Shown one piece after another: positions 1 through 64,000 of a DNA stretch of 64,000 nucleotides. The notes beneath the pieces are model-generated. The model was not told the origin of the DNA, ran no database searches, and was given only the letters and a program-made list of their open reading frames with translations. Numbering within the stretch: the first letter of the stretch is position 1; every line of letters begins with the position of its first letter. Source of the DNA: Gammaproteobacteria bacterium (lineage in GTDB: Bacteria; Pseudomonadota; Gammaproteobacteria; Eutrophobiales; Eutrophobiaceae); NCBI GenBank assembly GCA_004297165.1, contig SCUJ01000005.1:186001-250000 (forward strand), given 5' to 3'. Position numbers and translations under genes: made by a program.

Positions 1-2
1 AC

Positions 3-1559
3 GCGCTGCGCGAACTGGAAAACCAGCAGAACGCCATGGATCAGCACGCGATTATCAGCATCTGCAACATCAATGGCTCGCTCATTTATGTCAACGAAAA
101 ATTTTGCGCCATCAGCGGCTATCCGCGAGCCGAGGTGTTGGGGCGGGATTATCTGTTCCTGCGCTCCGACCTGCATGACGAGGAGTTGTACCGCCGGATC
201 TGGCGCACGCTGCTGGCCGGCGAGGTCTGGCAGGGCGAGGTCTGCAACCGGAAAAAGAACGGCGATCTGTACTGGGTGAATGTGACCATGGTGCCCTTCA
301 GGGATGAAGAAGATCGGCCCTACCAGTTCGTCTCCATCAGCAGCGACATCACGGCCAGGATCGTGGCGGAACAGAACATGCTCAAGGCCCGCGATACCGC
401 CGTCACCGCCAACCAGACCAAATCGGATTTTCTGTCCAAGATGAGCCATGAGCTCCGGACCCCGCTCAACGCCGTGATGGGCTTCTCGCAACTGCTGGAA
501 ACCAACACCGGCGATGACCTCACGGACCAGCAGCGTCAGTATGTCCGGGAGATCAGAAACGCCGGCACGCACCTGCTGAATCTGATTAATGAAGTGCTGG
601 ACCTCTCGCGCATCGAATCCAATCAGCTTACCGTCGAAAACATCACCATACCGCTGGCGCTGTTTCTCGACGAATGCCATGCCCTGGTCATGCCGATGGC
701 CCGCGACAAGAACATCACCGTGCGGAAAAACTACCGGCACCTGGCGGACGCCGCGGTCCATGCCGATCCGGTCAGGCTGAAACAGGTCATGGTCAATCTG
801 CTGTCGAACGCAATCAAATACAACACCCCTGCGGGTCAGGTGCTCATCCAGGCGAATACCCAGGGCGACGCCAAGATCGTCATCGAAGTTGTCGATACCG
901 GGGAAGGCATGGATGCATCCCAACTGGACAGCCTCTTCAAGCCGTTCACGCGGCTGCCGCAACACAAGCATGAGGAAGGCGTCGGCATCGGGCTCGCGCT
1001 GTCCAAACGCTTGTGCGAGCTGATGGGCGGCAGTATCGGCGTGAGCAGCAAGGTCGGCGTCGGTTCCCGTTTCTGGATAGCACTCGACAGGATGACGCTG
1101 CAAGACCTCGACGATGATGCAGGCGCGCGTCACGCCGCAGCCAAACCGGGGGGGCGTCTGCTCGATAACCTGCCCCTCAAGCTTATCTATATTGAGGACA
1201 ATCTCGCCAACTTCAAACTGGTCAGGGAGATACTGCTAAGTCATCCCGGACTGTCGTTGCAACACGCGGAGACGGTCCCCGCCGGCATTGAGTTGGCGGT
1301 GGCGCAGCGACCGGATATCATACTGATGGATCTGCAACTGCCAGGCATGGACGGTTATGAAGGACTGCGCCATCTGCGCACGCTGCAGGGCATGGGGAGT
1401 CTGCCGGTAATTGCCATCAGCGCCTTCGCCAACGAGGAGAATATCCGGCTCGCCATGAGCGAGGGGTTTGACGATTACATCACCAAGCCGATCGATATCG
1501 ACTGCCTCCTCAACTCGCTAAACCGGGTAATCGAAAGAAGAAATTTATATCCGCCATGA
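3..1559 (+). CDS. Hybrid sensor histidine kinase, PAS-HisKA-HATPase-REC (5' truncated)
   Basis: The reading frame is open to the left edge and reads a helical segment ahead of the first in-frame ATG at 36, so the true N-terminus, probably with further sensor domains, lies outside the window. In order: a PAS domain with its C-terminal PAC motif (first ~105 visible residues), a HisKA dimerisation helix with phospho-acceptor His in SHELRTPLN, an HATPase domain with N box (NLLSNAIKYN), G1 (DTGEGMD) and G2 (GVGIGLALSK), and a C-terminal receiver with phospho-acceptor Asp in ILMDLQLPGMDG and Lys in ITKP. Such proteins autophosphorylate on His and relay to their own Asp. The response regulator starts 13 bases downstream and is the likely partner. 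The signal cannot be deduced. Confidence 0.93.
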   Translation, partial: ALRELENQQNAMDQHAIISICNINGSLIYVNEKFCAISGYPRAEVLGRDYLFLRSDLHDEELYRRIWRTLLAGEVWQGEVCNRKKNGDLYWVNVTMVPFRDEEDRPYQFVSISSDITARIVAEQNMLKARDTAVTANQTKSDFLSKMSHELRTPLNAVMGFSQLLETNTGDDLTDQQRQYVREIRNAGTHLLNLINEVLDLSRIESNQLTVENITIPLALFLDECHALVMPMARDKNITVRKNYRHLADAAVHADPVRLKQVMVNLLSNAIKYNTPAGQVLIQANTQGDAKIVIEVVDTGEGMDASQLDSLFKPFTRLPQHKHEEGVGIGLALSKRLCELMGGSIGVSSKVGVGSRFWIALDRMTLQDLDDDAGARHAAAKPGGRLLDNLPLKLIYIEDNLANFKLVREILLSHPGLSLQHAETVPAGIELAVAQRPDIILMDLQLPGMDGYEGLRHLRTLQGMGSLPVIAISAFANEENIRLAMSEGFDDYITKPIDIDCLLNSLNRVIERRNLYPP

Positions 1560-1572
1560 AGCTGCGCAAGTT

Positions 1573-2274
1573 ATGACAAAAATGGAAATCGCCCTGCTGG
1601 AGGATAGTCCGGCGGACGCGCGTTTGATCAAACTGCATCTGGAAGCCTCCGGACACAACTGCGATATTTACAGCACCGGCAATGCCTTCAAAAAGGACTT
1701 CGAAGAGAGGCGCCACGATATCGTCATCATCGACTGGGAGCTGCCCGATATTTCCGGCGATCATATCCTGCACTGGATCCGCCAGGATATGAACAATGAC
1801 CTGCCGGTGATTTTTGTCACGGGGCGCGACTCCACCGAAGATATCGTCGCCATGCTGGACGCCGGGGCTGACGATTACATGACCAAGCCCGTAAATCTCG
1901 TGGAGATGCTGGCGCGGATTGCCGCCCTGGTGCGCCGCTCGCTGAGCGGGCGAAAAAACACGGAGGTCATCGAACATCATCCCTATACGCTGGATTTCAG
2001 TTGCCATCGCATCCTGATCGACGACAAGGAGGTCATGTTGACGCCGAAGGAATTCGAACTCGCGGGATACCTGTTGAGCAACATCGGCGATCTGATCCCC
2101 CGCGAAACCCTGCTGCGCGAGATTTGGGGTTACGGTCCGGAGATCCAGACCCGCACGATCGACATCCATATCAGCCGCATCCGCAAGAAACTGGCCTTGA
2201 CGGAACAAAATGGCTGGAAGCTGACCTCCATCTACCACCGGGGGTATAGGCTGGAGCGGTTGCCCTCGGAATAA
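1573..2274 (+). CDS. OmpR/PhoB-family response regulator
   Basis: A 233-residue two-domain regulator. The receiver (residues ~5-120) has the acidic pair E10/D11, phospho-acceptor Asp54 in VIIDWELPD, the Thr in FVTGRD and the Lys in YMTKPVN. The C-terminal winged helix (~130-230) contains LTPKEFELAGYLLSN and the wing end YHRGYRLER typical of OmpR/PhoB DNA binders. It follows the hybrid kinase by 13 bases on the same strand, so the two are probably cotranscribed and cognate. Target genes are unknown. Transcription converges on aroC, whose stop lies 76 bases away. Confidence 0.93.
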   Translation: MTKMEIALLEDSPADARLIKLHLEASGHNCDIYSTGNAFKKDFEERRHDIVIIDWELPDISGDHILHWIRQDMNNDLPVIFVTGRDSTEDIVAMLDAGADDYMTKPVNLVEMLARIAALVRRSLSGRKNTEVIEHHPYTLDFSCHRILIDDKEVMLTPKEFELAGYLLSNIGDLIPRETLLREIWGYGPEIQTRTIDIHISRIRKKLALTEQNGWKLTSIYHRGYRLERLPSE

Positions 2275-2350
2275 TGCCGGCGTTTTTTCGCGCCATAAGA
2301 AATTTTCGGAAGTCTCTCAGCAGGCAGTTGAAAAACTACCGAACGCCACT

Positions 2351-3424
2351 TCAGGATTGAACCTGCGCTCCGATCTGTCCCCTATAACGCAACCAGTGAT
2401 CCATCAGGACCAGGGCGAGCATCGCCTCGCCGATGGGCGTGCCGCGGATGCCGACACAGGGGTCGTGCCGCCCCTTGGTGACGATCGTGGCGGCCTCGCC
2501 TTTGACATTCACCGTTCTGCCGGGTAGACGAATACTGGAGGTCGGTTTCAGGGCGACGCTGACGAGGATATCCTGGCCGGTGGAGATCCCGCCGAGTATC
2601 CCTCCGGCATTGTTCGATAGAAAGCCGGCCGGGGCGATCTCGTCCCGATGCTCGCTGCCCTTCTGCGTGACTGCGGCGAACCCGGCCCCGATCTCGACGC
2701 CCTTTACCGCGTTGATGCTCATCATGGCGAGGGCAATATCGGCATCCAGACGATCGAAGACCGGCTCGCCCAGCCCCGCCGGCACCGAGGTGGCATAAAG
2801 ATTTATCCGCGCGCCGATGGAATCTCCGGATTTCCGCAACTCGTCCATGAATTCCTCCAGGTCGCCAAGCCGCGCCGGGTCGGGACAAAAGAAATGGTTG
2901 CGATACACGGCATCGAGATCGACAGGGTCCAGCACGATATTGCCGATTTGGGCGAGATAGCCCCCGATCCGGATGCCAAGATTTTCCCGCAGATATTTTC
3001 TGGCGATGGCGCCAGCCGCCACGCGCATGCAGGTCTCGCGGGCCGAGGCGCGTCCGCCGCCCCGGTAATCCCGGATGCCATATTTTTTCTGGTACGTGTA
3101 ATCCGCGTGGCCCGGCCGGAACAGATCCCGGAGCTCGTCATAATCGCGTGAGCGTTGGTCCTCATTCTCGATGATCAGCGCGATCGGCGTGCCGGTCGTG
3201 TGACCGGCGAAGACGCCCGAGAGGATCTTCACCCGGTCCGATTCGCGCCGTTGGGTGACGTGCCGCGATTGTCCCGGCTTGCGGCGATCCAGATCGACCT
3301 GGATGTCGGCCTCCTGCAATTCCAGGCCGGGCGGACAACCATCGACTATCCCGACATAGGCCGGGCCGTGGGATTCCCCCGCGGTGGTTACCGTGAACAG
3401 TTTGCCAAAGGTGTTTCCAGACAT
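2351..3424 (-). CDS. aroC: Chorismate synthase
   Basis: A 357-residue protein of normal length for AroC, which converts 5-enolpyruvylshikimate-3-phosphate to chorismate using reduced FMN. Visible family signatures are the N-terminal GESHG, the [15 protein letters not shown] block, the [10 protein letters not shown] block and the C-terminal [17 protein letters not shown] block. It is the last gene of a minus-strand group: prmB ends 18 bases upstream. prmB-aroC linkage is common in gammaproteobacteria. The start codon is the ATG at 3424, matching the usual N-terminus [10 protein letters not shown]. Confidence 0.97.
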
Positions 3425-3442
3425 GCGGGTATTGTAACCGTT

Positions 3443-4348
3443 TCAGGACATTTTCAGCGAACGCGCTTCCAGCAGGAAGACACCCTCGCCGCCGTATTCG
3501 AAATCCAGCCAGACGAAAGGCAGACTGGGAAAGGTCTTGTCGACGGACTCACGGCCATTCCCCACTTCCACCACCAGGATGCCATCCGGGCGCAGATGCC
3601 GCCCCGATTCGGCGAGGAGTCGGCGCACCACGTCGAGGCCGTCGGACCCCGCCGCGAGCGCCAGCGCGGGCTCATGCCGGTGTTCCGGGGGCAACTCGCG
3701 CATCTCCCGCGCGGTGACATACGGCGGGTTCGCGACAATCAGATCATATTTCCGATCGCCGAGATTTTCGTAGAGATCGGATTTTATCAAACGGATCCGT
3801 TCCGCAAGGCCATGGCGTTCCACGTTGCCGTGGGCGACCACGAGCGCCTCTGCGCTGATATCGACCGCATCCACCCGCGCCTCCGGGAAGGCCAGCGCGC
3901 AGGCCACGGCGATGCAGGCGCTGCCGGTTCCGATATCCAGAATACTGGATACCCGGTCCGCGTCGAGCCATGGCGCGAAGCGATTCTCGATCGACTCGGC
4001 GAGGGGCGAGCGCGGGATCAGCACCCGCTCATCGACATGAAACGGCAGACCGCAGAACCATGCCTGATTCACCAGATAAGCGATCGGGGTGCGATCCTCA
4101 ACCCGTTTCCTCGCAAGGTCGAAGACCCTCGCTGCGGCTTCCCGCCCAACCTCCGCATCCAAATCCTGCTCCGGGCAGTCGAAGGCGATCCCGAGCGCGC
4201 AAAACACCAGGTAGACCGCTTCATCGCGCGGGTTGTCGGTGCCGTGTCCGTAATGCAGGTCATGCGCGGCGAAGGACCGCTCGACTTCTTCGACCAGGCG
4301 GCGGGCAGTGTAGGGTTTGGGGGTAATGACAGAAAACCGTTTAATCAA
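3443..4348 (-). CDS. prmB: Ribosomal protein L3 glutamine N5-methyltransferase
   Basis: A 301-residue class I SAM-dependent methyltransferase. It has the SAM-binding motif ILDIGTGSACIAVA, the substrate-glutamine motif NPPY, and PrmB-specific blocks YGHGTDN, DEAVYLV, NQAWFCG and DERVLIPRSP that separate it from the release-factor methylase PrmC. The apparent start is TTG at 4348, overlapping the TGA stop of the upstream HD-GYP gene (TTGA), so translation is probably coupled. No clear Shine-Dalgarno sequence precedes it. The upstream gene is unrelated in function, so the overlap says little about role. Confidence 0.94.
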   Translation of the reverse strand: MIKRFSVITPKPYTARRLVEEVERSFAAHDLHYGHGTDNPRDEAVYLVFCALGIAFDCPEQDLDAEVGREAAARVFDLARKRVEDRTPIAYLVNQAWFCGLPFHVDERVLIPRSPLAESIENRFAPWLDADRVSSILDIGTGSACIAVACALAFPEARVDAVDISAEALVVAHGNVERHGLAERIRLIKSDLYENLGDRKYDLIVANPPYVTAREMRELPPEHRHEPALALAAGSDGLDVVRRLLAESGRHLRPDGILVVEVGNGRESVDKTFPSLPFVWLDFEYGGEGVFLLEARSLKMS

Positions 4349-5967
4349 TGATAGGGCGCGTAACCGGGGATAGCCGCGATATCGAATTCGTCGATCTGAT
4401 CGCGCGACAGGTACTGCTCCGCGTAGTGGAGGTAAATCTTCTCATGGACGAACAGATCGAAGAGATCCGGATCGATATGATTATTCAGTTTCATGTTTCC
4501 CAGGATCGTCAGGGCCTTGGAGAGCGGCATGGCCTTTTTGTAGGGGCGATCCCCGGCGGTAAGCGCCTCGAAGATATCCGCAATCGCCATGATGCGGGCC
4601 GGTATGGACATCTGCTCCCGCTTGAGGCCGCGCGGATAGCCTGTGCCGTCCATTTTCTCATGATGGCCGCCGGCATATTCCGGGACATTGCGCAGGTGTT
4701 TCGGATAGGGCAACGATTCGAGCATCTCTATGGTTACGGTGATATGGTTATTGATGATCTGGCGCTCCCGGACTGTCAGTGTGCCTCTGCCTATCATGAG
4801 GTTATGATGTTCGTTTTCCGTCAGCAGGTCTTTGGCAGCCCCTTCCAAGTCAGTCCATTTCCGGGCGCCGATCTCCCGCACCCGGTCCTGGTCGGCGGCG
4901 CTGGTCGATTCCGCGCCCATATTGATCGATTTTATAAATTCGACATCCTCTTTGAGGCGCTGGAGTTCCGCCTGGTATTGCGAATCCTCAGGAATATCGT
5001 CAATCCCGCGCCCCTGAAGGAAACGCCGCAACATCCGCGCTTCAGCCGCCTGCCGCAGACAGGCGAAGCGGGTAGCGACAACCTCGACCCGATCGAAGAT
5101 CGTCTCCAGCTTGGTCGCCTTGTCCACGACATATTCGGGCGTCGTTATCTTGCCGCAGTCATGCAACCAGCCCGCGACGTCGAGGGCATATTTATCATCC
5201 TCGTCCATGCGAAAGTCCTTCAGGGGACCGTGGTCGATCCGGCATGCGGCATCCGCGATCATGTTGGTCAGCGCCGGGACGCGCCTGCAGTGCCCGCCCG
5301 TGTAGGCCGATTTCTCATCGATGGCGTTCGCGATGAGTTGAATCATCGCGTCGAACAGGTTCTTCTGCGCGTCGATCAGGCTGCGGTTGGTGACCGTGAC
5401 CGCGGCCTGCGATGCCAGGGATTCCACGACCTGCTGATCCAGCCTGGAGAAAGCGCAGATCTCCCCGCTCTCCGGATTTTTTGCGTTCAGCAACTGCAGG
5501 ACGCCGATATTTTCATTTTCATGATCGGTCATCGGCACGGTTAAAAAGGACCTGGAACGATAACCGGTCTTTTTATCGAACATCCGCGTCCCGGAAAAAT
5601 CGAATTTTTTGTCGGCGTAGGCATCTTCGATGTTCACCGTTTCGCCTTTAAGCACGGCCCAGGACGCCACCATATGGGTGTTGGGATTGCCGTCCTTGTC
5701 GTAGAGGGCGATCGGATAAAACTCGATGGCCTTGCCGCTGGCGCCGCCGGTGTAGATTCCCAGGGATTCGGTGATCATGATCTCGAATTTCAGGTGAATT
5801 TCATCCGCGCGGGTGTACAGGGTTCCGCCATCCGCGTTGGTCAACTCCATCGCCTTGCGCAGGATGAGTTCGAGCAGCCGGCTGTGGTCCTTTTCCGCGG
5901 AAAGCAGGACGCCAATATCAGTCAGCTCTTTGAGCAGATCCGAAAAATGAACTTTTGCAAGATCCAT
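4345..5967 (-). CDS. GAF and HD-GYP domain protein, probable cyclic-di-GMP phosphodiesterase
   Basis: A 540-residue soluble protein. Residues ~20-190 form a GAF sensory domain. An HD-type phosphohydrolase follows: the HD pair is in GWLHDCGK (269-270), a metal-ligand His sits in NNHITVT (408), and the GYP signature is HHEKMDGTGYP (435-445). The family linearises c-di-GMP. Unlike a standard HD-GYP, about 100 extra residues (~285-400, charged and helical) separate the HD pair from the second-metal His, which marks a distinct subtype. The stop overlaps prmB's start; htpG lies 122 bases upstream. The N-terminal GAF domain suggests control by a small ligand or redox state, which is inference. Confidence 0.88.
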   Translation of the reverse strand: MDLAKVHFSDLLKELTDIGVLLSAEKDHSRLLELILRKAMELTNADGGTLYTRADEIHLKFEIMITESLGIYTGGASGKAIEFYPIALYDKDGNPNTHMVASWAVLKGETVNIEDAYADKKFDFSGTRMFDKKTGYRSRSFLTVPMTDHENENIGVLQLLNAKNPESGEICAFSRLDQQVVESLASQAAVTVTNRSLIDAQKNLFDAMIQLIANAIDEKSAYTGGHCRRVPALTNMIADAACRIDHGPLKDFRMDEDDKYALDVAGWLHDCGKITTPEYVVDKATKLETIFDRVEVVATRFACLRQAAEARMLRRFLQGRGIDDIPEDSQYQAELQRLKEDVEFIKSINMGAESTSAADQDRVREIGARKWTDLEGAAKDLLTENEHHNLMIGRGTLTVRERQIINNHITVTIEMLESLPYPKHLRNVPEYAGGHHEKMDGTGYPRGLKREQMSIPARIMAIADIFEALTAGDRPYKKAMPLSKALTILGNMKLNNHIDPDLFDLFVHEKIYLHYAEQYLSRDQIDEFDIAAIPGYAPYH

Positions 5968-6089
5968 AATCCGCCGCCAGTGACTCAGTCCGGTTCATTG
6001 TAGTGGATATGGACTCGCCACGGGTACAACAGAATTGTCCGAAGCCCAGGATGGACTTTTCAAGGGCTTCCTCCAACTACCGTTTTGGC

Positions 6090-7994
6090 TTATCCGGCCC
6101 CGGACATTTCGATGAACATGGCATTCATTCGTCGCACAAAACCGGACGGGTCTTCCAACTGCCCGCCTTCGCAAAGCAGCGCCGAATCGAACAGGATATT
6201 GGCCCAGTCGCCGATCCGGGCTTCGTCCTTTTGTTCATCCAGCATCCGCCTCAGGAGGGGATGCTCGATGTTGATCTCCAGGACCGGTTTTACCTCCGTG
6301 ATGTTCTGACCGGCCGCCTTTAGGATCTGTTGCAGGTGCCTGCCCATGTCGTGGTCTCCCGCCACCAGACAAGCCGGCGATTCGGTGAGCCGGTCGGTCG
6401 TGCGCACCTCCTTGACCTTGTCCTTCAGCGCCCCTTCGATGCTCTTGAGCAAGTCCTTGTATTCCTTTCCGGCCTTCTTCCTGGCCTGCTTGTCGGTTTC
6501 CTCATTTTCCGGAGATTTGACTCCATCCAGATCCAGCTCGCCCTTAGCGACAGATTGCAGGGGCTGGCCATCAAACTCGGTAAGATGGGTGGTGAGCCAT
6601 TCGTCGATGGAGTCCGTCAACAGCAGGACCTCGATGCCCTTCTTGCGGAAGATCTCAAGATGCGGACTGTGGCGTGCGGTCTTGTAATTCTCCGCGGTAA
6701 CGTAATAGATGGCCTTCTGTCCTTCCTTCATCCTTTCCTTGTAAGCCGTGAGGGAAACCTGTTGTTTCTCGGTTTCCTCATGGGTGGAGGCAAAGCGCAG
6801 CAGTCGCGCCAGGTCCTCCTTGCGTTCGCTGTCCTCCACGACGCCTTCCTTCAACACCCGGCCGAACTGCGACCAGAAACCGGCGTATTTCTCCGGGTCC
6901 TCATCCGCCATGGATTTCAGCAGGTCCAGTACCTTGCGGGTACAGCCCGAGCGGATGGACTCGATGGTTTTGTTGTGCTGGAGGATCTCGCGCGAGATGT
7001 TCAGCGGCAGGTCGTCCGAATCCACGATGCCCCGGACAAAGCGGAGGTAGGCGGGGATCAACTGCTCGGCGTCATCCATGATGAAGACCTTGCGCACGTA
7101 AAGTTTAACGCCGTGCCGCCGCTCACGATCCCAGAGGTCGAAGGGCGCCCGGGCAGGGATGAATAACAGGCTGGTGTATTCGGTCTTGCCCTCGACCTTG
7201 TTATGCGTCCATGTCAGGGGAGGTTCGAAATCGTGGCCGACATGCTTGTAGAATTCCTGGTACTCTTCGTCCTTGATATCCTTCTTCGGCCGGGTCCAGA
7301 GCGCCGTCGCGCTGTTGACGACATCCTCGCCCTTGCTGTCCTTGCCTTCCGCAGGCATCACGATGGGAATGGATATGTGATCTGAATATTTGCGGATGAT
7401 GGAACGCAGCCGATAGCCATCCAGAAATTCCGCCGCCTCGTCCCGCATGTGCAAAGTCACCCGCGTGCCGCGCTTCGGACGATCGAGGGTCTCCACCGTA
7501 TACTCATTCTTGCCTTCGGAGATCCAGCGCACGCCCTCGCCGCGCGGCAGGCCGGCGCGCCGGGTGACCACCTCCACGCGATCCGCGACGATGAAGGCCG
7601 AATAGAACCCCACGCCGAACTGCCCGATCAGGCGGGAATCCCGCGCCTGATCGCCGGTCAGGGATTTGAAGAATTCGCGCGTGCCGGATTTCGCAATCGT
7701 GCCGAGGTGGCTCACCACCTCCTCCCGCGACATGCCGATGCCGTTATCGTAGACGCTGATCGTCTTCTGATCCTTGTTGTATTCCACCTGGATCTTCAGT
7801 TCCGGTTCATCCTCGAACAGCTTTTGATCGCCGAGCGCCTCGAACCGCAGCTTGTCGGCGGCATCGGAGGCATTGGAGATCAGTTCCCGGAGAAAGATCT
7901 CCCGATTGCTGTAGAGAGAATGAATCATCAGGTCCAGGAGTTGCTGAATCTCAGCCTGGAAGCCCATGGTTTCTTTTTTTGTATCGGCGCTCAT
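6090..7994 (-). CDS. htpG: Molecular chaperone HtpG (Hsp90)
   Basis: A 634-residue protein of normal HtpG length. The GHKL ATPase domain is clear: [25 protein letters not shown] and [11 protein letters not shown], followed by middle-domain and C-terminal dimerisation regions. It is an ATP-dependent cytosolic chaperone for stress-damaged and specific client proteins. A near-perfect heat-shock (sigma-32) promoter lies 42 bases upstream of the ATG (8036-8062), so induction by heat is expected. mutS is divergent; its start is 113 bases away. Confidence 0.97.
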
Positions 7995-8035
7995 GCAGAA
8001 TATTTCCCGTTAGTGTGAATGTACAAACCGGCCAT

Positions 8036-8062
8036 ATATGGGTAAGGTCCAGTGATTTCAAG
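8036..8062 (-). promoter_or_regulatory. Sigma-32 heat-shock promoter of htpG
   Basis: On the minus strand CTTGAAA (8062-8056) is followed after exactly 13 bases by CCCATAT (8042-8036). This fits the RpoH consensus of CTTGAA, a 13-17 base spacer and CCCCATnT. It is 42 bases from the htpG start codon, and htpG is a classic member of this regulon. Only the leading C of the -10 differs from consensus. Confidence 0.8.
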
Positions 8063-8107
8063 TACGGCCGGATAGCCAGCAAATGCCCGTTTCATTACAA
8101 TGATTTC

Positions 8108-10699
8108 ATGTCCTCCGAGCCAGCCCATGTCCCCGCGCACACCCCTGTAATCCAGCAATATCTGAGCTTCAAGGCCAGACATCCGAACGCGCTGCTGTTC
8201 TTCCGGATGGGGGATTTTTATGAGCTGTTTTTCGACGACGCCCGCCGGGCCGCCAGCCTGCTCGATATCGCCCTCACCTCGCGCGGTGCGTCTGCCGGCG
8301 AACCCGTCCCCATGGCGGGCGTTCCCTATCATGCGGTGGATGGGTACCTCGCCCGGTTGGTGCGGATGGGGGAATCCATCGCCATCTGCGAACAGATCGG
8401 CGACCCGGCCCTGGCTAAGGGCCCCGTGGAACGCGCGGTGGTGCGGATTATAACACCAGGCACCATCACGGATGAGCCCTTGCTCGATGAGCGGTCGGAA
8501 AATCTCATCGCGGCGATTCACAACGCAGGTAACGAGTTTGGGTTGGCCTGGGCCGAGTTGTCCACCGGACGTTTCGGCGTCATGGAGCTGCACGGCCGCG
8601 CGGCGCTCGACCATGAACTAAGCCGTCTGCGTCCGGCCGAGATCCTTATCGGCGAGAGTAATTCACGTGCTGACGAATTGACGGGCTATGGCCGCCGCAT
8701 CACCTCCCGGCCGGACTGGTGTTTCGATCATGCCCATGCCCTTGCCACATTGAAGGAGCAGTTCAAGGTGAGTACGTTGGCCGGTTTCGGCTGCGAAGCG
8801 CTGCCTCTGGCTGTGATCGCGGGAGGTTGTCTGGTCGGCTACCTGCACGAGACCCAGCGGACTCATCTGCGGCACCTCTGCGGCATTCGCGTGGAACAGC
8901 AGTCTGACTGGGTGATCCTGGATGCCATCAGCCGCCGCAATCTGGAAATCGAAACAGATTTCTCCGGCAACCGGGAAAACAGCCTGCTCGGGATCATGGA
9001 TACGACCGCCACGGCGATGGGCGGCAGACTGCTGCGGCGCTGGCTTAATCAGCCGCTGCGGCGGACGGACATCCTTAGATTGCGCCAGGATGCGATCGCG
9101 GGTCTGCTGGAGGATCGGCGTTTCGAGGACTTGCGCGAACTGCTGCGTCCAGTCATGGACATGGAACGGATCCTGACCCGGATTGGGTTGCGGAGTGCCC
9201 GTCCGCGCGATCTCGCGCAATTGCGCCAATCCCTCACCATGTTGCCGGCGATCAGGGAACAGATCTCAACCTTCGAAAATCCCGGCATCATCCCCCTCCA
9301 TGCGAGGATTCGCGCCTTCCCGGACCTCCTCCAGTTATTGACAAACGCACTGTGCGATCCACCTGCCCCCCTGCTGCGGGAAGGTGGCGTGATCGCCGAC
9401 GGTTACGACCGGGACCTGGATGAATTGCGGCGGCTGGATCGGGACGCAGGGACCTTTCTCATCGAACTTGAGGATCAGGAACGCAAACGCATCGGCGTCC
9501 CTGGGCTGAAGGTTGGATTCAACCGGGTCCATGGTTACTACATCGAACTCAGCCGCCTGCAGAGCGAGAATGTTCCGCCAGAGTATCACCGGCGACAGAC
9601 GCTCAAATCCACCGAACGCTTCATCACTGAAGAACTCAAGCGTTTCGAGGATCGAATACTGGGGGCGCGCAGCAAGGCCCTGGCGCGGGAAAAACTGCTC
9701 TATGAAGCTTTACTGGAAATCATCGGCGGACAGTTGCAGGGGTTGCAAGAGTGCGCGACGGCGTTGGCTGAACTGGATGTCCTCGCCGCGCTGGCGGAGC
9801 GGGCGGACGCCTTGAACCTGTGCCGGCCGGAGTTTTCCGCAAGCAATGGCATCGAGATTATCGGGGGACGGCACCCCGTGGTCGAGGCGCGTTCGCCGCA
9901 GACCTTCATACCCAACGACCTCAAGCTGGACGAAGATCGGAGAATGCTGATCATCACCGGGCCCAACATGGGCGGCAAATCGACCTACATGCGGCAAACC
10001 GCGCTCATTGTTTTGCTCGCATGCAGTGGTAGTTATGTTCCGGCGGAGGCGGCGAGCATCGGTCCCATCGACAGGATCTTCACCCGTATCGGCGCGGCGG
10101 ATGACCTGGCGGGCGGACAGTCGACGTTCATGGTGGAAATGACAGAGACCGCGAATATTCTCAACAACGCCACCCCGAACAGTCTGGTGTTGATGGACGA
10201 GATAGGACGGGGCACGAGTACCTATGACGGCCTTTCCCTGGCCTGGGCGTGCGCGGTTCATCTTGCCAGACACACTCGTTGTCTATCCTTGTTTGCCACG
10301 CATTTCTTCGAACTGACTATATTGCCGGATCGCTATCACAGCATCGGCAATGTGCATCTTGAAGTCATCGAGCACGGCGAACAGATCGTCTTCAGGCACA
10401 CCGTCAGGGACGGCCCGGCGAATCGAAGTTATGGTCTGCATGTGGCGGCGCTGGCTGGAGTGCCGTCCACGATCATCGAGGAGGCACGAGATCGGTTGCA
10501 GGAGTTGATCGGAACGGCGGCTCGGGGAGGCAACGATGGATACGAACCTCAACCGGACCTGTTCGTTCCTGGCGTAGCCTTGCTCGATCGGCTGGCCGCC
10601 ATCAATCCCGATGAACTCAGCCCGCGGGAAGCGCTGGAACTACTTTACAGGCTGCGCGCGGAATTCACTGCTTTTTCTGACACGTCTAAAAATGTATGA
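8108..10699 (+). CDS. mutS: DNA mismatch repair protein MutS
   Basis: An 863-residue mismatch-recognition ATPase. The mismatch-binding N-terminus has the Phe-X-Glu wedge in [10 protein letters not shown]. The ATPase domain has Walker [14 protein letters not shown] and Walker [18 protein letters not shown], and ends with the helix-turn-helix dimerisation region. The frame is open to 7979, but the ATG at 8108 gives the usual N-terminus, leading straight into [20 protein letters not shown]; the extra 43 residues would be atypical and would overlap htpG. fdxA follows after 44 bases on the same strand, an arrangement common in gammaproteobacteria. Confidence 0.97.
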
Positions 10700-10743
10700 T
10701 CCGCAACGCAAACTAATAACGTCAGAATCACGGGAAGCCAACA

Positions 10744-11067
10744 ATGCCATTTATCGTTACTGAAGCCTGTATAAAGTGTAAATACACGGATTGCGTCGAG
10801 GTATGTCCGGTCGACTGTTTCCACGAGGGACCGAACATGCTGGTTATAGATCCGGATGAGTGCATCGACTGCACCCTCTGCGAACCGGAGTGCCCGGTCG
10901 AGGCGATTATGTCTGAAGATGATGTGCCGGATAACTTTAAAGATTTCATAAAGTTGAATGCGGAACTATCCAAGAAGTGGCCAATCATCAATGAAATGAA
11001 AGATGCGATGGCAGATGCCGAGCAATGGAAAGCGGTTAAAGGCAAGATCCAGCATCTGGAACGCTGA
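10744..11067 (+). CDS. fdxA: 7Fe ferredoxin FdxA
   Basis: A 107-residue ferredoxin. The N-terminus carries [17 protein letters not shown] and [16 protein letters not shown], the cysteine spacing of Azotobacter-type ferredoxin I with one [3Fe-4S] and one [4Fe-4S] cluster. The acidic helical C-terminal extension ([15 protein letters not shown]) is typical of FdxA. It is a small cytosolic electron carrier whose partner is not known here. It lies 44 bases after mutS and may be read through from it; GGGAAG upstream of the ATG is the likely ribosome site. Confidence 0.95.
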
Positions 11068-11408
11068 ATCGCTCCCGTTACTCATCCCCTCCACAGTACT
11101 TTCATTCAGAGGAACCGGTACCCTGCCAAGGGTACCGATATCCTTGCAATCACTCCAACCTATAACCTGGCTCAGTAAACCTCTTCACGAAATCACGTAG
11201 CAACTTCAATGTCCGGTTACAGGGGCGCGTCCATAATCCTTGCCCCGGAATGATCTTTACTATATTTTCAACGCCTGAATTTACAGGATGTTAAGGATTG
11301 AATCTGTGCTGGTTGCGGTTACGACCATATTTAATAGGCGCGATTTACTTTCGAATTCTGCGTAACAGTGAACTAATTATTTAAAATATAATAAGTTACC
11401 TGCCACAA
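11068..11408. other. Intergenic region between fdxA and the PP2C gene
   Basis: 341 bases without a supportable gene. A perfect 9-bp hairpin (CGGTACCCT, loop GCCA, AGGGTACCG; 11116-11137) sits 48 bases after the fdxA stop. It lacks a following T-run, so it is a transcript-end stabiliser or factor-dependent terminator at best. The right end is AT-rich with a perfect TATAAT at 11387-11392 but only a weak -35. I see no tRNA, repeat array or small open frame with a ribosome site. Confidence 0.5.
11387..11392 (+). promoter_or_regulatory. Candidate -10 element for the PP2C-FHA pair
   Basis: TATAAT lies in an AT-rich stretch only 16 bases before the ATG at 11409. Initiation ~7 bases downstream would leave a leader of about ten bases with no Shine-Dalgarno sequence, so the message would be nearly leaderless. 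No good -35 is visible at 16-18 bases. An upstream promoter with a longer leader remains possible. Confidence 0.4.
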
Positions 11409-12251
11409 ATGATCCCTACCATAGAAATCGCCAATGTCTCTCATGTAGGCAGACGCCGGCCTCACAATGAAGACAGCACCCTCACGGATGCCGAGTCCGG
11501 TCTCGCCATTCTCGCCGATGGTATGGGTGGTTATAAGGCAGGAGAGGTGGCAAGCGCCTTGGCGGCAACCGAGATTTATCACTCGATCACCACCAATCTG
11601 GATCAGGTAAAACCCGTACGGGCCTCGCGCCGTAAAAACAAATCCGGCCTGAGTCTCCAGTCCTTGTTGGTGAAGGATGCCGTAATACGCGCAAATTCAG
11701 ATATTTACAGGACCGCGCAGGAAGTCCCCGATTGCCTGGGCATGGGCACGACGATCGTAGTGGCATGGTTCCACAACAACAAAGCAACCATCGCCCACGT
11801 TGGAGACTCCCGTCTGTATCGGAAAAGAAAAGACCATCTTCAGCAGTTGACCAGGGATCACTCCTTGTTACAGGAACTGGTGGATCGAGGTCTCTACACT
11901 ATGGAGGAGGCAGTCGCCACCACCCCGAAAAATCTGGTGACCCGCGCACTGGGGATCGACAATTCCGTCGATGTCGACATCATGGAGGAAACTCCTGAAC
12001 CAGGGGATGTTTATCTGCTGTGTTCAGACGGACTGAATGATATGGTAGATGATGAAGAAATTCACTTAACCCTAAGTAAATATAGTGCTAATCTTGTACA
12101 GGCGGCTCAGGAATTGGTAAGTTTGGCGAACGCCAAAGGCGGCAAGGACAATATATCGGTTATATTAATAAGGATACTGGAAGGATTTTCCAGTACCGGC
12201 GGTTTTCTGAAACAGACCTTACATCAAATCTTCATGAAGTCAGGGGAATAG
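11409..12251 (+). CDS. PP2C-family Ser/Thr protein phosphatase
   Basis: A 280-residue, single-domain PPM phosphatase that removes phosphate from Ser/Thr using two Mn/Mg ions. Conserved blocks are RRPHNEDS, ILADGMGGYKAGEVAS, LGMGTTIVVAWF, IAHVGDSRLY, LTRDHSLLQELV, the Asp in LCSDGLNDMV and the C-terminal GGKDNISVILI. It has no membrane segment. The FHA gene begins 9 bases after its stop, so the phosphatase and phosphothreonine reader are cotranscribed. A Ser/Thr kinase that could oppose it is at 53.0-54.6 kb, not adjacent. No Shine-Dalgarno sequence is visible. Confidence 0.93.
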   Translation: MIPTIEIANVSHVGRRRPHNEDSTLTDAESGLAILADGMGGYKAGEVASALAATEIYHSITTNLDQVKPVRASRRKNKSGLSLQSLLVKDAVIRANSDIYRTAQEVPDCLGMGTTIVVAWFHNNKATIAHVGDSRLYRKRKDHLQQLTRDHSLLQELVDRGLYTMEEAVATTPKNLVTRALGIDNSVDVDIMEETPEPGDVYLLCSDGLNDMVDDEEIHLTLSKYSANLVQAAQELVSLANAKGGKDNISVILIRILEGFSSTGGFLKQTLHQIFMKSGE

Positions 12252-12260
12252 GACAGAGCT

Positions 12261-13007
12261 ATGGCAAAGTTAGTTCTGAGTTTAAACGGTGTAGTGCAAG
12301 GCGAATATGAGTTAAACAAGGAGCGGGTCACTATTGGCCGCAAACCTGATAACGATATTCCGATAGACAATCTCGCCGTCAGCGGCAAACACGCCTTGAT
12401 AATTTCGATTCTCGATGACTCTTTCCTCGAAGACCTGGGCAGCACCAACGGCAGCTATGTCAACGGGAAACTCGTAAAAAAACATGCACTAAAGAACGGC
12501 GATGTCATTTCCATCGGCAAACACGAGCTGAAATACATCAATGAGCACGCCACTGCGGATGATGATGAATTCGAAAAAACGATGATCATCAAACCTGGCT
12601 CCGCCAGCGCGGCAGTGGCGGCAGCCAAGGCGGCTGAAAAGGCCGGCGCCGGTCCTGTTACACCCCCGCCGAAACCAGCCGCCGGTCCAGGGCACCCGGC
12701 AGGTGCAATGCCCCATTCCGCGGGCATGCCGCTTGGCCGGCTTACCGTACTCAATGGCCCCATCGCCGGTAAGGAACTTGAACTGACCAAGGCGTTGATT
12801 ACTCTGGGCAAACCCGGGACGCAGGTCGCAGTGATCTCACGCCGTCCGCAGGGTTATTTCCTGACACACATTGAGAGCGACGGTGACGGCAAGCGCTACC
12901 CATTGGTAAACGGCGAGGCGATTGGACCAAGGGCCTATCAGCTCAAAAACAGCGATCTGATCGAGTTGGCCGGTATAAAGATGGAGTTTTCCACCACCGG
13001 CAATTAG
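12261..13007 (+). CDS. FHA domain protein
   Basis: A 248-residue protein. Residues ~20-90 form a forkhead-associated domain with the phosphothreonine-binding residues seen in TIGRKPDNDI, SGKHA and GSTNGSYVNG. A ~60-residue Ala/Pro-rich linker follows. Residues ~155-245 look like a second, degenerate FHA fold (LGRLTVLNGPIAGKELEL...NSDLIELAGIKMEF) without the Arg/Ser pair. It binds phosphothreonine peptides and probably tethers clients of the neighbouring PP2C phosphatase; the client is unknown. Its stop overlaps the nth stop by four bases, and the two genes converge. Confidence 0.9.
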   Translation: MAKLVLSLNGVVQGEYELNKERVTIGRKPDNDIPIDNLAVSGKHALIISILDDSFLEDLGSTNGSYVNGKLVKKHALKNGDVISIGKHELKYINEHATADDDEFEKTMIIKPGSASAAVAAAKAAEKAGAGPVTPPPKPAAGPGHPAGAMPHSAGMPLGRLTVLNGPIAGKELELTKALITLGKPGTQVAVISRRPQGYFLTHIESDGDGKRYPLVNGEAIGPRAYQLKNSDLIELAGIKMEFSTTGN

Positions 13008-13648
13008 GTCCCGGCGTAAATCTTTTTATCTCTCCACTCACAGTATGTATAAATAACGCAATCCGCGCAGTGCGGTTTGCGCGCGGTGCATGTATATCGT
13101 CCATGGAGGATCAGCCAGTGATGGGCATGGAGTTTAAATGCATCGGGGACCTTGCGATCCAGACTAGTTTCAACCTCCCTGACATTCTTGCCAGGGGCAA
13201 TTCCGGTCCGGTTACACACCCTAAAAATGTGCGTATCCACGGCGATGACGGGCTGACCGAAGGCGATGTTCAAGATTACATTCGCGGTCTTGCGACCTAC
13301 ACCGGGCAATGATTCCAAAGCCACACGGTCGCCCGGCACGACGGAGCCATAACTATCTTTCAGTATCCGGCAGGTGCGCAGAATATTTTCCGCTTTGCTG
13401 TTATAGAGTCCAATCTGGCGGATGTGCCGTTTCAGACCTGCGGGCCCCAAAGCGAGCGTGCCTTCAGGCGTATTCGCGACCTTGAATAGGCCGGCACAGG
13501 CGCGGTTTACGCTGACATCGGTCGCCTGGGCGGAGAGAATGACTGCAACCAGGAGTTCGAAGGTGCTGGAGTAAACCAGTTCGGTTGTGGGAAAAGGGTT
13601 CGCTGTCTGGAGACAGGAAAAAATCGTTCTCAGTTTATTCTTGTTCAA
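13004..13648 (-). CDS. nth: Endonuclease III
   Basis: A base-excision glycosylase/AP lyase for oxidised pyrimidines. The helix-hairpin-helix motif is SLPGVGRKTANVIL with the catalytic Lys, the catalytic Asp is in IAVDTHIFRVCNRTG, and the C-terminal [4Fe-4S] loop is C-x6-C-x2-C-x5-C (CTARKPHCADCVIYTYC). The open frame extends to 13705, but homologues begin at the NKNK-type sequence, which here follows a TTG at 13648, giving 214 residues against ~211 usual. That start overlaps the stop of the RnfE-like gene by 14 bases, so the pair is translationally linked, echoing the classical rnfE-nth order. Confidence 0.93.
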   Translation of the reverse strand: MNKNKLRTIFSCLQTANPFPTTELVYSSTFELLVAVILSAQATDVSVNRACAGLFKVANTPEGTLALGPAGLKRHIRQIGLYNSKAENILRTCRILKDSYGSVVPGDRVALESLPGVGRKTANVILNIAFGQPVIAVDTHIFRVCNRTGIAPGKNVREVETSLDRKVPDAFKLHAHHWLILHGRYTCTARKPHCADCVIYTYCEWRDKKIYAGT

Positions 13649-14273
13649 CCGGGTCCCGCTCGATGTACACCTGGATTTTCCTGCCGAATGCCAGCGCGCC
13701 CGCAAACAGCAGGAACGCGCCAGCCGGGGCGCCTAAAAGATCAGGCCCCTGCCAGTTGGGGGCAGATCCGGTTGCTGTGCCTGCCTCGGTCACAACATTC
13801 CACGCCTGCCAGTCAACGCCTCCGCCCGCCAGTAACTCGCGCAGGGTCCCAATCAACCACAACAACAGCAGGGCATATAACCCTGCCCGGATGGCATCGA
13901 TCGATGTCTCGACCACGCCCTTTCGCAACGCAATTGCATCCAGCTTATTCAACCAGGCGGAGTTTAAGACATTCACCGGGATGGAGATCCCAAGCATTGT
14001 GGCCAATGCGAAATAATGGCCCTGGAGATGCCACCAGGCGATGGTAATGATCGTGGCGTTAATCATGAGCAGTACGGGCAGTGCGAATGCGCCCGGGATG
14101 AAACGCATCAGCAGCGACACGGCGATCATCGCGGTCGGAAGCAGGATCAGGACGACGATTCCCGCAGCCAGACCGGTAGACATGCTGGAAACCGCCAACA
14201 CCAGCGGGCATAGCGCCACGAGTTGTGACTCTGCAGACAGATCGCCGTGTATGCCTGTGGTAGCGCGACTCAT
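13635..14273 (-). CDS. Orphan RnfE/RsxE-like membrane protein
   Basis: A 212-residue hydrophobic protein with about six membrane segments. It aligns by motif with RnfE/NqrD: LVALCPLVLAVSS at the N-terminus, FIPGAFALPVLLMINATI, ISIPVNVLNSAWL, and GTLRELLAGGG. In the family, a Cys in the first helix and one in the VNC motif ligate an intramembrane [2Fe-2S] cluster with the sister subunit. Here the first Cys is present (residue 22) but the second is Ser (VLNS). No rnfABCDG genes are present: apt begins just 66 bases upstream on the other strand. nth follows, as after complete rnf operons. It is probably a remnant or a repurposed subunit. Confidence 0.75.
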   Translation of the reverse strand: MSRATTGIHGDLSAESQLVALCPLVLAVSSMSTGLAAGIVVLILLPTAMIAVSLLMRFIPGAFALPVLLMINATIITIAWWHLQGHYFALATMLGISIPVNVLNSAWLNKLDAIALRKGVVETSIDAIRAGLYALLLLWLIGTLRELLAGGGVDWQAWNVVTEAGTATGSAPNWQGPDLLGAPAGAFLLFAGALAFGRKIQVYIERDPVEQE

Positions 14274-14338
14274 CGAGTTATCCTAGCAAAAGCGGAGTAG
14301 ACAAGGCACAATAATTTCCAGTCTTGGAAACGCCGACC

Positions 14339-14872
14339 ATGCCGATTAAATCCAGAATCCGCACCATACCCGACCACCCGAAGAAAGGGATCATGTTCAG
14401 GGACATCACTACCTTGATCAAGGACCCGGTAGGCTTCCGGCTGGTCATCGATAATTTCGTCAATCGTTACGCCGCAGGCCAGTTCGAATTCGATTGCATC
14501 GTCGGCATCGAGGCGCGGGGGTTCATTATCGGCGGGGCGCTGGCCCACGCCCTGGGCAAGGGCTTCATTCCGGTGCGGAAATCCGGAAAATTGCCGGCGG
14601 AAGTCATCCGGCATGAATACGATCTGGAGTACGGCACCGACATTGTCGAGATGCACCGGGATGCATTAGAGCCGGGGACACGCGTGTTGCTCGTGGATGA
14701 CCTGCTGGCGACGGGCGGGACCGCGCTCGCAGCCACTACCCTGGTCGAGAAACTGGGCGGCGTGGTGGCGGAGATGGCCTTCATTGTGAATCTGCCCGAT
14801 GTCGGCGGGGAAGCGAAATTACGCAAGCGTGGTTACCCTATTTTCGCCCTGGTGGAATTCGCCGGCGATTAA
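14339..14872 (+). CDS. apt: Adenine phosphoribosyltransferase
   Basis: A 177-residue purine-salvage enzyme that makes AMP from adenine and PRPP. The PRPP-binding motif is VLLVDDLLATGGTA, and family blocks IPDHPKKGIMFRDITTLIKDP and GIEARGFIIGGALA are present. An in-frame TTG at 14324 would add five residues, but the ATG at 14339 gives the normal N-terminus. It is divergent from the RnfE-like gene and followed by the FAH-family gene after 22 bases, so a two-gene transcript is plausible though the functions are unrelated. Confidence 0.95.
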   Translation: MPIKSRIRTIPDHPKKGIMFRDITTLIKDPVGFRLVIDNFVNRYAAGQFEFDCIVGIEARGFIIGGALAHALGKGFIPVRKSGKLPAEVIRHEYDLEYGTDIVEMHRDALEPGTRVLLVDDLLATGGTALAATTLVEKLGGVVAEMAFIVNLPDVGGEAKLRKRGYPIFALVEFAGD

Positions 14873-14894
14873 AGAATTTAAGGAGACGTATTGC

Positions 14895-15770
14895 ATGAAA
14901 CTGGCAACATTCACCCACGCCGGGGAAACCCGCGTCGGGATCATCAACGGCGAGGAGATCATCGATACCCGGCATTTTCCGGGCGCGCCCGGAAATATGA
15001 TAGATTTTCTCGCCGGGGATTTGATGAATTCTCCCGGGATCAGGGAACTTGCCCACTCCGGCGGGAAGCGCCTGGCGCTCGCGGAGGTCAAGCTGGAGGC
15101 CCCGATTCAGAGACCGCCTAAATTTTTCGGGATCGGCCTCAACTACCTGGATCATATCGAGGAAACCAACCAAAAACGCCCGCTCACCCCGACGGTCTTC
15201 AACAAACAATCGACCTGCGTGATCGGGCCCGATGCCTGTATTCACAAACCCCGGGTTTCGGATGAACTGGACTACGAAGGGGAATTGGGAGTAGTTATCG
15301 GCCGCCGCTGCCGGCACGTCCCGGAGGCGCGCGCCGCGGAAGTCATCGCGGGCTATCTGGTGGTGAATGACGTATCCGTGCGCGATTGGCAGAATCGTTC
15401 CCGCACCTGGACGCTCGGAAAATCCTTCGATACCCATGGCCCGATCGGTCCGTGGCTCGTCACCGCTGACGAACTCCAAAATCCGCATGTACTGGATATC
15501 CGCACCTGGGTCAACGGGGAACTGCGCCAGTCGTCCAATACCAAACAACTGTTGTTCAACTGCTATTACCTGGTCAGCTACCTGTCAACGGTCTTCACCC
15601 TCGAACCGGGAGACATCATCAGCACCGGCACCAGCAGCGGCGTGGGAATGAAAATGGAACCGCCGGGATATATGAAGGCCGGCGACAAGGTCTGTATAGA
15701 GATAGAAAAAATCGGCAGGCTGTGCAATACGGTGATTGAAGAACCCGCGGAGACGGCCTTTATCGGTTAG
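14895..15770 (+). CDS. Fumarylacetoacetate hydrolase family protein
   Basis: A 291-residue enzyme of the FAH superfamily (hydrolases, decarboxylases and hydratases acting on keto-acid substrates with Mg/Mn). The metal-binding Glu pair is in DYEGELGVVIGR and further ligand or substrate residues are in NDVSVRDWQNR and GKSFDTHGPIGPW. The C-terminal GDIISTGTSSGVG block is typical. The ATG at 14895 is preceded by a strong AGGAGA site (14881-14886); the longer frame from 14799 overlaps apt and is not needed. The substrate cannot be told from sequence. Its end overlaps the convergent mpl end by 11 bases. Confidence 0.88.
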   Translation: MKLATFTHAGETRVGIINGEEIIDTRHFPGAPGNMIDFLAGDLMNSPGIRELAHSGGKRLALAEVKLEAPIQRPPKFFGIGLNYLDHIEETNQKRPLTPTVFNKQSTCVIGPDACIHKPRVSDELDYEGELGVVIGRRCRHVPEARAAEVIAGYLVVNDVSVRDWQNRSRTWTLGKSFDTHGPIGPWLVTADELQNPHVLDIRTWVNGELRQSSNTKQLLFNCYYLVSYLSTVFTLEPGDIISTGTSSGVGMKMEPPGYMKAGDKVCIEIEKIGRLCNTVIEEPAETAFIG

Positions 15771-17130
15771 CCGCCGCCGTTCGCAGTCGCTCCAGGAGGC
15801 GGGTATGGATGCCCTCGAACCCGCCATTGCTCATGATCAGGATATGATCGCCGGCTCTTGCCGCGGCGGCCAGGAAATCGATTATCCCGGCGACCTCCGT
15901 AAAGACCCGCGCCCGATCCGCCAGAACCCGATTGAAGACGGTGAAATCCATGGGCGCGTTGCGGGCCTGATATACCAAGACCATATCGGCCCCGGCCAAG
16001 GATTGCGGCAACGATTCGCCATGTACCCCCGAGCGCATCGTGTTCGAGCGCGGTTCCATGACCGCGATAATCCGCACCCCGCCGACCTTGCGGCGCAACG
16101 CCTCAAGCGTCACCTTTATGGCGGTCGGGTGATGGGCGAAATCGTCGTACACAGTGACCCCGGCAATCTCGCCAAGACATTCGAGCCGGCGTTTGACGCT
16201 CTTGAATTTACCCAGCGCCGAACACGAGATTTCCGGGGCGACTCCGGCTTGATTTGCCGCTGCGATCGCCGCAAGTGCGTTTTCCATGTTGTGACTGCCG
16301 ACCAAATCCCATTCGACCGTACCAACCGCATCCGTCTCGCGGGTAACCTCGAAACTGGAATAATCCTGTCGTACAGGCAGCGCCCGCCAATCGCTATCCG
16401 GCTGTCCGAAGCTTTCCGTCGCGGTCCAGCAGCCCATCGCGAGGACATCGCTTATAGCGTGATCCCCGGCCTTGACGATGATCCTGCCGTTGGCCGGCGC
16501 TATCCTGACCAGATGGTGAAACTCGCGTTTAATGGCCTGCAAATCGCTGAAGATATCCGCGTGGTCGAATTCGATGTTGTTGATGATTAATGTCCGCGGA
16601 CGGTAATGAATGAACTTGGCGCGTTTGTCGAAGAACGCGGTATCGTACTCGTCGGCCTCGACGACAAACAAATTGCTGTTACCGGAACGGGCGGACTTGC
16701 CGAAATTTTCCGCGACGCCGCCGATGAGGAAACCGGGATCCCTGCCCGCGTAATCCAATATCCAGGCCAGCATGCTGGTGGTCGTGGTCTTGCCGTGCGT
16801 GCCCGATACCGCCAGGACATGCCGCTTAGGGAGAATGACATCGGCAAGCCACTGGGGGCCTGACATGAACGGTATGGTCTGATTCAGCACACGCTCGACA
16901 CACGGATTGCCGCGCGACAGTCCATTGCCGATGATGACGAGGTCCGGGGCCGGATCGAGTTGCTCCACTTTATAGCCTTCATCAATTTGAATCCCCGCCC
17001 GTTCGAGTTGATCGCTCATGGGGGGATACACACCCGCGTCGGATCCCGTCACTTCCAGACCGGCCTCCCTGGCAAGCAACGCCAAGCCCCCCATGAAGGT
17101 CCCGCAGATCCCCAGGATATGCACGTGCAC
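15760..17130 (-). CDS. mpl: UDP-MurNAc:L-Ala-gamma-D-Glu-meso-DAP ligase
   Basis: A Mur-ligase-family enzyme that recycles murein tripeptide by joining it to UDP-MurNAc. The N-terminus HILGICGTFMGGLALLAREAG is characteristic of Mpl; the ATP loop is SGTHGKTTTTSML, and the third-domain block ECLGEIAGVTVYDDFAHHPTAI is present. I prefer GTG at 17130 because AAGGA lies seven bases ahead; a TTG at 17136 overlapping the upstream stop is the alternative. It follows an unknown membrane protein gene with which it nearly overlaps. meso-DAP peptidoglycan is implied. Confidence 0.93.
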   Translation of the reverse strand: MHVHILGICGTFMGGLALLAREAGLEVTGSDAGVYPPMSDQLERAGIQIDEGYKVEQLDPAPDLVIIGNGLSRGNPCVERVLNQTIPFMSGPQWLADVILPKRHVLAVSGTHGKTTTTSMLAWILDYAGRDPGFLIGGVAENFGKSARSGNSNLFVVEADEYDTAFFDKRAKFIHYRPRTLIINNIEFDHADIFSDLQAIKREFHHLVRIAPANGRIIVKAGDHAISDVLAMGCWTATESFGQPDSDWRALPVRQDYSSFEVTRETDAVGTVEWDLVGSHNMENALAAIAAANQAGVAPEISCSALGKFKSVKRRLECLGEIAGVTVYDDFAHHPTAIKVTLEALRRKVGGVRIIAVMEPRSNTMRSGVHGESLPQSLAGADMVLVYQARNAPMDFTVFNRVLADRARVFTEVAGIIDFLAAAARAGDHILIMSNGGFEGIHTRLLERLRTAAANR

Positions 17131-17132
17131 CG

Positions 17133-17660
17133 TCAAGTCCTTGCGTTAACCGTCAGGTTGATGAGATATACGGACAACCCGACATTGGCAAAGGCGACAA
17201 CCAGCGCCGCCAAGAAGGGCAGTTCGAGCGCATGCCGGTATATGAAACCGATAACGGCGATATTCCAGATCAAGAGGGTGAGGATCGATAATTCCAGTAA
17301 TGATTGCCAGAGTGTGATGCCGCCATCCGAAAAACTTCCCATATTAATCAGCAATACCATGGGGATGGCGATCAAATTAAAGACCGTCCCGGCGCCGGCG
17401 AGGGCGGTGGCGGTTTGCAACCAACGCTCGGTATGACTGCGAACGGCCAGCAGGAACGCCGTGAATCCCAGCAGAATGGGCGTATCCATAAGGCTGATAA
17501 GCACAGCCTCGCCGAACTCGCGACCTGGCCAGGCCACGCACACGCCAGTCGCAAAATATACGCCGATACAGAATCCCAGCAACACGCCGGCCGCGGGCAG
17601 ATCTTGCGGTCTGTCCCTTAACAGGCAAATCCGGAAAAACTGCCGTAACAGTGCGGTCAT
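17133..17660 (-). CDS. Unknown integral membrane protein
   Basis: A 175-residue protein I do not recognise. It has a short basic N-terminus (TALLRQFFRICLLRDRP) and about five hydrophobic segments, roughly residues 22-42, 50-70, 82-108, 117-140 and 148-170. No enzymatic motif is visible. The basic N-terminus predicts a cytoplasmic start. It lies between rppH (upstream, 48 bases) and mpl (downstream, overlapping or abutting) on the same strand, so it is probably cotranscribed with mpl. Coding reality is supported by tight packing, length and membrane-like periodicity. Confidence 0.75.
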   Translation of the reverse strand: MTALLRQFFRICLLRDRPQDLPAAGVLLGFCIGVYFATGVCVAWPGREFGEAVLISLMDTPILLGFTAFLLAVRSHTERWLQTATALAGAGTVFNLIAIPMVLLINMGSFSDGGITLWQSLLELSILTLLIWNIAVIGFIYRHALELPFLAALVVAFANVGLSVYLINLTVNART

Positions 17661-17708
17661 TTTGGGTGCGGGGAATGTTCCGGCAAGTTCGAGAACGGAA
17701 CTGGTGCT

Positions 17709-18188
17709 TCAGGTTTCAGGAAACAGGATCGGCGCAAACTGATCCAGCGCCTGCCGATAGACATTGCGCTTGAAGGCGACGACTTCCTCGACTGGGTCCC
17801 AGAAATCGATCCACCGCCAATGGTCAAACTCCGGCCGGTGGCAACAATCGAGTTTTACCTTGCTCTCATCGGTCAGCAGGCGGAGCAGGAACCAGCGCTG
17901 TTTCTGCCCGATGCAGACGGGATTCGATTTATAGCGGATATACCGCTTGGGGATGCGATAGCGCAGCCAGCCGGATGTCTTGGCCATAATCTCCACATGT
18001 CCAGGTTGCAAACCGGTCTCCTCTTCCAGTTCCCGAAACATGGCGGATTCCATGGATTCGTTGGGCCGGATGCCGCCTTGAGGGAACTGCCAGGCATTCA
18101 TGCCGGCGCGCTTGCACCAGAACAGTTTGCGCGCGTCGTTGCAGAGGACGATCCCGACATTTGCCCGGTACCCACGCGCGTCAATCAT
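17709..18188 (-). CDS. rppH: RNA pyrophosphohydrolase
   Basis: A 159-residue Nudix enzyme that removes pyrophosphate from 5'-triphosphorylated mRNA and starts RNase E-dependent decay. The Nudix box reads GGIRPNESMESAMFRELEEE followed by TGL, fitting GX5EX7REUXEEXGU. The N-terminus MIDARGYRANVGIVLCN and WQFPQGGI are RppH-specific. Length is normal. gltA lies 49 bases upstream on the same strand; the membrane protein gene follows. Confidence 0.95.
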   Translation of the reverse strand: MIDARGYRANVGIVLCNDARKLFWCKRAGMNAWQFPQGGIRPNESMESAMFRELEEETGLQPGHVEIMAKTSGWLRYRIPKRYIRYKSNPVCIGQKQRWFLLRLLTDESKVKLDCCHRPEFDHWRWIDFWDPVEEVVAFKRNVYRQALDQFAPILFPET

Positions 18189-18237
18189 GTTACGGTCCTT
18201 CTCCTGCTCGAGGCGTTCCCCAGTCGCTGACCCGATA

Positions 18238-19530
18238 TCAGGGCCTTTTGTTTAGCGGCACATAATTCCGTATCTGTTTGCCGGTGTACAATTGCCGTGG
18301 CCGGCCGATACGGAATTCATCGTCTTCCATCAGTTCCATCCATTGCGCCAACCAGCCCGCGCTGCGCGCCAGGGCGAACATCACCGTAAACATCTCCGCC
18401 GGGATATTGAGGGCCTGGTAGATCAGCCCGGAATAAAAATCCACGTTGGGATATAACTTTCTGGAGATGAAATACTCATCCTCGAGGGCGATGCGTTCCA
18501 GTTCCATGGCGATTTCGAACATGGGCTGATTCAGATTCATCTCCACAAGCAATTCATGACAGGCCTTGCGGATGATCGTCGCCCGCGGGTCATAGTTCTT
18601 GTAGACCCGGTGTCCGAAGCCCATCAGCCGGAAACTGTCGTCCTTATCCTTGGCGCGATTCACATACTTCTGGATGTTCCGCGGGTGCCCGATCTCCTCC
18701 AGCATCCGGATCACGGCCTCATTCGCGCCGCCGTGCGCCTTCCCCCAAAGCGTCGCGATCCCCGCCGCTATGCACGCAAAGGGATTGGTTTCCGCGCTTC
18801 CGGCGAGCCGCACTGTCGAGGTGCTGGCATTCTGTTCATGATCCGCGTGCAGAATAAACAGCAGGTCGAGGGCGCGGACCGCCACCGGGGAAGGAGTATA
18901 TTTTTCGCAAGGTCTCGAGAAGGTCATATTCATGAAGTTCTCGACGTAGGACTTGCTGTTATCCGGATAGACGAACGGCAGGCCCACGGCATACCGGTAA
19001 CATTTCGAGGCGATGTTCGGCATCTTGCCAATCACGCGTTTGGCCGTGATCAGACGCTGATCCCGATCTTGGATATCCGTTGTGTTGTGATAATACGAGG
19101 CGATGGCATTGACCACGCCGCCCATAATCGACATCGGGTGGGCGTCATAACGATAACCTGTGTAGAAACGCGAGAGGTGTTCGTGGGTCATGGTATGGGT
19201 CTTTATGCCCGCTTCCCACTCATCCATTTCCCGCTTGTTGGGCAACTCGCCGTGGATAAGGAGATAACACACCTCGAGGAAGGTGCTTTGTTCGGCGAGC
19301 TGTTCTATCGGATAGCCACGGTGCATGAGTACGCCCTGCTCGCCATCCAGGTAGGTGATGGCGCTTTTGCAACTCGCGGTGGCGCCATATCCTGGATCGT
19401 AGGTAAACATCCCCAGTTCCTTGTAGAGATGTTTGATGTCAATTACGGGCGGCCCCATTACGCCTGTTAATACAGGACATTCCATCTGTTTGCCTGTCCG
19501 ATTGTCGATTATGGTTACTGTGTCCGGCAT
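18238..19530 (-). CDS. gltA: Citrate synthase
   Basis: A 430-residue type II (NADH-sensitive, hexameric type) citrate synthase condensing oxaloacetate and acetyl-CoA. Catalytic-site blocks are ADHEQNASTSTVR and GKAHGGANEAV (His), GFGHRVYKNYDPRA (His) and NVDFYSGL (Asp). It is transcribed away from sucA-sucB-lpdA across a 299-base spacer, so the TCA genes share a divergent control region. A candidate promoter overlapping a palindrome lies at 19571-19605. Confidence 0.97.
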   Translation of the reverse strand: MPDTVTIIDNRTGKQMECPVLTGVMGPPVIDIKHLYKELGMFTYDPGYGATASCKSAITYLDGEQGVLMHRGYPIEQLAEQSTFLEVCYLLIHGELPNKREMDEWEAGIKTHTMTHEHLSRFYTGYRYDAHPMSIMGGVVNAIASYYHNTTDIQDRDQRLITAKRVIGKMPNIASKCYRYAVGLPFVYPDNSKSYVENFMNMTFSRPCEKYTPSPVAVRALDLLFILHADHEQNASTSTVRLAGSAETNPFACIAAGIATLWGKAHGGANEAVIRMLEEIGHPRNIQKYVNRAKDKDDSFRLMGFGHRVYKNYDPRATIIRKACHELLVEMNLNQPMFEIAMELERIALEDEYFISRKLYPNVDFYSGLIYQALNIPAEMFTVMFALARSAGWLAQWMELMEDDEFRIGRPRQLYTGKQIRNYVPLNKRP

Positions 19531-19829
19531 GAAGTTGACTCTGTGAGAAAAAACGAAAGGGTGTTTCTTAATATTGTTAAATTTACGCGGGATATTTCAA
19601 TCCCGTTCGGGCGGCGAACACCCGCCAAGGCATCGGCGAATCGTCCGGTTCAGGCGCGCATCAAGTCTCGCGAGAACCTGTTGTAATGCGTCTAAATTTG
19701 TATATTCGCCTGGGTAAATCCATTACCATATGCGGGCTTTACTATATAGAATCGTTGCCTATTTACCAAGCATCGGAACACATATTTTCACTCGTATTTT
19801 CCGCCTATTGAAACCCATAAAAACGAGCC
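19531..19829. other. Divergent control region between gltA and sucA
   Basis: An AT-rich 299-base spacer without a gene. Near the gltA side it holds a perfect 6-bp inverted repeat CGGGAT-N6-ATCCCG (19588-19605). On the sucA side, runs such as CTATATAGAAT (19742-19752) look promoter-like, but I cannot assign a -35/-10 pair with confidence. Confidence 0.45.
19571..19605 (-). promoter_or_regulatory. Candidate gltA promoter overlapping a palindrome
   Basis: On the minus strand TTGAAA (19600-19595) and CAATAT (19576-19571) are 18 bases apart and 41 bases before the gltA ATG. The perfect inverted repeat CGGGAT-ATTTCA-ATCCCG (19588-19605) covers the -35, so it could be an operator. The regulator is unknown. 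Confidence 0.4.
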
Positions 19830-22670
19830 ATGGGAAATTCTGAGTCATCCTGCCTCTATAGCGGGAATGCCGGTTATATCGAGGAATTATATGAACATTT
19901 TCTGACCGATCCGGATTCACTTCCGGAGCAGTGGCGGGACTACTTCAACCGGCTGCAAGGTCAGGAAGTAACGAATGAGACGCCACACTCGCCTGTGCGT
20001 GAGGCGTTCCGTCAAGCGGCGTTAGCTAAAATTCATCAGGCAGCCGCGCCGGGACCTGCGGCATCCGACCACGGCAAACAAGTGGCGGTTATAAATCTTA
20101 TCGAAGCCTATCGTGTCCGGGGTCACCGCCAGGCAGAACTCGACCCCTTGAAGCAACATGAACGGCCGCATGTTCCCGAACTTGACCTCGCCTATCATCA
20201 CCTGCATGCAGCCGACCTTGATTCCAGTTTCAATACCGGCACCCTGCATGCCGAGGCCGAGATCAGCCTGCGCGAGATCGTCGACATCCTCAAGGCAACT
20301 TACTGCCGGACGATTGGCGCGGAATTCATGCATATCACGGAGACCGATGAGAAGAGATGGATCCAGGAACGCCTGGAAAGAAGCCTCGGCAACCCGGAAT
20401 TTTCCGCCGCCCGCAGAACACGCATCCTGCATGCCCTGATCGCCGCCAATCTGTTGGAAGAGCATCTGCATCATAAATATGTAGGACAAAAACGCTTTTC
20501 CCTGGAGGGCGGCGACAGCCTGATCCCCTTGCTGGATGAACTCATCAATGCCGCCAGAGAGCATGGCGTACAGGAGGTTGTGATGGGCATGGCTCATCGC
20601 GGCCGACTGAATGTCCTGGTCAACATCATGGGAAAACTGCCGCGGGAACTCTTCGATGAATTCGAAGGCCGCGGCAATGAATCGACCTCCCAGGGCGATG
20701 TGAAATACCACCTGGGCTATTCTTCGGATATCCAGACCGAACACGGCGCGATCCATCTGACCCTCGCATTCAACCCTTCGCATCTCGAGATCATCGATCC
20801 GGTTGTGGAGGGCTCCGTAAGGGCCCGTCAGGATCGCCGGCAGGATCGTCAGCGCGAACAGGTAATCCCCGTCCTCATCCACGGCGATGCCGCCTTCGCC
20901 GGGCAGGGCGTGATCATGGAGACATTCAATCTGTCGCAGACCCGGGGTTACACAACCGGCGGCACGGTGCATATCATCATTAACAACCAGATTGGTTTCA
21001 CCACCAGCGATCCGCTCGACTCGCGTTCTTCGCTCTACTGCACGGATGTCGCCAAGATGGTTCAGGCGCCGATCTTTCATGTCAACGGCGACGACCCTGA
21101 AGCGGTGGTGTTCGTCACCCGGCTGGCGCTCGATTTCCGTTTCTGCTTCAAGAAGGATGTCGTCATCGACATGATCTGTTACCGGAAACACGGCCACAGC
21201 GAGGCCGATGAGCCTGGGGCGACACAACCGACCATGTACCGCAAGATTCGGATGCACACCGGCGTCAGAGAGGGCTATGCCGACTTGCTGCGGCAACAGC
21301 AGATCGTGACCGCCGCGCAGATCGATGCAATGACCGCGGCATATCTTGCCCGTCTTGAGGGCAACCAACCGGTGGTGGAGTTGAGCCGGACCCCGGGGGA
21401 TGCGCGATTTCAAATCAATTTCGCGCCTTACAAGGGCAAGGTCTGGACGGAGCCTGCGACCACCGCCATCGACGCTGCGACGATCCGGCGACTCACCGAG
21501 CGGATCACTGCTTTACCCGCGCATTTCACTTTGCACCCATCGGTACAGAAGATAATCGCCAGTCGCAAACTCATGGGCAAAGGGGATCTGGCGATGGACT
21601 GGGGTTTCGCCGAGACGCTGGCCTATGCCTCCCTGCTGGAAGAGGGTCATCCCATACGCCTTTCCGGACAGGACAGCGGCCGGGGTACCTTTTTTCATCG
21701 TCATGCGGTCATCCATAATCAGACGGATGGCGACACCTACCTGCCATTGCAACACCTGCACGAGGGTCAAGCCCCCTTTCTCGTGGTCAACTCGACCCTC
21801 TCGGAAGAGGCGGTCCTCGCCTTCGAATACGGTTACAGCAGCGCCGAGCCGAAGGCGCTGGTCATCTGGGAGGCGCAATTCGGCGATTTCGCCAACGGTG
21901 CGCAGGTCGTGTTCGATCAGTTCATCAGCTCCTGCGAGGCCAAATGGGGCCGCTATTGCGGACTCACGGTGTTCCTCCCCCACGGTTTTGACGGCCAGGG
22001 ACCGGAGCACTCCTCGGCTCGGCTCGAAAGATTTCTGCAACTCTGTGCTGGGGAGAACATGCAGATCTGTTTCCCCAGCACGCCTGCCCAGATGTTTCAC
22101 CTGCTGCGCCGCCAGGTGCTGCGGCCTTACCGCAAACCTCTGATCGTGATGAGCCCCAAGAGCCTTCTGCGGCACAAACTTTCGGTTTCGCCGGTGGATT
22201 CGTTAAAACATCGCTTCCTCACCGTCATCGACGAAATCGATCCGATCCCGAAACCCGAAGTCACCCGGCTCCTGATCTGCTCGGGCAAGGTCTATTTCGA
22301 TCTGCTGGAGGCCAGACGCCTGAAGAAACTGGCGAATGTGGCCATCGCCAGGCTTGAGCAGCTTTACCCGTTCCCCAGCGCGGACCTGAAGGCCGTTATC
22401 GACAGTTACGCCAATCTGCGGGAGGTCATCTGGGTGCAGGAGGAGCCGAAGAATCAGGGCGGCTGGTATTTCATGCAGTCGCGCGGGACGATGCTCGGCT
22501 GTCTGAGCGAGCGCCATGCCTTCGGCTATGCCGGCCGATTCTACTCGGCTTCGCCCGCCACCGGTCATATCAAACTGCATCTCGAGCAACAGAAGACCCT
22601 GGTGAATGAGGCGTTGTTGAATCGGATTGAGATTTCCGGAAAAGCGCCAATCACTCGATATGCGATATAG
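19830..22670 (+). CDS. sucA: 2-oxoglutarate dehydrogenase E1 component
   Basis: A 946-residue thiamine-diphosphate enzyme that decarboxylates 2-oxoglutarate and transfers the succinyl group to the E2 lipoyl domain. Blocks include the N-terminal E2-binding start (SGNAGYIEELYEHFLTDPDS), GMAHRGRLNVLVNIMGK, the ThDP-binding DDPEAVVFVTRLALDFR region and RHKLSVSPV near the C-terminus. Length is normal. sucB follows after 127 bases containing a hairpin, then lpdA, so the whole complex is encoded together. sucCD are not in the window. Confidence 0.97.
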   Translation: MGNSESSCLYSGNAGYIEELYEHFLTDPDSLPEQWRDYFNRLQGQEVTNETPHSPVREAFRQAALAKIHQAAAPGPAASDHGKQVAVINLIEAYRVRGHRQAELDPLKQHERPHVPELDLAYHHLHAADLDSSFNTGTLHAEAEISLREIVDILKATYCRTIGAEFMHITETDEKRWIQERLERSLGNPEFSAARRTRILHALIAANLLEEHLHHKYVGQKRFSLEGGDSLIPLLDELINAAREHGVQEVVMGMAHRGRLNVLVNIMGKLPRELFDEFEGRGNESTSQGDVKYHLGYSSDIQTEHGAIHLTLAFNPSHLEIIDPVVEGSVRARQDRRQDRQREQVIPVLIHGDAAFAGQGVIMETFNLSQTRGYTTGGTVHIIINNQIGFTTSDPLDSRSSLYCTDVAKMVQAPIFHVNGDDPEAVVFVTRLALDFRFCFKKDVVIDMICYRKHGHSEADEPGATQPTMYRKIRMHTGVREGYADLLRQQQIVTAAQIDAMTAAYLARLEGNQPVVELSRTPGDARFQINFAPYKGKVWTEPATTAIDAATIRRLTERITALPAHFTLHPSVQKIIASRKLMGKGDLAMDWGFAETLAYASLLEEGHPIRLSGQDSGRGTFFHRHAVIHNQTDGDTYLPLQHLHEGQAPFLVVNSTLSEEAVLAFEYGYSSAEPKALVIWEAQFGDFANGAQVVFDQFISSCEAKWGRYCGLTVFLPHGFDGQGPEHSSARLERFLQLCAGENMQICFPSTPAQMFHLLRRQVLRPYRKPLIVMSPKSLLRHKLSVSPVDSLKHRFLTVIDEIDPIPKPEVTRLLICSGKVYFDLLEARRLKKLANVAIARLEQLYPFPSADLKAVIDSYANLREVIWVQEEPKNQGGWYFMQSRGTMLGCLSERHAFGYAGRFYSASPATGHIKLHLEQQKTLVNEALLNRIEISGKAPITRYAI

Positions 22671-22698
22671 CGACGCTTTCGATCCTGTAGGGAGTACT

Positions 22699-22714
22699 CC
22701 TCTATCTGTAGAGG
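22699..22714 (+). other. Hairpin in the sucA-sucB spacer
   Basis: A perfect 6-bp stem CCTCTA with loop TCTG and TAGAGG, 29 bases after the sucA stop, with no T-run. It may be an mRNA processing or 3'-protecting element that lets sucA and sucB transcript levels differ. Confidence 0.4.
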
Positions 22715-22797
22715 TTACGCTGTTGCTAGAATAGTTGTCGTGCGCCTGATGTGGCAGGTGTATTTCTCAGATTGTATGACTTGTTAAGGAGGCATCT

Positions 22798-24222
<1,425 letters not shown>

Positions 24223-24247
24223 TCATGCGGCATCGCCGGGAGGCGCG

Positions 24248-25672
24248 GTGAAAAATTACGATGTCGTGGTCATCGGGGCGGGACCGGGTGGATATCCTGC
24301 GGCGATCCGCTGCGCCCAGCTTGGTCTGGCTACGGCCTGCATCGACAAGTGGCTGGATCCCGAAGGCGGTCCGGTCCCTGGCGGCACCTGTCTCAATGCG
24401 GGCTGCATCCCGTCCAAGGCCCTGCTGGATACCTCCCATCAATACAGTTTCATCAAGCACGAGGCCCAGGAGCACGGGATTCACAGCGCCGGCGTGACGC
24501 TGGATGTCCACCGGATGATGACCCGTAAAAACCGGATCGTGAAGACCCTGACCCAGGGCATCGGCGGACTGTTCAGAAAATACAATGTGGAATGGTTGCC
24601 GGGCGAGGCGCGAATGTTATCGGATCGGTTGATCGAGGTCTCGCCCGTGGGCAAGGAAGCGGGTGAAACCTACCCGGTCACCACCCGCCATGTGATCATC
24701 GCCACGGGTTCAGTGCCCGCCGCAATCTCCGTCGCGCAGGTTGATAATCGTCTGATAGTCGATTCCAGCGGCGCCCTCGCCTTTACGGACATCCCCCCCC
24801 GTCTGGGGATCCTGGGCGCCGGGGTGATCGGGCTCGAATTGGGCAGTGTCTGGGGCCGCCTGGGTTCCAAGGTCGTCATATTGGAGGCGCTCGACCGGTT
24901 TCTGGAACCGGTGGATCGCAAGGTTGCCGAAAGCGCCTTCAGGCTTTTGGGTGCGCAAGGCCTCGACATCAGGCTGGGTTGCCGGGTAACAGGCACGGGA
25001 TCCAACAACCGGGAAGTTACCGTCAATTACGAAAACCAGCAGGAAAAACAGCAACTGACCGTCGATAAACTCATCGTGGCGGCCGGCCGCAAGCCCAATA
25101 CCAAAGGACTTGGCGCGGTCGATATCGGCATCGAGATCTCCGAACACGGCTTCATCCACGTCGACGAGCATTGTCGGACCAACCTCACGAATATCTACGC
25201 GGTCGGCGATGTTGTACGCGGCCCGATGCTGGCGCACAAGGCCACGGCCGAGGGTATCATGGCCGCGGAGCGGATCGCCGGACACAAATCAAGCGTCAAT
25301 TACTCAGCCATTCCCGGCGTTGTCTACACCTGGCCGGAGATCGCCTGGGTGGGCAGGACCAGCCAGCAACTCGAAGCGGAGGCCATCGACTTTCGCAGCG
25401 GCGAATTTCCCTTCGCCGCGAGCGGTCGGGCGCGGGCCTCGGGCAGCAGCGACGGACTGGTTAGAATATTTACAGATACGAAAACCGATCGGATCCTGGG
25501 CGTGCATATCCTGGGACCCCATGCCTCCGAGTTGATCGCCGAGGCCGTGACCGCCATGGAATTCGACGGTTGCGGAGAAGACCTCGCGAAGATAATCCAC
25601 GCCCATCCCACGCTTAGCGAGGCCCTGCACGAGGCGGCGCTGGCTGCTGGCGGTCACAGCCTGCATATTTGA
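24248..25672 (+). CDS. lpdA: Dihydrolipoyl dehydrogenase (E3)
   Basis: A 474-residue FAD disulfide oxidoreductase that reoxidises dihydrolipoyl groups with NAD+. The FAD fold is VVIGAGPGGYPAAIR, the redox-active disulfide is GGTCLNAGCIPSKALL, a second dinucleotide fold is LGILGAGVIGLELGSVWGRLG, and the C-terminal His-Glu pair is in HAHPTLSEALHEA. The start is GTG at 24248 behind an AGGCGCG-type weak site. It ends the sucA-sucB-lpdA group and is followed immediately by a bidirectional terminator. Confidence 0.96.
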   Translation: MKNYDVVVIGAGPGGYPAAIRCAQLGLATACIDKWLDPEGGPVPGGTCLNAGCIPSKALLDTSHQYSFIKHEAQEHGIHSAGVTLDVHRMMTRKNRIVKTLTQGIGGLFRKYNVEWLPGEARMLSDRLIEVSPVGKEAGETYPVTTRHVIIATGSVPAAISVAQVDNRLIVDSSGALAFTDIPPRLGILGAGVIGLELGSVWGRLGSKVVILEALDRFLEPVDRKVAESAFRLLGAQGLDIRLGCRVTGTGSNNREVTVNYENQQEKQQLTVDKLIVAAGRKPNTKGLGAVDIGIEISEHGFIHVDEHCRTNLTNIYAVGDVVRGPMLAHKATAEGIMAAERIAGHKSSVNYSAIPGVVYTWPEIAWVGRTSQQLEAEAIDFRSGEFPFAASGRARASGSSDGLVRIFTDTKTDRILGVHILGPHASELIAEAVTAMEFDGCGEDLAKIIHAHPTLSEALHEAALAAGGHSLHI

Positions 25673-25698
25673 AAAAAACGTCGTTCGCGACGATTTTT
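25672..25698. terminator. Bidirectional intrinsic terminator between lpdA and purF
   Basis: A CGTCG stem, TTCG tetraloop and CGACG stem (25679-25692) is flanked by seven As on the left and ATTTTT on the right. It therefore works as an intrinsic terminator for lpdA transcripts and, read on the other strand, gives a U-run for purF transcripts. It sits exactly between the two convergent genes. Confidence 0.8.
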
Positions 25699-25720
25699 CA
25701 ATCGTCCATCAACAATCTTT

Positions 25721-27241
25721 TTAATAGTTGTTGTTGGTGAGATCCGTAAGGTGCGAATCGCCCTGCTCGCGGTGATTCTTCGCCGCGTCATTCCTCAACC
25801 TCGAGATCTGCGCCAGGTAATCGCCGCTGACATTCCCGGTGACATAATTACCCGTGAAACACGAGGTATCGAAGTTGACGATATCCGGATTGCCGGCTCT
25901 CGCGGCTTCAATTAAATCATCGAGATCCTGATAGATGATGCGATCCGCGCCCAGGGACTGGCAGATCTCGGTTTCCGTACGGTTGCATGCGATGAGTTCC
26001 TCGACGGTCGGCATGTCGATGCCGTAGACGTTGGGATAGCGCACCGGCGGTGCCGCGGAGGCGAAATAGACCTTGCGCGCGCCCGCCTCCCGCGCCATCT
26101 GAATGATCTCCTTCGAGGTCGTTCCCCGCACGATCGAATCGTCCACAAGCAGGACATGCTTGTCCTTGAATTCGAGTTCGATCGCGTTGAGCTTCTGCCG
26201 CACGGACTTGCGGCGCACATTCTGGCCCGGCATGATGAAGGTCCGGGGGATGTAGCGATTCTTGATGAAACCCTCGCGGTACTTGACGCCGATATCATGG
26301 GCCAGAGGAATGGCGGCGGTCCGGCCGGTATCGGGGATGGGGATGACCACATCGATATCATGATCCGGCCATTCCCGCAGGATCTTTCTGGCCAGCGCTT
26401 CCCCCATGCGCAACCGCGCCTTGTAAACCGAGATCTTGTCGATTATCGAATCCGGGCGCGCGAGATACACCAATTCGAAAATGCAGGGACAATATTGCGG
26501 ATTACGCGAGCACTGTTGCGTGAGCAACTCACCATCGGCGGAGATGAATACCGCCTCGCCGGGTTCGATGTCCCGGATCAACTCAAATCCCAGGGTATCG
26601 ATGACCACGCTTTCCGAGGTGACGATATATTCCCGTCCCTTGTCGGTCACCCTGCCGCCGAAGACCACGGGCCGAATGCCAAACGGATCCCGGAAACCGA
26701 GGAGACCCACTCCGGCGATCATGGCCACCACCGCATAACCACCCTGGCAGCGTTGATGCAGCCGGCTCACCGCGGCGAAGATATCCTCGGGTTGCAGCTG
26801 ATGACTTACCTTACCCGCCTTTTGCAGTTCGTCCGCCAGGATGTTTAAAAGAACCTCCGAATCGGATTGGGTATTGAGGTGCCGCAATCCCCCGGTGACC
26901 AACTCATGCCTGAGTTCATCTCCGTTGGTGAGATTGCCGTTATGCGCGAGGCTGATCCCATAGGGATGATTGACATAGAACGGTTGCGCCTCCGCCGAGG
27001 ATGAACTGCCGGCGGTCGGATAGCGCACATGGCCGATGCCCATGTTGCCCAATTGTCTGAGCATGTGCCGGGTGTGAAAAACGTCGCGTACCAGCCCATT
27101 ATCCTTCCGCAGGAAGAACTGCGAACCGGCGCAGGTCACCATTCCGGCGGCATCCTGGCCACGATGCTGAAGCACAGTCAATCCGTCAAAAAGCGATTGG
27201 CTGACCAGATTCTTCGCCACGATGCCGATGATACCGCACAT
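25721..27241 (-). CDS. purF: Amidophosphoribosyltransferase
   Basis: A 506-residue enzyme for the first committed step of purine synthesis (PRPP plus glutamine to phosphoribosylamine). The N-terminal glutamine amidotransferase nucleophile is Cys2 (MCGIIGI), and the PRPP loop is [16 protein letters not shown]. Length is normal. It is the last gene in the minus-strand run accD-folC-dedD-cvpA-purF, with cvpA ending 20 bases upstream. Confidence 0.97.
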
Positions 27242-27261
27242 ATTTTTTCTTACATCCTCGG

Positions 27262-27768
27262 TTAGATGGAACGGGCCATAGCGTAATTATGATACTTGGC
27301 CACGTTTTCAGGGAGCATTGCGCTGCCCCAGACGGCTATCCGCACAAACGGCTGCAGCATGATCGATTGCCGCCACCAGTCTTCCCGTGGATAGGCGGTG
27401 AATCCAGCCAGGAAAACGACTACCGACACGATGAATCCGCCCAGACTCAAACCCAGCAGGAAACCAAGGATCCGGTCAGGGACCGTCAGACCCGTCTTGC
27501 CCAGCAATTTCACGACAAAAAATCCTGCCAGACTCATAATCATCAGGGTGATGATGAACAACCCGATGAAGGCGAGGATATTGCGCAGGAAGGGGCTATC
27601 CACATAGCCCGTCAATAACGGCGAAAAGGCCCCGCTAAATTTCGAAGTCACGGCGAAGGCGACTATCCAGGCGGCAATGGAAAAAGCGATGTTCAGAAAG
27701 CCGTAAAACAACCCGACTATTCCAGGGATAAAGAGTACGGCCAAGATGATGATGTCTACGGTTTGCAT
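27262..27768 (-). CDS. cvpA: CvpA family inner membrane protein
   Basis: A 168-residue protein with four hydrophobic segments (about residues 5-20, 27-48, 62-88, 102-124), the CvpA/colicin V production family. The family is linked to envelope homeostasis and colicin V sensitivity; its molecular activity is not established. Position directly upstream of purF is the classical cvpA-purF arrangement and supports the call. The N-terminus [24 protein letters not shown] is typical. Confidence 0.92.
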
Positions 27769-27795
27769 GGTCGATATCGGGGCGTCCGCGATTGG

Positions 27796-28437
27796 TCATG
27801 GGTATTGCATGACGATGCCTTCCACGTGCAACGAATCCTTCAACTTCGCTGCCAGCGTGACGGCATCGGAGCGCGTCAATTCCGGTCCGACCCGCACCCG
27901 ATAGGCCATGGCGCCTTCCTGCTGGAGAGGTTCCACGAAGGAAGTGAAACCGAGGCCCCTGGCCCGGTCATGCAACGTTTTGGCGTTCGCTTCAGTCGTG
28001 AAGCTGCCGATCTGCACGACCCAGGCGTTAAGCCCGCCATTGCCGGTCCGTGGTTTTTCCACGGCGGTCTTCGGCACATCCTTTTCCGGCTGCGACGCCG
28101 GGGATACGGGCTGGACCGCCGCTTGTGGCGCGGGCGCTTTCGTTACCGCCTTGGGTTCCGGTTGTACATCGGGCGTGGTTTCCTGGGGCGCTACTGTTAT
28201 CCCCGATCCCGATGCAGTAACCGGAACAGTCTCCAGAGGGGATGGCGGGGGATCGGTAAGCGGTTTGATCCGCGAGCTGAACTGGGTATCGGGGCGCGGC
28301 GGGATATTGGTCTCGGTGATCTCCGTCTCTTTCTGGGCGGAATTATCGAGGAGCATGGGTATGAAAATGACCGCGAGCATCACGAGGACTGCGGCGCCGA
28401 TTAGACGTTCCTTCAAGCGACGTTGCATGAATATCAC
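27796..28437 (-). CDS. dedD: SPOR domain protein, DedD-like
   Basis: A 213-residue bitopic protein. It has a basic N-terminus ([13 protein letters not shown]), one membrane segment (~13-31), a long Pro/Thr/Ala-rich periplasmic linker (~35-135), and a C-terminal SPOR domain (~140-213, GLNAWVVQIGSFTTEANAKTL...YRVRVGPELTRSDA). SPOR domains bind denuded septal peptidoglycan, so a role in cell division is expected. It overlaps the folC stop by four bases and precedes cvpA by 27 bases, the standard order. Confidence 0.9.
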   Translation of the reverse strand: MIFMQRRLKERLIGAAVLVMLAVIFIPMLLDNSAQKETEITETNIPPRPDTQFSSRIKPLTDPPPSPLETVPVTASGSGITVAPQETTPDVQPEPKAVTKAPAPQAAVQPVSPASQPEKDVPKTAVEKPRTGNGGLNAWVVQIGSFTTEANAKTLHDRARGLGFTSFVEPLQQEGAMAYRVRVGPELTRSDAVTLAAKLKDSLHVEGIVMQYP

Positions 28438-29756
28438 ATCTCCCGATGCAGTCGGTTGAGCGCGGCAGCCACGGTCAGGAATGAACCGGTAACGACGACC
28501 CGGTCGCCCGGCCTGGCTTCATGACCCAGAAATTCAAAGGCTGCTTGCATATCGTCAAAGGTCTTGATGCTTGCGGGATTCACATACCGGCCGAGTCGTT
28601 CTGCGAGGATTGCCGCCGGCATCCCCCGCTCGCCTTGTGTGGGCACAACATACCAGAAATCGGCGGAATTTGAGAGGGCGGCAAGCGCCTGATCGTGGTT
28701 TTTATCGCCCAACATGCCGATAAGGATCCGGGTGCGTCCAGCGGCTGGGTGCGCCGCCAGATTTACGGCCAGTTCCGCCATGGATTGCCGGTTATGCGCG
28801 ACATCGAGGATATACTCGACTGGACCGGGTAGCACCTGGTACCTGCCGGGCATCTGGAACTCATTGATAACTTTGGCGATAACCGGCTCGGGCACGGGAT
28901 ATCGCCCTGCGAGCAGACTTATAACCATCAACACGCCGGTGGCATTGCGGATCAGATAGGCGTTATCCGGACGAAAACAGGGGAGGTTTGTAAACGACCC
29001 CGCGTCCTGGGATCGCCAGGACCAGCGTCCTCCCTCCTTCCGTGCCTCGAAATCCCGGCCGGCCAGGTGAAGTTTTGCGCCCGCCTGTCGGGCGCCATCC
29101 ATGATGCTTTGCGGCGGCTGTGGATCGGAGCAGACCGCGGGCCGGCCTCGCCGGAAGATCCCCGCCTTCTCCCGCCCGATCGACTCACGATCCGACCCCA
29201 GCCACTGCTCGTGATCGATATCTATGGTACAGACCAGCGCCACGTCCGCATCCACGATATTCACGGCGTCGAGACGCCCGCCGAGTCCAACCTCAAGAAT
29301 GGCGATCTCCACTTGTTCCCGGTGGAAGATGTCCAAAGCCGCCAGTGTGCCGAATTCGAAATAGGTCAGGGAAATCCCACCCCGCTCGTTCTCGATGCGG
29401 GCGAAGGATCTACAGAGTTGCGCGTCGCATGCTTCGCTGCCGTTGATGCGGATGCGTTCGTTATACCGCCGCAGATGGGGCGAGGTGTAACAGCCGGTTT
29501 TGTATCCGGCCGCGGTGTAGATTTTTTCGAGCATGGATGCGCTCGTGCCCTTGCCGTTCGTTCCGCTGATGCTGATGACCCCGAACGGGGTTTGTGGCGG
29601 CAGCAATCTCGTGGCGACCTGCGTCACCCGTTCGAGACCAAGATCGATGGCCCTGACATGGAGAGATTCCTGCCAGCGCAGCCATTCCTCCAGGGACGAA
29701 TTTTCCGAGAGCGCTACTGAACTTCTCACACTGTTTGAAACTTTAAGCCCGCGCAT
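28434..29756 (-). CDS. folC: Bifunctional folylpolyglutamate/dihydrofolate synthase
   Basis: A Mur-ligase-like ATP enzyme adding glutamate to dihydropteroate and folates. The P-loop is [19 protein letters not shown], and [23 protein letters not shown] is the family N-terminus. I place the start at ATG 29756, overlapping the accD stop by 14 bases; GTG at 29729 is an alternative that would also give a normal length (~430). The frame is open to 29804 but that part is not conserved. dedD overlaps its end. Confidence 0.93.
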
Positions 29757-30621
29757 CTGCGGGCGGGACCGGCAGATGTAACAGCAGCGCCAGGATGGCC
29801 GCAATGCGGTCGCGCATCTCGCGCCGGTCCAGGATCATATCTATCGCGCCATGTTCCAGCAGGAATTCGCTGCGTTGGAATCCCTCCGGCAGCGTTTGCC
29901 TGACGGTCTGTTCGATCACCCGCGGTCCGGCAAAGCCTATCAAGGCATCAGGCTCGGCCACATTGATGTCGCCCAATGTGGCCAGGCTTGCCGAGACCCC
30001 GCCGGTGGTCGGATCGGTAAGGACCGAGATGTAGGGCAGCCCCCGACGGCGCAGATTCCCGAGCGCGGCGCTGGTCTTGGCCATCTGCATGAGCGAGATA
30101 ATCCCCTCCTGCATACGCGCGCCGCCGCTCGCGGCGAAGGACACCAGGGGGCAACCGGTCTCGATCGCCGTTTCCACCGCCAGGGTGAAACGCTCACCGA
30201 CCACGGATCCCATCGAGCCGCCCATGAATTCGAATTCGAAGGCGCAGGCGATCACGGGAATCGACTTGATCTGGCCTCGGATGGCGATGAGGGCATCGTC
30301 CTCGCCGGTCTGTTTCTGCGCCTGCGTCAGGCGATCGCGATACTTCTTGGTATCTCTGAACCTCAGCTTGTCCACCGGTTTGATGCCGGCGCCGATCTCG
30401 GTCCGGGACTCCCGATCCAGAAAAGCGTCCAGGCGGTCACGCGCGCGAATCCGCATGTGGTGGGCGCACTTGGGGCACACCTCCATGTTGCGCGACAACT
30501 CCGCGCGATAGAGGACGGCGCCGCAGCGATTGCATTTCGTCCATAATCCTTCCGGCACGGTCCGTCGGGAGACGCCATTGGTCTTGATGCTGGAGGGCAG
30601 TAATTTCTTGAACCAGTTCAT
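29743..30621 (-). CDS. accD: Acetyl-CoA carboxylase carboxyltransferase beta subunit
   Basis: A 292-residue subunit that, with AccA, transfers carboxyl from biotin to acetyl-CoA for fatty-acid synthesis. The N-terminal zinc finger is CNRCGAV...CPKCAHHM (C-x2-C-x15-C-x2-C). Carboxyltransferase blocks [14 protein letters not shown] and [12 protein letters not shown] form the oxyanion holes. Length is normal. It lies downstream of trpF and the 71-residue HTH gene and directly upstream of folC. Confidence 0.97.
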
Positions 30622-30664
30622 CGGTTTTTATATCGAGTCGCGCGGCGACGAATGGGCGCCGCGA

Positions 30665-30880
30665 TTATTGCGCTGCATCCGGACGCGACTGATCCCGGTA
30701 TTTCAGCTTGAGGCGCAGCAGCTCGATAGCCATGTCGGGCACCTCCTCATGCTGGGTTGCCTCGTTTGACAGCAACCAGCGATCCACGGTCTCGCGCTTC
30801 ACCTTCAACATCTCCGCCACGTCGCGACGGTCGAGCTGGTTATCGCTGATCATTTCAATCAGATAGTCACGGTTATTCAT
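30665..30880 (-). CDS. Small helix-turn-helix protein
   Basis: A 71-residue protein. Residues ~15-40 (LDRRDVAEMLKVKRETVDRWLLS) read as a helix-turn-helix of the phage-repressor or excisionase type, followed by a helical tail (VPDMAIELLRLKLKYR). It sits three bases after trpF and 43 bases before accD, where many relatives carry trpB and trpA. Tight packing, a clean ATG at 30880 and charged helical composition support coding. It has no effector domain, so it may be a small DNA-binding regulator. No characterised family is known to me. Confidence 0.72.
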   Translation of the reverse strand: MNNRDYLIEMISDNQLDRRDVAEMLKVKRETVDRWLLSNEATQHEEVPDMAIELLRLKLKYRDQSRPDAAQ

Positions 30881-30883
30881 GGG

Positions 30884-31522
30884 TTATTCGCGATCCTCGG
30901 TTAACCTTCTGATCTGGTCCATGAACCGGCTGATTTTTGCCGGGTCCTTGACGCCTTTCGTGGATTCCACCCCGCCGCTGACATCGACGGCGTAAGGTCT
31001 GACCTTGCGTACAGCGGCGGCGATATTATCCGCTGTCAAGCCACCCGCGAGTATCAGCGGTTTTTGCAGGCCGGAGGAGGAAACCAAGTTCCACTCGAAG
31101 CTGACGCCCGTCCCTCCCGCCTCACCTGCCACATAACTGTCCACCAGAATTCCGGTGGCATCGCCATAGCGACTTGCCAGCATCGGCAAGTCCACTCCGT
31201 CGCGCATGCGAACTGCCTTGATATATGGCAGCCGAAACATCCGGCAGAATTCCGGGGTTTCTTCACCGTGAAATTGCAGCAGATCCAGCGGCGCGTCCGC
31301 CGCTACGCGTTCTACGAATTCCCGATCCGCATCCACGAACAGACCTACCTTGCAAACGAATGGCGGCAAGCGCCGCACAATCTCCCGCGCCTGCATGACA
31401 TCAACCGCGCGCGCGCTCCCGGCGTAGAATACCAGACCGATGGCATCCGCGCCCTCTCTGGCCGCCACAGCAGCGTCCTCGGCGCGGGTGATGCCGCAGA
31501 TTTTAACACGTACCCTGCTCAT
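30884..31522 (-). CDS. trpF: Phosphoribosylanthranilate isomerase
   Basis: A (beta/alpha)8 enzyme of tryptophan synthesis. The N-terminal catalytic Cys is in [12 protein letters not shown], the catalytic Asp in [10 protein letters not shown], and LLQFHGEE and ILAGGL are typical blocks. I use ATG 31522 (212 residues) because it yields the normal [10 protein letters not shown] start; the open frame extends 24 bases further. It follows truA by 20 bases. trpB and trpA are not next to it. Confidence 0.94.
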
Positions 31523-31542
31523 TCGAGTTCGCGGTCCTGGAG

Positions 31543-32331
31543 TCAAGCAAGCAATGCGATCGGCCCGGCATTCTCCGGCGCCGGGATGCGATATTTCTCC
31601 GGATATTCGACATCGATCAGATACAGGCCATCCGGCGGCGCGGTCACCCCGCCTTGATTGCGGTCCCGCGCCTCGAGGACCTCTTTAGCCCAACACGGCT
31701 TCCGGTCTCCTTTGCCGATAGCCATCAATACCCCCGCGATATTTCTCACCATGTGATGCAGAAAACCGTCAGCCTGGATTTCGATGAGAACAAACTGGCC
31801 TGTACGACAAATCTCCAACTTGCGTATCTCCCGCACCGGGTGTTTTGCCTGGCAGGCGATTGCCCTATAGGAAGTGAAATCATGCCTGCCGGTCAGTTCT
31901 GAACCTGCGGCCGCCATCGCCTCGGCATCCAGCAGCCGGTGTTCCCAGGTGACGAGGCCACGACTGATTGACGGACGGTATTTCCGGTTAAGGATGACAT
32001 ACCGGTAGGTCCGGCTCAACGCCGAAAAACGGGCATGAAACCCATCCTCAACCTCGATCGCCCACCGTAAGCAGACATCCCCCCGTAAATTGGCATTGGC
32101 GCCAAGCACCCAGGAATGTGGCGATCGAATCGCGTCGGTAGTGAAATGGATCACCTGCTGGATGGCATGCACACCCGTGTCGGTGCGTCCGGCACAAACA
32201 GTCATCACCCGCCGGTCAGCAACTTTGGAAAGCGCCTGCTCGACATGCTCCTGAACACTCACAGCATGATGCTGGCGCTGCCATCCGGCGTAAGATGTAC
32301 CACGGTATTCAACCCCGGCGGCAAGCTTCAT
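31543..32331 (-). CDS. truA: tRNA pseudouridine(38-40) synthase
   Basis: A 262-residue pseudouridine synthase acting on the anticodon stem-loop. The catalytic Asp is in [15 protein letters not shown]. Other family blocks are [19 protein letters not shown] and [14 protein letters not shown]. It lies between fimV (123-base spacer) and trpF, the order seen in Pseudomonas and relatives. Confidence 0.96.
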
Positions 32332-32454
32332 GAGATAACGGGAAATGGCGATTGGAAACTTTCAGGTAGTCTGGCCACGGAAAGGCGGCGTGCGGATCGC
32401 AGTCACCCCAGGCGTTGCGACAGCCGGCTATCAAACTCCGGCGCCGAAAGATAA

Positions 32455-35400
32455 TCAACTACACTGACGCAGCAGATCTTTGGCCTGGCGTTGCTGCTCC
32501 GCATTCCCGTCCGAAATAATTTCGTTCAGGATCGTCTTCGCGCTGTCTTTGTCACCCAGTTCCACATAAGCCTTGGCAAGATCCAGCTTGGTGGCGATTT
32601 CATCCGCATCGCTCTGTTCCTCCGCGTTACCGGCGCGCGGGACAAAGACCGTGTGGTCTTCGTCTTCATCTTCTTCATCAGCGCCCAGTTCCAGATCGAC
32701 CAATTGCAGCGAATCGGCAATGGGTTTCTTCTCCTCTTCCAGCTTCAGATCAAAATCGAGGCCGCCAGATAATTTCTTCGTCGAATCAAGGGCCCCCTTG
32801 GGCAACTCCATGGTGGTGGAGAAATCGAGATCATCGTCCGAACTGTCATTACCCATCAGATCCAGATCTACACCGCCTTGTGAAATCTCCAGATCGCCCA
32901 TTCCAAGACTATTCTCGGCGTTGTCCGCCTCACCGATTTCCCCGAGATCGAGGGCGAATTCATCGCCACTGACGTCATCCGTCATGGTCAGTTCTGCGGC
33001 TTCATCCTTGACTGCATGTTCAACATTTCCCCCGATGTCGAAATCGATAACATTACTCTCTTTTTCAGGTTCCGCCGCCTGCAAACCGCTCAGGCTCAAC
33101 TCAAGGTCGATTGGCGCCCCAGCGTCCTTCGATATTTCTACATTCCGGCTTTCATCCCCAGCAGCTTCATCCACATCGAACAAGGTTCCGGCATCCAGAC
33201 CGGCTGCCGTCGCTGAAGTTACGTCCAGCAGATCTTCCTCTAGATCCTTACGCTCAAAATCTGGGTGTGAATGCGTCACATCCAGCAAATCGTCGCTGGC
33301 AGGACTTAGATCGCCAATATTGAAATCAATCCCGCTTTCCTCGAAGGCGCCTGCCCCGGCCTCATCCTCACCGCCTGATGATATGGCAGTGACATCCAAC
33401 AAATTACCCTCGGTTCCTGCTTCAGACGTGATATCAAGAACTTCCTCGTCCTTGGCACCTACGCCTATATAATTACCCGCCCCGCCTGTGCCCCCGAAGG
33501 CTTCCAACGACTGTTCTGGTTCAAGTCGTACAGCGGCGGTCACATCCAGCAAATCTTCCTTTTCTTCACTGGAAACGGCGGCAGTCACATCCAGCATCCC
33601 TTCATCTCTTCCTGAGGTGATATCCAACATGCTGCCGGACTCATCCCTACCCTGTACTGTTTCTTCCATGCCCAGGTTGAAATCGAGCCCGGTGCCGGTC
33701 TCCGCCTTTACCTCCGCCCCTGAGGTCAGGTCGACAATACCGCCGCCGCCTGGAGTGACAACAGCCTCTTCTTCCGCCGGCGCTGCCGCAAATAATGCCC
33801 TACTGGGCGATAATTCCTGCCACATGGCCAAGGCCATATCCCAATGCGGTCCCTGCGCTTTGGTAAGGCCCTGCAGGACCTTGGCCTCGACCTCATAGGC
33901 CTTCCGGTTGCCGGCGGCGTAGAAGACTTCCAGCAGTTTCGCGTGATAATCGAGATTATTCGGTTCGCCGGCGATGGCGTCCCGAACGAATTCTTCGGCT
34001 TGGTCGAAATGTTCGTAGGCCAGGAACACGTTAACTTCACCGAGTGCATCTTCCTCTTCTTCGAATGCAAACTCGGTCTTTTCAGCGGCGGTTTCGGCAC
34101 TCGCGGAGACGGCCGGCGCAGTTGCCGGTGGCGGTGGAGCAAATTCCGTTTTATCCCCGGCAACTTTACCGGCGTCTGCCATCGCCTTACGGATATCCGT
34201 GATCGCTTCGGACTCGCTCTTTTCTTCGGCGACTTCCTCACCCGGGATGATAGTTTCATCTTCACTGCCGGCATGGTCCGGGATTTCAGTCGGTTCCGCG
34301 ACTGGCGCAAGGGCTTCGACACGTTTACGTCGCGAGATGAATAACAGTGCGCCAATCGCGGCTAGAACTGCCGCGAGTCCGACGACGATCACCAGAATAT
34401 TTTCCAGGATCACTGTCTTGACGGTATCCACCAGACCCTCCGGCGCTGGCTCTTGGGCTGTTGGGGCCGGCGTCGCCGGTGGGGATGCGACGGGCGCTTC
34501 CTCTGCGACCACTTCGGTCGCGACAGTCTCTTCCGGCGTTTCCGGAGGTTCAGCAGCCACGGGTTCTTCCGCAGTCTCCGCGGGGGTTGCTGTATCCGTC
34601 GACGGTTGACCTTCGGTCGCTAGGGCGCCAGCCAGTTGTTGCTGAATCGCGGCCAGCTCGTCATCCTTCAGGGATATTAACCGCTGGAGGTCTTCGATGA
34701 TGCTCTCCGACTCCGACATCTTCGCCCGCAGTTCCTCGTTCTCCGTCGAAATGGCCTCGATCTGCTCGTTGGCAAGTGTCAGCAGTCTATCGACATCTGA
34801 CTCATCGGCATCCACGCTGGAGGCCCCGCCTGTGGCCTCAGCCCCATCTTCCTTTGGCGCGACAAGGCGCAGCTCTGCCTCGCTCGATTCCTCTTCCGCC
34901 GCTGGCGCAACGCTCTCCTCTTCGGTTTCAACTGCTGGCGCGGTTTCGGGTCTGGTGGATGGGATGGATGCAATTTCCTCACGCGTCGATCCCCAGGCGG
35001 AATTTTGCGCACTGATTTCGGCCCTGGCCTCACTGTCCGGGATCGCCGTTATCTCGTTGTCATCCGGGATCCGCAGAATCTGCCCGCTCTTCAGACCATT
35101 GATATTGCCGTTGATAAAGGCATCAGGGTTAGTCCGTAGCAAGGCAAGCATCATCTGTTGCACGCTGATCGATGCATCGCCCCGCGCCCGTGAGGCGATG
35201 GACCATAGAGTATCGCCAGAAACTGTCGGACCGTATTCATCCCCGGTGATACCGGGGCGAACTGTACGGGCGCCTGTTCCTCCAGCGCCAGATCCTCCAG
35301 CCGTTCCTGGTGCAGTCTCGGTTATAGCACCGGAGACAGTGGCCGCGGATAAACCCGGCCCTGCGTCATAAAGCGGCGGATCCAGTAATACCGTGTATTC

Positions 35401-35757
35401 GCGCAGCAGTCTACCGCGCGACCAGTTCGCCTCTACCAGAAAATCCAGGAAGGGTTCGCGCAGTGGTTCTCGCGTGGTGACCAGAATAAAATCGGGACCG
35501 CTCTCTGTCTCCTCCACGGTGAATCTGAGTTCGCCAAGAATATCCAGGCGCTCGACCCGTGCGCGCTGGTACGCCTCGATATCAGCCAAACCCACTCGTA
35601 AGGTTGAGAGCTCTTCCGCGGTGACAGACAACAACTCAATGCGCGCTTCAAAAGGTTCATTCAGATTGGAACGAAGTTCGATGTTTCCCAAACCGAGTGC
35701 GCTGACAACTCCCGGTAGGATGCCCAGAACCACCAGTAAGATGCATTTCCGTTTCAT
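32455..35757 (-). CDS. fimV: FimV/HubP-type polar hub protein
   Basis: An 1100-residue envelope protein. It has a signal peptide (MKRKCILLVVLGILPGVVSA), the FimV N-terminal domain (GLGNIELRSNLNEPFEARIE, ~21-120), a periplasmic LysM domain (~175-235, GDTLWSIASRARG), a coiled coil (~325-380), one membrane helix (~465-490, ILVIVVGLAAVLAAIGALLF), and a very acidic cytoplasmic region ending in a TPR-like motif (LAKAYVELGDKDSAKTIL). The cytoplasmic part (~690-880) repeats an LLDVT-type motif at least seven times. The family anchors pili, chemosensory and flagellar proteins at the pole. ATG 35757 is chosen because it opens the signal peptide. Confidence 0.9.
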   Translation of the reverse strand: MKRKCILLVVLGILPGVVSALGLGNIELRSNLNEPFEARIELLSVTAEELSTLRVGLADIEAYQRARVERLDILGELRFTVEETESGPDFILVTTREPLREPFLDFLVEANWSRGRLLREYTVLLDPPLYDAGPGLSAATVSGAITETAPGTAGGSGAGGTGARTVRPGITGDEYGPTVSGDTLWSIASRARGDASISVQQMMLALLRTNPDAFINGNINGLKSGQILRIPDDNEITAIPDSEARAEISAQNSAWGSTREEIASIPSTRPETAPAVETEEESVAPAAEEESSEAELRLVAPKEDGAEATGGASSVDADESDVDRLLTLANEQIEAISTENEELRAKMSESESIIEDLQRLISLKDDELAAIQQQLAGALATEGQPSTDTATPAETAEEPVAAEPPETPEETVATEVVAEEAPVASPPATPAPTAQEPAPEGLVDTVKTVILENILVIVVGLAAVLAAIGALLFISRRKRVEALAPVAEPTEIPDHAGSEDETIIPGEEVAEEKSESEAITDIRKAMADAGKVAGDKTEFAPPPPATAPAVSASAETAAEKTEFAFEEEEDALGEVNVFLAYEHFDQAEEFVRDAIAGEPNNLDYHAKLLEVFYAAGNRKAYEVEAKVLQGLTKAQGPHWDMALAMWQELSPSRALFAAAPAEEEAVVTPGGGGIVDLTSGAEVKAETGTGLDFNLGMEETVQGRDESGSMLDITSGRDEGMLDVTAAVSSEEKEDLLDVTAAVRLEPEQSLEAFGGTGGAGNYIGVGAKDEEVLDITSEAGTEGNLLDVTAISSGGEDEAGAGAFEESGIDFNIGDLSPASDDLLDVTHSHPDFERKDLEEDLLDVTSATAAGLDAGTLFDVDEAAGDESRNVEISKDAGAPIDLELSLSGLQAAEPEKESNVIDFDIGGNVEHAVKDEAAELTMTDDVSGDEFALDLGEIGEADNAENSLGMGDLEISQGGVDLDLMGNDSSDDDLDFSTTMELPKGALDSTKKLSGGLDFDLKLEEEKKPIADSLQLVDLELGADEEDEDEDHTVFVPRAGNAEEQSDADEIATKLDLAKAYVELGDKDSAKTILNEIISDGNAEQQRQAKDLLRQCS

Positions 35758-35777
35758 TATTGTTACCAATTTGATTT

Positions 35778-36149
35778 TTATCGGGGATCGATAATCAAGG
35801 TATATTCACGCAGCAGATGACCACTGGACCAATTCAACTCCAGTTCCAGGTTCAGGATCGGTTCCCGAATAGCATCCGCGCTGGTGATGCTGATGCTGGG
35901 GCGCTCGCCATCCTTAATCACAGTAAATTCAAGCGCCACATCTCCCTGCCCGGCCGTCTCAACTTGACGCAGTCTTACTTGCAGGGTACTCAACTCGCCA
36001 TCGCCTGCCGAGAGCAGATAAATCTTCGCCTTTAATTTCTGGTTCAATGCCGAAGACATCTCGATATCGGAAACCGCCAGGGCTATAGCAGACTGCATCA
36101 CCGCCAGACCGGCAAGGATTGCGATCACCTTCGCTAGATTAGTTTTCAT
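35778..36149 (-). CDS. Minimal FimV N-terminal-domain paralogue
   Basis: A 123-residue secreted protein consisting only of a signal peptide (~1-25) and a FimV N-terminal domain. Its core LAVSDIEMSSALNQKLKAKI and end LNWSSGHLLREYTLIIDPR match the first domain of the adjacent FimV (LRSNLNEPFEARIE, ANWSRGRLLREYTVLLDPP). It lies 20 bases upstream of fimV on the same strand, so it is a tandem duplicate expressed with it. It lacks LysM, membrane and cytoplasmic parts. It may be a soluble periplasmic partner or competitor of FimV. Confidence 0.85.
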   Translation of the reverse strand: MKTNLAKVIAILAGLAVMQSAIALAVSDIEMSSALNQKLKAKIYLLSAGDGELSTLQVRLRQVETAGQGDVALEFTVIKDGERPSISITSADAIREPILNLELELNWSSGHLLREYTLIIDPR

Positions 36150-36338
36150 AGCTGAGTTCCCTGCAATTGCAAGAAGTATATCTTCTTAAATCAAGAAGTT
36201 AAAAAACACAATTACATCTTACTTGAGGCATCCAGTAGCAAATCTCAAAGACAGGTATGTGAGATTCTCGAACAGTTTGTGAACTCGAAAAACTCAGGAA
36301 CCTGCGAATATGCTTTAGCTTTACCCCTTAACTATAGT

Positions 36339-37361
36339 TTACAGGTAGTCTTTTACCAAAATTTCAGCAATTTGAACACTATTTAATGCGGCGCCCTTGC
36401 GAACATTATCGGAGACCACCCACAGGTTGATGCCGCGAGGGTGTGAGATATCCTCCCGGATCCTGCCCACGAAGACAGGATCCTGTCCGTCCGCGTCAGT
36501 GAGTGGCGTGGGATAGCCCCCGTCTTCGCGCCGATCGAGTACAACTACCCCCGGTGTTGCACCGAGTAGATCGCGGACCTTTTCGACAGAGATCTTCTTG
36601 CGCGTTTCAATGTGCACCGCCTCCGAGTGCCCGTAAAAGACCGGGACTCTCACGGTAGTTGGGTTTACCTGTATGGACTGATCGCCCATTATCTTCCGCG
36701 TCTCCCAGACCATCTTCATCTCTTCCTTGGTATAACCGTTCTCCATAAAGACATCAATTTGCGGCAGGACGTTATAGGCGATCTGTTTCGGATACACCGA
36801 ACGGGGAACAGGCTGTCCTGCCTGGATACAGGCAACCTGCTGTTGCAATTCCTCAATTGCCTCCTTACCTGTACCTGAAACAGCCTGATAGGTACAAACA
36901 TTGATCCGCTCGACGCCTACAGCGTCATGGATGGGTTTCAAGGCGACAACCATCTGAATGGTCGAGCAGTTGGGATTGGCGATTATTCCCCGGTTCTTGT
37001 ACAGGGCGATATCCTGCGGGTTGACTTCCGGCACCACCAACGGAATATCGTCATCGTAACGAAATTGCGAGGTGTTATCGATTACAACGCAACCCGCCGC
37101 CGCCGCCTTTGGCGCGTAGATTTTAGAAATTGAAGCGCCGGGCGAGAACAGACCGATATCGATCCCTTTGAAATCGAAATCCTGCAGATCTTCGACCACA
37201 AGCTCCAGGGCGCCGTAGCGCACCTTGCCGCCGGCCGAACGGCTGCTCGCGACCGCATGGACCTTCGCTGCCGGAAATTTCCTCTGGTCGAGAATCGACA
37301 GCATGACTTCACCTACCGCTCCCGTTGCGCCAACCACGGCAACGTTATACTTCTTACTCAT
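36339..37361 (-). CDS. asd: Aspartate-semialdehyde dehydrogenase
   Basis: A 340-residue NADPH enzyme reducing aspartyl phosphate, on the path to lysine, DAP, threonine and methionine. The nucleotide fold is VAVVGATGAVGEVMLSIL, the catalytic Cys is in ANPNCSTIQMV, and the active-site His is in FYGHSEAVHIE. The start is ATG 37361; the frame is open to 37439 but that extension is unusual. It belongs to the conserved asd-fimV-truA block and is divergent from dapD, which uses the same pathway. Confidence 0.97.
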   Translation of the reverse strand: MSKKYNVAVVGATGAVGEVMLSILDQRKFPAAKVHAVASSRSAGGKVRYGALELVVEDLQDFDFKGIDIGLFSPGASISKIYAPKAAAAGCVVIDNTSQFRYDDDIPLVVPEVNPQDIALYKNRGIIANPNCSTIQMVVALKPIHDAVGVERINVCTYQAVSGTGKEAIEELQQQVACIQAGQPVPRSVYPKQIAYNVLPQIDVFMENGYTKEEMKMVWETRKIMGDQSIQVNPTTVRVPVFYGHSEAVHIETRKKISVEKVRDLLGATPGVVVLDRREDGGYPTPLTDADGQDPVFVGRIREDISHPRGINLWVVSDNVRKGAALNSVQIAEILVKDYL

Positions 37362-37636
37362 CGTCAGACTTTCCTGATTGTTCCAAAATGAATTACTCTG
37401 TTTCGCCACTGGGTGCGCCAATCGACTTCGGTGCTGCATACGCGTGGATTCGGCAGCTTCCTTCTCGTCCGGAGACGCCAGCGAGGGGCTGTGCTTCCGG
37501 CGCAGATGATAACATATCGACTGGCGTTGTACGCAGACTCACAGCCTGCGGAAACGGTGGGCATCGTCCGACGACGGCGATTTACATACTCTTGCGTTAT
37601 CCGGATACTTTTCCCGTTTAACAGGACCAAAAACAC

Positions 37637-38458
37637 ATGAACACCAATGAAAAAATTATTAACGAGGCATTTGAACAACGGGGCAAGGTAACCGCCGACA
37701 GCGCCAGCCCGGAACTCCATGAAGCGATTCGCATCACCCTGGAAGGATTGAATGAAGGCAGGTTGCGCGTTGCGGAAAAAATCGAGGGTAAATGGACCGT
37801 CAACCAATGGTTGAAAAAGGCCGTGTTGCTGTCTTTCGCCTTGAACCGCAACCGGGTCATGGAAGGAGGATTTACTTCCTACTACGACAAGGTAAACACC
37901 CGTTTCGAAGGGTTGAGTGAAGCGGCCTTCGCCCGCGCCGGGGTGCGCGTTGTGCCCCCGGCGGTGGCGCGTTATGGCAGCTATATCGCACCCAATGTCG
38001 TGTTGATGCCGAGTTACGTGAATATCGGCGCGTATGTCGATTCAGGCACGATGGTCGATACCTGGGCCACCGTCGGTTCCTGCGCCCAGATAGGGAAGAA
38101 CGTGCACCTCTCCGGGGGCGCCGGGATCGGCGGAGTGCTGGAGCCCTTGCAAGCCAACCCCACGATCATTGAAGACAACTGTTTCATCGGCGCCCGTTCC
38201 GAGGTCGTAGAGGGCGTAATCGTCGGCGCGGGTTCAGTCATCTCCATGGGCGTTTATCTGGGCCAGAGTACACGGATCTATCACCGGGAGACCGGGACGA
38301 TAACCTATGGGTACATTCCGCCAGGATCGGTGGTTGTTTCGGGCAACCTGCCCTCGGCGGATGGCTGCTACAGCCTCTACTGCGCGGTCATCGTCAAACA
38401 AGTGGATGAGAAGACCCGCGGCAAGATCAGCCTGAATGAATTGCTGCGGGATATCTGA
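37637..38458 (+). CDS. dapD: Tetrahydrodipicolinate N-succinyltransferase
   Basis: A 273-residue left-handed beta-helix acyltransferase of the succinylase route to DAP and lysine. Hexapeptide-repeat blocks ([38 protein letters not shown]) and the family sequence [20 protein letters not shown] are present. An AGGA site precedes the ATG by about ten bases. It is divergent from asd across ~275 bases and abuts the convergent hemW stop without any spacer. Confidence 0.96.
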
Positions 38459-39604
38459 TCAAACGAAGAGCTGCAATAGGTCATTCAAGTAGCGTTGACC
38501 TTTTACGGTAGGCCTGATGCATTCCTGCTGAATTTCAATCAAGCCGAGGTCTTGACCCTGTTCGATGCGGTCACGAATCGTTGCCAGGGCGTGGCCGGTC
38601 CGTTCCTCGAAGAGGGCAGAGGAGAATCCCTCTCGCAGCCGCAGGGCATTCAACATGAATTCCAGATCGATTGCGCAACCTTCGACCAGGTAATTGCTGC
38701 TCAACATCGCAGTAGTCCCGGAGTAACGCATGTATTCTGCGGGCGATGCCTGGCGCACCTCTCGCCTGATGCCGCCGTTCAGGGGATTGCTCAGCTTGCT
38801 GTGCGCCCCGGCGCCGATGCCGAGATAATCCCCGAAACGCCAGTAATTCAAGTTATGTACGCAGTGTGTATCCTCCGCCTTCGCCCAGGCGGAGATCTCG
38901 TAATTCTCATAGCCTGCTGCGGCCAACAACTCACGACCTGCCTCCTGTATTTCCCACCCCGTATCTTCGTCCGGCAGGATCGGAGGGTTTCTTGAAAACA
39001 CCGTCCCTGGTTCGATCGTCAGTTGATACCAGGAGAGATGCTCGGGCCTGAATTCGATTGCCGTTTGCAGGTCGGCGACGGCATCGGGCACAGTCTGACC
39101 CGGTAATGTGTGGATGATGTCCAGATTTAAATTAGTAAACCCCGCATGTCTCGCGTGCACGATCGCAGCGCGGGCCTCGGATGAGTCATGCACGCGTCCC
39201 AGCGCGCGCAAGGCGGTATCATTAAAGCTCTGAATACCTATCGAGAGACGGTTCACTCCCGCGGCACGATACTCGGCAAAACGCCTAAGGTCAGCGGCGC
39301 CAGGGTTCGCTTCCAGGGTGATCTCGCAATCCGGAGCGAGCGCTACTTTACTCTCGATCAGTTGCAGCATGTGTCCGGCGCCGGCGCCGCTCAGCAGGCT
39401 CGGCGTGCCGCCCCCGATGAACACGCTTCGTACCTCGCGCGATTCGATCGCTGGCAAGGACATTTCGAGATCGCTCGCCAGGGCTGCCAGATAACCTGCC
39501 TCATCAAAACCCGCATGCCCCACGCCATGGGAATTGAAATCACAGTAAGGGCATTTGCGGATGCACCAGGGGAAGTGAATATATAAGGCTAATGGGGGCA
39601 ACAC
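38459..39604 (-). CDS. hemW: Radical SAM heme chaperone
   Basis: A 381-residue radical-SAM protein. The cluster motif is the CX3CX2C in IHFPWCIRKCPYCDFNSH; GGGTPSLL, ANPGAAD and GIQSFN follow as in HemW/HemN. HemW binds heme and inserts it into respiratory enzymes; it is not a coproporphyrinogen oxidase despite older names. Family length is ~380. It starts downstream of the small-RNA terminator at 39661-39706. Confidence 0.93.
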   Translation of the reverse strand: MLPPLALYIHFPWCIRKCPYCDFNSHGVGHAGFDEAGYLAALASDLEMSLPAIESREVRSVFIGGGTPSLLSGAGAGHMLQLIESKVALAPDCEITLEANPGAADLRRFAEYRAAGVNRLSIGIQSFNDTALRALGRVHDSSEARAAIVHARHAGFTNLNLDIIHTLPGQTVPDAVADLQTAIEFRPEHLSWYQLTIEPGTVFSRNPPILPDEDTGWEIQEAGRELLAAAGYENYEISAWAKAEDTHCVHNLNYWRFGDYLGIGAGAHSKLSNPLNGGIRREVRQASPAEYMRYSGTTAMLSSNYLVEGCAIDLEFMLNALRLREGFSSALFEERTGHALATIRDRIEQGQDLGLIEIQQECIRPTVKGQRYLNDLLQLFV

Positions 39605-39660
39605 GTAAACCTGTCTCTAAGCCCTGTCACGGACTGTGTTTAACGGAGGAGACTGCGGTT

Positions 39661-39843
39661 AAATAAAAAAGAACCATACTGACCATCGCGTTGACGGTCA
39701 GTATGGCTTGCTCTGGGGGGAACAAAAATCATGGAGTCATCATAACAGGAGCATCTCTGCATCGCCCCGCCTCGGTGTACTGGTCTGTACACCTGATAAC
39801 CCATTCGTAAGCCTGTACTTTCAGTGCCGTACCGAACAGTACG
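39661..39843 (-). ncRNA. Candidate small structured RNA
   Basis: A promoter and an intrinsic terminator bracket about 180 bases with no credible coding frame. In the predicted transcript the first bases form hairpin 1 (CGTAC-TGTTCG-GTACG, 39843-39828). Hairpin 2 is a perfect 7-bp stem (GGTGTAC-AGACCA-GTACACC, 39793-39774). Hairpin 3 is the terminator. The single-stranded part between hairpins 2 and 3 contains TGCTCCTG and TTCCCCCC, pyrimidine-rich segments able to pair with ribosome-binding sites. I do not recognise it as 6S, tmRNA, RsmY/Z or another named RNA. Existence is inferred; no expression data are available. Confidence 0.6.
39674..39706 (-). terminator. Intrinsic terminator of the candidate small RNA
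   Basis: A perfect 11-bp stem (CCATACTGACC, 11-base loop, GGTCAGTATGG) followed on the minus strand by TTCTTTTTTATTT (39673-39661). No annotated minus-strand gene lies just upstream to explain it; the only minus-strand promoter-like signal is at 39850-39879. Confidence 0.85.
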
Positions 39844-39849
39844 ATTCAA

Positions 39850-39879
39850 AGTATATAAAACCCCTCAGCACACTGTCAA
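39850..39879 (-). promoter_or_regulatory. Strong sigma-70 type promoter
   Basis: On the minus strand a consensus TTGACA (39879-39874) is followed after 18 bases by TATACT (39855-39850), or after 16 bases by TATATA (39857-39852). Initiation would be near 39843, exactly at the first hairpin of the candidate RNA. Confidence 0.75.
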
Positions 39880-39880
39880 G

Positions 39881-40047
39881 ACTAATTCTAAATTATTATT
39901 AACAGGACCTGAACTATCACTCTCCCAAGAACATTGCCGCGGTAAAAATCCCGCGATAACGCAAACCGCAATCGTGCTGTTTGGGATCAAGCTACATCGT
40001 GCGCTTCTCTGCCGAATACCGGGTATACTTGCCGGAAAAGTTTATCC
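39881..40047. other. Intergenic region upstream of the Bcr/CflA gene
   Basis: The remainder of a 443-base gap. It is AT-rich at 39881-39902 and holds a short hairpin CGCGG-N8-CCGCG (39938-39955). I cannot assign the promoter of the downstream transporter with confidence. Confidence 0.4.
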
Positions 40048-41232
40048 ATGTCCGTTCCCGCCAATAAATTTCTCGTATTTCTGCTCGGCATGCTCGTTGC
40101 GATCGGTCCGTTGTCGATCGACATGTACCTTCCGGGCATGCCTGCGATACAGGCAGGTTTCGAGACAAGCGCCGGCCTTACCCAACTGACTCTAAGCGCT
40201 TTCCTGATCGGGTACTCTCTCGGACAACTCATCTACGGGCCGCTCTCGGATCGCTTTGGACGCAAACCGGTACTCCTCGCGGGGATCAGCATCTTTGCAA
40301 TGAGCAGTCTCTTGTGCGCTGTGACCTCCAACATCGAAATGCTCATCTTTCTACGCTTCATGCAGGCGGCTGGCGGCGGCGCTGGCGTAGTACTGAGCAG
40401 GGCCATTGTCAGGGATTATTTCCCCGCGGATCAGACAGCCCGCCTCCTGTCCCTCATCAGCATCGTCACCCTTGGCGCGCCTATCGTCGCCCCCGTACTG
40501 GGCGGGTATCTCCTGGTTTGGGCGGGCTGGCGCAGCATCTTCTGGGCCCTGACGTTATGGGGAATCGTGTATATCGTCATGATCGTCTTTTGCATCGGCG
40601 AATCGCATCCGCAAGAAAAACGTCAGCAATTGGACCTGTACGGCACGCTGGCTGTCTATCTGGAAATCCTGCGCGAACGAAACTCGCTCGGTTATATCTT
40701 GAGCTCCAGTCTGAGCGCTACCGCGATATTCGCCTATGTTTCGAGCGCCCCATTCGTCTTCATCGAGATCTATGGCGTCCAACCCGAGAATTTCGGCTAT
40801 CTATACGGACTCATCACTTCGGGATTGATATTCTGCGCCATTGCGAACAGCCGGCTGGTCATCAGCCTGGGCCTGGATCGTATGATCCTCTACGCACATC
40901 TGATGCGGATAAGCGGCGTGGGAATGCTGATCTACCTTAGCCTGAGTCACTCCGGCAGTCTATTCGGATTGGTCATCGCCCTGTTGCTCTGTGTCAGCCC
41001 GACGATCATCATCAACATCAATTCCGCGGCGGGGATCCTGCACATCTTTCCCCGCTATTCCGGCACAGCCTCCGCAGTCTCCGGGGCGGCCATGTTCGCG
41101 GGTGGGGCGCTGTCAGCACCCGTGCTCGGCCTGATTGATGACCACACCCTTATGCCGCTGACTGCGACCATGGGGGTGTTTTCGCTATTGAGTGTTGTTT
41201 CCTACTACATGCTCGTAGAGCGAGAGTATTGA
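40048..41232 (+). CDS. Bcr/CflA family MFS drug transporter
   Basis: A 394-residue major facilitator protein with about twelve hydrophobic helices. MFS motif A reads GPLSDRFGRKPVLLAG. The N-terminus (LGMLVAIGPLSIDMYLPGMPAI) is typical of Bcr/CflA exporters for bicyclomycin, chloramphenicol and related compounds. The inner-membrane exporter is proton driven; the substrate here is unknown. The convergent MarR-family gene ends 58 bases away. Confidence 0.9.
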   Translation: MSVPANKFLVFLLGMLVAIGPLSIDMYLPGMPAIQAGFETSAGLTQLTLSAFLIGYSLGQLIYGPLSDRFGRKPVLLAGISIFAMSSLLCAVTSNIEMLIFLRFMQAAGGGAGVVLSRAIVRDYFPADQTARLLSLISIVTLGAPIVAPVLGGYLLVWAGWRSIFWALTLWGIVYIVMIVFCIGESHPQEKRQQLDLYGTLAVYLEILRERNSLGYILSSSLSATAIFAYVSSAPFVFIEIYGVQPENFGYLYGLITSGLIFCAIANSRLVISLGLDRMILYAHLMRISGVGMLIYLSLSHSGSLFGLVIALLLCVSPTIIININSAAGILHIFPRYSGTASAVSGAAMFAGGALSAPVLGLIDDHTLMPLTATMGVFSLLSVVSYYMLVEREY

Positions 41233-41290
41233 AAACTGCCGCGCCTGGCATATCGACGTAGCCTGCGTCTCGCAATCCTCATTTACTGCT

Positions 41291-41737
41291 TCATGTTTGA
41301 ATTCGTTTTAACAGGTCAATAAGCAGTTGCTTTTCCCGTTCATCCAACCTGGCCGTGATGCTGGCTTCATGTCGCAACATCCCCGGCCGCAGCTTGCGCA
41401 AGATGGCTCTGCCCTGGGGCAAGACCTGCAATGCATGTTTGCGACGGTCCACCAGCGATTTGTTGCGGCTGAGCCAATTGCGTTTCTCCAACTTGTCGAT
41501 CACCGCCATGGTCGAGGCCCGATCCATGGACATGGCCTTGCCGAGGTTAGTCTGGGAGATGCCTGGGTTGACCTCCACCAGCAGCAGCATCGCCAGTTGC
41601 GCCGGCGTGGTGCGGGTGGCCCGGCCGATCCGTGCGTTGAAATCCCGGTAGGCGCATAGCTGTGCCATGCGCAGATGATAGCCCACAAGCGCCGGCAGAA
41701 TGTCCATGTCCAAGCCGTTTTCTTTATTCTTGTGCAT
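41291..41737 (-). CDS. MarR-family transcriptional regulator
   Basis: A 148-residue winged-helix regulator. The DNA-binding region ISQTNLGKAMSMDRASTMAVID and wing LVDRRKHALQVL, with the conserved Asp-Arg-Arg, identify MarR. It probably acts as a dimeric, ligand-released repressor. It is divergent from the aconitase X genes (143-base spacer with a perfect 12-bp palindrome at 41845-41856) and convergent with the Bcr transporter; either could be a target. ATG 41707 is an alternative start. Confidence 0.88.
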   Translation of the reverse strand: MHKNKENGLDMDILPALVGYHLRMAQLCAYRDFNARIGRATRTTPAQLAMLLLVEVNPGISQTNLGKAMSMDRASTMAVIDKLEKRNWLSRNKSLVDRRKHALQVLPQGRAILRKLRPGMLRHEASITARLDEREKQLLIDLLKRIQT

Positions 41738-41844
41738 GGGCTGATTATCCGGAATTGTTAGTGCGCGATGAGGAGGTGAAATTTTTTTGATTGTAGCACA
41801 GGCTGAAAAACCCCCAACACCACCCCCGGTGCGGCAAAGCGATG

Positions 41845-41856
41845 GCGAAGCTTCGC
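41845..41856. promoter_or_regulatory. Palindrome between marR-type gene and acnX
   Basis: GCGAAGCTTCGC is a perfect 12-bp palindrome 25 bases before the aconitase X start and 107 bases before the MarR gene start. Its place in the divergent spacer makes it a candidate operator, but sequence alone cannot prove this. Confidence 0.3.
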
Positions 41857-41880
41857 GGCAAACGGTAGGATGCCATAAGC

Positions 41881-43179
41881 ATGAAACTGAATGATGAAGA
41901 GCAAGCGATGTTGGATGGCCGGCGCGGAGAGGCCTGTCGCATGGCGCTGGCGCTGCTGGTCCGCTATGGCGAGGCGCTCGGCGCCGAGCGTTTTGTCGAT
42001 GTCGTCAACATCGCCGGCGTACCGGCTTCCGCCAACAAGTTCGTCAAAGAGTACTTCCGACCATACTACCAATCCGGCCGGGACGAGTATGACGTAATCT
42101 TTTCCCTCTACGACCTCGATGGCGAGGCCGTGGCGGAGGTTCCGCGGATCGCCGGCAACGCCTGTCACCTTCAGGGCGGCATCGATCCGGAGAACTGGGA
42201 GACGCTGGGCGCGACGCCGGAATCCTTGCAACTTTCGGAAGCGAGCGAGGCCTATGCCAGGGAACATGGGGTCAGGATCCTCAAGACCTGCACGCCTTAT
42301 CTTGCGGGGAATATACCGCGGCGCGGCGAACACTGCGCCTGGATGGAATCCTCGGCGGTGGTCTATTGCAACTCCGTGCTGGGCGCGCGCACCAATACCG
42401 AGGGCAGGGAAAGCACCAGCGCCGCGATGCTGACCGGCAAGATCCCCGATTTCGGACTGCATCGGGACGAAAACCGGTTCGGCACGCATCTCATCCAGGT
42501 CGAGGTCGAGGTCGCCGACATCATGGATTGGGGCATGCTGGGATACTTTGCGGGCGATCGGGTCCAGGAACATGTGCCGGTGTTGACCGGCAGGATCGGA
42601 AATGCCGATCTCCTGCGTCACAAACATTTCGGCGCGGCCGCCGCCTCATCCGGGGGCGTGGAGTTATATCACATGGTCGGCATCACGCCCGAAGCGGACA
42701 CCCTGGAAACCGCATTTGGCCAGCGCCGTACCCAGGAGATTTTTCGCTATGGACCTGGCGAGCGCCGGCAGACCTGGGAGATGCTGAATGCCAATGGCAG
42801 ATCCACCGAGGTCGATTTTGTCATGTTGGGTTGTCCACACTATACGCTGGAGCAGATCGAGGAGGTGGTCGCCATGCTCGGGGACCGGCGGATCAGCGGC
42901 AACTGTCGCCTCTGGATCTTTACCTCGCGTGCCGTGCGGGCAATCGCCGACGGCAAAGGTTACACCGAGGCCATCCGCAGGGCCGGCGGCGTGCTGCTGA
43001 CCGATACTTGTTCCGCGATCGGTCAGGCCATTCCCCCAGGCGCCCGCGTCGCCGCCCTGGATTCCGCGAAGCAGACCCATTACCTCCCCGCCTTCATGGG
43101 GATCGAGGCCTGGTTCGGATCAACCAGGGATTGCATCAACGCGGCCTTGAGCGGCCGCTGGAACGCGTCGCCTCCATGA
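41881..43179 (+). CDS. Aconitase X large (catalytic) subunit
   Basis: A 432-residue DUF521/AcnX protein. Expected cluster-ligand cysteines are visible in VYCNSVLGARTN, MLGCPHYTLEQ and LTDTCSAIGQ. Known AcnX enzymes are iron-sulfur hydro-lyases, for example cis-3-hydroxy-L-proline dehydratase in bacteria and phosphomevalonate dehydratase in archaea. The substrate here is not decidable. The small subunit gene overlaps its stop by four bases (ATGA), so the two form one enzyme. An AGGA site lies ~12 bases before the ATG. Confidence 0.9.
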   Translation: MKLNDEEQAMLDGRRGEACRMALALLVRYGEALGAERFVDVVNIAGVPASANKFVKEYFRPYYQSGRDEYDVIFSLYDLDGEAVAEVPRIAGNACHLQGGIDPENWETLGATPESLQLSEASEAYAREHGVRILKTCTPYLAGNIPRRGEHCAWMESSAVVYCNSVLGARTNTEGRESTSAAMLTGKIPDFGLHRDENRFGTHLIQVEVEVADIMDWGMLGYFAGDRVQEHVPVLTGRIGNADLLRHKHFGAAAASSGGVELYHMVGITPEADTLETAFGQRRTQEIFRYGPGERRQTWEMLNANGRSTEVDFVMLGCPHYTLEQIEEVVAMLGDRRISGNCRLWIFTSRAVRAIADGKGYTEAIRRAGGVLLTDTCSAIGQAIPPGARVAALDSAKQTHYLPAFMGIEAWFGSTRDCINAALSGRWNASPP

Positions 43180-43613
43180 GCGTTACGCACAACGCGCGAA
43201 TGATCACGCTCCACGGTCGCAAGGTCGTGGGCGGCAGGGCCGAAGGGGAGGCGCTGGTGACCCGGCAAACCATCTCCGGATGGGGCGGGGTCAATGCCAT
43301 GGACGGGAGGATAATCGAGACCCGGCATGAACTCCGTGGCCAGAGTTTCAAGGACAAGGTTCTGGTGTTTCGCGGCGCGAAGGGTTCCTCCGGATGGTCC
43401 GCCGTCTTTCACAACGCCCGGCTCGCGGGCGCTGCGCCCCGCGCGATGATCTTCAACGAGATGACCACGAAGATTGCGCTTGGCGCGGTGGTGGCGCGTG
43501 TGCCCAGCGTCACGGATCTGGATCAGGATCCGCTCGAGGCGATCGAAACCGGCGATTGGGTGAAGGTCGATGGCGACCGTGGGGTGGTCGAAGTCATCAA
43601 ACGACGCGCTTAA
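43176..43613 (+). CDS. Aconitase X small (swivel) subunit
   Basis: A 145-residue DUF126 protein, the swivelling domain that closes over the AcnX active site. Family blocks are LVTRQTISGWGGVNA, VLVFRGAKGSSGWSAVF and GDWVKVDGDRGVVEV. ATG 43176 overlaps the large-subunit stop (ATGA); ATG 43200 is an alternative. A much longer frame starting at 42366 lies inside the large subunit and is a shadow. Its stop overlaps the convergent GMC gene stop by four bases. Confidence 0.88.
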   Translation: MSVTHNARMITLHGRKVVGGRAEGEALVTRQTISGWGGVNAMDGRIIETRHELRGQSFKDKVLVFRGAKGSSGWSAVFHNARLAGAAPRAMIFNEMTTKIALGAVVARVPSVTDLDQDPLEAIETGDWVKVDGDRGVVEVIKRRA

Positions 43614-45232
43614 CGACAATCCTGAAGGATGAATTCCGCGCCCTTCTCGGCGATCATGACGGTCGGGGCGTTGGTATTGCCGGAGGTGATGCGTGGCATG
43701 ATCGAGGCATCTATCACCCGCAGATTGGCAACCCCATGCACCGCCAGGCGATCGTCGACGACCGCCTGCGGATCGTCCCCCATCCGGCAGGTGGAGACCG
43801 GATGGAAGATCGTGGTGCCGAGATCGCCCGCCGCCTTGATCAGATCCCGATCGCTCTGCACCTCCAATCCCGGTTTCCATTCCTCAGGTGAATATTTTTT
43901 CAAGGCCCCGGCCCGCATGATGCGCCGGGTGAAATGCATCCCGGCAACCGCAACCGCCTGATCCTCCGCGGTGGAGAGATAATTCAGCGTGATCGCCGGA
44001 TACGCCGTTGGATCCGCACTCTTGATGCGGACGTGGCCCCGGCTGGTGGGCCGCAGATTGCACACCGATGGCGTAATGGCGGAAAACTTGTGCGGGGGAT
44101 CGCCAAATTTATCCAGGGACAGGGGTTGCACATGCCATTCGATGTTGGCGCTCTGCTGATCCGGATCGCTGCGCGCGAAGGCCCCGAGCTGGGACGGCGG
44201 CATGGTGAGCGGTCCGGTGCGAAACAAGAGATATTCCAGGCCCATTGCCGCCTTGCCGATGAGGGAATTGGCGCGGTCGTTGAGCGTGATGGTGTTATGC
44301 ACCTTGTATATCATCCGGATTTGCAGATGATCATGGAGGTTTTCCCCCACGCCCGGAAGCTCGCGCACAACCTCGATGCCATTTTTCTGCAGGAGCGCCC
44401 CGGGGCCGATACCCGAGACTTGCAGGAGTTGCGGCGAGCCGATGGATCCCGCCGCCAGGATCACCTGACGCCGGGCGCTGATCTTCCGCAGTCCTTGTTT
44501 CAGGAAATGCGCCTCGACTCCGGTTGCAGAGGGAACGCCGTTGCGGGTTTCCAGACAAAGCCGGTGCGCCTGCGCCCCGGTGAGGACCCGCAGATTGGGC
44601 CGCTTGAGCGCCGGGCGCAGGTAAGCGCGCGCCGCGCTCCAGCGAACCCCGCGCCGTTGATTCATCTGGAAGTAGGCCGTGCCGAAATTGTCCCCCCGGT
44701 TGAACTCGGCGATCTTCGGAATGCCGCACTCCACCGCGGCGTCGCGCCAGGCGTCCAGAATCTCCCAGTTGACGCGCCGCTCCTCGACCCGCAGCTCGCC
44801 GCCCGCGCCGTGGAGGTCATCGGCGCCGTGCTGATAATCTTCCATGCGCTTGAATACCGGCAGGACCTCCCGCCAGGACCAGCCTCGGTTACCGAGCGAC
44901 GCCCAATAGTCAAAATCGCTCTGCTGGCCGCGCATATGGATCATGGCGTTGATGGAGGAGCAGCCGCCCAGCACCTTGCCGCGCGCGTAGCCGATGCTCC
45001 GCCCGTTCAGGCCCGGATCGGGTTCGATGGCATAGCACCAGTCGGTGCGCGGATTGTTGATGGTATAGAGATATCCGATCGGGATGTTGATCCAGAAATA
45101 ATCGTCCTTGCCGCCGGCCTCCAGCAGCACGACATCATTGGCAGGATTGGCGGACAGCCGGTTCGCCAGCACGCATCCGGCGGTCCCCGCTCCGATGATA
45201 AGAAAATCGCATTGCAGATCGCTTAGCGTCAT
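43610..45232 (-). CDS. GMC-family FAD-dependent alcohol oxidoreductase
   Basis: A 540-residue flavoprotein related to choline dehydrogenase. The FAD fold is [21 protein letters not shown] signature 1 is in [15 protein letters not shown], and the catalytic His region is [10 protein letters not shown] with [19 protein letters not shown] at the C-terminus. It oxidises an alcohol to an aldehyde or ketone. ATG 45232 begins the usual N-terminus; the longer frame is not needed. It follows the methylmalonate-semialdehyde dehydrogenase gene by 11 bases, which suggests consecutive steps. A choline role is less likely because the partner is not BetB-like. Confidence 0.88.
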
Positions 45233-45243
45233 TCTCTTGCTCC

Positions 45244-46737
45244 TTATAACACCGGGAAGTTCAGGTTGTGACCGGCGCGGATGCCGGCGGGCCACCGGCT
45301 GGTGACTGTCTTCAGCCGTGTATAGAAGCGGATCCCCTCCATGCCATAGATGTGGTGGTCACCGAACAGGGACGCCTTCCAGCCGCCGAAACTGTGACTG
45401 GCCACGGGCACGGGGATGGGAATGTTGATGCCGACCATGCCCGCCTGCACGGCATTGGCGAAGGTCCTGGCAGTATCGCCGTCGCGGGTGAAGATCGCGG
45501 CGCCGTTGCCGTATTCATGCCGGTTCACAAGTTCGAGCGCGCTATTGAAATCCTGACACCGGACGAGACACAGGACCGGGCCGAAGATCTCTTCGCGATA
45601 GATGCGCATCTCGGACGTCACGCGATCGAACAGAGAAGGTCCGAGGAAGAAACCGTTTTCGTATCCCGGCACGCGCAGCGAGCGGCCATCTATCAGCAGC
45701 TCCGCGCCTTCACTCACACCCTGCTCGATATAGCTTTGAACCCGCGCGCGATGGGCGGCCGTAATCAGGGGGCCCATCTCGCTGTAATCGTTATCGCCCG
45801 GGCCGACCTTGATTGCCTGGATCCTGGTCCGTAATCTTTTCACCAGGGCGTCAGCCACGGCATCGCCAACCGCCACCGCCACCGAGATGGCCATGCAGCG
45901 TTCGCCCGCTGCGCCGAAGGCCGCGCCGATCAGGGCATCCACGACCTGATCGAGATCGGCATCCGGCATGATGACCATGTGATTCTTGGCCCCGCCAAGG
46001 GCCTGTACCCGTTTACCCGCAGCCGTTCCGGTCTGGTAGATGCTTTTCGCGACGGCGGTGGATCCCACGAAACTCACAGCTTGCACTTGCTCTTGATGCA
46101 GGAGGCTGTTCACGGTTCGCGCATCGCCGTGCAGCACGTTGAATACGCCTTTCGGCAGCCCCGCCTCCAGCAAGAGGTCGGCAAGCAACAGCGCGGCGGA
46201 AGGGACCCGCTCCGAGGGTTTGAGCACGAAGGTATTGCCGCAAGCCAGGGCGTTGGCGCACATCCAGAGCGGCACCATCACGGGGAAGTTGAAGGGTGTG
46301 ATGCCCACGACGACGCCAAGCGGCTGGCGGATGGCGTAACTGTCCACAGCCGGCCCGACATTCTCGCTGTATTCGCCTTTGAGCAACTGCGGCGCGGCGC
46401 AGGCGAATTCCACATTCTCGCTCCCGCGCGCGAGTTCACCGCGGGCGTCCTCCAGGACCTTGCCATGTTGCGCGGTAATGACCTTCGCCAGCGGCTCCAT
46501 ATCGCGGCGCAGCAGCTCGAGAAACCTGGAAAGAATGCGCGCGCGCCGCAAGGGCGGCGTCTCACGCCAGCCGGGAAAGGCCGCGGCCGCGGCGGCCACG
46601 GCCCGCGCCGCTTCAGGTTCATCCGCGAGCGGGACCAATCCGGTCACCGCCCCGGTGGCCGGGTTGTACACCTCGGATTCGCGCGTGCGGCCGGGTGTTT
46701 TTCCACCGTCGATATGATGAGTTATGCGTTCTGTCAT
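45244..46737 (-). CDS. mmsA: CoA-acylating methylmalonate-semialdehyde dehydrogenase
   Basis: A 497-residue aldehyde dehydrogenase of the MmsA/IolA type, converting (methyl)malonate semialdehyde with CoA and NAD+ to propionyl- or acetyl-CoA. Catalytic Cys is in GAAGERCMAISVAV, and the family-specific blocks GITPFNFPVMVPLWM, FVLKPSERVPSA and VQALGGAKNHMVIMPDAD are present. ATG 46737 gives the normal N-terminus (MTERITHHIDGG). It lies between a cation exporter gene and the GMC oxidoreductase, all on the minus strand. No valine-pathway genes are adjacent. Confidence 0.92.
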   Translation of the reverse strand: MTERITHHIDGGKTPGRTRESEVYNPATGAVTGLVPLADEPEAARAVAAAAAAFPGWRETPPLRRARILSRFLELLRRDMEPLAKVITAQHGKVLEDARGELARGSENVEFACAAPQLLKGEYSENVGPAVDSYAIRQPLGVVVGITPFNFPVMVPLWMCANALACGNTFVLKPSERVPSAALLLADLLLEAGLPKGVFNVLHGDARTVNSLLHQEQVQAVSFVGSTAVAKSIYQTGTAAGKRVQALGGAKNHMVIMPDADLDQVVDALIGAAFGAAGERCMAISVAVAVGDAVADALVKRLRTRIQAIKVGPGDNDYSEMGPLITAAHRARVQSYIEQGVSEGAELLIDGRSLRVPGYENGFFLGPSLFDRVTSEMRIYREEIFGPVLCLVRCQDFNSALELVNRHEYGNGAAIFTRDGDTARTFANAVQAGMVGINIPIPVPVASHSFGGWKASLFGDHHIYGMEGIRFYTRLKTVTSRWPAGIRAGHNLNFPVL

Positions 46738-46753
46738 GATCGGCTCCAGGATT

Positions 46754-47743
46754 TCAGGATTTTGATTGCCACGGTACGGTTGGCGAATCGGCTGCGCGGT
46801 GGATTGCCGGTGGCCGGCACGCAGCGCCTTCGCACTCGTTGACCTCGATGGTGATATGCGCAAGCCGCGTGAATTCGCCGAGCAGGGACTTATAGTATTC
46901 CGGGATCTGCGGCCGGCAGGTAACCAAAGAGATCATCGCTGCGTAATGATTGGCGCCCACCCTCCAGACATGCAGGTCAGAGACCAGATTGTCCGCGTCC
47001 TGCTCGAGGGTTGTCCGGATTGCATCGGCGTAACTGCCATCGATGCTCGCATCGAGAAGTATCGGGCCGGTCTCTTGCAGCAATCCCCAGGACCAACGCG
47101 TGATGATCAAGGCGCCCACGACCCCCATGCAGGGGTCCATCCAGGTCCAGCCAAAATATTTTCCGGTAACGAGCGCGATGATGGCCAGCATGGAGGTGAG
47201 GGCATCGGCCAGCACATGGACATAGGCGGCGCGCAGATTGTGGTCGTGATGATGCTGCGTCTCTGTCTCGTGATGGCGATCATGATCATGGAGCAACCAG
47301 GCGCTGCACAGATTGACGCAAAGCCCCAGCATCGCGACGCCGATTGCCTCATCGAACTGAATGGCATGCGGGGCGAATATGCGCTGTACCGACTCCACAA
47401 ACATGAACAGGGCGACCAGGGCTAGCGCTATCGCGCTGGAGAATCCTCCCAGGATGGTTACCTTGCCCGCGCCGAAGGCATAACGGGGGCTGCTGGCGTG
47501 TTTGCGCGCGTAATGGTAGGCGAAGACGGCGATCAGAAAGGCTGTCACGTGGGTGCCCATGTGCCAGCCATCGGCCAGGAGCGCCATGGATCCGAAGAAG
47601 GCGCCAGCGATAATCTCGACAATCATGGTCACGAAGGTCAGCCACAAAACCACGCGGGTGCGCGCCTCGCCGCGCCGATTGCTGAGCGCGAAATCGTGAT
47701 TCTGACGCCAGTTTTCGGCCTGGTGGATATGCCCGATGTTCAT
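46754..47743 (-). CDS. Cation diffusion facilitator (DmeF-like)
   Basis: A 329-residue CDF exporter for divalent metals (Co, Ni, Zn). Metal-site helices read MALLADGWHMGTHVTAF and VHVLADALTSMLA. A His-rich cytosolic loop (HDHDRHHETETQHHHDHN) is typical of DmeF/CzcD, and a C-terminal domain with TRLAHITIEVNECEG follows. About six membrane helices are visible. ATG 47743 is preferred to TTG 47776. The gene precedes mmsA by 16 bases, so they may share a transcript, though a functional link is unclear. Confidence 0.9.
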   Translation of the reverse strand: MNIGHIHQAENWRQNHDFALSNRRGEARTRVVLWLTFVTMIVEIIAGAFFGSMALLADGWHMGTHVTAFLIAVFAYHYARKHASSPRYAFGAGKVTILGGFSSAIALALVALFMFVESVQRIFAPHAIQFDEAIGVAMLGLCVNLCSAWLLHDHDRHHETETQHHHDHNLRAAYVHVLADALTSMLAIIALVTGKYFGWTWMDPCMGVVGALIITRWSWGLLQETGPILLDASIDGSYADAIRTTLEQDADNLVSDLHVWRVGANHYAAMISLVTCRPQIPEYYKSLLGEFTRLAHITIEVNECEGAACRPPAIHRAADSPTVPWQSKS

Positions 47744-47850
47744 CTGTGTCGCGATATGAAAAAGGTTGCCACTCAATGTGTGTGGTTATACGTCAAGCCA
47801 GCGGATTGTGTCGTCATTTATGCCTACGATATCCGCCGTTCAGCATTCTG

Positions 47851-47856
47851 TATAAT
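47851..47856 (+). promoter_or_regulatory. Candidate -10 element upstream of the MetE-like gene
   Basis: A perfect TATAAT 109 bases before the ATG at 47966, in the spacer divergent from the cation exporter. No good -35 is present at 16-18 bases, so the assignment is tentative. Confidence 0.35.
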
Positions 47857-47965
47857 CATGTCTCGCCCGGGATTTGCGCAGGTTGGTCAGCGGTCAAGGG
47901 TCAAATCACGCAGGCAAGCACAACCTGAAGCGCAAGAGTCAATCATACAGGAGAACGCAAACCTC

Positions 47966-49072
47966 ATGAAACACAGAGCCCCGTTTCGAGCGGATCATGT
48001 CGGCAGTCTGTTGCGTCCGGCAGCGGTCAAAAAGGCGCGTCAGGATCGGCATGAAGGCAGGATCAGCGCGACGCAATTACGGGCGCTCGAGAACGAATGC
48101 ATTCGCGATCTGGTGAGAAAACAAGAGGACGTTGGATTACAGGCCGTCACTGACGGCGAAATCCGCCGGGCCTACTGGCATTTCGATTTTCTCGCGGGAC
48201 TCGACGGGGTGGAACTGATCCCCGGTAAACAGGGCATACAGTTTCATGGCATGCAAACCAAGGCCGACAGCATCGTGGTGACGGGCAAGGTAGGATTTCC
48301 GCAGGATCATCCCATGCTGGAGGATTTCCGGTACCTGAGTTCCACCACTCGGGTGATGCCAAAGATGACCATTCCCTCGCCCACCGTGCTGCACTTTCGC
48401 GGTGGCCGTAAAAATATCAATCGCGAGGTTTATCCTACTCTCGATACATTTTTTGACGATACGGCCGCGGCCTTTGCCGAGGCGATCCGGGCCTTCTATG
48501 CCGCCGGCTGCCGCTATCTGCAACTGGATGATACGGTCTGGGCCTATCTCTGTTCCGAGCAGGAGAAACAGGCTGCCAGGGAGCGTGGCGATGACCCGGA
48601 GGGTCTTGCGGAGATTTATGCTCGCATGATTAACACAGCCTTGCAGGCCAGGCCCGCGGACATGGTGGTGACCACGCATGTCTGCCGTGGTAATTTCAGG
48701 TCTTCGTGGATCGCCGAAGGCGGCTATGAACCGGTCGCCCGGATTCTTCTGCAAGGCACGGACTACGATGCCTATTTCCTGGAGTACGATTCCGATCGCG
48801 CCGGTGGTTTTGAACCATTGCGGTTTCTGCCCAAGGGCGACAAACAAGTGGTGCTCGGTCTGGTTACTTCGAAGACCGGGTTGCTGGAAGATACGGGATT
48901 AATCAAACGCCGGGTCGAAGAGGCCTGCCGCTATGCGGATATCGATCAGTTCTGCCTCAGTCCGCAATGCGGATTCGCCTCCACGGAGGAAGGCAATCTG
49001 ATCAGCGAGGAAGAGCAATGGGAAAAACTGCGGCTGGTGGTAAAGATTGCGGGTGAGGTCTGGAATAAATAA
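47966..49072 (+). CDS. MetE C-terminal-domain-type methyltransferase
   Basis: A 368-residue zinc methyltransferase containing only the catalytic half of cobalamin-independent methionine synthase. The zinc ligands are visible as His and Cys in TTHVCRGN, Glu in FLEYDSDRAGG and Cys in SPQCGFAST. The N-terminal half of full MetE is absent, as in YxjG-type and core-MetE proteins, so the methyl donor may differ from methyl-tetrahydropteroyl-triglutamate. ATG 47966 has an AGGAGA site upstream; the longer frame from 47498 overlaps the exporter. It converges with the coiled-coil gene. Confidence 0.88.
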   Translation: MKHRAPFRADHVGSLLRPAAVKKARQDRHEGRISATQLRALENECIRDLVRKQEDVGLQAVTDGEIRRAYWHFDFLAGLDGVELIPGKQGIQFHGMQTKADSIVVTGKVGFPQDHPMLEDFRYLSSTTRVMPKMTIPSPTVLHFRGGRKNINREVYPTLDTFFDDTAAAFAEAIRAFYAAGCRYLQLDDTVWAYLCSEQEKQAARERGDDPEGLAEIYARMINTALQARPADMVVTTHVCRGNFRSSWIAEGGYEPVARILLQGTDYDAYFLEYDSDRAGGFEPLRFLPKGDKQVVLGLVTSKTGLLEDTGLIKRRVEEACRYADIDQFCLSPQCGFASTEEGNLISEEEQWEKLRLVVKIAGEVWNK

Positions 49073-49092
49073 CGCCGAAAAATTTCAGCGTT
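49071..49092. terminator. Possible shared terminator hairpin
   Basis: An inverted repeat AACGCCGAA-AAAT-TTCAGCGTT with one mismatch covers both convergent stop codons. It lacks long T-runs on either side, so activity is uncertain. Confidence 0.3.
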
Positions 49093-51757
49093 TGTCTCCG
49101 CCGCCCAACTGCGCGGCGATCTCGTCCAGCAGGCTGGAGTTCGCGTTTTTCACCGCCTGCTTCGCCGCCTCCGCCTTGCCCTTGATGCGCCGCATGTGCT
49201 CCATCTGCGAGGCGATGGTGGCGAATTTCTTCTCCTGCTCATCCTGTTCCACCCGGAACTCCTGCAAGTCTTCGGCAAGCTGTTTGCTCAGTTCCTCCTC
49301 GAGCAGGCCCTGTTTCATCAGGTCATTCTCATTCACCTGGGAGGCGGCGGCAGTTTCAACCTCCGCCATTTCCGCCTGCTCGATTTCCCGGTCAGCCTGC
49401 TTGAGCTTGACCTCGGCCGCGGCGATTTCCGCCTCTATCTTCATGCGTGACAACCGGTCCTTTTCTGCGTCGAGGGCCGCATGCCTGGCATGCAGTTTCC
49501 CGGCCTCGTCCTGGGCCGCCCGGCGCGCCGCCTCCGCTTCCGCGCGCGCCTTCGTGATCGCCAACTGCGCCTCTTGCAGTTTGCGCTGCTCCTGTTCGAG
49601 CTTCACCCGTTCCGCGCGCAGGCGCTCTTCCTCGGCCTTGCGGTCGATATCATGCTTCTGCTTGAATTCAGCGATGATCTTTTCTGCCTCTTCCTTGGCT
49701 GCCTTGCGAGCGGCGCCGGCGGCGGCCTGCTCCCGTTTCGCCTTCTCCATTTCCTCCTGGGCCCGGCTGAATTCCTCGGCCAGCTTGCGCCGTTCCACTT
49801 CCAGTTTCTCCCTAGCCTTGGCCTGAATCTGCAACTCCATCTGCTGTTGCTCCTGGCGTTTTTTCTCCGATTCGGCCTCCAGCCGGCGCCTGGCTTCCTC
49901 GACCTCTTCCCTGAGTTTGTGCGCGTCCGCCATCTTCTGCATGACCTCTTCCTGAATCTTTTTCTGCATGGCGTCCTGCTCTTTCTGTTTCACCAGGGCC
50001 TCCGCCTTGATGCTTTCGCGCGATTGTTCCAGTTCCCTTCGTTTCTCCAGGGCCTCCGCCTTGATGCTTTCCCGCGACTGTTCCAGTTCCCTTTGTTTCT
50101 CGAGGGCCTCCGCTTTGATGCTTTCGCGCGATTGTTCCAGTTCCTTGCGGATGCGTTCCGCCTCTTCCATGTTCCGCCTGGCCTGCTCCGCCTCCAGGTC
50201 CAATTGCGCCTTCTGCCGGCGTAGTTGTTCGGTCGCTTCCTGCCTCATCCGTTCCAGTTTCTCCATCTCTTCGGCATTGCGCGAATAAACCTGCTCCAGC
50301 TTGACCTTCTCCTCGCGCATCCGTTTCTCGGCCTCCTCGCGCATACGCCGGATCTTTTCTTCCTCAAACTGACGCAGGCGTTTAGCCTCCTCCTCGGCCT
50401 CGCGTTTGGCCGCCTCGATCTGCGCCCGCTCCGCCTTCAGCCGCCGTTCGATTTCGGCCTGCATGTCCTGCTCCGACATGGCGGCGACGGTTTCTTTCCT
50501 GATCTTCTCGATGCTCTCCAACTGCATGTTGGTGCGCGCGAGATCAGCCTCGAGCACCGAGGCGCGGACATCCGGGTCGTCGTCTTCTTCCTCGGATTCG
50601 GGAGGCGCGGGCGTTGGGGCCGGCGCCTTCGCGGGCGCCATGACGGGTGGGGAGGACACCTCGGATTTACGGGCGGCCTGAGTGTTGTGCATCAATCCGC
50701 CTTCGAGGTAACTGGCCTCGAACCCCTCTTCCAGCAACAGGAATACCGCCGTCGAACTGCGTCCCCCGGTATCGCAATAAACGATATAGTGCTTACTGCG
50801 ATCCAGTTTATCCATCTGCGTCCGCAGGATGTTTGAAGGTATGTTGATGCTGCCCGCGATGCCCGATGCATCGTGCTCATTCTTATAGCGGACATCGAGC
50901 CAGGCCGTGGATCCGGAGGCAACTTTCTTCGCCGCCTCTTCATACTTGATCGATTGCAGGGCGGGTTTCTTGATTAACTCGATGAAGTTGTCCTTGCTGA
51001 GTTTCATGACCGTGCCATCGGTCAGCATGCTGACCGTGGCGTTGCGGACGGTTTCCGTGATTAACGCCTCCTCTCCAAAACTGTCGCCGGCCTTGAGCAC
51101 GGCCAGATTTATATCCTTGCCGCCGGATGGGGGTTTGCGCGAGACCTGACATGCCCCCGAGGCGATGATGTAATAATCCTCGCCCGGTTCGCCCTGTTTG
51201 ATGACGACATCCCCGGCTTTTAGTTCGACCGGTTCCAGCAAGGCGAAGAGTCCCTGGATGCTGGTCATCGGCATCCGGGAAAACAACTCCGATTGCAGCA
51301 TCCGGGTCATCCAGTCGACATCTTCTTCCTCGCCGATATCGCTGACCTCGATATCGGTCGAAACGAGCTCCTCAACCGCGTTGCTTTCCGGCTTCTTCTG
51401 ATCCTGCATGACCAGCAGCTTGTCGAGACTGTTGCGATTGATCTGCAATACCACGGAATTGACATTGGCGCGGGCGGAAAACTGCCGCGGCTGCAATTGG
51501 GCCATCGCATAGCGGGCCCGATCGGCGCCGGCGCTGATCAAGTTATGCTGGGAATCGTTGGCGATAAGGGCGATCTCGCCTTCCAAAAGATAATAAGAAA
51601 ACTCGTCCCGGTCGCCCTGCTTGAATACGAACTTGCCTTTTTTGACCTTGATGAGGCCCGCCTTGTTGATGAATTCGTTCTGCGTCAGGGGCGGCAGTTC
51701 GTTTATCGGTATCAGATTACGGATAAGTTCCGCATAGTTTTGTTTCTCATCACTCAT
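49085..51757 (-). CDS. Cyclic-nucleotide-binding, rhodanese and coiled-coil protein
   Basis: An 890-residue protein with an unusual architecture. Residues ~20-120 are a degenerate cyclic-nucleotide-binding fold. Residues ~155-270 are a second, better preserved one with GDSFGEEALITETVRNATV (phosphate-binding cassette Glu and Arg). Residues ~285-360 are a rhodanese domain with active-site Cys in VYCDTGGRSS. After a Pro-rich linker, ~420-870 is a continuous, highly charged coiled coil. An 18-residue unit (ELEQSRESIKAEALEKQR) occurs three times. No membrane segment is seen. ATG 51757 is chosen over an upstream start. Its role is unknown; a scaffold that senses cAMP or cGMP and sulfane sulfur is conceivable. 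Confidence 0.87.
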   Translation of the reverse strand: MSDEKQNYAELIRNLIPINELPPLTQNEFINKAGLIKVKKGKFVFKQGDRDEFSYYLLEGEIALIANDSQHNLISAGADRARYAMAQLQPRQFSARANVNSVVLQINRNSLDKLLVMQDQKKPESNAVEELVSTDIEVSDIGEEEDVDWMTRMLQSELFSRMPMTSIQGLFALLEPVELKAGDVVIKQGEPGEDYYIIASGACQVSRKPPSGGKDINLAVLKAGDSFGEEALITETVRNATVSMLTDGTVMKLSKDNFIELIKKPALQSIKYEEAAKKVASGSTAWLDVRYKNEHDASGIAGSINIPSNILRTQMDKLDRSKHYIVYCDTGGRSSTAVFLLLEEGFEASYLEGGLMHNTQAARKSEVSSPPVMAPAKAPAPTPAPPESEEEDDDPDVRASVLEADLARTNMQLESIEKIRKETVAAMSEQDMQAEIERRLKAERAQIEAAKREAEEEAKRLRQFEEEKIRRMREEAEKRMREEKVKLEQVYSRNAEEMEKLERMRQEATEQLRRQKAQLDLEAEQARRNMEEAERIRKELEQSRESIKAEALEKQRELEQSRESIKAEALEKRRELEQSRESIKAEALVKQKEQDAMQKKIQEEVMQKMADAHKLREEVEEARRRLEAESEKKRQEQQQMELQIQAKAREKLEVERRKLAEEFSRAQEEMEKAKREQAAAGAARKAAKEEAEKIIAEFKQKHDIDRKAEEERLRAERVKLEQEQRKLQEAQLAITKARAEAEAARRAAQDEAGKLHARHAALDAEKDRLSRMKIEAEIAAAEVKLKQADREIEQAEMAEVETAAASQVNENDLMKQGLLEEELSKQLAEDLQEFRVEQDEQEKKFATIASQMEHMRRIKGKAEAAKQAVKNANSSLLDEIAAQLGGGDKR
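49982..50143 (-). repeat. Three 54-bp in-frame tandem repeats
   Basis: Three nearly identical 54-base units inside the coiled-coil gene encode ELEQSRESIKAEALEKQR with few substitutions. The low divergence indicates recent expansion by slippage or unequal recombination. The 18-residue unit is not a multiple of seven, so the heptad register shifts between copies. Confidence 0.9.
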
Positions 51758-52008
51758 GTTTACAGCATACCGGATTCCGACACTGATCACACCATCTGGC
51801 GCGGGTTTTCAGGGTATCCGCGGTGCGCCGGATATTTTTAATATTAGCCAAACCGGTTAACCGTCAGGATGTAGCGATGGCCTACTCATTTCAGGGTAGA
51901 TACATGATTCTCCCGAAAATTTATAATCCGTCGCCGGTAATAGCCGTAATAAATCCGGCTGATCGAATCAAGATCGTTGCAGGAAAGAAAACGACGAGGG
52001 AGCACGCA

Positions 52009-52353
52009 ATGCCGCAGGACATCATCGATACCGATAACATTCTCGAAAGATTAATCGCCCTTTGTGAATCCTATAATTTGAAACTGCCGTGCGAACTGGA
52101 CAGTTGGCACGGTTTCGACTCGACCAACACCAAATCCCTGATAAAACTCGGCCTCTATCTGGAGACCGTCGGCTGGCGTTTCATTGGAATGTGGCCCAAT
52201 CCGGCGGGCGCGCGGAATTTCCATTTACGAGTTGCGCGTACCGGAGTCTACGACACCCACGCATTGGCGGCGGAGATAAAGATGATGCGCAAGGTTGCCT
52301 CCGATCACTCGTTGTTGCACTACAGCGATTGCACGCAACAGCCGATCGCCTGA
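52009..52353 (+). CDS. Hypothetical protein
   Basis: A 114-residue cytosolic protein of unknown function, with no signal peptide or membrane segment. It contains one Trp-rich core (LDSWHGFDST, VGWRFIGMWPNPAG) and a helical C-terminus. ATG 52009 has a good GAGGGAG site upstream (~52-bp into an open frame that begins at 51823), so I prefer it; the earlier frame overlaps a non-conserved-looking leader. The coiled-coil gene is divergent. Coding is supported by the ribosome site and composition, not by a family match. Confidence 0.6.
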   Translation: MPQDIIDTDNILERLIALCESYNLKLPCELDSWHGFDSTNTKSLIKLGLYLETVGWRFIGMWPNPAGARNFHLRVARTGVYDTHALAAEIKMMRKVASDHSLLHYSDCTQQPIA

Positions 52354-52412
52354 GCCCGCTCAGACTGCGGTGGATTGGATGTTGTTTTGCCGCCGGATAT
52401 TTCCGGCGCGCC

Positions 52413-52967
52413 TCAAGGCAGCTCCGTAAGTTTCTCCACGAGGGGCCGGCGCAAAGTTGTGGGAACTGCCTGCGGATAGCCATACCAGAAGATTCCGGTA
52501 ATTTTTTCCTGTTGCCGATCTATCTGCAGCAGTTCGTACAAGCCTGCGTGCCGGCTCAACTCGCCGGTCGTCCATTTGCATCCGATGCCTCGCGACCAGA
52601 GGTACAACATGAGATTCTGCGCGGCGCAGCAGCAGGCCGCAAAGTCTTCATCTGCCCTTATTGGGCTGGCCGATACCGCGCACGTCTGTACCAGCCAGCC
52701 GGGGATGGCGAGCCAGCGTTGCAATTTCATTTCCGCAGCCTGATCCCCGCGCGCCGCGCGAATAAGATCCGCATTCAACCGGCAGACCTTCTCCTTCATC
52801 TCGGGTCCCAGCAGATAATATCGCCAGGGTTCGGTCAGACGATGGTTGGGAGCCCAGGCAGCCAGTTCAAGCGCCTCCAGGATCAATTCCCTGGGCGGCA
52901 TCCGGTCCGGCAGAAAATCGTGAATGGTGCGCCGGCCACGGATGATTTCGGCGATAGTCTCACTCAT
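52413..52967 (-). CDS. Nitroreductase family protein
   Basis: A 184-residue FMN-dependent oxidoreductase. The N-terminal FMN-binding Arg pair is in IRGRRTIHDFLPDRM, followed by LAAWAPNHRLTEPWRYYLLG and the C-terminal ITGIFWYGYP. Small members reduce nitroaromatics, quinones or flavins, or act as dehydrogenases; the substrate is unknown. It lies 33 bases downstream of the Ser/Thr kinase gene on the same strand. Confidence 0.88.
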   Translation of the reverse strand: MSETIAEIIRGRRTIHDFLPDRMPPRELILEALELAAWAPNHRLTEPWRYYLLGPEMKEKVCRLNADLIRAARGDQAAEMKLQRWLAIPGWLVQTCAVSASPIRADEDFAACCCAAQNLMLYLWSRGIGCKWTTGELSRHAGLYELLQIDRQQEKITGIFWYGYPQAVPTTLRRPLVEKLTELP

Positions 52968-53000
52968 AGCGGGATCCTCGGGATGCTTCGATATAAACTC

Positions 53001-54605
53001 TCACTCGCCTGCCTTTGGGGAACCGCGCAGGCGCTCCTTGCGAATCAGTTCCACCGCCCGTTCGAGTCCGCGATTCTGCGGATCCAGCACGCGGATCTCA
53101 TTCACCCAGGCCTCGGCCTGTTCCAGTTCCCCGCGCTTGACCGCACCCTGGATCTGCTGGAGATAGCCGCCAAGCCTTTTCTTCAGTTCACCGGAGGCGC
53201 GCGCATCCCTCGGGTCCTGTTTGAGTCTGCGCCGGATTGCGGCGAGCGCCTGTTTGTCATCCCCGCTCAATAATGGGACGAGTTTCGGCGTCTTTTCTGT
53301 TTCAGGGCTGGGACTCGCCGCCGGCATTGGTTGAGGGGCAGCCGCTGCCGGCTGCCTTTCCGGAACGGAGATGGCAGGTCGATTCGTCACCACCGCGGAT
53401 ACGACCGGTGACTCCTGTTCCTCCGTTTCTGTCGTTTCCGGGGCGGGAACGCCGAAAGAAGAACGGATCCGGTGGCGGATGACGCCAGCCAGCAGGAAAG
53501 TGGCAATCAAGGCAACCGCCACGACAGCGACAGGTTTTCTAAACCATGAGCGGGTTTGCGGTTTCGCCGTTGCGGGGCGAGCGGCGGCATCACTATTTTT
53601 CGGCATGTCGGCTTTTACTGTCGCCGCGGTAATAACCGACGTCTTTTGGGTGGGCAGATCCGCCACGCGCTCCGTCGCGGCGTCCGCGACAGCGGAAACG
53701 GCAACCTCAGCCTCAGCCACCCAACCAAGCTCCCCGCGCCAGGCATGAATGGACTGCGGTCTTTCCTCCGCCCTGAAGGCCAGCCCGTGATCCAATGCGG
53801 CGAGCCAGGCCGGTTGATAGCCCCCCGGCAGTAATCCCGCCGCAGGGATGAGGACATCCTTGCCGGTGCTAAGCAACGCCTCGCTCCGATCCACCGCGTT
53901 CGGCGGTGAGACGCCGGTAGCCGCCCGGTATAAGGTCGCCGCCAGTCCGTAGATGTCGGTCCAGGGGCCCTGGCGTTCGCCCTTGCCGGTATATTGTTCG
54001 AACGGCGCATAGCCCGGCGAAACCATCGTGGTCATGGTCCGGGTTGTCATTCCGAAGGACTGTCTCGCCGAGCCGAAATCCAGGAGGACGGGGCTGCCGT
54101 TTCCACGGAGGTAGATGTTTGGCGGTTTGATGTCCCGGTGAATGAATCCGGCGGCATGCACCTGTTCAAGGCCATCGAGCAAGGGCATGGCCAGGTCATG
54201 CAGTTCCTTCGCGGGCAATGTCTTGCGCCGGCGCAGGACGTCGGACAGTGGCTCGCCCTGCTCGTATTCCATGATCATGTAGGCGGTGTTGTTGGCCGGG
54301 AATACCGCGATGACGCGGACGATATTCGGGTGACTGAAATGCGCCAGCGTCTGCGCCTCGCTGAGAAAGCGGTCCAGACCCCAGCGATATTGCTCTTCGC
54401 AGGCGCTGGTGACAGGCGCCACTGTCGCATCCCGCTCCCTGATCGCCACTTCGATGGGAAGATATTCCTTGATGGCCACCTTGCGGTTCAGGTTGGTGTC
54501 TTCCGCAAGATAAGTGATGCCAAAGCCCCCCTGACCCAGCACCTGCCGGATGACATACCAGTGAAGGGTATATCCAGGGGTAAGGGCGTTACGGGACTCG
54601 GTCAT
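53001..54605 (-). CDS. Membrane-anchored Ser/Thr protein kinase
   Basis: A 534-residue Hanks-type kinase. Residues ~14-280 are the kinase domain: glycine loop LGQGGFGITYLA, Lys46 in VAIKEYLP, catalytic loop FIHRDIKPPNIYL (Asp158, Asn163), LLDFGSAR (Asp176) and SPGYAPFEQY. An Ala/Thr-rich linker, one membrane helix (~358-376) and an extracytoplasmic C-terminus follow; the last ~90 residues are charged and helical, TPR-like. All catalytic residues are kept, so it should be active. A PP2C phosphatase and FHA protein are encoded at 11.4-13.0 kb. The nitroreductase gene follows. Confidence 0.92.
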   Translation of the reverse strand: MTESRNALTPGYTLHWYVIRQVLGQGGFGITYLAEDTNLNRKVAIKEYLPIEVAIRERDATVAPVTSACEEQYRWGLDRFLSEAQTLAHFSHPNIVRVIAVFPANNTAYMIMEYEQGEPLSDVLRRRKTLPAKELHDLAMPLLDGLEQVHAAGFIHRDIKPPNIYLRGNGSPVLLDFGSARQSFGMTTRTMTTMVSPGYAPFEQYTGKGERQGPWTDIYGLAATLYRAATGVSPPNAVDRSEALLSTGKDVLIPAAGLLPGGYQPAWLAALDHGLAFRAEERPQSIHAWRGELGWVAEAEVAVSAVADAATERVADLPTQKTSVITAATVKADMPKNSDAAARPATAKPQTRSWFRKPVAVVAVALIATFLLAGVIRHRIRSSFGVPAPETTETEEQESPVVSAVVTNRPAISVPERQPAAAAPQPMPAASPSPETEKTPKLVPLLSGDDKQALAAIRRRLKQDPRDARASGELKKRLGGYLQQIQGAVKRGELEQAEAWVNEIRVLDPQNRGLERAVELIRKERLRGSPKAGE

Positions 54606-54644
54606 GAATGGTTACCTTAGCAGGTTCAACGTAGCGTTAAAACC

Positions 54645-54662
54645 GCGCCATTCGCCCGGCGC
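54645..54662 (-). terminator. Weak candidate terminator after lexA
   Basis: On the minus strand a GCGCC stem, 8-base loop and GGCGC is followed by GGTTTTAACG, 17 bases past the lexA stop. The short stem and four Ts make it weak. Confidence 0.3.
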
Positions 54663-54678
54663 CCCGGACAAGTTTTTC

Positions 54679-55272
54679 CTAAAACAACCGCACCTGCCCC
54701 ACCACCACACCCTGGATCCGGACCCGCTCGGCGGGATAGACCATAGAGGCCAGTTTGCGATTGGCCGGGATCAATTCCACCCGGGCGCCGTGCTTCTTCA
54801 ACCGCTTGAGGGTAACCTCCTCGCCATCGATCAGCGCCACGACGATATCGCCGTTGGCGGCGGTGTCCGTGTGCCGGATGATGATGAGGTCGCCGTCATA
54901 AATGCCGGCGTCGATCATGGAATCCCCCCGGACCTTGAGGGCATAGCGATCCGGCCCCAGCAGCAGATCGGAGAAATTGATCTCCTTCTGATCGGTGATG
55001 GCCTCGATGGGTCGCCCCGCCGCGATCCGCCCCAGCAGCGGCAGGATGGTCAGACGCCGGGAGTTCTCGCCGGTCAGGCGTATGCCCCGCCAGTTGCGCC
55101 CGGTGCGTTGCAGGTGCCCCTTCCGGACCAGCGCCGCGACATAGCGATGGACGGTGCCTTTCGAACGGATGGACAGCGCCGCGCCGATCTCGGTCAGCGT
55201 CGGGGCATGACCCTCGCGGGCAATGTGGTGCGTGATGAATTGCAGGATCTTCTCTTCCAGGGGGGTCAGCAT
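54679..55272 (-). CDS. lexA: LexA-type SOS repressor with divergent DNA-binding helix
   Basis: A 197-residue LexA. The autocleavage site is Ala-Gly in GRIAAGRPIEAI, the catalytic Ser is in RGDSMIDAG and the Lys in GEEVTLKRL. The N-terminal winged helix has the recognition region SKGTVHRYVAALVRKG instead of the enterobacterial SPNAAEEHLKALARKG, so the operator should differ from CTGT-N8-ACAG. A GGAG site lies 8 bases before the ATG. The spacer shared with the divergent CigR-like gene contains a perfect 15-bp palindrome (55370-55384), a candidate operator. Confidence 0.92.
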   Translation of the reverse strand: MLTPLEEKILQFITHHIAREGHAPTLTEIGAALSIRSKGTVHRYVAALVRKGHLQRTGRNWRGIRLTGENSRRLTILPLLGRIAAGRPIEAITDQKEINFSDLLLGPDRYALKVRGDSMIDAGIYDGDLIIIRHTDTAANGDIVVALIDGEEVTLKRLKKHGARVELIPANRKLASMVYPAERVRIQGVVVGQVRLF

Positions 55273-55369
55273 GAATATACTCCAAAGGTTCTCCGGAAAG
55301 CATAGAGAACATCAAGAGGACTTTCAAGCGCAAACGCGGGTTTCTTTATTTCGCATTCTGCTTCACAAT

Positions 55370-55384
55370 TTAACAGTCTGTTAA
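55370..55384. promoter_or_regulatory. Candidate LexA operator palindrome
   Basis: TTAACAG-T-CTGTTAA is a perfect 15-bp palindrome ~98 bases upstream of lexA and 56 bases upstream of the divergent gene. It contains ACAG and CTGT half-sites in the order opposite to the classical box. Binding by this LexA is inference from position only. Confidence 0.4.
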
Positions 55385-55440
55385 CTGCGGACCCGAACCA
55401 GATCCGGACAGGGAGTTCCAATACTCCGGAGTCACATACA

Positions 55441-55977
55441 ATGCGGAAATCAAACCCTATGCATACATTGGATCGACAACTACTTGTAATCGCAACCCTG
55501 CTGCTCTGCGCTGGCGGGGCGGGCGCGGCCGATGAAGCCGCCACCGCCGTGCTGGAAAGCGCCGTGGAGGCTGGATTCAGCGAGCTGGAAAGACAGATCA
55601 TCGGCGATTATTACGTCGACCAGGCCGGCGGACAAACCGTAACGGAGGAAACCGCCCCCGTCAGCCAGAAATCGGGAGGCAAGTCCAAACCGGGCAAGGG
55701 CAAGAATAAACAAGGCGCTCAAGGCCAACTGCCTCAAGGTCTCGCCAAGCGGGACCGCCTGCCGCCCGGTCTGGAACGGCAATTACAGAAGAACGGAACC
55801 CTGCCGCCGGGTCTCGCCAAGCGCAGCCTGCCGGCGGACCTCGAACAGCACCTGCCGCCGGCGCCGGAAGGCTACGAACGGCAGATTATCGAGGATTCGG
55901 CCATCGTCCTGGTGGAGCAGGCGACCGGGCAGATAGCGGATATCATCACTGACGCGATCCTTGGGCCAAGCGAATAA
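55441..55977 (+). CDS. Secreted CigR/RcnB-like protein
   Basis: A 178-residue exported protein. A signal peptide (~8-30, LLVIATLLLCAGGAGA), a Lys/Gly-rich linker (GGKSKPGKGKNKQG), repeated LPPGLxK motifs (LPQGLAKRDRLPPGLERQL, LPPGLAKRSLPADL) and a C-terminal IVLVEQATGQIADIITDAI segment match the CigR/RcnB-like periplasmic family as I know it. Its biochemical function is not established. A GGAG site nine bases ahead supports ATG 55441. It is divergent from lexA and 19 bases ahead of apaG, possibly cotranscribed. Confidence 0.72.
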   Translation: MRKSNPMHTLDRQLLVIATLLLCAGGAGAADEAATAVLESAVEAGFSELERQIIGDYYVDQAGGQTVTEETAPVSQKSGGKSKPGKGKNKQGAQGQLPQGLAKRDRLPPGLERQLQKNGTLPPGLAKRSLPADLEQHLPPAPEGYERQIIEDSAIVLVEQATGQIADIITDAILGPSE

Positions 55978-55996
55978 TCGACGGGGAACCAAAACC

Positions 55997-56410
55997 ATGA
56001 CGTACCGGCGCCATCCCGAATCCGCTGAGGAAACCAAACGACCCTATGCCATCCGGGTCAAGGTGGAGACGGCATACATCCCCGAGCAATCCCGTCCGGA
56101 GGTCGATCGCTATGTCTTCGCCTATACGATCACCATCACGAATACCGGGACGGTGCCGGCGCGTTTGCTCCGGCGCCACTGGGTCATCACGGACGCCAAC
56201 AGCAAGATCCAGGAGGTGCGCGGCGATGGCGTGATCGGCGAGCAGCCGCATCTCTCGCCCGGACAATCCTACATCTACACGAGCGGCGCAATGCTGGAAA
56301 CGCCGCTCGGTTGCATGGAAGGCAGTTACGAGATGCTGGCCGATGACGGCATGGAATTCGAGGCGCCCATCGCCGCCTTCCGTTTGTCCATGCCGCATAC
56401 CCTGCACTGA
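55997..56410 (+). CDS. apaG: ApaG domain protein
   Basis: A 137-residue fibronectin-III-like protein of the ApaG family. Typical blocks are FAYTITITNTGTVPARLLRRHW, VRGDGVIGEQPHLSPGQSY and GCMEGSYEM. It is linked to apaH as in many proteobacteria; the precise function is not settled. ATG 55997 is preferred because the longer frame from 55961 overlaps the upstream gene and lacks family resemblance there. apaH starts 40 bases downstream. Confidence 0.94.
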   Translation: MTYRRHPESAEETKRPYAIRVKVETAYIPEQSRPEVDRYVFAYTITITNTGTVPARLLRRHWVITDANSKIQEVRGDGVIGEQPHLSPGQSYIYTSGAMLETPLGCMEGSYEMLADDGMEFEAPIAAFRLSMPHTLH

Positions 56411-56450
56411 TTCCCCTTTACCGTTTACGACAGGCTGCTGATCCCACCGC

Positions 56451-57302
56451 ATGGCGACCTTCGCGATCGGCGACATCCAGGGCTGTCACCAGGAATTGCT
56501 CGACCTGCTCGAAGCGATCCGCTTCGAACCGTCGCGCGATCGTCTGTGGTTTACCGGCGATCTCGTCAATCGCGGTCCGGACTCCCTCAATACCATGCGC
56601 ACGGTGCGGGACACCGGAGGGATTGTCGTCCTCGGCAATCATGACCTCCACCTGCTGGCGATTGCCTATGGCAAGGCCCTGCCGCGGAAGAAGGACACGC
56701 TCGATGCCATCCTGGCGGCCCCGGACCGGGAGGAACTGCTGGAATGGCTGCGGACCCGGCCCCTCCTGCACATCGACCACGAACTTGGCTATACCCTGGT
56801 GCATGCCGGGCTGCCGCCGCAATGGGATGCCGCGACGGCCGAGTCCTGCGCCCGCGAGGTCGAACACGTCCTGAGGGGCCCCAAGGCGGGGAAATTCTTT
56901 GCCCGCATGTACGGCGACCTCCCAGACCTGTGGGCGGAAGGCCTCGAAAAGTGGGATCGTTACCGGTACATCGTCAATGCCCTGACCCGCCTGCGCTATT
57001 GCGATCAGGACGGCCGCGTGGCGCTGCGCTACAAAGGCCCGCCCGGGAGTCAACCCGCCGATTGCAAACCCTGGTATCACCTCAATGGACGCAAGAACCG
57101 CGGCACGCATATCATCTTCGGCCATTGGGCCACCGTCACCCTGGGGCAGGAGAAAGACTTCGCGCCCTTCGCCGTGCACCCCCTCGACACGGGCTGCGTC
57201 TGGGGCGGCCCCTTGACCGCCATGCGCTTGGAGGATCGCCGGTATTTCTCCGTGCCTTCACGCCAGCAGCCATTCGATGGCCGCTATCACGAGGCGGACT
57301 GA
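56451..57302 (+). CDS. apaH: Symmetrical diadenosine tetraphosphatase
   Basis: A 283-residue metallophosphatase splitting Ap4A into two ADP, and able to decap Np4-capped RNA. The metallophosphoesterase signature is complete: GDIQGCH, GDLVNRGPDS and GNHDLH, followed by YTLVHAGL and FGHWATV. Length is normal. It follows apaG and converges with folA (12-base spacer), the same neighbourhood as in Escherichia coli. Confidence 0.95.
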   Translation: MATFAIGDIQGCHQELLDLLEAIRFEPSRDRLWFTGDLVNRGPDSLNTMRTVRDTGGIVVLGNHDLHLLAIAYGKALPRKKDTLDAILAAPDREELLEWLRTRPLLHIDHELGYTLVHAGLPPQWDAATAESCAREVEHVLRGPKAGKFFARMYGDLPDLWAEGLEKWDRYRYIVNALTRLRYCDQDGRVALRYKGPPGSQPADCKPWYHLNGRKNRGTHIIFGHWATVTLGQEKDFAPFAVHPLDTGCVWGGPLTAMRLEDRRYFSVPSRQQPFDGRYHEAD

Positions 57303-57314
57303 AGCAACCGAGAA

Positions 57315-57800
57315 TCAGGACTTACTTAACAACACAAAACTGACGGCATGGATGTTCTGTACATCCGCCGGAAGTTCCTCCCGGCTCGCCTCCCGCCATT
57401 CCCTGCGATTGAAGACCGGAAAATGCACATCTCCATCCACTCGCGCATGCACCTCGGTGAGATAGATCCTGTCGGCCAGCGGCAAGGCCGCGCGATAGAC
57501 CTCCGCCCCGCCGGCGATCATGACCTCAGCGGCGTCCGCGCACGCGGCCAGTGCTGCATCCAGGCTGTCCGCCACCCGGCAACCGGGGCTGCGGTAATCC
57601 GGATCCCGGCTGATGACGATGTTCTCACGGCCAGGGAGGGGTTTGCCGATGGATTCATGGGTCTTGCGCCCCAGGATCACGGGTTTGCCGAGCGTCAACG
57701 ACTTGAACCGGCGCAGGTCCGCCGGCAGGCGCCACGGGAGCTTGCAACCCTGGCCGATGACGCCCTGTTCGTCCATGGCGACGATGAGCGAAACGATCAT
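57315..57800 (-). CDS. folA: Dihydrofolate reductase
   Basis: A 161-residue NADPH enzyme reducing dihydrofolate. The N-terminus SLIVAMDEQGVIGQGCKLPW, the catalytic Asp in PADLRRFKSLTLGKPVI and the NADPH loop VMIAGGAEVYRAAL are typical; this is a FolA-type enzyme, the trimethoprim target. It follows thyA by 5 bases on the minus strand, pairing the dihydrofolate-producing and -recycling steps. Confidence 0.95.
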   Translation of the reverse strand: MIVSLIVAMDEQGVIGQGCKLPWRLPADLRRFKSLTLGKPVILGRKTHESIGKPLPGRENIVISRDPDYRSPGCRVADSLDAALAACADAAEVMIAGGAEVYRAALPLADRIYLTEVHARVDGDVHFPVFNRREWREASREELPADVQNIHAVSFVLLSKS

Positions 57801-57805
57801 CTCGT

Positions 57806-58600
57806 TTACACCGCTATCGGCGCCGGGATCGCCGGATGCGCCCGATAGCCCGTCAGGGTGAAGTCAGCGTAACGGAAATCGTCGATGGATCTTATCGAGC
57901 GGTTCAATCCCATCGCCGGCAGCGGATAAGGATCGCGGGAGAGTTGCAGGTCCGCCTGTTCCAGATGGTTCAAATACAGGTGTGCGTCGCCGAGGGTAAT
58001 AATGAATTCACCCGCCTCTAGCCCCGTGACCTGCGCTGTCATCAAGGTCAAGAGGGCGTACGAGGCGATGTTGAAAGGCACGCCGAGAAAGATATCCGCG
58101 CTGCGCTGATACATCTGGCAGGACAAGCGGCCTCCCGCCACATAGAACTGAAACAGCGCATGACAAGGCGCCAGCGCCATTTTATCGATCTCGCCCACGT
58201 TCCAGGCGCTGACGATGAGCCGGCGCGAGTCGGGGTCGCGCCGGATTCGCTCGATCACCTCGCCAATCTGATCCACCACGCGGCCATCCGCCGTGCGCCA
58301 GGCACGCCACTGCGCGCCGTAGACCGGACCGAGATCGCCATTCGCGTCCGCCCATTCGTCCCAGATGCTGACCCCGTGATCCCTGAGATATTTGATGTTC
58401 GAGTCGCCCCGCAGAAACCAGAGCAGTTCGTGGATGATGGACTTGAGGTGCAGCTTCTTGGTCGTGACCACCGGAAATCCTTCGGCCAGATCGAAGCGCA
58501 TCTGATAGCCGAACACGCTCAGGGTCCCCGTGCCGGTGCGGTCGCCTTTGCGTATCCCCCGCGTCCTTACATGCCGCAATAATTCGAGATATTCTTTCAC
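57806..58600 (-). CDS. thyA: Thymidylate synthase
   Basis: A 264-residue enzyme making dTMP from dUMP with methylene-tetrahydrofolate. The catalytic Cys is in [14 protein letters not shown], the N-terminal Arg loop in [15 protein letters not shown] and the dUMP-binding [18 protein letters not shown] is present. Length equals E. coli ThyA. It precedes folA and follows lgt; between lgt and thyA is an inverted repeat enclosing heptamer repeats. Confidence 0.97.
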
Positions 58601-58603
58601 GCT

Positions 58604-58704
58604 TTAGTCACTTGTCACTTGTCATTTGTCATTTGTCATTTGTCATTGGTCACTTGTCATAGGGCATAGGGCAGAAGAAAGAATAACAAGTGACAAGTGA
58701 CTAA
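58604..58704. repeat. Heptamer repeats within a 19-bp inverted repeat
   Basis: Perfect 19-bp arms (58604-58622 and 58686-58704) enclose a spacer. The left arm and spacer contain seven tandem 7-base units of the form TCACTTG/TCATTTG (58608-58656). The right arm reads ACAAGTGACAAGTGACTAA and overlaps the lgt stop codon. In RNA it could fold into a long stem just ahead of the thyA start. Confidence 0.88.
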
Positions 58705-59495
58705 TGACGAATACTTAATGACCTGTAACTTAATATCAGCATCGCTGCTCCAACCAGCACCATCGGCATGGACAACACCATGCCCATCGTGAGCCAGTCG
58801 CCCGCGAGGTAACCGATCTGACGATCCGGTTCGCGAATGAATTCCACCAGGGTGCGAAAGATCCCGTAGAGCACCAGGAACAACCCGGATACCGCCATCA
58901 CCGGCCGTGGCCGGGCCGAGAACCACCAGAGGATGACGAACAGCAGCAATCCTTCCAGAAAGGCCTCGTAGAGTTGAGAGGGGTGTCTCGGTATGCCGCC
59001 CGCCCTGGGATCGGGGAAGATCATCGCCCACGGCAGGTCCGAAGGCGCGCCCCACAACTCCCCGTTGATGAAGTTGCCGATGCGGCCGCTGCCGAGGCCA
59101 ACCGGCCCCACCGGCACGATAAAGTCGGTCACCGCAAAAAATCCCCGCTGTGTTTTACGGGCATAGAGCCAGACCGCCAGCATCACCCCCAGCATGCCGC
59201 CGTGAAAGGACATGCCGCCTTCCCACACGCGGAACACGGCCAGCGGTTCCTCGATATAGTAGGGAAAATTGTAAAACAGAACCGACCCCAATCGGCCGCC
59301 CAGGATGATCCCGACCGTGGCGTAGAAGACCAGGTCCGAGACCTGTTCCCTGGTCCAGCCCCCGCCCCGAGTGCCCCGCAAACGCAACAACCACCAGGAC
59401 AGCAGTATGCCGACCACATAACTGATGCCGTACCAGCGGATCTGCACGGGCCCGAGGGCGATGGCCACGGGATCGATATTCGGATAGTTCAACAC
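58701..59495 (-). CDS. lgt: Prolipoprotein diacylglyceryl transferase
   Basis: A ~264-residue inner-membrane enzyme attaching diacylglycerol to the lipobox Cys of prolipoproteins. The signature GRIGNFINGELWG and the HGG motif in MSFHGGMLGVML are present, with about seven membrane helices. Homologues start at the LNYPNIDPVAI-like sequence; GTG 59495 is the closest start, while the frame is open to ATG 59534, so the start is uncertain by 13 residues. Its stop lies inside the right arm of the inverted repeat. lgt-thyA-folA is a common order. Confidence 0.93.
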   Translation of the reverse strand: MLNYPNIDPVAIALGPVQIRWYGISYVVGILLSWWLLRLRGTRGGGWTREQVSDLVFYATVGIILGGRLGSVLFYNFPYYIEEPLAVFRVWEGGMSFHGGMLGVMLAVWLYARKTQRGFFAVTDFIVPVGPVGLGSGRIGNFINGELWGAPSDLPWAMIFPDPRAGGIPRHPSQLYEAFLEGLLLFVILWWFSARPRPVMAVSGLFLVLYGIFRTLVEFIREPDRQIGYLAGDWLTMGMVLSMPMVLVGAAMLILSYRSLSIRH

Positions 59496-59578
59496 TCGGA
59501 CGGCGCCCTTGTCATACCTGAAGCGGGCCCTCATGATACTGAAATCCGGTCCTGAACTACACCACGGGAGTCAAGCCC

Positions 59579-61645
59579 ATGCCCCGGCGCGAAGCGCCCA
59601 ACGCCCTGATTTACGAAACCAGCCCCTATCTGCTGCAACACGCGCACAACCCGGTGCGGTGGCATCCCTGGGGGGCGCCGGCGCTGCAACTGGCGCGGAC
59701 CGCGGATAAACCCATCCTTTTATCCATCGGTTACTCAGCCTGTCATTGGTGTCATGTCATGGCGCATGAATCCTTCGAGGATCCCGCGACCGCGACACTC
59801 ATGAATGAGTTGTTCATCAATATCAAGGTGGATCGCGAAGAGCGTCCCGACCTCGACCGAATCTACCAACTCGCCCATCAAATGTTGACGCGCCGCCCTG
59901 GCGGCTGGCCGCTCACCCTGTTTCTTCATCCCGAGAATCACGCGCCGTTCTTCGCCGGCACCTATTTTCCGCCGGAAGACCGCTACGGCATGCCGGGATT
60001 CGGCGAGGTCCTGCGGCGCGTCGCGGCCTGGTACCGGGAGCAGCCGGCGGCGGTCCGGGAGCACAACCAGTCCCTGCTGGAGACCTTCCAGCGTCTCGAT
60101 GCGACCTCTCCTTCGGCAACCCGCGCTGAACTCGATGCAACCCTGATTGCACAAGGCATCGCCGAATTACAGCAAAGTTTCGATAACGAACATGGCGGCT
60201 TCGGCCAGGCCCCGAAATTTCCCGTCCCCTCAAATCTTGCATTACTGCTCAAGGCGGGAGGCGCCAATACAGAGGCCCGCGGCATGGCCCTTTTTACCTT
60301 AAGGAAGATGGCCCGCGGCGGCATCCATGACCTCATCGGCGGCGGTTTCTGCCGGTATTCCGTGGATGCGCATTGGGGGATTCCGCATTTCGAGAAGATG
60401 CTCTACGACAATGGTCAATTGCTCGAGCTGTATGCCGATGCCTGGCGCTTTAGCCGCGACGAATTCCTGCTCGGGATCTGCCGGGAGACCGCCGACTGGC
60501 TGATCCGGGAGATGCAGTCCCCGACCGGCGGATTCTATTCCTCGCTGGATGCCGATTCCGATGGCGAGGAGGGCCGTTTCTATATCTGGACCCCCGAACA
60601 GGTAATGAAACTGCTGAACCCCGAGGAATACCTCGTCTTCTCCCGGCACAGCGGCCTCGACCTCCCGCCGAACTTCGAGGGCGAATGGCACCTGTTCAAT
60701 TACCGCGACGCCGGGGAACTGGCCGCGCTCCTGCGCCTGCCGGAGGATCGCGTCCACCAGTCGCTGCGCAGCGCCAGGGAAAAACTCTACACCGCGCGCC
60801 GCTACCGCATCTGGCCGGGGCGCGATGAAAAGATCCTCACCGCCTGGAATGCCCTTGCGATCCGCGGGCTGGTCTCCGCGGGACTCGCCTGCGCGGAATC
60901 CGGCTATATCGATGCGGCCCGGCGCGCGCTGGATTTCATTCGCACCACCCTGTGGCGCGATGGGCGCCTGTTGGCCACCTGCAAGGAAGATCGGGCGCAT
61001 CTCAACGCCTACCTGGACGATTACGCCTTCCTCCTGGACGCCGTCCTGCATCTCCTCGAAGCCGCATGGTCGCTCGATCTCCTCGATTTCGCGCGCAGTC
61101 TCGCCGATTGTCTCCTGGAACATTTCCAGGATCGGGAACGCGGCGGCTTTTACTTCACCGCGCATGACCACGAGAAATTGCTGCGCCGCAGCCGGGAATT
61201 CACCGACGACGCCCTGCCCTCGGGCAATGCGATCGCCGCCAGGGCGCTGGCGCGTCTCGGACATCTGCTCGTCCGCGAGGATTATCTCGCTGCCGCGCGG
61301 GGCTGTCTAAGGGCCGCCCAATCCGGTCTCGAACAGTATCCATCGGCGCATTGCGGCATGCTGCTCGCGTTGCAGGATCATTGCGAGCCGCCCCGCCAGA
61401 TCATCCTGCGCGGTCCTTCGGCAATACTTCCTGACTGGCGGCGGCGCTGTCACGAATCGATCGATCCGGTTGATTCGATCTACGCCATCCCGGGCGAAGC
61501 CGCCGACCTTCCCGAGGCGCTGGTGCAATATCGACCGTTGGCGGAAATAACCGCGTACATCTGCGCGGGCAACCGCTGTCTCCCGCCCATTGTCGGGGCG
61601 ACTGCCCTGGCGGATTATTTGAAAAGCCGGGACGGGCTGGCATAA
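59579..61645 (+). CDS. YyaL-type thioredoxin-fold/glycosidase-like protein
   Basis: A 688-residue DUF255 protein. The N-terminal thioredoxin-like domain (~5-160) starts with [21 protein letters not shown] and has a CxxC in [17 protein letters not shown]. The rest is an (alpha/alpha)6-barrel like six-hairpin glycosidases ([32 protein letters not shown]). The family is wide-spread (bacterial YyaL, human SPATA20) and without an established activity. It is divergent from lgt and independent of pckG, which starts 137 bases later. Confidence 0.92.
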
Positions 61646-61782
61646 TAACGGCCCATTCTCGTACCATGACTCGCCTTCCCGCCCCTGTGGTTCCGCGATG
61701 TTGAGGTTGCCGGGCGCGCATTGCCGCGGATTACGCGGTTAGAATTCATACAATTACAAGAGTTTATCTTTGAGGTTTTCGC

Positions 61783-63576
61783 ATGGCGTTGACGCATAAA
61801 AAATTAAACCAATGGGTCGCCGATCAGCAGGCGCTCTGCCAGCCCGATCGGGTGGTCTGGTGCAACGGCTCCAGGGAAGAGTACGACGGCATGTGGGATC
61901 TCATGGTCCGCGCCGGCGCGGCAAAACGGCTGAACGAGGCCAAGCGGCCGAACAGCTACTACGTGCGGTCTGTGCCGGAAGATGTGGCCCGCGTCGAGGA
62001 TCGCACCTTCATCTGCTCGAAATCCAAAGAAGAGGCCGGTCCCACCAACAACTGGATCGACCCGGGCGAGATGCGCAAGACCCTGCACGGGCTGTTCGCC
62101 GGCTGCATGCGCGGCCGGACCATGTATGTGATCCCATTCAGCATGGGGCCGGTGGGCTCCCATATCGCGCATATCGGCGTGCAGGTGACCGACTCCCCCT
62201 ACGTCGTGGCCAGCATGCATGTCATGACCAGGGTCGGGGACAAGGTCCTGCAGGTGCTGGGTGAGGACGGCTATTTCGTGCCGTGCGCGCATTCCGTGGG
62301 GGCCCCGCTGGCAGCCGGCCAGAAAGATGTTCCCTGGCCCTGCAATCCCGAGAATCGTTATATCGTGCATTTCCCCGATACCCGCGAGATCTGGTCCTAT
62401 GGCTCAGGCTACGGCGGCAACGCCCTGCTCGGGAAGAAATGCTTTGCCTTGCGCATCGCCTCCGTCATGGCGCGCGATCAGGGCTGGCTCGCCGAGCACA
62501 TGCTGATCATGAAACTCACCAACGCCAAGGGCGTGGTGAAATATGTCGCCGGGGCCTTCCCGAGCGCCTGCGGCAAGACCAATCTGTCCATGCTGACGCC
62601 CACCATCCCCGGCCTGAAGGTGGAGACCATCGGCGATGACATCTGCTGGATGAAATTTCATGAGGACGGCCGCCTCTACGCCATCAACCCGGAGGCCGGG
62701 TTCTTCGGCGTGGCGCCGGGCACCGGGATGGACTCCAATCCCAATGCCGTGCGCACACTGACGCACAATACGGTCTTCACCAATGTCGCCGAGACGGATG
62801 ACGGCGATATCTGGTGGGAAGGCTTGACCCACGAACCTCCCGCGCATCTGACCGACTGGCTGGGGAAGGATTGGACCCCGGCGGCCGGCGCCCCGGCGGC
62901 GCATCCGAACTCGAGATTCACCGTGTCCGCGAGCCAGTGTCCGGTGATCGCCCCGGAATGGGACGATCCGGCCGGCGTGCCCATCAGCGCCATCCTCTTC
63001 GGCGGGCGGCGGGCCTCGGTGGTTCCGCTGGTGAACGAATCCCGGAATTGGGAACACGGCACCTTCCTCGGCACGATCATCGCGAGCGAGATGACCGCCG
63101 CCGCCTTCGGCGCCATCGGCAAATTGCGCCGCGACCCCATGGCGATGCTGCCCTTCTGCGGTTACAACATGGCCGATTACTGGAACCACTGGCTCCAAAT
63201 CGGCAAGACACGGGGCGCGAAATTGCCGAAGATCTTCTACGTGAACTGGTTCCGCAAGAACGGCAACGGGAAATTCATGTGGCCGGGCTTCGGCGAGAAC
63301 AGCCGCGTGCTCAAATGGATCTTCGAACGTTGCGAAGGCACGGCGGCGGCGGTGGATACCCCCATCGGCTATCTGCCGCCCCGGGAGGCGCTGGATCTAT
63401 CCGGTCTGCATGTGGACGGGGCCGACCTCGAAGGACTGCTCCGGGTCGAGGTGGATGGCTGGCTGAACGAGATCCCGCTTATCGGCGAATACTACGACAG
63501 TTTCGGGAAGCACCTGCCGGCGGAATTGCGCACGGAGTTGCGGGAACTCAAGGAGCGGCTGGAAGCGGCGAAATAA
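61783..63576 (+). CDS. pckG: Phosphoenolpyruvate carboxykinase (GTP)
   Basis: A 597-residue enzyme converting oxaloacetate and GTP to PEP and CO2. The nucleotide loop with its catalytic Cys is [13 protein letters not shown], and the mononuclear-metal and substrate blocks [14 protein letters not shown] and [12 protein letters not shown] are typical of the GTP class. Many gammaproteobacteria use the unrelated ATP enzyme PckA instead. It would link the TCA cycle to gluconeogenesis. It converges with typA with a 4-base spacer. Confidence 0.97.
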
Positions 63577-63580
63577 ATCG

Positions 63581-64000
63581 TCACCCCGCCTTCGCGGCGC
63601 GCTTGCGTTGATGCTCCAGCAGGAGCTTCTTCCGCAGGCGGATGGATTGCGGCGTCACCTCCACCAATTCATCGTCATCGATGAACTCCAGGGCTTGCTC
63701 CAGCGAGTACCGGATCGGCGGGGTGAGCAGGATGTTCTCGTCGCTGCCGGCCGCGCGGATATTGGTCAGTTGCTTGCCCTTCAGGGGATTCACCACAAGA
63801 TCGTTGCTGCGTGAGTGGATGCCGATGATGGCGCCTTCGTACACCTCGTCTCCCGGTTGGACGAACATCCGGCCCCGTTCCTGAAGATTGAAGAGCGCAT
63901 AGGCCAGCGCCTTGCCGGCGCCGTTGGCGATCAGGACGCCATTTATGCGGTTGCCGAATATCCCCGGCTTCACCGGCGCATAGCGGTCGAAGACATGGTA
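63581..64000 (-). CDS. typA: Translational GTPase TypA/BipA, C-terminal part
   Basis: The frame runs off the right edge; 139 C-terminal residues are visible. They read YHVFDRYAPVKPGIFGNRIN, then GVLIANGAGKALAYALFNLQ, FVQPGDEVYEGAIIGIHSR, NPLKGKQLTNIRAAGSDENI and a terminal EFIDDDELVEVTPQSIRLRK, all specific to TypA. It is a ribosome-associated GTPase of stress and ribosome assembly; the G domain is outside the window. Confidence 0.95.
   Translation of the reverse strand, partial: YHVFDRYAPVKPGIFGNRINGVLIANGAGKALAYALFNLQERGRMFVQPGDEVYEGAIIGIHSRSNDLVVNPLKGKQLTNIRAAGSDENILLTPPIRYSLEQALEFIDDDELVEVTPQSIRLRKKLLLEHQRKRAAKAG

Follow-up and report, generated by a model that had tools for sequence, protein, structure and literature searches.

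The window analysed here is a stretch of 64,000 nucleotides from an uncultured gammaproteobacterium (contig SCUJ01000005.1, positions 186,001 to 250,000), whose genome, hereafter called G000, comprises 3.5 Mb in 13 contigs. On the minus strand of the window, positions 39664..39846 hold a predicted small RNA gene of about 180 nt, which we call RNA1 and whose transcript probably starts near 39843. RNA1 sits between hemW, the gene for the radical SAM heme chaperone (38459..39604, minus strand; TIGR00539 above cutoff), and a divergent Bcr/CflA family MFS efflux gene (40048..41232, plus strand). Therefore, as the initial annotation of this DNA had stated, the terminator at the end of the unit cannot be ascribed to a minus-strand gene upstream. 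The promoter described in that annotation is also present: TTGACA (39874..39879, minus strand) and TATACT (39850..39855, minus strand), separated by 18 nt, agree with the consensus at 11 of 12 positions, and an alternative −10 hexamer, TATATA, has a 16-nt spacer. Because about 2.4 matches of at least 9 of 12 positions are expected in that 3-kb region, the hexamers by themselves are weak proof. The RNA from 39843 to 39661 folds with −70.4 kcal/mol, as compared to −50.0 kcal/mol for dinucleotide shuffles (z −4.5), and none of 200 shuffles was as stable, consistent with the stable folding that had been claimed.

How is RNA1 built? First, a 5′ hairpin (39815..39842, minus strand) is formed by a DNA segment that is nearly palindromic (TACCGAACTGTTCGGTA in the related genome described below), and its structure is poorly conserved. 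Second, a central three-way junction (39731..39804, minus strand) is closed by the stem GGGUUAUCA/UGAUGA-CC, and the third hairpin of RNA1 carries the 19-mer GCGGGGCGAUGCAGAGAUG (39752..39770, minus strand). Third, the hairpin UUGUUC-CCCCCA-GAGCAA (39708..39725, minus strand) presents a C-rich apical loop, which is exposed in the predicted fold. Finally, an intrinsic terminator (39672..39708, minus strand) consists of a stem of 15-16 pairs with a 5-nt loop, followed by CUUUUUU, with the U-tract running onward to 39664; the terminator and its U-tract thus exist as annotated, although the stem is longer than the 11 bp given for it. Of the pyrimidine-rich segments that had been described as single-stranded, the C-run is indeed exposed in the CCCCCA loop, whereas TGCTCCTG is not single-stranded, its CUCC half being paired with GCGGGG. 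A near-perfect palindrome covers the predicted start of RNA1 (39829-39847 in the window, where it is half-degenerate; 1507-1525 of locus L002 in the related genome), and it resembles a repressor operator no less than an RNA hairpin.

The only relative of the same genus in our genome collection, G001 (an assembly 76% complete), carries the RNA1 unit at the same place, with the same gene order and spacing. The RNA1 sequences are identical at 144 of 183 positions (79%). This exceeds the identity of the flanking genes (67-72%; 726/1086 for hemW and 850/1185 for the MFS gene), which in turn exceeds that of the surrounding spacer (46-56%; 65/140 upstream of the promoter and 33/59 between the terminator and hemW), which is hardly alignable. 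The aligned promoter in G001, TTGACA-16-TATAAT, agrees with the consensus at all 12 positions, the homologue folds with a z of −3.5, separate predictions for the two sequences both contain the central three-way junction, and the terminator geometry is the same. In the terminator stem, two pairs are compensated on both sides (A-U to G-C and C-G to U-A) and one change is one-sided; with two sequences only, the covariation of RNA1 was equalled by 53 of 500 shuffles, and we treat the compensated pairs as observations only. A 36-nt block containing the C-loop hairpin is identical between the two genomes, while conservation is lowest in the first 5′ hairpin. Of the elements that the initial annotation had proposed to check in a close relative, the promoter and the terminator stem are kept in G001, and its proposal of a small RNA gene that is transcribed and terminated independently is supported by conservation above that of the neighbouring genes and by the compensated stem changes. 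The 69-amino-acid reading frame that overlaps the unit was considered as a small protein and rejected as a gene, because gaps of 1, 4, and 2 nt in the homologue break the frame; the stem pairs, moreover, compensate one another.

RNA1 belongs to no known RNA class, as had been suspected: the window has no match in Rfam 15 at the gathering score, and the best permissive matches lie far below the threshold. No tRNA or tmRNA was found in the searched DNA. Searches by DNA, pattern, and covariance model found no RNA1 outside G000 and G001 among 53 genomes of the family and order (the family set and the order set are the same), with the covariance model, R1, matching only these two. A match to RNA1 in G045 was dismissed as a chance 24-mer shared with the terminator, inside an apparent coding sequence. 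A member of another genus, G017 (88% complete), yielded no RNA1; its hemW was also unmatched, the hemW region being missing from the assembly.

Could RNA1 instead be a 5′ leader or attenuator of hemW, expressed by read-through of the terminator? The hemW start lies about 60 nt past the terminator, in an arrangement shared by both genomes, and since there is no recognisable promoter in the interval, hemW may depend on read-through. We nevertheless regard this reading as decidedly unlikely. When the 3′ arm of the terminator is removed, no antiterminator pairing common to both genomes appears, and the alternatives are weak and differ from each other; the terminator is strong and kept by compensation; and no RNA1 was found at the hemW loci of 28 relatives, including those beyond the genus that have retained hemW. 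A leader role, even with some read-through into hemW, would leave unexplained the pairing of RNA1 with a second RNA, which is described below. We conclude that RNA1 is very probably a genuine small RNA gene of this uncultured gammaproteobacterium, and one not described before.

Using RNA1 as the query in the family search, we found, besides the G001 homologue, exact 18-19-mer matches in G000, G001, and G017, with E-values of 0.009-0.014 per genome. All three matches are located, on the opposite strand, in the loop of the terminator hairpin of a second sRNA-like gene, which we call RNA2. The reciprocal search with RNA2 recovered the RNA1 of G001, and when 84,980 species were scanned with a degenerate 21-base pattern fitting both RNAs, the records of G001 and G017 alone matched. 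A further match, with two mismatches, at C13:548544 was set aside, as it lies inside a coding gene and away from start sites.

In G000, RNA2 lies outside the window, on the minus strand of contig C13 (1371754-1371880; about 1371754-1371930 with the promoter included). It is present in three genomes and two genera, in each case after a gene of the anaerobic benzoyl-CoA pathway, which encodes cyclohexa-1,5-dienecarbonyl-CoA hydratase (TIGR03189 in G000, matching reading frames in G001 and G017), the next gene in G000 and G001 being nrdJ, for the class-II ribonucleotide reductase. The RNA2 hairpin has 28 invariant loop bases, which include the typical anti-Shine-Dalgarno sequence UCCUCAUCUC, above a covarying stem with three pairs changed on both sides. 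In all three genomes, the promoter combines an FNR box (TTGATNNNNATCAA; variants TTGATCCAAATCAA and TTGATCTAAATCAA), centred at about −41.5, with TAGTCT at class-II spacing, the distance between the two being equal in two genomes and 1 nt shorter in the third. Each of these genomes encodes an FNR protein with the CxxCxxxxxC motif and Hfq above the cut-off. The promoter is thus of the class-II FNR type, and RNA2 is apparently under oxygen control. A known RNA of this kind is FnrS of Escherichia coli, an FNR-controlled sRNA that represses mRNAs when oxygen is absent; RNA2 resembles FnrS in its FNR-type control and differs from it in sequence and gene neighbourhood. The RNA2 loci have no Rfam match, FnrS included, and RNA2 apparently represents an undescribed sRNA family of its own at the end of an anaerobic benzoyl-CoA gene cluster.

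The 19-mer GCGGGGCGAUGCAGAGAUG of RNA1 pairs with CAUCUCUGCAUCGCCCCGC in the RNA2 loop. The complement extends over 19 nt in G000 and about 20 nt, with one G-U pair, in G001, where a C-to-U change in the core keeps the pairing as G-U, a CUA extension is added on one side, and the other side is one base shorter. The predicted duplexes reach −46.0 (G000) and −40.4 (G001) kcal/mol, and none of 500 shuffles was as strong; the dimer gains −16.2 and −24.3 kcal/mol, respectively, over the separately folded RNAs, as compared to means of −5.7 and −5.2 kcal/mol when the motif was shuffled. The complementarity is therefore kept between species, here two species of one genus. Because the complement lies partly inside an RNA1 stem (GCGGGG), pairing would require opening of this stem or a start by loop-loop contact. 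We also considered that RNA1 might be an ordinary trans-acting sRNA whose complementarity to RNA2 is a functionless coincidence or a relic of shared ancestry. The E-values of the revealing matches, modest on the genome-wide scale, would allow for this, but the matches in all genomes are antisense to one and the same loop, invariant within a covarying hairpin, and the pairing in G001 is kept by wobble and extension; a functionless match is therefore very improbable.

Next, we considered what RNA2 itself might bind. In G000, its loop is also complementary to the Shine-Dalgarno region of a gene for an ABC-ATPase, UAUGCAUAGAUGAGGAUGCACGUUUAUG, found as a match over 24 bases with one mismatch (96%). 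The G017 orthologue is 84% identical, while its leader differs (GGAGCGAUGCAGAGAGAUGG) and complements the RNA2 loop in its other half, across the Shine-Dalgarno and start region. The energies for RNA2 with these leaders are −34.5 in G000 and −33.6 in G017, values reached by 0 and 1 of 500 shuffles, respectively. A pattern search of the whole G000 genome for anti-RNA2 sites ahead of ATG gave 11 matches, among which only the ABC gene was used as target evidence. The best argument that RNA2 represses the ABC mRNA is that in two genera the loop reaches the same gene, each time with a different half. On the RNA2 loop, the 19-mer of RNA1 overlaps the site of the mRNA (CAUCUCUGCAU), and the 19-mer resembles the G017 leader, as expected of a target mimic. 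G001 (an assembly 76% complete, as noted) yielded no copy of the ABC gene, and G017 yielded no RNA1; hence, the full trio of RNA1, RNA2, and the ABC gene is seen only in G000. On C13 of G000, the ABC-ATPase gene overlaps a gene for a 1167-amino-acid permease-like protein, which has no NCBIfam match, and genes for an RND efflux adaptor and pump follow (L082, 2954-7343). These genes may constitute a putative exporter operon under RNA2.

Which of the two RNAs controls the other? The complementarity by itself leaves the direction unsettled. RNA1 might regulate mRNAs through its exposed CCCCCA loop, which is similar to an anti-Shine-Dalgarno sequence, with RNA2 as an FNR-induced sponge that inactivates RNA1 without oxygen. 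The identity of the C-rich hairpin and its surroundings over 36 nt, together with the exposure of the loop, is more than a pure decoy needs. However, it is RNA2 that has an anti-Shine-Dalgarno loop with a complementary ribosome-binding site in two genera, RNA2 extends to a genus where RNA1 was not found, and the C-loop of RNA1 lies outside the RNA1–RNA2 pairing. We thus consider this reversal of roles unlikely. RNA1 has features of a sponge: it has a promoter and terminator to itself, it is complementary over a long stretch to the part of another sRNA that binds targets, and its genome encodes Hfq. Since its 19 bases perfectly complement the binding loop of RNA2, RNA1 most likely acts as a decoy that keeps RNA2 off its target mRNA. 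We therefore favour, with some reserve, the reading that RNA1 is an independently transcribed, Rho-independently terminated sRNA that acts as a target mimic, or sponge, of RNA2. The best reading of the pair is that RNA2 would be an anaerobically induced translational repressor, titrated by RNA1 as a constitutive mimic.

Considering these features, we propose the following course of events. When oxygen is absent, FNR would induce RNA2, whose loop would mask the ABC mRNA at its Shine-Dalgarno sequence or start and thereby repress it. RNA1, made from its near-consensus sigma-70 promoter, would pair with the same loop, and RNA2 would be neutralised, and probably degraded with the assistance of Hfq, until its amount exceeds that of RNA1. 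Such titration would set a threshold and would clear RNA2 once oxygen returns. Tentatively, the whole may form an RNA circuit of three parts in an uncultured anaerobe that degrades aromatic compounds: an anti-Shine-Dalgarno sRNA under FNR control, its loop invariant, would keep one ABC-exporter target across genera, despite the change of the paired half, and a constitutive sRNA with a copy-like target site would titrate it, creating an oxygen threshold.

Sponges of sRNAs are already known, and RNA1 would add a candidate of that kind. CrfA of Caulobacter crescentus, induced by carbon starvation, is a sponge of SisA-D, which act by an anti-Shine-Dalgarno motif (PMC12559287). As an sRNA antagonising sRNAs that repress through such a motif, CrfA is the closest in logic; it differs in having a four-member partner family, as compared to one partner here with an FNR-type promoter, and in belonging to another lineage. 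QrrX of Vibrio cholerae is a sponge of the Qrr sRNAs, switched by its own activator QrrT, and shares with RNA1 the sponge logic in an organism with Hfq (PMC9732341). Unlike QrrX, to which it has no sequence relation, RNA1 has a near-consensus promoter, and the switched member of the pair is apparently its partner, RNA2. In Bacillus subtilis, the RoxS sponge is dedicated to antagonising a riboregulator of central metabolism (PMC8216469). This sponge, from a Firmicute, has no known sequence relation to RNA1. It is known as RosA. Through Rfam, we found no sequence relation of RNA1 or RNA2 to QrrX, CrfA, or the RoxS sponge, and searches of open-access literature, judged by titles and abstracts, yielded no sponge directed against an FNR-controlled sRNA. 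As a rule, sponges come to light when the interactomes of model bacteria are sequenced, while RNA1 was predicted from the genome sequence alone, in an uncultured lineage. As the prediction extends to its partner and to a plausible target mRNA, the candidate can be tested by synthetic constructs in a laboratory host. If the proposal is true, an RNA antagonist would be added to the FNR oxygen response, and a target mimic would have been maintained within a genus by pairing (C-G to U-G).

Judging by its invariant C-rich loop ahead of the terminator, RNA1 may have mRNA targets of its own as well. The pairing with RNA2 leaves this loop untouched, and no long complement of the C-rich segment was found on either strand. 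Of the pairing with ribosome-binding sites envisaged in the initial annotation, only a part is retained, with the C-rich loop as a candidate, although the strongest partner of RNA1 is another sRNA, RNA2.
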